From a virus: 21,473 bases of DNA. Where the stretch lies: IMG/VR virus record IMGVR_UViG_3300032157_000047, positions 1-21,473 of that record; one strand, 5' to 3'. Made by a program: the position numbers and the translations under genes. This document shows positions 1-21,473 of the stretch, piece by piece. The first letter of the stretch is position 1; every line of letters begins with the position of its first letter. A model generated the notes under the pieces. That model saw only the letters and a list, made by a program, of their open reading frames with translations, made no database searches and was not told the origin of the DNA.

Positions 1-306
1 ACGATGCGTAAGCTCATGGCGAAAGGGGTCGACAACGGCGGCGCGCCTGGCACGAAGATCGGTCGACGCTGGATCGTTCCAGAAGAAGTACTCCAAAAAT
101 GGATCGCTGACCGATGCCACTCAAGAAGCGCGACGACTCCCCGTACTGGCAACTCCACATTGGCCGCACGTATCGGAAGTCAACCGGCACTGAGGACTAC
201 GAGGAAGCGCGCCGCATTGCAAAGATCGTCGAAGAACGACTGCGCCGCCTCAAGCACGGGGACCGTGGTGCAGTTTCGTGGAAGGAAGCCGCCGACCGCT
301 GGCTGA
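1..306 (+). CDS. Excisionase-like helix-turn-helix protein, 5'-truncated
   Basis: Reading from base 1, the frame gives the end of a small winged-helix/HTH_17-type DNA-binding domain: the stretch around RKLMAKG, then GTKIGRR and the closing helix PEEVLQKWIADR. In this family that pattern is the recognition helix, the wing and the terminal helix of excisionases or Xis-like regulators. Position directly before the integrase supports an excisionase (directionality factor). The N-terminus lies outside the window. Family members normally stop a few residues after the KWI motif (about base 108), but here the frame stays open to 306, running 193 bases inside the integrase gene in another frame. The last 65 or so residues are Arg/Ser/Thr-rich and look like out-of-frame translation, so the functional protein is probably just the first part with a read-through tail. 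The domain call is from memory of the family; Xis function is inferred. Confidence 0.55.
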   Translation, partial: TMRKLMAKGVDNGGAPGTKIGRRWIVPEEVLQKWIADRCHSRSATTPRTGNSTLAARIGSQPALRTTRKRAALQRSSKNDCAASSTGTVVQFRGRKPPTAG

Positions 307-1145
307 CATCGACCGCAAAGCCGAAGAAACGCGATCGCTGGATCCTCGACTGGCTGGAGCCGTTCATAGGCATTGAGCCCATCTCCGATGTCGCTGACCC
401 TGACGCTATCGAGGCGCTGCGCCAGAAGGGGCTCGAAGTCGGCTGGAGCCACTCAACCGTCGATCGAATGATGGGCACGCTCTCCGCGGTGCTGAAGGCT
501 GCAGCTGACTGGCGCATGATCGACGCAGCGCCAGCGATACCGATGTTCCGGCCGCAGCGCGCTGAGCCGCGGTGGCTCACCCCTTCACAGTTCGAAAGAC
601 TGTGTGCCGAGCTCGCCATGCACCAGGTGCTCGCCGCCCGCTTCGCTGTTCACTCACTGCTGAGGATGCGCGCGCAGGGAAAACTGCGCTGGGATCGAAT
701 CGACTTTAAGCAGCGCCGGGCGTGGATTCCGGCCGCGGAGCAGAAGGCAGGACGTACCTTCGGCTTCCCGCTTACCGACGAGCTCGTCCGCATCCTTCGC
801 GCGATGCGCTGGCTTTCTCCACCAGCATCTGCCTACGTGTTCACCTGGAAAGGCGAGCCGATCGACGACTTCAACACCAAAAGTTTTCAGGAAGCTGTTA
901 GCCGGGCAGGCATTGGCCCACTCCGCTGGCATGACCTGCGTCACACCGGCGCATCTTGGGCCGTGCAATCGGGCGTGACGCTGCCTGAGCTCATGGTATT
1001 GGGTGACTGGACCGACTACCGGAGCGTCTTGCGATACGCGCACCTGGCGCCATCGCACGCTGCCGCGGCAGCTGAACGGGTCGCACGGTGGGCGCACGGC
1101 GAAAAACAACAACAGCCCGCAGCGCGGGCAAGGAAACACAAGTGA
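114..1145 (+). CDS. int: Tyrosine recombinase (phage integrase)
   Basis: A 343-residue site-specific recombinase that should integrate and excise the phage at the tRNA-derived core 14 bases downstream. The N-terminus (about 1-50, DDSPYWQLHIGRTYRKSTGT) is the usual arm-binding start, about 52-135 is the SAM-like core-binding domain, and the C-terminal half is catalytic. All catalytic positions can be assigned: Arg184 (SLLRMRA), Lys211 (EQKAGR), His273 and Arg276 (WHDLRH), Trp299 in the His/Trp position (LGDWTDY) and nucleophile Tyr308 (RYAHL). Length is normal for the family. The motif set matches integrases of proteobacterial temperate phages that use tRNA genes. No clear Shine-Dalgarno precedes the ATG at 114; translation is probably coupled to the upstream HTH frame, which it overlaps. 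The gene looks intact and active. Confidence 0.95.
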   Translation: MPLKKRDDSPYWQLHIGRTYRKSTGTEDYEEARRIAKIVEERLRRLKHGDRGAVSWKEAADRWLTSTAKPKKRDRWILDWLEPFIGIEPISDVADPDAIEALRQKGLEVGWSHSTVDRMMGTLSAVLKAAADWRMIDAAPAIPMFRPQRAEPRWLTPSQFERLCAELAMHQVLAARFAVHSLLRMRAQGKLRWDRIDFKQRRAWIPAAEQKAGRTFGFPLTDELVRILRAMRWLSPPASAYVFTWKGEPIDDFNTKSFQEAVSRAGIGPLRWHDLRHTGASWAVQSGVTLPELMVLGDWTDYRSVLRYAHLAPSHAAAAAERVARWAHGEKQQQPAARARKHK

Positions 1146-1159
1146 ATCATGCAGTTAAA

Positions 1160-1209
1160 TGGTGGAGCGGAAGGGGATCGAACCCTCGACCTTCGCATTG
1201 CGAACGCGA
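1160..1209 (-). other. attP: Attachment-site core: 3' half of tRNA-Ala(CGC)
   Basis: On the - strand this reads as the 3' portion of a tRNA. The anticodon arm is TCGCG-TTCGCAA-TGCGA (1209-1193; anticodon CGC, Ala), the variable loop 1192-1188, the T arm GAGGG-TTCGATC-CCCTT (1187-1171), the acceptor 3' strand CCGCTCC (1170-1164), discriminator A and encoded CCA (1163-1160). The T at acceptor position 70 fits the G3-U70 identity pair of tRNA-Ala. No D arm or 5' acceptor strand follows beyond 1210, so this is not a whole tRNA gene. Phage integrases commonly carry such a 3' tRNA half as the crossover core, restoring the host gene on integration. Adjacency to int supports this. The exact core limits cannot be set without the bacterial site. 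Confidence 0.85.
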
Positions 1210-1428
1210 AGCGCTTTGCAGAATCAACGACTTCTGGAGATTTAAGGGCCTGAAACGGCTGGCGGCGGCGCTGATTGGCGCCTGCCGGTGCACAGATGTC
1301 GCACGCAGATATCGCGCCAAACGCAATAGGAAGCCCTATGGCGGGCGCTGTACCGACAGATACGTCAGGTGTGGTCGAGAGTGCGTCCAGGCAAGGGCTG
1401 GCTGGGCTTTTGGCGGCGGGGGTGTTTC
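1210..1428. other. Gene-poor segment between att core and glycosyltransferase
   Basis: These 219 bases hold no gene that can be supported. One + strand frame is open from an ATG at 1296 and begins plausibly (MSHADIAPNAIG), but it has no Shine-Dalgarno and runs on through the glycosyltransferase gene in the wrong frame, so it is not called. A promoter for the downstream gene should lie here. The best sigma70-like candidate is TTGCAG (1216-1221), 17 bases, GATTTA (1239-1244), which is weak. Part of the integrase arm-binding region may also lie here. Confidence 0.4.
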
Positions 1429-2190
1429 GTGACTCCCCGAACAGAAGTCCGGGTAATCAGCCTGGCAACCGCCAGCGACCGCCGCGCTGGGTTCACCCGC
1501 CGGGCCGAGACGAGACTCCACTGGCAGTTCTTCGACGCCTGCACCTCAATGTCGCCTGGCCTCGACTACGACGAGGACGAGGTGATCGTTCGCCGCGGTC
1601 GACCGATGACGCGCCCCGAGCTGGGATGCTACTCGAGCCACGTCGGCGCCTGGCTGGAATTTATTCACGGCAGCGCGCAGCAACTCATCGTGTTCGAGGA
1701 CGATGTCCTGATCGACTGGGGGTTCATCGAAGAGGCCGCCTCTCACGACTTCCACGCCGATGGCATCGACTACATCCGATTCGCCGCGACCGCAGCCTCG
1801 CCGAATGTCGTGTTGGGTGAGATGTTCGGGCGTTACCTTGTGCAGTACACCGGATATGCGCTTGGGGCGCAGGCGTACCTGCTCACGCGTGCCGGCGCCT
1901 ACCGGATGATGGAGCGTTTTCGCCGGGTGCGAGGGCCGGTCGACGATGTGATGGACCAGGCCTGGCGCGGGTCGCTGCCGAACCTCGGGATCGTTCAGCA
2001 GCCGGTGACGGGTATCACGGCGCCGTCACAGATTGGAGCGGCGCGGAACGCACAGTTCGAGATCCCGGCGCGACTCAGATCGAGGCGTTTCTGGTTCCGC
2101 GTGCAGGAGAAGGTTTTGCGCAAGGGGTATTCGCTTGCCGTGTGCGCGGGGTTGCGGGCGATGGTGCGGGGTGTTGGGAAGGCCTATTGA
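1429..2190 (+). CDS. Glycosyltransferase family 25 (LPS/O-antigen modifying)
   Basis: A 253-residue protein from a GTG start. It shows the GT25 signature in order: an N-terminal beta strand RVISLATASDRR, the ELGCYSSHVGAW block (about 64-75), the IVFEDDV metal/nucleotide-sugar motif with Glu90-Asp91-Asp92, and AYLLTRAGAYRMM further on. Family members transfer sugars, often galactose, to lipooligosaccharide or glycoconjugate cores in the cytoplasm. In a temperate phage this suggests lysogenic conversion of surface glycans, which can block superinfection by phages using the same receptor. It is transcribed against the late genes, lies beside the attachment site as accessory (moron) genes often do, and ends 1 base from the convergent Rz gene with no terminator between. 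The GTG is chosen because family similarity begins there and a purine-rich GGCGGGGG lies just upstream. The sugar and acceptor are unknown. Confidence 0.85.
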   Translation: MTPRTEVRVISLATASDRRAGFTRRAETRLHWQFFDACTSMSPGLDYDEDEVIVRRGRPMTRPELGCYSSHVGAWLEFIHGSAQQLIVFEDDVLIDWGFIEEAASHDFHADGIDYIRFAATAASPNVVLGEMFGRYLVQYTGYALGAQAYLLTRAGAYRMMERFRRVRGPVDDVMDQAWRGSLPNLGIVQQPVTGITAPSQIGAARNAQFEIPARLRSRRFWFRVQEKVLRKGYSLAVCAGLRAMVRGVGKAY

Positions 2191-2191
2191 A

Positions 2192-2662
2192 CTACCGACT
2201 CCGCACCCACCTGATCAACGCATTGCATTGCGCCGCCCTCTCGTCGGCCGCGTCAGCGAGCGCGTAGAGGTCGGGGCCGATATCTCGGCTGATTCCAGTA
2301 GCTTGTCCAGGCGCTCCCGGTTGTTCTGCGGCAGCTCCCGCATCAGTTCCGTTGGCGGCTCCGGCTGTGGCGGACACTGAGGGATTGGCTGGACGGCACA
2401 ACCTGACAGAGCGAACAGGGGTAGCAGCGCGAGCCTCATCCAATGCCTTGAGGCGGCTTTCGAAGTCTGCGGATGCTTCATGGGCGATCTTCCTCTCGTG
2501 GGCTTGTGCGGCCTGTAGCGCGGCGTAGTTGGCCTTCTCCTGGCGAAGCTCAGCACTGACCGCGTTCAGCTTCTTCGTGACGTGGTGGTCGTGCCAGAGG
2601 ATGCCGCCGATGATGGCGAGCACCGCTGCTGCGGCGATGGCCTTGATCTGCCAGCCGATCAC
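2192..2662 (-). CDS. Rz: Inner-membrane spanin subunit (Rz-like)
   Basis: A 156-residue protein starting at a GTG that overlaps the upstream stop (GTGA) and is preceded by GGAAGAGG. Residues about 5-23 form a single N-terminal signal-anchor helix (IKAIAAAAVLAIIGGILW), followed by a charged coiled-coil periplasmic region (VSAELRQEKANYAALQAAQAHERK) and the RSVRLCRPA segment common in Rz-like proteins. Spanins join inner and outer membranes and cause the last step of lysis in Gram-negative hosts. The gene for its partner, the Rz1 lipoprotein, is embedded in a second frame within this gene, the classical arrangement of the pair. Last gene of the leftward late operon. Confidence 0.88.
   Translation of the reverse strand: MIGWQIKAIAAAAVLAIIGGILWHDHHVTKKLNAVSAELRQEKANYAALQAAQAHERKIAHEASADFESRLKALDEARAATPVRSVRLCRPANPSVSATAGAANGTDAGAAAEQPGAPGQATGISRDIGPDLYALADAADERAAQCNALIRWVRSR
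2215..2481 (-). CDS. Rz1: Outer-membrane spanin lipoprotein (Rz1-like), nested inside Rz
   Basis: An 88-residue lipoprotein encoded entirely within the Rz gene in a different frame. ATG at 2481 is preceded by AGGAAG at good spacing. The N-terminus has positive residues, a hydrophobic stretch (LALLPLFA) and the lipobox LSGC with Cys28 as the lipidated residue. The mature part is Pro-rich (PIPQCPPQPEPPTE), typical of Rz1. It would sit in the outer membrane and bind the Rz periplasmic domain. The C-terminus is longer and more basic than in lambda Rz1. Identification rests on the lipobox, proline content and nesting. Confidence 0.9.
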   Translation of the reverse strand: MKHPQTSKAASRHWMRLALLPLFALSGCAVQPIPQCPPQPEPPTELMRELPQNNRERLDKLLESAEISAPTSTRSLTRPTRGRRNAMR

Positions 2663-2862
2663 TCGACCTCTTCCACGATGAGCTTTGAGCCGTCGTGCAC
2701 GTAGCACGTCTCGAACTCGTACTTGCCGCCGTGCTCGTCGAGCTTCGCCTGGTCGGCTGTGAGGTGGCGGTAGAGCGCCCCGGAATTTGGGTCGACGACC
2801 TTCACAGAAAGCTTCTTGCCGGGATGGATGTAGTCGGTCGAGATCTTCACGTTCGTCGTCAT
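2659..2862 (-). CDS. Small unknown protein in the lysis cassette
   Basis: A 67-residue, charged, soluble-looking protein (starts MTTNVKISTDYIHPGKK, ends KLIVEEVE). The start ATG overlaps the holin-like gene's stop as ATGA and has AAGGAA upstream; its own stop overlaps the Rz start. No membrane helix or signal peptide. I do not recognise a lysis function. Similar short proteins are found in lysis regions of other proteobacterial phages, but I know of no assigned role. Tight overlaps on both sides make it a real, co-translated gene. Confidence 0.75.
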   Translation of the reverse strand: MTTNVKISTDYIHPGKKLSVKVVDPNSGALYRHLTADQAKLDEHGGKYEFETCYVHDGSKLIVEEVE

Positions 2863-3095
2863 GTCGTTGTTTCCTTCTGCTGTGGATCGTTGCTGGCCCG
2901 CTGACGTGCGAACCAGTAGTTGATGACCTGAAGCACGCCCGCAGTGAGCACCGACACCAGCGCCTGGATCGTTTCCTTCCAGTCGGGCGAGACAATCGCC
3001 TTGCCCTGCAGAAATGCGCGCAGGGTGAAGAAGTAGCCGGCGAGAAACAGCACCGTCAGCAGCGCCTGCACGTAGCCGGTCTCGCGGTGAGTCAC
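2859..3095 (-). CDS. Putative holin, two transmembrane helices
   Basis: A 78-residue membrane protein from a GTG overlapping the endolysin stop (GTGA), with GGAG about 10 bases upstream. Helix 1 is about residues 9-30 (YVQALLTVLFLAGYFFTL) and helix 2 about 42-64 (IQALVSVLTAGVLQVINYW), with a short hydrophilic C-terminus rich in Gln, Lys and Thr. Size, topology and position directly after the endolysin fit a class II holin that forms inner-membrane holes at the time of lysis. No specific family is recognised, and three other small membrane proteins nearby could contribute, so which one is the timing holin is inferred. Confidence 0.75.
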   Translation of the reverse strand: MTHRETGYVQALLTVLFLAGYFFTLRAFLQGKAIVSPDWKETIQALVSVLTAGVLQVINYWFARQRASNDPQQKETTT

Positions 3096-3490
3096 GGGTA
3101 CTTGCTCCACGGCAGCTGCCAATGCGGCATGTCGACGAAGCCCTGCCAGTCCCCGCCCCACTCGATGAGGATGCCGGCGGCCGCGGCTGACGCGCGCATG
3201 GCGTCGACGATCGGGAAGAAGCTCTCCCGGATCCAGGTGAGTTCGCTGTGTCCGTCACCGTCCAGGTCGACGAGCGGCGCGAGATCTACGGCGTGGCCTG
3301 TGAGGTGGCGCGACTTCATGGTGCGCGACTTGCCAGCGGCAAAGAGTTCCTTCTGCCGCGCCAAGGTGCGCAGCCCCTCTACCACGGTGAAGTCGATCTT
3401 GGAGTGCAGGATCGCGCCGCGCACGACGCGGATGAGGTGCGGATGTACGCCCTGCAGACGCTCGACGGATCGCTGCGAAAGTTGGAACAT
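3092..3490 (-). CDS. Endolysin, peptidase M15 (VanY-like)
   Basis: A 132-residue single-domain peptidoglycan peptidase. The zinc motif SxHxxGxAxD is present as SRHLTGHAVD (residues 60-69; ligands His62 and Asp69), and the third ligand is His123 in DMPHWQ; Glu110 (LIEWGGDW) is the probable general base. EGLRTLARQKELFAAGKS before the motif is typical of phage M15 enzymes. It should cleave the stem peptide of the host wall (carboxypeptidase or L-Ala-D-Glu endopeptidase type). There is no signal peptide, so it needs a holin. The start at 3490 is chosen because ATG overlaps the preceding stop (TGATG); upstream in-frame residues are not family-like. Confidence 0.93.
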   Translation of the reverse strand: MFQLSQRSVERLQGVHPHLIRVVRGAILHSKIDFTVVEGLRTLARQKELFAAGKSRTMKSRHLTGHAVDLAPLVDLDGDGHSELTWIRESFFPIVDAMRASAAAAGILIEWGGDWQGFVDMPHWQLPWSKYP

Positions 3491-3630
3491 CAGAACAACT
3501 TGCTGAGGACGAAGGCGACGTTCAGCAGCAGCGATGCGCCGATGACCCACGCCGGCATGGTCAACATGCCGTAGTAGCGCACCTTCTGCTTGTAGCCGGA
3601 GATGATGATGATCTCTTCAGGGGTGGGCAT
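3490..3630 (-). CDS. 46-residue membrane protein (holin/antiholin candidate)
   Basis: A very short gene beginning MPTPEEIIIISGYKQK and ending VLSKLF. One hydrophobic helix spans about 24-44 (LTMPAWVIGASLLLNVAFVL) after a polar N-terminus. ATG at 3630 has GGAGAGAG just upstream and lies 14 bases inside the end of the preceding gene; its TGA overlaps the endolysin ATG. Such coupling with a good ribosome site makes it a real gene despite the size. Function is not recognisable; a small one-helix protein directly before the endolysin could be a pinholin, antiholin or holin partner. Confidence 0.78.
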   Translation of the reverse strand: MPTPEEIIIISGYKQKVRYYGMLTMPAWVIGASLLLNVAFVLSKLF

Positions 3631-3874
3631 GGTCTCTCTCCAGTTGAGCGACACGGGGTTTCAACTCGTTGAGTTTTTCCTGCGCGAGCCTTGCTTCCAT
3701 GGCGGCTTGCTGCGCTGTGTAGATAGCGAACGCCGAGAAGCCGACACCGAGCGCGGCAACGATTCCGCAGAGCGTTACGGCGAGCACCGCCCGGCCGTTC
3801 TCGATCTGAATGACCTGCGCGGATCGCTCGCCCTGCTCGCCGTGCACCCAGGGCGGCGGCAGGTCAGCGTTCAC
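3617..3874 (-). CDS. 85-residue membrane protein with coiled coil, lysis region
   Basis: Starts at a GTG (AGGGG 8 bases upstream) that overlaps the preceding gene's end by 11 bases. Layout: polar N-terminus with a PPP motif (ADLPPPWVHGEQGE), one strong membrane helix at about 30-53 (AVLAVTLCGIVAALGVGFSAFAIY), then a charged helical tail (QEKLNELKPRVAQLERDH). The longer upstream open frame (to 3979) is rejected because it lies wholly inside the neighbouring gene and looks out of frame. The topology resembles a one-helix membrane-anchored coiled-coil protein. Role unknown; possibly lysis control. Confidence 0.7.
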   Translation of the reverse strand: MNADLPPPWVHGEQGERSAQVIQIENGRAVLAVTLCGIVAALGVGFSAFAIYTAQQAAMEARLAQEKLNELKPRVAQLERDHAHP

Positions 3875-4211
3875 GGCGATCGCCCCTGTAGTTGGGGCCG
3901 CCCATCGAGGCGATGTCGCGTCCGTTCTGGTTGATGCGCTCGTCCTGGAAGTCCATCCGGCTGTCCTGGCGGCTGTCATGCGCGTCGTTGCTGTCGAGCC
4001 TCCGGATGATTTCCTCGTTCTGGGTCACGAGGCGCGTCACAGTCGTATTGAGGTTGGTGATCGTGTTGGCGATCCATGCGCCAATGCCAACCACCGCGAC
4101 GGGTGTGATGGCAAGACCGACCCCGACCACGGCAGACATGCGCGAGTCGCGTACTGAGACGACGCCGCCGCCTTTCCGCACAACCTCAGCCTGTTCGTCG
4201 AGGTCCGTCAC
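3864..4211 (-). CDS. 115-residue membrane-anchored coiled-coil protein
   Basis: First gene after the tail fibre. GTG at 4211 has GAGGAG 8 bases upstream, overlapping the fibre's stop region, so this start is preferred to the longer open frame reaching 4334. Polar N-terminus (TDLDEQAEVVRKGGG), a membrane helix at about 26-50 (SAVVGVGLAITPVAVVGIGAWIANT), then a long polar helix (TRLVTQNEEIIRRLDSNDAHDSRQDSRMDFQDERI) likely to oligomerise. It and the next gene share the same plan (one helix, then coiled coil) but have no obvious sequence identity. No recognised family; membrane role in lysis or host takeover is inferred. Confidence 0.7.
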   Translation of the reverse strand: MTDLDEQAEVVRKGGGVVSVRDSRMSAVVGVGLAITPVAVVGIGAWIANTITNLNTTVTRLVTQNEEIIRRLDSNDAHDSRQDSRMDFQDERINQNGRDIASMGGPNYRGDRRER

Positions 4212-4222
4212 GTAGTCACTCC

Positions 4223-6328
4223 TCACGCGTATGGCGTTTGGGTTTGTACGCGCAGGGTGCCGCTCGCAAGATCGAGGGAACCGCCCGATTCGTTCTGAAA
4301 GCGCACTGATACGACATCCGCGGCCGAGACCCATGCGGTCAGGGTCATGCCGGCGATGCTCACGCTGAAGGAGGCTAGAGCAAAGTCACCGAGCGCCGCG
4401 CCCGGGACCGCAACAGTGGTGGTGGCGCCGGCGCCATCGGCGAGCGCGCCCGGGACGGGGTCGTAAACCGCGGAGTTGAAGCGAACCCGGGTGGTCGGGC
4501 GCTGGGGCGAGATGATCGCGTTCTCACCGCCACCGAAAACGCCACCGAGCGACATGGTTTTGGTCGCCCCGCCAACGGCGTCATACGCGAAGAGGCGAAT
4601 AACGGTGACGGCGGTCTTGCTCGCCGGTCCACTGACGCGAATCTTCTTCCAGTTGTTCCCCGCGTCGACAACGACCGAAGTGGGATCGTGCGAGGTGCTG
4701 ACCGCATCGGCGAGTGAGGCGCAGCTCGTAAACTCATCGGCGCTCTTGAAATAGATGTCGCAGGCGAACCGGTCCACGCCGGCCGGCTGCAGCGTCACGC
4801 GCAATTCATCGAAGGCATCGGCGAAATCGCACTGGTAGCGATAGCCGCAGCCAGAGGGTTCTGTGGTATCGGCGAATACTCCCACCGAAGCACCGCCCAC
4901 ATTCGAGAAAGCCGGCGGCTTTCCGGTGCCGTCCATGATGTCCCAGCAGCCACCGACCGCAAGATTGTGGACAGAGAGCGGCAGGAAATCGCGGGTCAGC
5001 CTGGCATTGTTGCTTGCGGCCCCCAGAATGGCGCAATGGCGGTCAACGAGCGGTGGCCCGCTCCCATCGCCCAGGTAGTTTGTGACCCTGAAGTTGCCCC
5101 GGATGTTGGCGCCATTCTCGTAGTAGCCGCCGGTGATGTAGTTCCGCGAGCGTACCGGGTCATCTTGAAACCACCCGCTATTGGCCGGTGCACCGCCCGA
5201 GTGACTGCCGTCGACCCCCACCCAGTGATTGGCGTGCGCCTGCCCCACACCTGGGCCGCCACCCGTGATGAGGTTGTAACGCGAGAGACCGCCGTAAAAG
5301 GTGTTTTGGTTGACGTCGAAGTTGTCGGCGTTGATCTCGATCATGCCGACCTTGGTGAGGAAAATTTTGTTCCAGAAGGTGCCACTGTTTGCGCCCACAC
5401 CATCACCGCCCATGAGCAGCAGTTTGTCGGCGTTGCTGTCGGCGAGCGTGTCGACGCCGGTGTATTCGCAGTGATGGCAGGCAGCGATGAACGGCCGCGA
5501 CGCGCGCCATTTCCTCACATACCCACCAGACCGATTGGCGTGGATGGTCTGGAAAAGGCCGGTGATCGCGAAACCCTTGAAGTCGCACTTGTTCGGCAGG
5601 TAGGTATCGGCAACGATCGCGTAATCGGCATCGAGCGTGCCTTCGGCGCCGGCCTGGTCGCATGCGAGTCGCCAATCACTGAAGTTCGCATAACGGCCAC
5701 GCACGTATGGCGCCACCGTGTAGTTTGAAGGCACGACGGCAGCAGCGGTCTCGGCAGTGGTGCGCTTGATCGCAACGAGCAGCGAGCCGGGGCCCGCGGT
5801 GCCGTTGCCGAGATCCGATCGAAGGGAAGAGTCACCGCCCCCGGTTCCGCTTGCAACGGTCGGGTTGCCGTTCGCGTCGAAGGCGAGGAACTTGTTCGCG
5901 CGGCCCGATGCGAGCGGCATGATCAGATCGTCACCGTCGCTTAAGTCGCCATCGGCGACGCGCAGGCTACGGTCGATGCGGCGACTCATCCGCTTGACGA
6001 GTCGCGTTACACGGTCGAGGGCCTTCTCGTGGGTCTCGGCCGGGAAGGCGTCGTTCGATGTGTAGTCAACTGGCTGGGTCTGCTCAGGGTCATCGAGGAG
6101 CGTGACGAACTGATCAACCGCGGGGGCGATGTCGAAAGTGCAGGTTCCGAGACCGCCACCGCCGCCTGAGATGGAAAAGCCGCTCGAGATGACGGCAGGC
6201 GCCCCAGCGGTGTCCGTAAGAACGACAACGATGTCGGCGGCGGTGTCGAAGGGGAAGGGGATCGCAAAGGCGGTTGTGACGCCGTTCGTGGCGTAGCTGA
6301 TCTCGGATGCCGCGGCCTCGATTGTCAT
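4223..6328 (-). CDS. Tail fibre/tailspike with T7 gp17-like N-terminus
   Basis: A 701-residue receptor-binding protein. Residues about 1-115 resemble the T7 gp17 particle-binding domain (ATNGVTTAFAIPFPFDTAADI, then VDYTSNDAFPAETHEKALDRV), ending in a charged helix (VKRMSRRIDRSLR). A linker (DLIMPLASGRANKFLAFDANGNP) leads to a Gly/Asn-rich region about 200-450 that looks like a right-handed beta-helix, then a beta-rich region, and a C-terminal domain (about 610-701, VPGAALGDFALASFSV...VRFQNESGGSLDLASGTLRV) of a type common at the ends of phage spikes. It probably recognises, and may depolymerise, host surface glycan; no catalytic residues can be assigned. It follows the gp16-like gene as in T7. 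The ATG has no Shine-Dalgarno and sits behind the conserved 37-base leader. Confidence 0.88.
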   Translation of the reverse strand: MTIEAAASEISYATNGVTTAFAIPFPFDTAADIVVVLTDTAGAPAVISSGFSISGGGGGLGTCTFDIAPAVDQFVTLLDDPEQTQPVDYTSNDAFPAETHEKALDRVTRLVKRMSRRIDRSLRVADGDLSDGDDLIMPLASGRANKFLAFDANGNPTVASGTGGGDSSLRSDLGNGTAGPGSLLVAIKRTTAETAAAVVPSNYTVAPYVRGRYANFSDWRLACDQAGAEGTLDADYAIVADTYLPNKCDFKGFAITGLFQTIHANRSGGYVRKWRASRPFIAACHHCEYTGVDTLADSNADKLLLMGGDGVGANSGTFWNKIFLTKVGMIEINADNFDVNQNTFYGGLSRYNLITGGGPGVGQAHANHWVGVDGSHSGGAPANSGWFQDDPVRSRNYITGGYYENGANIRGNFRVTNYLGDGSGPPLVDRHCAILGAASNNARLTRDFLPLSVHNLAVGGCWDIMDGTGKPPAFSNVGGASVGVFADTTEPSGCGYRYQCDFADAFDELRVTLQPAGVDRFACDIYFKSADEFTSCASLADAVSTSHDPTSVVVDAGNNWKKIRVSGPASKTAVTVIRLFAYDAVGGATKTMSLGGVFGGGENAIISPQRPTTRVRFNSAVYDPVPGALADGAGATTTVAVPGAALGDFALASFSVSIAGMTLTAWVSAADVVSVRFQNESGGSLDLASGTLRVQTQTPYA

Positions 6329-6365
6329 GGGGCGCGACAGTCACGGAAGCAAGATACGAGATCAA
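6329..6365 (-). promoter_or_regulatory. Conserved late-gene leader motif, copy before tail fibre
   Basis: Reading on the - strand, TTGATCTCGTATCT begins 1 base after the stop codon of the gp16-like gene and is followed by TGCTTCCGTGACTG and a GCGCCCC that abuts the fibre ATG. It matches the leader at 15084-15120 base for base over the first 14 positions, at the CTTC that follows, and at the final CGCCCC, with the same 37-base length. The likeliest role is a phage-specific promoter or transcription-factor site. No convincing sigma70 -35/-10 pair and no ribosome-binding site are visible. Confidence 0.55.
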
Positions 6366-6366
6366 C

Positions 6367-9300
6367 TCACTGCGTCACCGGGAGTTTCAGCGCCCGCGCA
6401 TGTGCCTTCTTCTCGCGAACGTCGGCGGCGAGGTCTGGGTATTCCTTGATGAGCTGCGCCCGTGCCATCTCACGGTACTGCGAAACAATGTCGCGGATGA
6501 AGAAGTCCTTGCCGCCCTCTGGCCCATCGGAGCGCAGGCGGTAGACGGGCGACAGCGCGTGCTCACCGCCGACGATCTTGTTCAGCAGATCCTTCGCGCC
6601 CATCTTCCAAGCGGGGTGCTTGAGTTCGTTGCCGGCGAGCTCGAGGTATCGCGAGTAGGCGGCCGGATACTGCGACAGGTCGACCGTGACGCCGTCGAAG
6701 TTCGTTTTCTTCGCCGGCATCGTGACGTGAGCGCCGAGGCGCAGGATCTCCTGATCGATGGGCTCTGGGGTGGGATTCGCGCTCTGCACAGGCGAGAAAA
6801 GATCGACGGCCGACCCCATGCCGGTTCCGTATTTGACCGGCTCACCCCACAGATCCCGCTTCGGCGGCAGCTTGTCGGAAAGCCCTGGCGTGCGTGAGCG
6901 CATCGCATCGATCATTGAGTTCACTTCGCGAACGTATGGGTCATCAATGCGATTCGCCGCGGCGACTCCTGCCGGCACCACCGAGCCCACCATGCGCTGA
7001 ACCGTGCCTTCGCCGTAGCGCTGCGGGTCGGACAAAGCTTCGAACACATCCGACAGGCCAGAAAGGTAGGTCTTGTTGGTGAGGTTCCCGGCAAATGCGA
7101 TCGCGGTGCCGACTGCAATGCGTTCGGCGTCGTTGTCATCGACGGATTCGGCCTGGGCATTGCGCTGCGCTTCGACCGAGTCGGCAGATAGGCCGATGAG
7201 CGAGCCCACGGGATCGAGCCTGTTATACGGATACCAGCGGTCACCGACGCGGATTGAGTACGGCTTCCAGCCTTCGCGCGTGAGTGCTGCACGTTCCGAG
7301 TTGTCGGTCGGGCCGCGGCCGGAGATCTTGCCTTGCATGGCGAGGTCCGCGAACGCGAGCATCGCGGTAGTTCCGGTCGACACCTGGGCGAGCGCGAGAT
7401 CACGCCGAGCGCCGCCTGCCTGAATGTCGGCACGGAACTTCGACATGAGCGGCGCCAGCGGCGTGCGCTCGAAGGTGAATTTCAGGATGTTCGCCGGGGT
7501 CTTGACGAAAGGCATGATGACCTTCAGCGCCGGGTACTCACTCGTCAGGCGTGAAAGTGAGCCTGCGATCTTGCCCGGAGAATTCGTGAAGGTCTGATAG
7601 AGCGCGGAGTCGGCCGAGGCCATGCGGATGTTTTCGGGGGGGTTCTCGACGATCTCAGCGACACGCTGCTTGAAGGCGTCGGGCTTGATCTTCCCGGCGT
7701 GCACTTCGCTCGCCGCCTGGCGCACGGCTTGCGCGTTGAGCTCCATCCGGTAGCCGATGGTCTTGAAGAACTCGTCCTCCGCACCGAGCGCGGTTGATGG
7801 TCCGCGCACGAGCTGCCCAGCCATGTCGACGGTGCGGCCGAGAAACCCTTCATTCGAGATCTTGAGTGCTTCGGAAGAGATCGCGGGCGGGTGCTCGACC
7901 TTGGTGGCATCGGCGAGGCCAGACTTCACCGCAGGTGATTCCGCGCGCGCAGCCTTGAAACCTTCGACGTCCTCGTTCAGGAGCAGATTCGCGCGCTTGC
8001 CGTAGTAGCGGAACATGTCACGCGCGCCCTGCACGAGGCCTGAGTACTGCGCCATGGCCTCGCCGGTCGCGATGCCGTCATTGTGACCGAGTGAGCGGCT
8101 GATGCGCTCGCCGACCCCGCGCTCGAGCATGCGAAGGAAGCCGGTCGCGGTGTTCGAAACGGTGTTTGCCGCATGCGTCGCCGGGTTCGAAAGAAGCCCG
8201 TTGATCCACCCTTCGACCACCGCGTCGCGCGTTTTGGCGTAGGCGGTTTTCTCGACGACCTTGGTCAGTTCCTTGGTCGCCCCTGCCCGACCGAGCTTCG
8301 AGATCCGATCGGCGAGTTCGCGGGCCACCTCACCGCCGCCAGTCTGCTCGAGGCGGGCGAGTACGTCGCGCATACGCTCGGCGTTGCCGCCCGCCGGAAT
8401 CCGCCACTGCGACAGCGCCCGAGCTGTCTCGGTGCGCGCGGCGATCACCTGGGTCTGAATCGCATCGTGCACGGCGAGCATCTTGCGGAACGCAAAAAGG
8501 TTCGCCTCCGATGGATTCCCGGCCGCGTGTTCGGCGACTTCGGTCAGCTTGTGTGCCGATGACACCCACAGCTGCCTGGCGGCGAGCGTCGCCTCAGCGT
8601 TCATGGGATCGCCTTCTCGGCGTTCCATCAGATCCTTCCATGCGTCGCGCTCGTTCGCGTTGAGCTTGATTTCCTCGAAGGTCTGCTTGCCGCGGCGGGC
8701 CGCGTCGATGCCCTTCTGGTTCTCGCTCGCGATCTTGCCCAAGACCTTCTGGATGTCCTCCGGCGAGTCGATGCGCGCGAAGTTGATGAACACTTCGCTT
8801 TCGGGCTTCGCAGCCTTCTTAGCTGCGGCAAGCTGCTCGGGCGTCATGTCCGGGCCAGCCTTCAGTTCCGGCGCCGTTGCCTTCGGGCGCAACTTCACCA
8901 GTGTGTCATCGGCCGCATCGCCGATGCCCTGGAAAGCGTTTGCCGGCATCTCACGTGGGGCGTTACCCGCGGCGGCGAGCGCTTCTTCGGCTGCGGTGCC
9001 CTTGGCCTTCGCGAAGTTGACCTCGCGCAGCAGCCTCACGCCCTTGAAGAATCCATCGGTGAGCACGCCCAGCCCCAGCCCTTCGAGCGCGTTCTTGAAG
9101 CGACCTTCGGCTGCCCCGTCGTCAGGTTTCGCAGCAAGGTACTCGTTCACGGGGTTTGCGAGCGCCGGGTATTCCTGAATCAGATTCGAGAGTCGCTCCT
9201 GGTGGGGATCGAAGAAAGCGAAATTTGCTGCAGCACCCTTTGCTGCGGCGAGCGCATAACCAGCCTTGCCGGCCATCTCAGGGACTTTCAGCGACTGCGC

Positions 9301-9807
9301 CACCTTGCCCGCGCCCTTCATGCCGGTGAGGAACTGAGCGACGCCCTTCACGACGCCGCCGGTCACCGTTTTGGGTGGCTCAAGATCGGGAAGCTGCGGG
9401 ATCGCGCCGGTCGGTCCCTGCTTGGCTCGCAAGGCGTCACGCTCCTCGCCCGTCTGCATGTGCACGCCGCCGCCGTCGATGGTGAAGGTTGGCAGGTCGA
9501 GGGTCTTTTCGACCCAGCCGCCGAACTCCCCGCCCATGTTCATGGCGGACTGGTACGCATCACGCACACCTTTCACGATGGCGCGCGGCGTTTCGATGAC
9601 GCCGCCACCGAGATCCTTCGCGGCGCGCATCGCACCGGAGTCCCGCCCATCGCCACCTTCGGCATCCTGGGTGGGGTTCGTGGCCGGCGCCGCCGCAGCA
9701 CCCGAGGACTTCGGCTTCGCTGCGACACGCTGCAGGAGCTCATCTGCCGCACTCGCCTGCATGAAGTTTCCGCGGTGCAGGAGGTAGTCGGTTGCGAGGT
9801 CGGTCAT
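6367..9807 (-). CDS. Large internal virion (ejection) protein, T7 gp16-like by position
   Basis: A 1146-residue, mostly alpha-helical protein, third of the three internal core genes and directly before the fibre, as gene 16 is in T7. Visible parts: Ala/Gly-rich N-terminus with GGWVEKTLDLP, a FFDPHQERLSNLIQEYPAL block, coiled-coil stretches, a hallmark GLLSNPATHAANTVSNTATG segment, then EDEFFKTIGYRMELNAQAVR, which recur in large phage-ejected proteins. Several amphipathic or hydrophobic helices could form the envelope-spanning ejection channel. I see no lytic transglycosylase motif of the kind at the N-terminus of T7 gp16. ATG overlaps the preceding stop (ATGA) with AGGGA upstream. Function follows from order, size and composition rather than a clear domain. 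Confidence 0.8.
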   Translation of the reverse strand: MTDLATDYLLHRGNFMQASAADELLQRVAAKPKSSGAAAAPATNPTQDAEGGDGRDSGAMRAAKDLGGGVIETPRAIVKGVRDAYQSAMNMGGEFGGWVEKTLDLPTFTIDGGGVHMQTGEERDALRAKQGPTGAIPQLPDLEPPKTVTGGVVKGVAQFLTGMKGAGKVAQSLKVPEMAGKAGYALAAAKGAAANFAFFDPHQERLSNLIQEYPALANPVNEYLAAKPDDGAAEGRFKNALEGLGLGVLTDGFFKGVRLLREVNFAKAKGTAAEEALAAAGNAPREMPANAFQGIGDAADDTLVKLRPKATAPELKAGPDMTPEQLAAAKKAAKPESEVFINFARIDSPEDIQKVLGKIASENQKGIDAARRGKQTFEEIKLNANERDAWKDLMERREGDPMNAEATLAARQLWVSSAHKLTEVAEHAAGNPSEANLFAFRKMLAVHDAIQTQVIAARTETARALSQWRIPAGGNAERMRDVLARLEQTGGGEVARELADRISKLGRAGATKELTKVVEKTAYAKTRDAVVEGWINGLLSNPATHAANTVSNTATGFLRMLERGVGERISRSLGHNDGIATGEAMAQYSGLVQGARDMFRYYGKRANLLLNEDVEGFKAARAESPAVKSGLADATKVEHPPAISSEALKISNEGFLGRTVDMAGQLVRGPSTALGAEDEFFKTIGYRMELNAQAVRQAASEVHAGKIKPDAFKQRVAEIVENPPENIRMASADSALYQTFTNSPGKIAGSLSRLTSEYPALKVIMPFVKTPANILKFTFERTPLAPLMSKFRADIQAGGARRDLALAQVSTGTTAMLAFADLAMQGKISGRGPTDNSERAALTREGWKPYSIRVGDRWYPYNRLDPVGSLIGLSADSVEAQRNAQAESVDDNDAERIAVGTAIAFAGNLTNKTYLSGLSDVFEALSDPQRYGEGTVQRMVGSVVPAGVAAANRIDDPYVREVNSMIDAMRSRTPGLSDKLPPKRDLWGEPVKYGTGMGSAVDLFSPVQSANPTPEPIDQEILRLGAHVTMPAKKTNFDGVTVDLSQYPAAYSRYLELAGNELKHPAWKMGAKDLLNKIVGGEHALSPVYRLRSDGPEGGKDFFIRDIVSQYREMARAQLIKEYPDLAADVREKKAHARALKLPVTQ

Positions 9808-11261
9808 TTCTTAGTTCCCTGAGGGGCCAACGCCTGGCGCCAGCGTTGCAGCAGCAGGGCCTCACGTTCGAACTGCGCTTTGTCGATGCGCCCGTCCTGA
9901 AAGGCCTTTGCGGTCTGGGCCTCGGTCGAGTCGATGTCGAGGGCGAGCCGGTTGCCCACCGCGAACTTTGGCATCGGCAGGCCATTCATCTGCACGAGCG
10001 AGTTGTGCGAGACGATGTCCTGGTACGCGGTTTGCGCTTCGGTCACGGAAGCCTTCGGGTGTGCGCTGGCCCAGTCGTTCCACTGGTCGAGCATCGTCGC
10101 CTTCGTGGCCGCGGCCGCGGGGTCAGGATTGAGATCCGAGACACCGGACATTGTCGAGATGTACTCGGTGCCGCGGCGATACCAGCTGGGGCGGGATCCT
10201 TCGACCTCGCCCAAGATGCGGTCGAAGTCTGAGGAGCGGATCTCGCCGCGGTGCAGGGCCTCACGTGCCTCGTCACGCACATCTTCGCCCAGGCCCGCGC
10301 GCTCGCGCAGGTTCGCATAGCGGGTGGAGTCGCGGGGTCCGTCGCCCGCACCGCCCGTGAGCTTCGAGTAGAAGTAACGCTTGTCGGCCGGATCCAGTTC
10401 TCGGCTGTGCGACTCGATCCACTTCGGCGTGAGTTTGTTCGAAGCGAGCAGCGTGTCGCCTTCCTTCGAGAGCTCATCGGCGCGTTCCTTCTGGGCGCGC
10501 TCGCTCATGCGGTAATCGCGCTCCTCGGTGGCAAGGCGGCGCTGCTGGGCGCTGTAGGCAGCATCGGATACCCGCTGTGCCCAGATTGCCTGAGCCTCAC
10601 CTGAGAGGCGCGGGTAGCCGCCAGAGGCCAATCGACGCTCGGCAAGTTCGGGGTCGGCCAGCATGTCGCGGCGTATGGCCGCCTCCGACGAATCGGTGTC
10701 GAACTTCTGCATGAGCGCGTTCCGCTCGGCGAAGCTCAGGTTACCGTTCTGCGCACCGGTCTCGACCGCGAGCCGTGCCTGCGAGTGAATCGCCTCGTCG
10801 GTCACCGGATCCTGCCCCGTCAGCTGCGAGAGGTCGAAAAGCGTGTTTCCGATCTCGGTTCGCACCTTCTGCGCTTTCAATTTTTGCGCGTTGATGGCGA
10901 CCTGACCGGCATTCGACTGGGCGATGCGTTCGAAGTCATCGCGGAAGGCACGAGCCGAAACCCCGCCCAACTGCTCGCCGTACTTTTCTCGAATCGCCTG
11001 GGCCTGCTCGAGGAAGCGGCTCGAATGCGTGTCGAAGTCCTCGTCCGCTTCGAGCTGGCCGCGGATCTGCTCAAGTTCTCCCGTGGCCTTCGCGGTGGCG
11101 TCAGCGAGTTGCCAGGCTTCCTTCGACAGCTGGATTTTCTCTGCAGTCTTGGCGAGTTCCGCGGCGAGCATGAAGCCACCGCCGGCCGAACGTTGAGGCC
11201 CTGGCCCGAGCTCCCCAGAGGTGGCTCGCGTGCGCTGCTGGTATTGCGGGATCTGCGGCAT
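9804..11261 (-). CDS. Internal virion protein, T7 gp15-like by position
   Basis: A 485-residue helical protein rich in Ala, Glu, Gln and Arg, with no signal peptide or membrane helix. Its N-terminus (PQIPQYQQRTRATSGELGPG) is proline-rich and extended; long charged helices follow (AAELAKTAEKIQLSKEAWQLADATAKATGELEQIR in part, and RRLATEERDYRMSERAQKERADELS). Between the gp14-like and gp16-like genes it occupies the gp15 slot of the T7 ejectosome, a periplasmic conduit component. It is fused by overlapping start/stop codons to both neighbours (TGATG and ATGA), indicating co-translation in fixed ratio. Identification is positional; sequence similarity cannot be tested here. Confidence 0.75.
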   Translation of the reverse strand: MPQIPQYQQRTRATSGELGPGPQRSAGGGFMLAAELAKTAEKIQLSKEAWQLADATAKATGELEQIRGQLEADEDFDTHSSRFLEQAQAIREKYGEQLGGVSARAFRDDFERIAQSNAGQVAINAQKLKAQKVRTEIGNTLFDLSQLTGQDPVTDEAIHSQARLAVETGAQNGNLSFAERNALMQKFDTDSSEAAIRRDMLADPELAERRLASGGYPRLSGEAQAIWAQRVSDAAYSAQQRRLATEERDYRMSERAQKERADELSKEGDTLLASNKLTPKWIESHSRELDPADKRYFYSKLTGGAGDGPRDSTRYANLRERAGLGEDVRDEAREALHRGEIRSSDFDRILGEVEGSRPSWYRRGTEYISTMSGVSDLNPDPAAAATKATMLDQWNDWASAHPKASVTEAQTAYQDIVSHNSLVQMNGLPMPKFAVGNRLALDIDSTEAQTAKAFQDGRIDKAQFEREALLLQRWRQALAPQGTKK

Positions 11262-11692
11262 CAGGCAGCCTGCGCGATCTGACCACGGCCACGCGGCCGG
11301 TAGTAGTTGCCGTAGCCCTGCAGAAGCTGCTGACCGGCGAGCATGTTGGAGGCGCGGCGGGTGTCAGCGGCTTCGGAATCGAGGCTCTTTCCTCGCAGCA
11401 TGCCGTGGTAGCGGATGTTGAGCGCGTCGAGCTCACCGAGTGCGGAGTTCTGATCGACGAGGAGCCCGGAAGATCCGTCCGGCGAGAGTCCGCTTTCGGC
11501 GAGAGCGGCGGCGGCGCGGCCGCGGTATTCACGATTCTCGCGGCGCTGTGTTTCCTCATCCGCGAGCGCCTGCTGGCGCGCGACGATCGCCTGCATCTTG
11601 AGCGCGTTTTCGTCTTGCTTGCCGGCGGCGACGGTGCCCGCGGCAGAAAGGCCAGCGGTGATCAGTGGAAGTGCGGCTGCGAACCAGGCCAT
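11261..11692 (-). CDS. Internal virion protein, T7 gp14-like by position
   Basis: A 143-residue protein whose first 24 or so residues are hydrophobic (FAAALPLITAGLSAAGTVAAG), followed by a helical charged region (ARQQALADEETQRRENREYR) and a Gly/Tyr/Arg-rich tail ending in GQIAQAA. A small internal core protein with an N-terminal membrane-active helix, placed before two larger helical core proteins, fits the outer-membrane pore component gp14 of the T7 ejectosome. ATG directly abuts the upstream stop (TAAATG) with GAGGG upstream. Could also be described simply as a virion core protein. Confidence 0.75.
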   Translation of the reverse strand: MAWFAAALPLITAGLSAAGTVAAGKQDENALKMQAIVARQQALADEETQRRENREYRGRAAAALAESGLSPDGSSGLLVDQNSALGELDALNIRYHGMLRGKSLDSEAADTRRASNMLAGQQLLQGYGNYYRPRGRGQIAQAA

Positions 11693-12115
11693 TTATGCGA
11701 CCCTCAAGTAAACGGACTGGCCATCGCCACTTCCGGCGAGGGCCTCGAGCGATTCGACTTTTTCGAAGCCGAGCAATTCGAGCCAGCGGGCGCCTGGCGC
11801 AAACGTGTGGTGGCAGTTTGCAAGGATCCGCCGCTTGCCTGCCGATTCGAACATGCGAAGCGCGATGCGGCGCAGGGCGAAAAGATGTGGGCCTGCGTTC
11901 TTCGAGATGAACGACCATGTGATGCCGACATCGCGCTCGAGCCCCATGACACCCGCGCAGGCCATGATCATCCCCTCGTGCTCGATGGTGATCGCCAGAT
12001 GCTGCGCGAGAAGGCCTGCGTACTCGGCCTGCTTCTCGTACAGGCGCCAGTCCTTCTGATGCTCCTGAAGCTCGATCGCGCTCAGATCCTCCGGCTTGAA
12101 GTCGCGCACGTTCAT
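11693..12115 (-). CDS. T7 gp13-like / acyltransferase-fold internal protein (DUF2833 type)
   Basis: A 140-residue protein with a GNAT-like pattern: N-terminal helix-strand (VRDFKPEDLSAIELQ), a core strand pair (LAITIEHEGMIMACAGVMGLER), and late helix plus strand around ILANCHHTFAPGARWLELLGFEKVES, where the ArgWLELLGF part resembles the acetyl-CoA fold end. T7 gp13 and its relatives (DUF2833) have this fold and lie between nozzle and gp14 genes as here. In T7, gp13 is needed for assembly of the internal core; whether these proteins acylate anything is not established. The start overlaps the upstream stop (ATGA). Family assignment is from memory. Confidence 0.75.
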   Translation of the reverse strand: MNVRDFKPEDLSAIELQEHQKDWRLYEKQAEYAGLLAQHLAITIEHEGMIMACAGVMGLERDVGITWSFISKNAGPHLFALRRIALRMFESAGKRRILANCHHTFAPGARWLELLGFEKVESLEALAGSGDGQSVYLRVA

Positions 12116-14487
12116 GTCGGACTCGTGTTCAGGATCGGCATGATCGCGGCGATCGTCATCGGGAACGGCTGTTCCTGGCGGATCTCGATGAGGCCGTTTC
12201 GATCCCAGTCGCCGGGAAAATCGGTCGGGAAGATGCCGCTTGTGATCTCGGGCGGTGAACCCATCGGTGTCGAAGGGCTTCGAAGGCTGATGTCATCAAG
12301 GGTGCCGCCGAACATTCCGACTTTGCCGCCCAGCGAGTCGACGAAGCGGATGCCGAGTTGGGCGATGCGCTGCATCTTTCCTTGCGCAGTGCCGTCGTTC
12401 GAGCCTGCGTCGATCTTGAGCGGCACAAAGCGCGCGATCGCCTGAAAGCCGAGCTGGATGACTGAGCCGGCGCGCACCAGAGTTCCAGCGCCCGAAGCGT
12501 TGAGCGTGATGTCTGGATGCGAGGCGCCATCGACGAGCACCTGAACGGTGGCGTTCGGCAGGTGGGCGGCGGTGACCGAAGTCGTCGGGGCGCCGTCGTA
12601 GGTGAGCCCGGAGTCGACGTAGAACGCATCTTCTTGAGCATCGCCCGCGGTGCCGTCCTGGTCTGGTCCCTCGAAAGGCTTTTCGAGAAACTCGACATAC
12701 CGACGAGTGGTGCCGTTGATGGTACGGCGCACGATGATCCAGAGCTCCTCGCGATCGCCGTCGGGCGCCGGGATGGTTGCGATCGATTCGACGATGCCGT
12801 TCCCGCCGATCGGGTGACGATGCCAGCCCGTCACCTGTTGCTCCTGGTCGTAGGTGAAGCCGAGGAGCTTCCCGTTCCCAAGCACGCACCACAGGATCGA
12901 ATGCGGCTCGCCTTGATAGGCCTGGGCAACGATGCCAGTGCGGGTGATGCGCTCGGCAAGCACGGCGAGATCGGTCGAGACGAACCGGTCACGCTCGATT
13001 ACGTAGTCGAGCGAAAGAAGCTTGCGGCCGCTTCGCTGCACGTAGACGAGCGAGGTGTCGATCACGACCGGCTGCACTGCCCGCGCGCGCTTCTTGCTCT
13101 GCTTGTTGCTCGAGATGTTGCCGGGTCCATAGGGCTGAGTCGTTGTCTGCGGGCCGATCACGAACTCACCACCACCAGTGCCGATCACGAGCTTATCGAG
13201 GCCTTCCATCCAGAGGATCTTGTTCACGTCCTGACTCGACACCTGCTCGGAGATCGCGGCGTCGGTTGTGATCTGTCCGAAGAAGTCGCCCGACATGTTC
13301 TCGAAGTCGTTCGGCACCGTCGCCCACCAGGAGAGGTTCTTCCCCCAGTGCAGGCGATTGAGGAAGAAGGTGACGCTGCCCGGGTAGCCGGTGGTGTCGG
13401 ACCAGGCTCCCAACCGCCAGCGGGTCGTGGTCGCGCTCACCACGTGCGCCGGCAGCTGGTTCAAGCCGTTGACGGCATCTACGATGACGGTCGCCGTGAC
13501 CTGCGTCGAGCTCGTGAAGGCCGTGATGCGGGCGATGCCGTAGCCGGAGTCCTGATAACTCCACTGCACCGCGCCCTTGCCGTCGTAGGCGCTACCGCGT
13601 TCGTGCACTGGCGGTGAGGTGCCGGAGGTCGCGCCGTTCAGCGCCTTGTATGTCTTGCCATCGTAGCGCACGAGATCGTTCAGCACGTACGCCCTGCCGA
13701 CCTCCCACGGCTGCACATCGAGGTTCTGCACCTTCAACATGACGAGGCGGCCGACATCGGTCGAGGCGAAGGTCGCCGCGCTCGCGGTGATGGTGACCGA
13801 TCCGGTGCTGCCCGACGCCTGCATCGTGGTCGCGCTGCTGTTTTCGCTCAGGAATGGGCCTTGGTTCGGCGCGTACTCGGAGAAGATCCATCGCGTCGAG
13901 GCATAACGGGTGAGTTTGTATGGCTTCACCGTCTCGGCCTGGTGCGCGATGTACAGCACGTCGCCTGACTGCACAAATTCGAGCGCGCAGGATCCGTCCT
14001 CATTGGTCATCGTCGCGAAGCTGTACGGGCTGAACGCCTCGTAAATCGCGCCGATCAGCGGGTGCCAATACGTCGTGTTGGGCGGCGCGTTGCCGGTGGT
14101 GGCAAGTTTGCAGTAGTAGTTGATGCCGCCGCTTTCGACAAGATCGCCCACGGTGTATGCCGTGATGCCGCTATAGGCCGCGACGCCACTTGCGAGCACC
14201 TGTCCGTGCTGGGCGAAGAATCGAACATAGCCATCGCCGAACTCGATGACGAACGCTTGCGTCGCCGAGAACTCGAAACGCACGAGCCAGGCGCCCGTTG
14301 CCTGATCCTTGATCGTTGCGACGTACCGGAAGCCTGCGCGTCGCTGACGAGGGCCCTGCACGAGGCAGATGAAGTTCTCGGCGAGTTTGCAGGCCTGCGG
14401 ATATTTGGAAAGGTCCGAGCGGCCTTCAAGCGTGGGGGAAAACTCGCCCGCGTTGAGCGAGGTCAGGATCGGAGAGGCGCGGCTCAT
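12112..14487 (-). CDS. Tail nozzle protein, T7 gp12 (tail tubular protein B)-like
   Basis: A 791-residue beta-rich tail protein. The N-terminal signature (SPILTSLNAGEFSPTLEGR, then LAENFICLVQGPRQRRAGFRY) is highly characteristic of the large podoviral nozzle/stabilisation protein family. Later segments include GDVLYIAHQAETVKPYKLTR, LHWGKNLSWWATVPNDFENM, and the KLVIGTGGGEFVIG core. The length matches T7 gp12 and relatives. It would form the distal hexameric tail tube below the gp11-like adaptor, attaching fibres. ATG overlaps the gp11-like stop (ATGA), with GAGGACAGG as ribosome site, so the two are translated together. Confidence 0.9.
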   Translation of the reverse strand: MSRASPILTSLNAGEFSPTLEGRSDLSKYPQACKLAENFICLVQGPRQRRAGFRYVATIKDQATGAWLVRFEFSATQAFVIEFGDGYVRFFAQHGQVLASGVAAYSGITAYTVGDLVESGGINYYCKLATTGNAPPNTTYWHPLIGAIYEAFSPYSFATMTNEDGSCALEFVQSGDVLYIAHQAETVKPYKLTRYASTRWIFSEYAPNQGPFLSENSSATTMQASGSTGSVTITASAATFASTDVGRLVMLKVQNLDVQPWEVGRAYVLNDLVRYDGKTYKALNGATSGTSPPVHERGSAYDGKGAVQWSYQDSGYGIARITAFTSSTQVTATVIVDAVNGLNQLPAHVVSATTTRWRLGAWSDTTGYPGSVTFFLNRLHWGKNLSWWATVPNDFENMSGDFFGQITTDAAISEQVSSQDVNKILWMEGLDKLVIGTGGGEFVIGPQTTTQPYGPGNISSNKQSKKRARAVQPVVIDTSLVYVQRSGRKLLSLDYVIERDRFVSTDLAVLAERITRTGIVAQAYQGEPHSILWCVLGNGKLLGFTYDQEQQVTGWHRHPIGGNGIVESIATIPAPDGDREELWIIVRRTINGTTRRYVEFLEKPFEGPDQDGTAGDAQEDAFYVDSGLTYDGAPTTSVTAAHLPNATVQVLVDGASHPDITLNASGAGTLVRAGSVIQLGFQAIARFVPLKIDAGSNDGTAQGKMQRIAQLGIRFVDSLGGKVGMFGGTLDDISLRSPSTPMGSPPEITSGIFPTDFPGDWDRNGLIEIRQEQPFPMTIAAIMPILNTSPT

Positions 14488-15083
14488 CCTGTCCTCGCGA
14501 AGATCCAGGTGTCATCGCCAATGTGCTGGGTCGCAACCTCGAGGGCATTCGCGCGGGTCGCCTCCTTGATTGCCATGCGGTAATCGATCATGCACGTCTC
14601 CTTTTCGGAGTCGTTGCCGGTGATCTTCTTGCAGATCTCGTAGGCGAGACGCGCGGCAAGCGCTTCGGTGAATGCTGAATCGAAAAGGTTCGTGTCGGTG
14701 ACGCGCTTGATGTAGCGAATCGATAGCGGGTCGCCCAGATCGGTCAAGATCCTGCCGCCTTCGAGCGAATAGAGCGCGCTCTCGCGGCCGCGGTAGTCGT
14801 TCAGGTCCACGAGGCTGTAGATGTCGCCGCCCTCGATGAGCCTGATGAAATCGTTCGGCACCGGGAATTGGCGCGCGTAGTCGGAGTCGGGTGCGCTTGC
14901 GAGCGCTGGGATCGATGTACGTGCGATCGAGAAGCGCCAGCGGCGTCGGCGAAGCTCAGCGTCGCGTACCGCGGCGTATCGGCCGTTGACCGTGCGCCCG
15001 CGGTTATTGTTGTCGGTGAGTGCCTCGATCGGCTCGGCGCCCAACTTCGAAAGTGCGGCGTTGCAGATGGATACCTCGCTCAT
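14484..15083 (-). CDS. Tail adaptor, T7 gp11 (tail tubular protein A)-like
   Basis: A 199-residue protein opening with VSICNAALSKLGAEPI, the hallmark start of gp11-type head-to-tail adaptors, followed by helices (VRDAELRRRRWRFSIAR), PNDFIRLIEG, and a helical C-terminal half (ALAARLAYEICKKITG). In T7 gp11 forms a dodecameric ring between the portal and nozzle. Immediately followed by the nozzle gene as expected. The ATG has no Shine-Dalgarno; instead it is preceded by the same 37-base leader as the tail fibre gene. The start is fixed by the family's N-terminus. Confidence 0.9.
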   Translation of the reverse strand: MSEVSICNAALSKLGAEPIEALTDNNNRGRTVNGRYAAVRDAELRRRRWRFSIARTSIPALASAPDSDYARQFPVPNDFIRLIEGGDIYSLVDLNDYRGRESALYSLEGGRILTDLGDPLSIRYIKRVTDTNLFDSAFTEALAARLAYEICKKITGNDSEKETCMIDYRMAIKEATRANALEVATQHIGDDTWIFARTG

Positions 15084-15120
15084 GGGGCGGCACCGTGAGC
15101 GAAGAGAGATACGAGATCAA
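15084..15120 (-). promoter_or_regulatory. Conserved late-gene leader motif, copy before tail adaptor
   Basis: TTGATCTCGTATCT on the - strand begins 2 bases after the preceding stop codon and runs, over exactly 37 bases, to the ATG of the gp11-like gene, ending CCGCCCC. It shares its first 14 bases, a following CTTC and the CGCCCC end with the tail-fibre leader. The middle differs, so the two ends appear to be the constrained parts. A promoter marking the start of the tail operon is the best guess; no ribosome-binding site is present. Confidence 0.55.
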
Positions 15121-15122
15121 TT

Positions 15123-16148
15123 TCAGCAGCGGCGGCGCCTGCGATTGATGAGTAGCCCGCCATCGCCGTTCGCAGCGATGCCGGTCGCGACGAGGTCGAC
15201 CAAGCGGCCATCGAGAGCCATCTGACCAGCGTCGACCATGATCGCGACCGATGCCAGAAGCCCCACCTGCTGGCCTTCCAGACACAAGTCCCCCGAGGCC
15301 ACATCGATTAGCGCCTGCGCGAGGAGTGCGATCTGTTGGCCTTCGAGGACGAGATCGGTGTCGTCCCCAGGCTGTGTCAGGATGAAGGGGAGTTCCTGGC
15401 CCTCGAGCGCGAGCTGGCCGTGCGTGACGGGCATCACGGCAAGGTCGCTCGCCAGCAGGTTCACGGTCTGCCCTTCCAGGCACAGGCCACCGTAGTCGAC
15501 GGTGATGGCCGCGCCGCCCGCCGAAACTTGGATGAGCGCCACCGCCGATGCCTGCCAGGCGTCCGCTACGTTTTGCGTGACACTGAAGTTGTCGCTTGAT
15601 CCCGTCGCGATCTTGTAGGCATAGATGTACCGGCCGCCGTCGCCGTTGGTCGCGCTGGCGAGCTGTGTCCATCCGTTGTTGAGGGTGAACGTCGCACCGT
15701 TGCGGTTGACGAGAACGGCAAGCAGGAGGTCGCCAGCGGTCGCGGTCAGCGCGACGACGCAGTTGACACTGTCGCCGGTGATGACGGGGTTCGCGCTCGC
15801 CGACGAACGCACCGTCGTCGTTTGGTCGGCATCCTGTACCGTGACCGCCATCTGTCCATGACTCGAAGGGCTGTTCGTGACCCAAGTCATGTCCATGTTC
15901 GAGGCGCCGCCGATCTCCGCTTCCTTGAAGATCGCGATGCCCGTGCCGCTTCTGCTGTTACCGGCCGTGTCATCGCCGGTCGTGGTCGGCGAGCGTGTAT
16001 TCCCGTTCCAGAGAACAGTCGAAAGCGACGTGGCACCAGTGCGGCGGTTCCAGCACAGATCGACGACCAGCCGGTTCGAGCCCGCCTGCGCGGTGAGGCT
16101 CGTGTTGTCGTTCTGGTTAACTGGTGTGCCGACTACGCCGATGGTCAT
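15123..16148 (-). CDS. Virion protein with five C-terminal LEGQ repeats
   Basis: A 341-residue protein. Residues 1 to about 210 form a beta-rich domain with the repeated feel of LTAQAGSNRLVVDLCWNR and LTATAGDLLLAVLVNRNGA. Residues about 220-321 carry five copies of a roughly 22-residue unit with consensus G-x-L-x-L-E-G-Q-x-V-x-L-L-A (at about 220, 244, 264, 286 and 308), which should give a stacked beta structure. The C-terminus is odd: NRRRRRC. GAGGTG lies 6 bases before the ATG. It sits between a beta-helix protein and the tail adaptor, so it is probably a virion appendage or decoration. No named family is recognised. Confidence 0.72.
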   Translation of the reverse strand: MTIGVVGTPVNQNDNTSLTAQAGSNRLVVDLCWNRRTGATSLSTVLWNGNTRSPTTTGDDTAGNSRSGTGIAIFKEAEIGGASNMDMTWVTNSPSSHGQMAVTVQDADQTTTVRSSASANPVITGDSVNCVVALTATAGDLLLAVLVNRNGATFTLNNGWTQLASATNGDGGRYIYAYKIATGSSDNFSVTQNVADAWQASAVALIQVSAGGAAITVDYGGLCLEGQTVNLLASDLAVMPVTHGQLALEGQELPFILTQPGDDTDLVLEGQQIALLAQALIDVASGDLCLEGQQVGLLASVAIMVDAGQMALDGRLVDLVATGIAANGDGGLLINRRRRRC

Positions 16149-16157
16149 GTCAGCACC

Positions 16158-17699
16158 TCACGCGAAGTCGCAGCCGATGCGAGTAACGCCCACTGGCAGG
16201 TTTCCCCACGCGCCCATGTCGACCACGCTGCCGCCCGTGGTGCCGTCAGAGCGGCCGGCGTTGAGTGCGCTTGACGTCGCAGCGAGTCGAAAACGGTTCG
16301 CGAAGGTGCCGGTCTGCGTGAACATCAGCGCCGTGTTCTGCGAGGACTGCACGGCGTGCGCCTCGACGAGTGATGTGGAAATGCCGCCTGCGGCCTGCAC
16401 TGCTGCGGCCATCGTGGCAAGCGAGCTGTGCTCGCCGCCAGAGTCTGGCCCGTATGTCGAGTCCGAGAGCAGGCGCCACCGCGAGCCTGTGTTCGGATAC
16501 CAGTTGTAGTCGACGAGCCCAGGCGCCAGCGGGTTAAACGAATGCATCTTCCGCTCGAAGATATTCATGCCGCCGAACATGATGTTATTGAAGCTGCGCG
16601 ACTGGCCGGCGATGTTAGAGTTCACCGCAAAGCCGATGTGCGGGTTGTTGCCAGGACTCAAGGCGTAAACGGTGTTGTTGTGGATGTAGATCGGGTCTTT
16701 CATCGGCGTGCGCGAGGCGCCGCTGCCGAGAGTTGCGTGCATGGCGATGCCGCCGCCCGCGACGTTGATCACGTTGTTGCGGATGTAGGTGATAAGCCCA
16801 GTCGCCGCGATCGGGCTCACGCCACCGACCCAGTCGGCAATGCCGACCGTGTTGCGCGTCTCCTGGACGTAGTTGTATTCGCAGACGAAGCCAGGACTCG
16901 GGTATTCCTTGCCGTAGATTCCGCTCGCCTGGACGAACGTGTTGTAGCGGATCGTGGTGTTGCGGCTGTACCAGCAGATGAGGCACGACAGATGGTCAGG
17001 CGTCGTAGGGCTCCACGAGATGATGTCGTGGATGTAGTTGTTCTCAATGAGCAGATTGTCGGTGTTGAACGTCTGGATCGGACAGATGTTCGCGCCGTCA
17101 GCGGCGTAGTTGCCGCCGTTGTTGTTGGCCTGCGCGTCGTTGCAGTCGAAAAGCTCGCAATTGATGATCGCGCAGTTCGCGTAGCCGAAGCCGGTGTTGG
17201 GGCCTTCGCCGATGCGGATGAGCACGGTCTGCTCGCCGGACATGCGAAGGCCGTCGAAAATGATGTTGCCGGCGGTGACGCCCACCGTGTTGGCGAACAC
17301 GCCGCCCTCGTGCGGCTGGTGGAATCCGTTGAAGATGCCGCCCGACTTGCTGCCGGTGTAGGTGCCGCCAGGCGTTTTCGCCGTGATGTGCGCGCCGCGC
17401 GGGTTTACCGACTTGATGATGGTCGGCGAGAGCGCCGAGCCACCTGCGATGTTGAACAACGGAACCGCAAATGGTCTCGTCGGCGCATTGAGCGCGCTCA
17501 CGTCATAGGTGCCGTCGAGGAAGCCGACCGTGCGGCCGGCGTACGTCGCGCGCTTGGTGGTGAGTGCGGTGATCGCCCAGGGCTGCGCTTCGGTGCCGGG
17601 ATTGCTATCCGACCCATTGGGGCCGATGTAGTAGTCGATCGCCGCCGCTACGGGGAAGAGCCCGATCGCGTCTCGTGCGCGAATTGCGAGGCCGACCAT
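16158..17699 (-). CDS. Right-handed beta-helix protein (spike or pectate-lyase-like)
   Basis: A 513-residue protein. Residues about 22-41 (DYYIGPNGSDSNPGTEAQPW) are the standard entry to pectate-lyase-like right-handed beta-helix proteins, followed by ITALTTKRATYAGRTVGFLDGTY and then many short turns with Asn/Gly at regular spacing (LLIENNYIHDI, TTIRYNTFV, TYIRNNVINVAGGGIAM, PIYIHNNTVYAL). These are beta-helix coils. The family includes polysaccharide lyases and phage depolymerases; no catalytic site can be assigned. It lacks a gp17-like particle-binding domain, so it may attach through a neighbour (the 149- or 341-residue proteins). CCGGAGG lies 6 bases upstream of the ATG. Receptor binding or capsule degradation is inferred. 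Confidence 0.8.
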   Translation of the reverse strand: MVGLAIRARDAIGLFPVAAAIDYYIGPNGSDSNPGTEAQPWAITALTTKRATYAGRTVGFLDGTYDVSALNAPTRPFAVPLFNIAGGSALSPTIIKSVNPRGAHITAKTPGGTYTGSKSGGIFNGFHQPHEGGVFANTVGVTAGNIIFDGLRMSGEQTVLIRIGEGPNTGFGYANCAIINCELFDCNDAQANNNGGNYAADGANICPIQTFNTDNLLIENNYIHDIISWSPTTPDHLSCLICWYSRNTTIRYNTFVQASGIYGKEYPSPGFVCEYNYVQETRNTVGIADWVGGVSPIAATGLITYIRNNVINVAGGGIAMHATLGSGASRTPMKDPIYIHNNTVYALSPGNNPHIGFAVNSNIAGQSRSFNNIMFGGMNIFERKMHSFNPLAPGLVDYNWYPNTGSRWRLLSDSTYGPDSGGEHSSLATMAAAVQAAGGISTSLVEAHAVQSSQNTALMFTQTGTFANRFRLAATSSALNAGRSDGTTGGSVVDMGAWGNLPVGVTRIGCDFA

Positions 17700-17712
17700 G
17701 CGCGGCCTCCGG

Positions 17713-18162
17713 TTAGGAGATCGTGCCGGGTCCGAGCCGGAAGATACCGTTCGCGCCCACGTCGAACGTGAACGTGTTGCCCGATGTCACCGTGATCGAC
17801 GAGCCGTAATCGAGGTATCCGACGAGCGGATCGGCCGGTGATGTTGGCGTGTCGTTGTAAACGATCGGGTAGCGGAACGGGCCGATCGAGCCGCCCGATG
17901 CCGTGATGACTTCGTCGGCCGAAGTGAACTGCCAGATGCCGGTGCCGGCGCCGGTCTCGGCCCAGGCTTCCGAGTCGAGCGTGTTGCCGTCGTCGGTGTA
18001 GCCGTTGCCAGGGGTGATCTCGGTGACATCGCTCCAGGTGTCGTCGGTCGCCTTGACCGGGGCGGTGTTCGAAAGCCCGAGCTTGAACGAGCCGGTCGAG
18101 AGGTTGTGCACCCCGGTGCCCAGGTGGTTGCCGAACTCATCGTAGAAAATGAACGCGGCCAT
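17713..18162 (-). CDS. Beta-rich phage structural protein, unknown
   Basis: A 149-residue acidic, Thr/Gly-rich protein starting AAFIFYDEFGNHLGTGVHNL and containing FKLGLSNTAPVKATDDTWSDVTEI, a pattern that recurs in small virion proteins of tailed phages annotated only as structural. GGGAGG is 8 bases before the ATG. It begins 1 base after the stop of the coiled-coil gene and precedes the beta-helix gene. A base, adaptor or decoration role is likely but not shown. Confidence 0.75.
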   Translation of the reverse strand: MAAFIFYDEFGNHLGTGVHNLSTGSFKLGLSNTAPVKATDDTWSDVTEITPGNGYTDDGNTLDSEAWAETGAGTGIWQFTSADEVITASGGSIGPFRYPIVYNDTPTSPADPLVGYLDYGSSITVTSGNTFTFDVGANGIFRLGPGTIS

Positions 18163-18163
18163 T

Positions 18164-18421
18164 TCAGTTGCCTCCCAGGAGCTTTGCGATGGCGCCGATC
18201 CGCTGCTTCAGCGCAAACCACCGCTCACGTCCGCCGAGCGCAGCCCAGTACGCGGCTTTCGCTTCCATCGCCTTCACGCGATAGGTCTCGGCCTCGTTCG
18301 CCGCGGCATCGGCCGCCTTGCGAAGTGGCGCAGCCTTGGCCTGCAGTTCATCGCGCTCGGCGCAGGCGCGGTCGTATTCGGCCCTGAGGCCCTCTTTCGA
18401 GTACGGGTCGGTCGCGCTCAT
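18164..18421 (-). CDS. Small coiled-coil protein, unknown
   Basis: An 85-residue protein, Ala/Glu/Lys/Arg-rich and almost wholly helical (EYDRACAERDELQAKAAPLRKAADAAANEAETYR in two parts), with a Gly-rich end (IGAIAKLLGGN). Start ATG overlaps the preceding stop (ATGA) and has GAGGAAG close upstream. No membrane segment. Function not recognised; possibly a small assembly or virion-associated factor. Confidence 0.72.
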   Translation of the reverse strand: MSATDPYSKEGLRAEYDRACAERDELQAKAAPLRKAADAAANEAETYRVKAMEAKAAYWAALGGRERWFALKQRIGAIAKLLGGN

Positions 18422-18708
18422 TGCTTCCTCGGAAGGACCCGCAGGTCCGTGTAAAAGGTGACGCTCGACAGGTGGCGCATCGAAGCGGGGCCGGCGCAGT
18501 CGATTTCGAGGTCGATGTGCTTGTCATCGGCCCAGACGCGGCAGAAGTAGGGATGCTCGAGCGTGCGGTCGAGCTCCCAGACATCGCCGACGCGGTGCGG
18601 CTCACCGTCACGCGGCACGGTCTGTGCGTTGCGTTTGATGGGGTATCCCATCGGCTGCCGGCGCGCGTTGAGCGGCTGCATGTGAATGATGGCGTGCGGC
18701 ACGTTCAT
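18418..18708 (-). CDS. Unknown 96-residue protein in the head gene cluster
   Basis: Starts NVPHAIIHMQPLNARRQP and ends FYTDLRVLPRKQ. Mixed composition with the segment WELDRTLEHPYFCRVWADDKHI; no signal peptide or membrane helix. Overlaps both neighbours by 4 bases (ATGA), so it is co-translated in the head-to-tail gene run. No family recognised. Confidence 0.7.
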   Translation of the reverse strand: MNVPHAIIHMQPLNARRQPMGYPIKRNAQTVPRDGEPHRVGDVWELDRTLEHPYFCRVWADDKHIDLEIDCAGPASMRHLSSVTFYTDLRVLPRKQ

Positions 18709-19055
18709 CGGCGCGCCACCAGCGTGATTGCCAGCGCTGTGGTGCCGTCACCGGCGGTACAGCGGGGGCGGATGTAGCGGGTGAGCTCCGAGATCTGCTC
18801 TAGATCAGCCGCGGTCTTGACGATGTCGTTGCCCTGCGGATCGGTGAGCAGTTGGTAGTTCGTGCCGTCGTTGCTGCCTTCCATCTGCACGGAGCCAGCG
18901 GCGCCAAATGTGCCCTCGATCTGCACCGACCGATCGGCGTACTGCGGAAATTCAACCGCGACGCCGGATTCGCCATTGGCGAGCGATGCCCAGCGGGCCA
19001 CCGCGCATTCGGCGATTCCGTTCGGGTTGTAGGTGACTGTGACGGCGGTCGACAT
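18705..19055 (-). CDS. Small beta-rich virion protein (decoration candidate)
   Basis: A 116-residue protein. After a short N-terminus (STAVTVTYNPNGIAECA) it shows beta strands VQIEGTFGAAGSVQMEGSND followed by GTNYQLLTDPQGN and a final strand TALAITLVARR. The GSNDGTNY...DPQGN pattern is frequent in small phage surface or capsid-associated proteins. Only a weak GGCGGA precedes the ATG. Capsid decoration is inferred from its place three genes after the capsid. Confidence 0.7.
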   Translation of the reverse strand: MSTAVTVTYNPNGIAECAVARWASLANGESGVAVEFPQYADRSVQIEGTFGAAGSVQMEGSNDGTNYQLLTDPQGNDIVKTAADLEQISELTRYIRPRCTAGDGTTALAITLVARR

Positions 19056-19067
19056 GGGTGTCCGCCG

Positions 19068-19262
19068 TTACGCGATCGGACCGGTCTCGCGAACGATGAG
19101 GTACGACTTGATCGCCTCCAGGCCGCGAAGGATCGCGTCCTTGTTGGCGTACACCGTGTCGTTCACGCGTAGTTCGATCGTCTCGCCCGAGGTTGAGCCG
19201 CCTTCGGTGACCTGGTGCGGGAAGTGCTCCCCGATGACGACGCTGTAGAAGCGGTCTGCCAC
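19068..19262 (-). CDS. Unknown 64-residue protein
   Basis: GTG start at 19262, with AAGGG 8 bases upstream, 9 bases after the previous stop. Sequence begins ADRFYSVVIGEHFPHQVTEG and ends IKSYLIVRETGPIA. Soluble, mixed alpha/beta. Its position among capsid-proximal genes and its good ribosome site support a real gene; function not recognised. Confidence 0.72.
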   Translation of the reverse strand: MADRFYSVVIGEHFPHQVTEGGSTSGETIELRVNDTVYANKDAILRGLEAIKSYLIVRETGPIA

Positions 19263-19271
19263 GGCGAGCCC

Positions 19272-19790
19272 TTACGACGCCCAGTAGGCGCGCAGGCCAA
19301 TCGTGCCGGCCGCGGTGGTGGCCGCGGTGAGCGTCACGACAACGTCGTAGGTGACGTTCGGGTCGGCGGTGAGGCCCAGGCGCTGCCAGAGCGGCTTTTC
19401 CAGATCGGCGAGACCGAAGCCCGCGCCCGCGTCAGTCGCATCCGCCTCGTGCTGCACTTCGGTGCCGGTCGTGATCGCCGAGGCGATCGACTGGGCCGAA
19501 GCGTAGAAGTCGACGTCGACCACCGCGCCACCGTCTGCGGTCGTGCGGTAGATGCCGATGTCAGCCGCGCCGGAGGTGATGGCGTCGCAGTAGAGCTTGA
19601 TGATCTCCCCGACAGCGTTCGAGGGGATCTGCCCCATGATGTACTTGGACGCGATCGAGTCGCCGTTGGCGGCCTCGGCGGTCGCTGCGAACTGCTGCAC
19701 GGCACCCGACACGGCAGCCGGGTTGTTGATCGTGCGCGGCACCGCGTCGCGGTTGGTGATCTGCGTGGATTTGACGGTTACGACGGCCAT
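19272..19790 (-). CDS. Structural protein following the major capsid gene
   Basis: A 172-residue, Ala/Thr-rich, beta-type protein (starts AVVTVKSTQITNRDAVPRT; has QIPSNAVGEIIKLYCDAI and DIGIYRTTADGGAVVDVDFY). AAGGAA lies 8 bases before the ATG. Proteins with this pattern follow the capsid gene in many temperate podoviruses and are detected or annotated as virion components, most likely a decoration or capsid-stabilising protein. This is from memory and not provable here. Confidence 0.78.
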   Translation of the reverse strand: MAVVTVKSTQITNRDAVPRTINNPAAVSGAVQQFAATAEAANGDSIASKYIMGQIPSNAVGEIIKLYCDAITSGAADIGIYRTTADGGAVVDVDFYASAQSIASAITTGTEVQHEADATDAGAGFGLADLEKPLWQRLGLTADPNVTYDVVVTLTAATTAAGTIGLRAYWAS

Positions 19791-19825
19791 GTTCGATTTC
19801 CTTCAGTAGTTCAGGAGGTGGCCGA

Positions 19826-20740
19826 TTACCGGCACCAGATGCGGATGACGCGCTCCTTCTCGAGCCGCGTCGCGCCGCCGGTCATCATCACGTACGCCTG
19901 CCACGGCAGGCCCTTCAGGTCCTTGCGCTGGCTGATGTCGGTGACCTGGCTCTGCCAGGTGCCGTAGTACATGCCGCGCTTCACCCACAGCGGCACCATG
20001 GTCGAGGTGCCTGCCGCATCGTCGGTGCCGGTGCCGAGCAACTGGGTGTGACGGATCTTCGTGCCGAGGAACTCGGTCACCTTGCCGTTCACCAGCACCG
20101 GCTTGTCGTTGAAGTCGAGCGAGGTCACCTGGATCTCACCGAGCAGATCGTCGTGCTCGTTCGCGGTCACCGCCATGTACGGATCTTCTCCGTCATCGAG
20201 GGCGACATCGTTCTCGCGCAGGCGACGCAGGCCTTCGCGAAACTTCGGAATGTTGAGGCCGGAGGCGGCGCCGCCGACGCCGACCGACACGTTCTGGCCC
20301 GACGCCGTGGTGAGCGCGGTGCCGAAGGTCTCGGTCGTGCCGGCGTTCACACCGGTGAGCGAGTCGGCGAAGAAGCCGGTGATGATGTGCCGATCCTTGC
20401 GGCGATTCACCGCGAAGTGCGCGTTTTCCACGTACTTCGATTTCGGATCGGTGAGGAGCTTCAGTGCGTCGAAGGTGTCGAGCAGCTGCGGCAGGTCCGA
20501 GCTGATCGGGAACACCCAGCGCCGGGATGCGGGGCTGTCGACACGACCGATCGGCTCGAAGCGACCGATGATGTCCTGCATCTCGATCTTGCCGATCTGA
20601 TCGACGGGGCTTGCCTTTTCTCCCGAGTGGTTGCCGGTTTCGACCCAGTTGCCGAAGCGGCTGTTTTTCTGCTGAACCAGAAAGTCGATATTGCGAGAGA
20701 ACTCGGTGAAGTAGTGGCTTGGGACGTTGACGCCGGACAT
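19826..20740 (-). CDS. Major capsid protein
   Basis: A 304-residue protein starting MSGVNVPSHYFTEFSRNID at ATG 20740, preceded by CGGAG at 8 bases; a GTG 9 bases earlier is in frame but less likely as it falls at the ribosome site. Features typical of the proteobacterial podovirus capsid family (HK97 fold by inference): SRFGNWVETGNHSGEKASPVD near the N-terminus, GRVDSPASRRWVFP, an N-arm to P-domain region with DRHIITGFFADS, and the C-terminal DLKGLPWQAYVMMTGGATR followed by RVIRIWC. It follows a scaffold-like gene and precedes small decoration-type genes. It has a long, repeat-bearing leader, consistent with very high expression. Confidence 0.87.
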   Translation of the reverse strand: MSGVNVPSHYFTEFSRNIDFLVQQKNSRFGNWVETGNHSGEKASPVDQIGKIEMQDIIGRFEPIGRVDSPASRRWVFPISSDLPQLLDTFDALKLLTDPKSKYVENAHFAVNRRKDRHIITGFFADSLTGVNAGTTETFGTALTTASGQNVSVGVGGAASGLNIPKFREGLRRLRENDVALDDGEDPYMAVTANEHDDLLGEIQVTSLDFNDKPVLVNGKVTEFLGTKIRHTQLLGTGTDDAAGTSTMVPLWVKRGMYYGTWQSQVTDISQRKDLKGLPWQAYVMMTGGATRLEKERVIRIWCR

Positions 20741-20782
20741 AGATAGCACTCCGAAAAACGGTGGATTCGCGTTTCTCGAAGG

Positions 20783-20941
20783 CCTTGTCCGTGAGGGGGC
20801 GCTTCTTCCCGGTTACGCCGAGCAGGCGGAGGTCTTTGCCTCAGTCAGTCGGGGAAGGTCCTTCCTTGTCGACGATCGGCGCGCGGCGCTTGCAGTGCTT
20901 TTCGCCCACCAGGCGGATGTCTTTCCATCAGTCAGTCGGGG
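20783..20941 (-). repeat. Tandem 87-base repeat with conserved hairpins
   Basis: On the - strand the first unit starts at 20941 and the second at 20854. Both begin CCCCGACTGACTGA. Next comes a small hairpin: GATG-GAAAGA-CATC in the first, GAGG-CAAAGA-CCTC in the second, where a U-A pair is replaced by G-C. A second hairpin CGCC-(5)-GGCG is kept in both. Units align without gaps for about 52 bases, then the second lacks 6 bases before a shared GACAAGG. A third partial piece (GTCGACAAGG) lies just upstream. Confidence 0.65.
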
Positions 20942-21002
20942 CGCTTGACCTTGTCGACTTGTGGCGCAAGGTGCACACCACGAGATACGAGGTCAAGCCC
21001 CC
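20938..21002 (-). repeat. Long inverted repeat upstream of the capsid gene
   Basis: Arms GGGGGCTTGACCT (21002-20990) and AGGTCAAGCGCCCC (20951-20938) can pair over 13 base pairs with one bulged base. The 38-base interior can itself pair GTGGTG with CGCCAC (one G-U). The late motif begins inside the first arm. No T-run follows, so it is not a typical intrinsic terminator; an RNA element or a DNA-binding dyad is more likely. Confidence 0.6.
20981..20996 (-). promoter_or_regulatory. Late motif, copy before the capsid gene
   Basis: TTGACCTCGTATCTCG on the - strand differs from the other two copies by one base in the first 14 (C for T at position 5). It begins 21 bases after the scaffold-like stop codon and about 255 bases before the capsid ATG. 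Like the others it is the first element after a gene end. Candidate promoter for capsid transcription. Confidence 0.5.
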
Positions 21003-21017
21003 GACGTTTCCCTGACC

Positions 21018-21473
21018 CTACGCCGCTTCCGCGATCGGGCCGAGCTCGTCGACTTTCTTCAGGTAGTCAGCTTCGCTCATCTTGCCGTCAGCACGAGCCG
21101 CGCGGGCCGCGTCGAGCTGCTCACGGGCTTGGGCCTTGGTTACCTTGCCGGTGCCATCGCCCTTGGTGAAACCGGCCTCGCCGAGTTTCGCGCCGAGCGA
21201 CTGAAAGGTTTTCAGCATGTCGGCGGTACCGAAGGCCTGCTCGTAGCGGGCGATCTTCGCATCGTCCCAGCCGGATGCCTTCATGAACCTGCGCGCTTCC
21301 TCGGATTTCTTGTCGAAGTCGCCGCCCCACTCGCCCTTGAGCGCGCCCAGCTGCTTGTCGCTGTCGGCCTTGAGTGCTGCGTCGGAGGTCTTGACGATCT
21401 CGGCGATGTGCGCGTTCCACTTCTCGGTGAGCTTGACCGCGTCGGACTTGCTGATGCCGATCTCGTGGAACCA
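21018..21473 (-). CDS. Scaffold-like capsid assembly protein, N-terminus outside window
   Basis: The frame is open to the window edge, giving 151 C-terminal residues. They start at FHEIGISKSDAVKLTEKWNA and continue through LKGEWGGDFDKKSEEARRF, DDAKIARYEQAFGTADMLK, FQSLGAKLGEAGF and a charged helical tail ending ELGPIAEAA. This pattern (helical, acidic/basic, with the LKxEWG and xLGxKLGExGF motifs) is typical of proteins encoded directly before podovirus capsid genes and annotated as scaffold or capsid assembly proteins. Scaffolds line the procapsid interior and leave on maturation. An internal ATG at 21284 is not the start. Portal and terminase genes are expected further right. Confidence 0.75.
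   Translation of the reverse strand, partial: WFHEIGISKSDAVKLTEKWNAHIAEIVKTSDAALKADSDKQLGALKGEWGGDFDKKSEEARRFMKASGWDDAKIARYEQAFGTADMLKTFQSLGAKLGEAGFTKGDGTGKVTKAQAREQLDAARAARADGKMSEADYLKKVDELGPIAEAA

Follow-up and report, generated by a model that had tools for sequence, protein, structure and literature searches.

The leader that precedes the capsid (MCP) gene of HTVC010P-type podoviruses is probably a conserved cis-regulatory RNA that acts as a translational switch, a reading to which we assign a probability of roughly 60%. Computation shows that the leader is conserved and covaries at the RNA level, that it occurs exclusively before MCP with one copy per phage genome, that the Shine-Dalgarno (SD) sequence of MCP covaries with an anti-SD strand inside the leader, and that sequestration of the SD is the predicted default. 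In the proposed ON state, an aptamer-like fold of four helical elements (P1–P4) would trap the anti-SD, leaving the SD free so that capsid is made. In the proposed OFF state, the anti-SD would pair with the SD and, together with P5, form one long hairpin in which the SD is hidden and no capsid is made.

The MCP leader and its genomic context

The DNA analysed here (the window) is the 21,473-nt IMG/VR record IMGVR_UViG_3300032157_000047, which represents a podovirus with an integrase. On its minus strand, an intergenic gap of 277 nt (20741–21017) lies between the end of a scaffold-like ORF at 21018 and the MCP start codon, and this segment is the 5′ untranslated leader of MCP (Table 1). The initial annotation had described 277 non-coding bases ahead of the capsid gene, and the gap that it located is real, although the minus-strand orientation went unmentioned.

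In most loci, the stop codon of the scaffold gene lies ~20–220 nt 5′ of P1, and in the loci of relatives this TGA is often overlapped by TTGACA. The −35-like sequence of the window itself is accompanied by a poor −10 (CACCTT); TTGACA/T occurs near the corresponding place in relatives, with TTGAC present in 21 of 69 upstream regions against 4.2 expected. Many of the leaders, though not all, probably start a transcript. A dedicated promoter was rejected as a general feature, as TTGAC is found in only about one-third of the leaders and the enrichment of the combined −35/−10 score is modest (17 versus 7.1). The −35-like region of the window also forms one arm of a 16-nt inverted repeat (20939–20954 and 20987–21002, 88% complementary) in which it pairs with, and would compete with, P1 copy 1.

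Table 1 Features of the MCP leader and its flanking genes in the window.
Feature	Position	Strand	Basis and remarks
MCP gene, 304 aa; leader-controlled in the proposed reading	19826–20740	−	phrog_3437, E 4.8e-50; PF19821 Phage_capsid_2, E 7.8e-55
MCP Shine-Dalgarno GGAG	20749–20752	−	Sequence; start ATG at 20740–20738
P5/putative OFF hairpin, CUUCGAGAAACG...CGUUUUUCGGAG	20749–20781	−	12 continuous pairs sequestering the SD; predicted MFE structure; stability versus shuffles
P4, GAAG-C-GCC-C-[CC UCAC GG]-ACAA-GGC-CUUC	20778–20805	−	AYAA/C loop with strands exchanged; 3′ strand is the anti-Shine-Dalgarno; covariation; A·C/G·U loop pair
P3 hairpin CUCGG-CGUAA-CCGGG	20808–20822	−	All five pairs show double changes; helix weaker in the pelagiphage sequences
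P2 hairpin GAGG-CAAAGA-CCUC	20829–20842	−	Conserved AAAGA loop; double changes in each of the 4 pairs; pairing in 98.5% of cells
Conserved UGAC linking P1 to P2	20844–20847	−	uGaC as the consensus of 99 sequences
P1 of the full element, GUCG-ACAA-[inner hairpin]-C-CGAC	20848–20873	−	Asymmetric AYAA/C internal loop; covariation; R1 match 20770–20874, 115.5 bits, the window being itself an R1 model sequence
P2 copy 1, GAUG-GAAAGA-CAUC	20916–20929	−	Repeat comparison and R1 match
P1 copy 1, GUCG-ACAA-[GGUCAAGCGCC]-C-CGAC	20935–20958	−	R1 match 20898–20959, 43.0 bits, P3–P4 part absent
−35-like TTGACC, candidate promoter of the MCP transcript	20991–20996	−	17-nt spacer; weak −10 CACCTT at 20968–20973; tentative
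Scaffold-like gene	21018–21473	−	ORF just 5′ of the MCP leader

Architecture of the element

In the sense of the mRNA, the element consists of P1, UGAC, P2, P3, P4, P5 and the SD, in that order. The consensus of P1 comprises a stem, AYAA, an inner hairpin, a single C and the returning stem, and that of P4 comprises GAAG, 1–2 nt, GGC, a single C, an inner hairpin, ACAA, GCC and CUUC. P3, for which compensatory variants occur in loci L071 and L004, is connected to P4 by a joint of the AAGAAG or AUGAAG type, and P5 ends at or near the SD. In the window, the P5 hairpin is extended by a bulged U and three further pairs (GGC/GCU), out to positions 20784 and 20745. The joining and bulge nucleotides are strictly conserved in the 99-sequence alignment.

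In HTVC010P-type pelagiphages (L015, 1354–1461; L136; and L012, 1349–1457), the UAG stop codon of a small upstream ORF falls inside the P2 loop, and the P1 region overlaps the end of this ORF so that ribosomes would translate through P1. An upstream stop codon within the RNA was discarded as a general feature, because an ORF scan that considered the longest ORF only returned L045 alone.

Conservation and fixed position among relatives

Searches with MCP yielded 8, then 80, and then 80 viral loci together with 6 genome loci, each set of 80 being the best 80 of more than 500 IMG/VR loci per scan; among annotated phages, 26 MCP relatives were found, most of them HTVC010P-type pelagiphages. Because a MAFFT alignment of 13 mixed sequences (A2) shifted UGAC by one or two columns, the first covariance model (R1) was built from seven close leaders (A3) with a hand-derived structure. 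R1 matched 66 places in 474 kb and thereby added ~60 further leaders. All of the matches lay directly 5′ of MCP, except for partial 5′ copies in the window and in L002 and a chance-level match (E 0.65) inside the MCP gene of L095. The second model (R2, 27 sequences) reached the homologous place in HTVC010P (E 2e-3) and in Lederberg EXVC029P (E 3e-4) in a 31-kb search. The third (R3, 84 sequences) yielded alignment A8 with 99 of 100 sources, the E-values of which are non-independent since many of the sequences trained R3 or are close to those that did. R3 missed Skadi-3, HTVC100P, Baldr, ctHz2215 and Alteromonas phage ZP6; by eye, the leaders of Skadi-3 and HTVC100P are similar to the element and that of ZP6 is dissimilar.

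A DNA pattern that describes P4 only and is blind to MCP occurred in 34 contigs, and MCP lay downstream in all 27 that were checked, so that the pattern matches as well as the model matches place the element at a fixed position relative to one gene, as is typical of cis-regulatory RNAs. An exact 23-base pattern spanning UGAC and P2 found nothing in viral contigs. Whole phage records contained one match each in 13 of 17 cases and none at threshold in the other four. Conservation of the leader among relatives, on which the initial annotation had staked its proposal, was thus seen with the models and with the pattern scan.

Covariation of the paired positions

The covariation that had been anticipated for this leader was strong already in the seed aligned with MAFFT only. 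In this set of seven leaders (A3), 96.4% of the cells were paired compared to 80.6% after shuffling, and double changes occurred in 25 cells compared to 8.3; in alignment A4, the corresponding values were 94.7% versus 65.1% and 376 versus 98 cells. In the 99 sequences of A8, double changes were present in all 24 modelled pairs and 91.6% of the cells were paired versus 60.8% after shuffling, with the reservation that covariance-model alignments lean toward the modelled structure. The covariation score of A8 was 0.766, compared with 0.209 for shuffled alignments and at most 0.137 for slid controls. When columns were ranked by mutual information with average-product correction, the 15 strongest couplings were all pairs of the model. 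The leader therefore has the covariation-supported secondary structure expected of a conserved cis-regulatory RNA, and the base-pair covariation argues against its origin as a decayed coding sequence.

Twin internal-loop modules in P1 and P4

One and the same AYAA/C internal loop occurs in P1 and, with its strands swapped, in P4; in each, the single C lies opposite the first A of AYAA. In alignment A7, this loop pair is A·C in 53, G–C in 15, G·U in 8 and A·U in 2 sequences for P1 (Fisher 6e-4, ignoring phylogeny), and A·C in 59, G·U in 10 and G–C in 6 sequences for P4 (Fisher 1e-8, likewise ignoring phylogeny). An A·C pair is isosteric with G·U if it is protonated, and, given the exchange between the two in these sequences, the loop A·C of P1 and P4 looks like a true pair. 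In a GUAG/U clade, a change is also seen in the final base of the loop and the assignment of the partner is not unique; in this clade the P1 and P4 modules change together (column pair 10–231).

Among 17 MCP relatives that the models missed or matched weakly, a P4-type module was found in 15 and both modules, in order, in 13, against 0.38 expected, and the twin modules are therefore the most persistent part of the element. They would form the recognition site of the proposed switch. Six loci (L028, L039, L066, L073, L080 and L095) have reduced leaders in which P2 and P3 are unrecognisable and one or both AYAA/C modules are kept.

Pairing between the anti-SD and the SD

The SD region of MCP is complementary to AAGCCCUUC, the 3′ strand of P4. 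The anti-SD of a leader pairs with its own SD at −9.57 kcal/mol and with swapped SDs at −8.68 kcal/mol (p ≤ 5e-5 by permutation within GC bins, a value that, like all such p-values here, is optimistic because the sequences share ancestry). Seven further segments of 12 nt, taken from these leaders as controls, did not covary with the SD. The variant strand AAUCCCUU of L102 is matched by the variant SD AAGGGAUU and the variant strand AACCCCUU of L055 by the variant SD AAGGGGUU, and the pairing GGC-CUUCG/CGGAG-u-GCU of the window has its counterpart in GCC-CUUCG/CGGAG-u-GGC of L058. The pairing is weak in L057, L072, L101 and L061. In a divergent subgroup (L067, L082 and L087), GAAAGCCC by eye forms the end of P4 and GAGGCUUUC the SD region, apparently an independent version of the pairing.

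P5, which lies between the anti-SD and the SD, has a mean energy of −4.3 kcal/mol versus −1.6 kcal/mol for shuffled sequences, and since it fills the space between them, the three are predicted to form one hairpin. The SD-paired fold is the predicted energy minimum in 30 of 30 leaders, and freeing the SD costs 9.0 kcal/mol compared to 5.3 kcal/mol when the leader sequence upstream of the SD is shuffled, all of these being secondary-structure energies that leave out tertiary contacts. It may therefore be that the P1–P4 fold usually prevails and that the hairpin hiding the SD is minor. Because the 3′ strand of P4 is itself the anti-SD, P4 and the SD-sequestering hairpin are mutually exclusive. 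The leader in this way combines two hallmarks of translational riboswitches: an aptamer-like conserved domain (P1–P4 with its conserved unpaired nucleotides) and, as computed, an expression platform of exclusive helices, one of which hides the SD.

A proposed model for the control of capsid translation

Since the covarying P1–P4 fold leaves the SD free and is predicted not to form unaided, we infer an ON switch. A bound partner would stabilise P1–P4, free the SD and start capsid synthesis, and such switching would be expected to take place in infected cells. Candidate partners are a metabolite, a phage protein such as the scaffold, or a host protein. At somewhat less than even odds, the leader represents a new class of phage RNA, resembling riboswitches, in which two copies of one loop module sense a metabolite or phage protein and the RNA times capsid synthesis during infection.

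A structured but constitutive 5′ UTR, with P1–P4 always folded, the SD open, the 5′ end protected and capsid expressed at a high, unregulated level, would satisfy the need of capsid genes for high expression. It would also be in keeping with the ends of P4 and P5 near the SD and with the promoter-like TTGACA before many leaders, which may put the fold at the 5′ end of the mRNA. We nevertheless regard it as unlikely, since the SD/anti-SD covariation, the above-chance sequestration of the SD and the strict conservation of joining and bulge nucleotides would all be left unexplained. Repression by the capsid protein itself or by the scaffold, either of which would bind the leader and block translation, appears less probable still. 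The leader does lie between the scaffold region and MCP in the examined loci, and post-transcriptional control of morphogenetic proteins occurs in other phages; however, several phages have a small ORF between scaffold and MCP, and the conserved fold contains P4, which frees the SD, so that a protein binding to this fold should activate. For the same reason, the simple feedback suggested in the initial annotation, in which capsid or scaffold protein binds the hairpins, fits poorly. Its broader idea of a cis-acting RNA controlling capsid translation agrees with the conserved leader and the strong covariation; the central part given there to the duplication does not hold.

The leader is structured, would be among the first parts of a long late operon to be transcribed and often follows a promoter-like site, which might also suggest a put- or nut-like antiterminator, a nascent RNA by which RNA polymerase is modified ahead of the tail genes downstream. 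This is improbable, as the covariation ties the leader to the SD of MCP and the leader is always near the MCP start. We give very little credence to processing of the capsid mRNA by a self-cleaving ribozyme: single-stranded nucleotides are strongly conserved, but no Rfam family, ribozymes included, was matched at the gathering threshold in the loci searched.

If the translational switch is real, capsid production in HTVC010P-type phages, among which is an abundant marine lineage, would be gated by an RNA switch and not by promoter timing only. The leader is a defined RNA, present in isolates, in which the signal for making the phage shell can be sought. It also serves as an MCP-linked RNA marker for the HTVC010P-type group, and it offers an internal loop with an A·C mismatch exchanging with G·U at two places.

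Comparison with known RNA families

When the window, 18 relatives and 5 pelagiphage loci were searched against Rfam 15, no family reached its gathering threshold, which bears out the earlier statement that the leader matches no nameable RNA family. No description of the leader was found in a library of open-access papers. We call it a new RNA family working like a translational switch; a riboswitch proper would need a ligand.

Translational riboswitches whose expression platform sequesters the SD, such as SAM-III (SMK box, RF01767), are similar in that access to the SD depends on a strand for which the conserved fold competes with an alternative helix. SAM-III does not match in sequence or structure (12.3 bits in L030 versus a gathering threshold of 45), and the leader differs from it in its predicted ON sense, its phage capsid gene and its twin internal loops. 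Leader RNAs of ribosomal proteins are likewise structured 5′ leaders of highly expressed genes for structural proteins, with autogenous translational control in their case, but no such Rfam family was matched and the target of the phage leader is MCP. The best sub-threshold Rfam match in the window was DUF2693-FD RNA (RF02926), which has a CUGAC stretch in common with the leader; the match reached 15.7 bits versus a gathering threshold of 44.5 (E 1.9), and the family is a short motif of 49 positions without P1–P4. The leader of T7 gene 10 is, like the present one, a hairpin-bearing leader before a podovirus capsid gene, and we know of no covarying switch of this kind for T7.

The tandem repeat of the window

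The 87-base repeat on which attention had originally centred was recovered as a direct repeat of 42 nt with 86% identity and a spacing of 87 nt (20813–20854 and 20900–20941); a further direct repeat in the leader spans 26 nt (73% identity, 85-nt spacing). The compensatory change from U–A to G–C reported for the first hairpin is present between copies 1 and 2 (Table 1), and this hairpin is the conserved helix P2, in which all four pairs covary. The second reported hairpin (CGCC/GGCG) found no support among relatives and was replaced by P3, the conserved helix at that place in the comparative alignment.

The repeat does not extend beyond P1, UGAC and P2 in the 5′ part of the element, and the part from P4 and P5 to the SD is single-copy; copy 1 of the window comprises P1, UGAC and P2 without a working P4. 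Beyond the window, a two-copy leader was found only in the close relative L002 (88% MCP identity), and the leaders of L003, L004, L058 and L071 are single-copy. Duplication was dropped as a functional principle since most relatives have one copy, and it is a lineage-specific local extra rather than the essence of the leader. Measured from ACAA to ACAA, the two P1 copies lie 85 nt apart, and P1 and P4 within the full element lie 81 nt apart; as a speculation, these distances would fit recombination between ACAAG motifs.

Other features of the window

Directly after the integrase gene (114–1145), a segment on the reverse strand (1163–1205) resembles the 3′ half of a tRNA, judged by eye to be tRNA-Ala; ARAGORN found no whole tRNA there, and the segment is likely an attachment-site remnant. 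Adjoining the integrase on the plus strand is a glycosyltransferase family 25 gene (1369–2190; PF01755, E 1.4e-20), which may serve in lysogenic conversion or belong to flanking host DNA. A right-handed beta-helix protein that may be a tailspike or depolymerase is encoded on the minus strand at 16158–17699; its Pfam match, which is Pel9A-like, is weak (E 7e-6).
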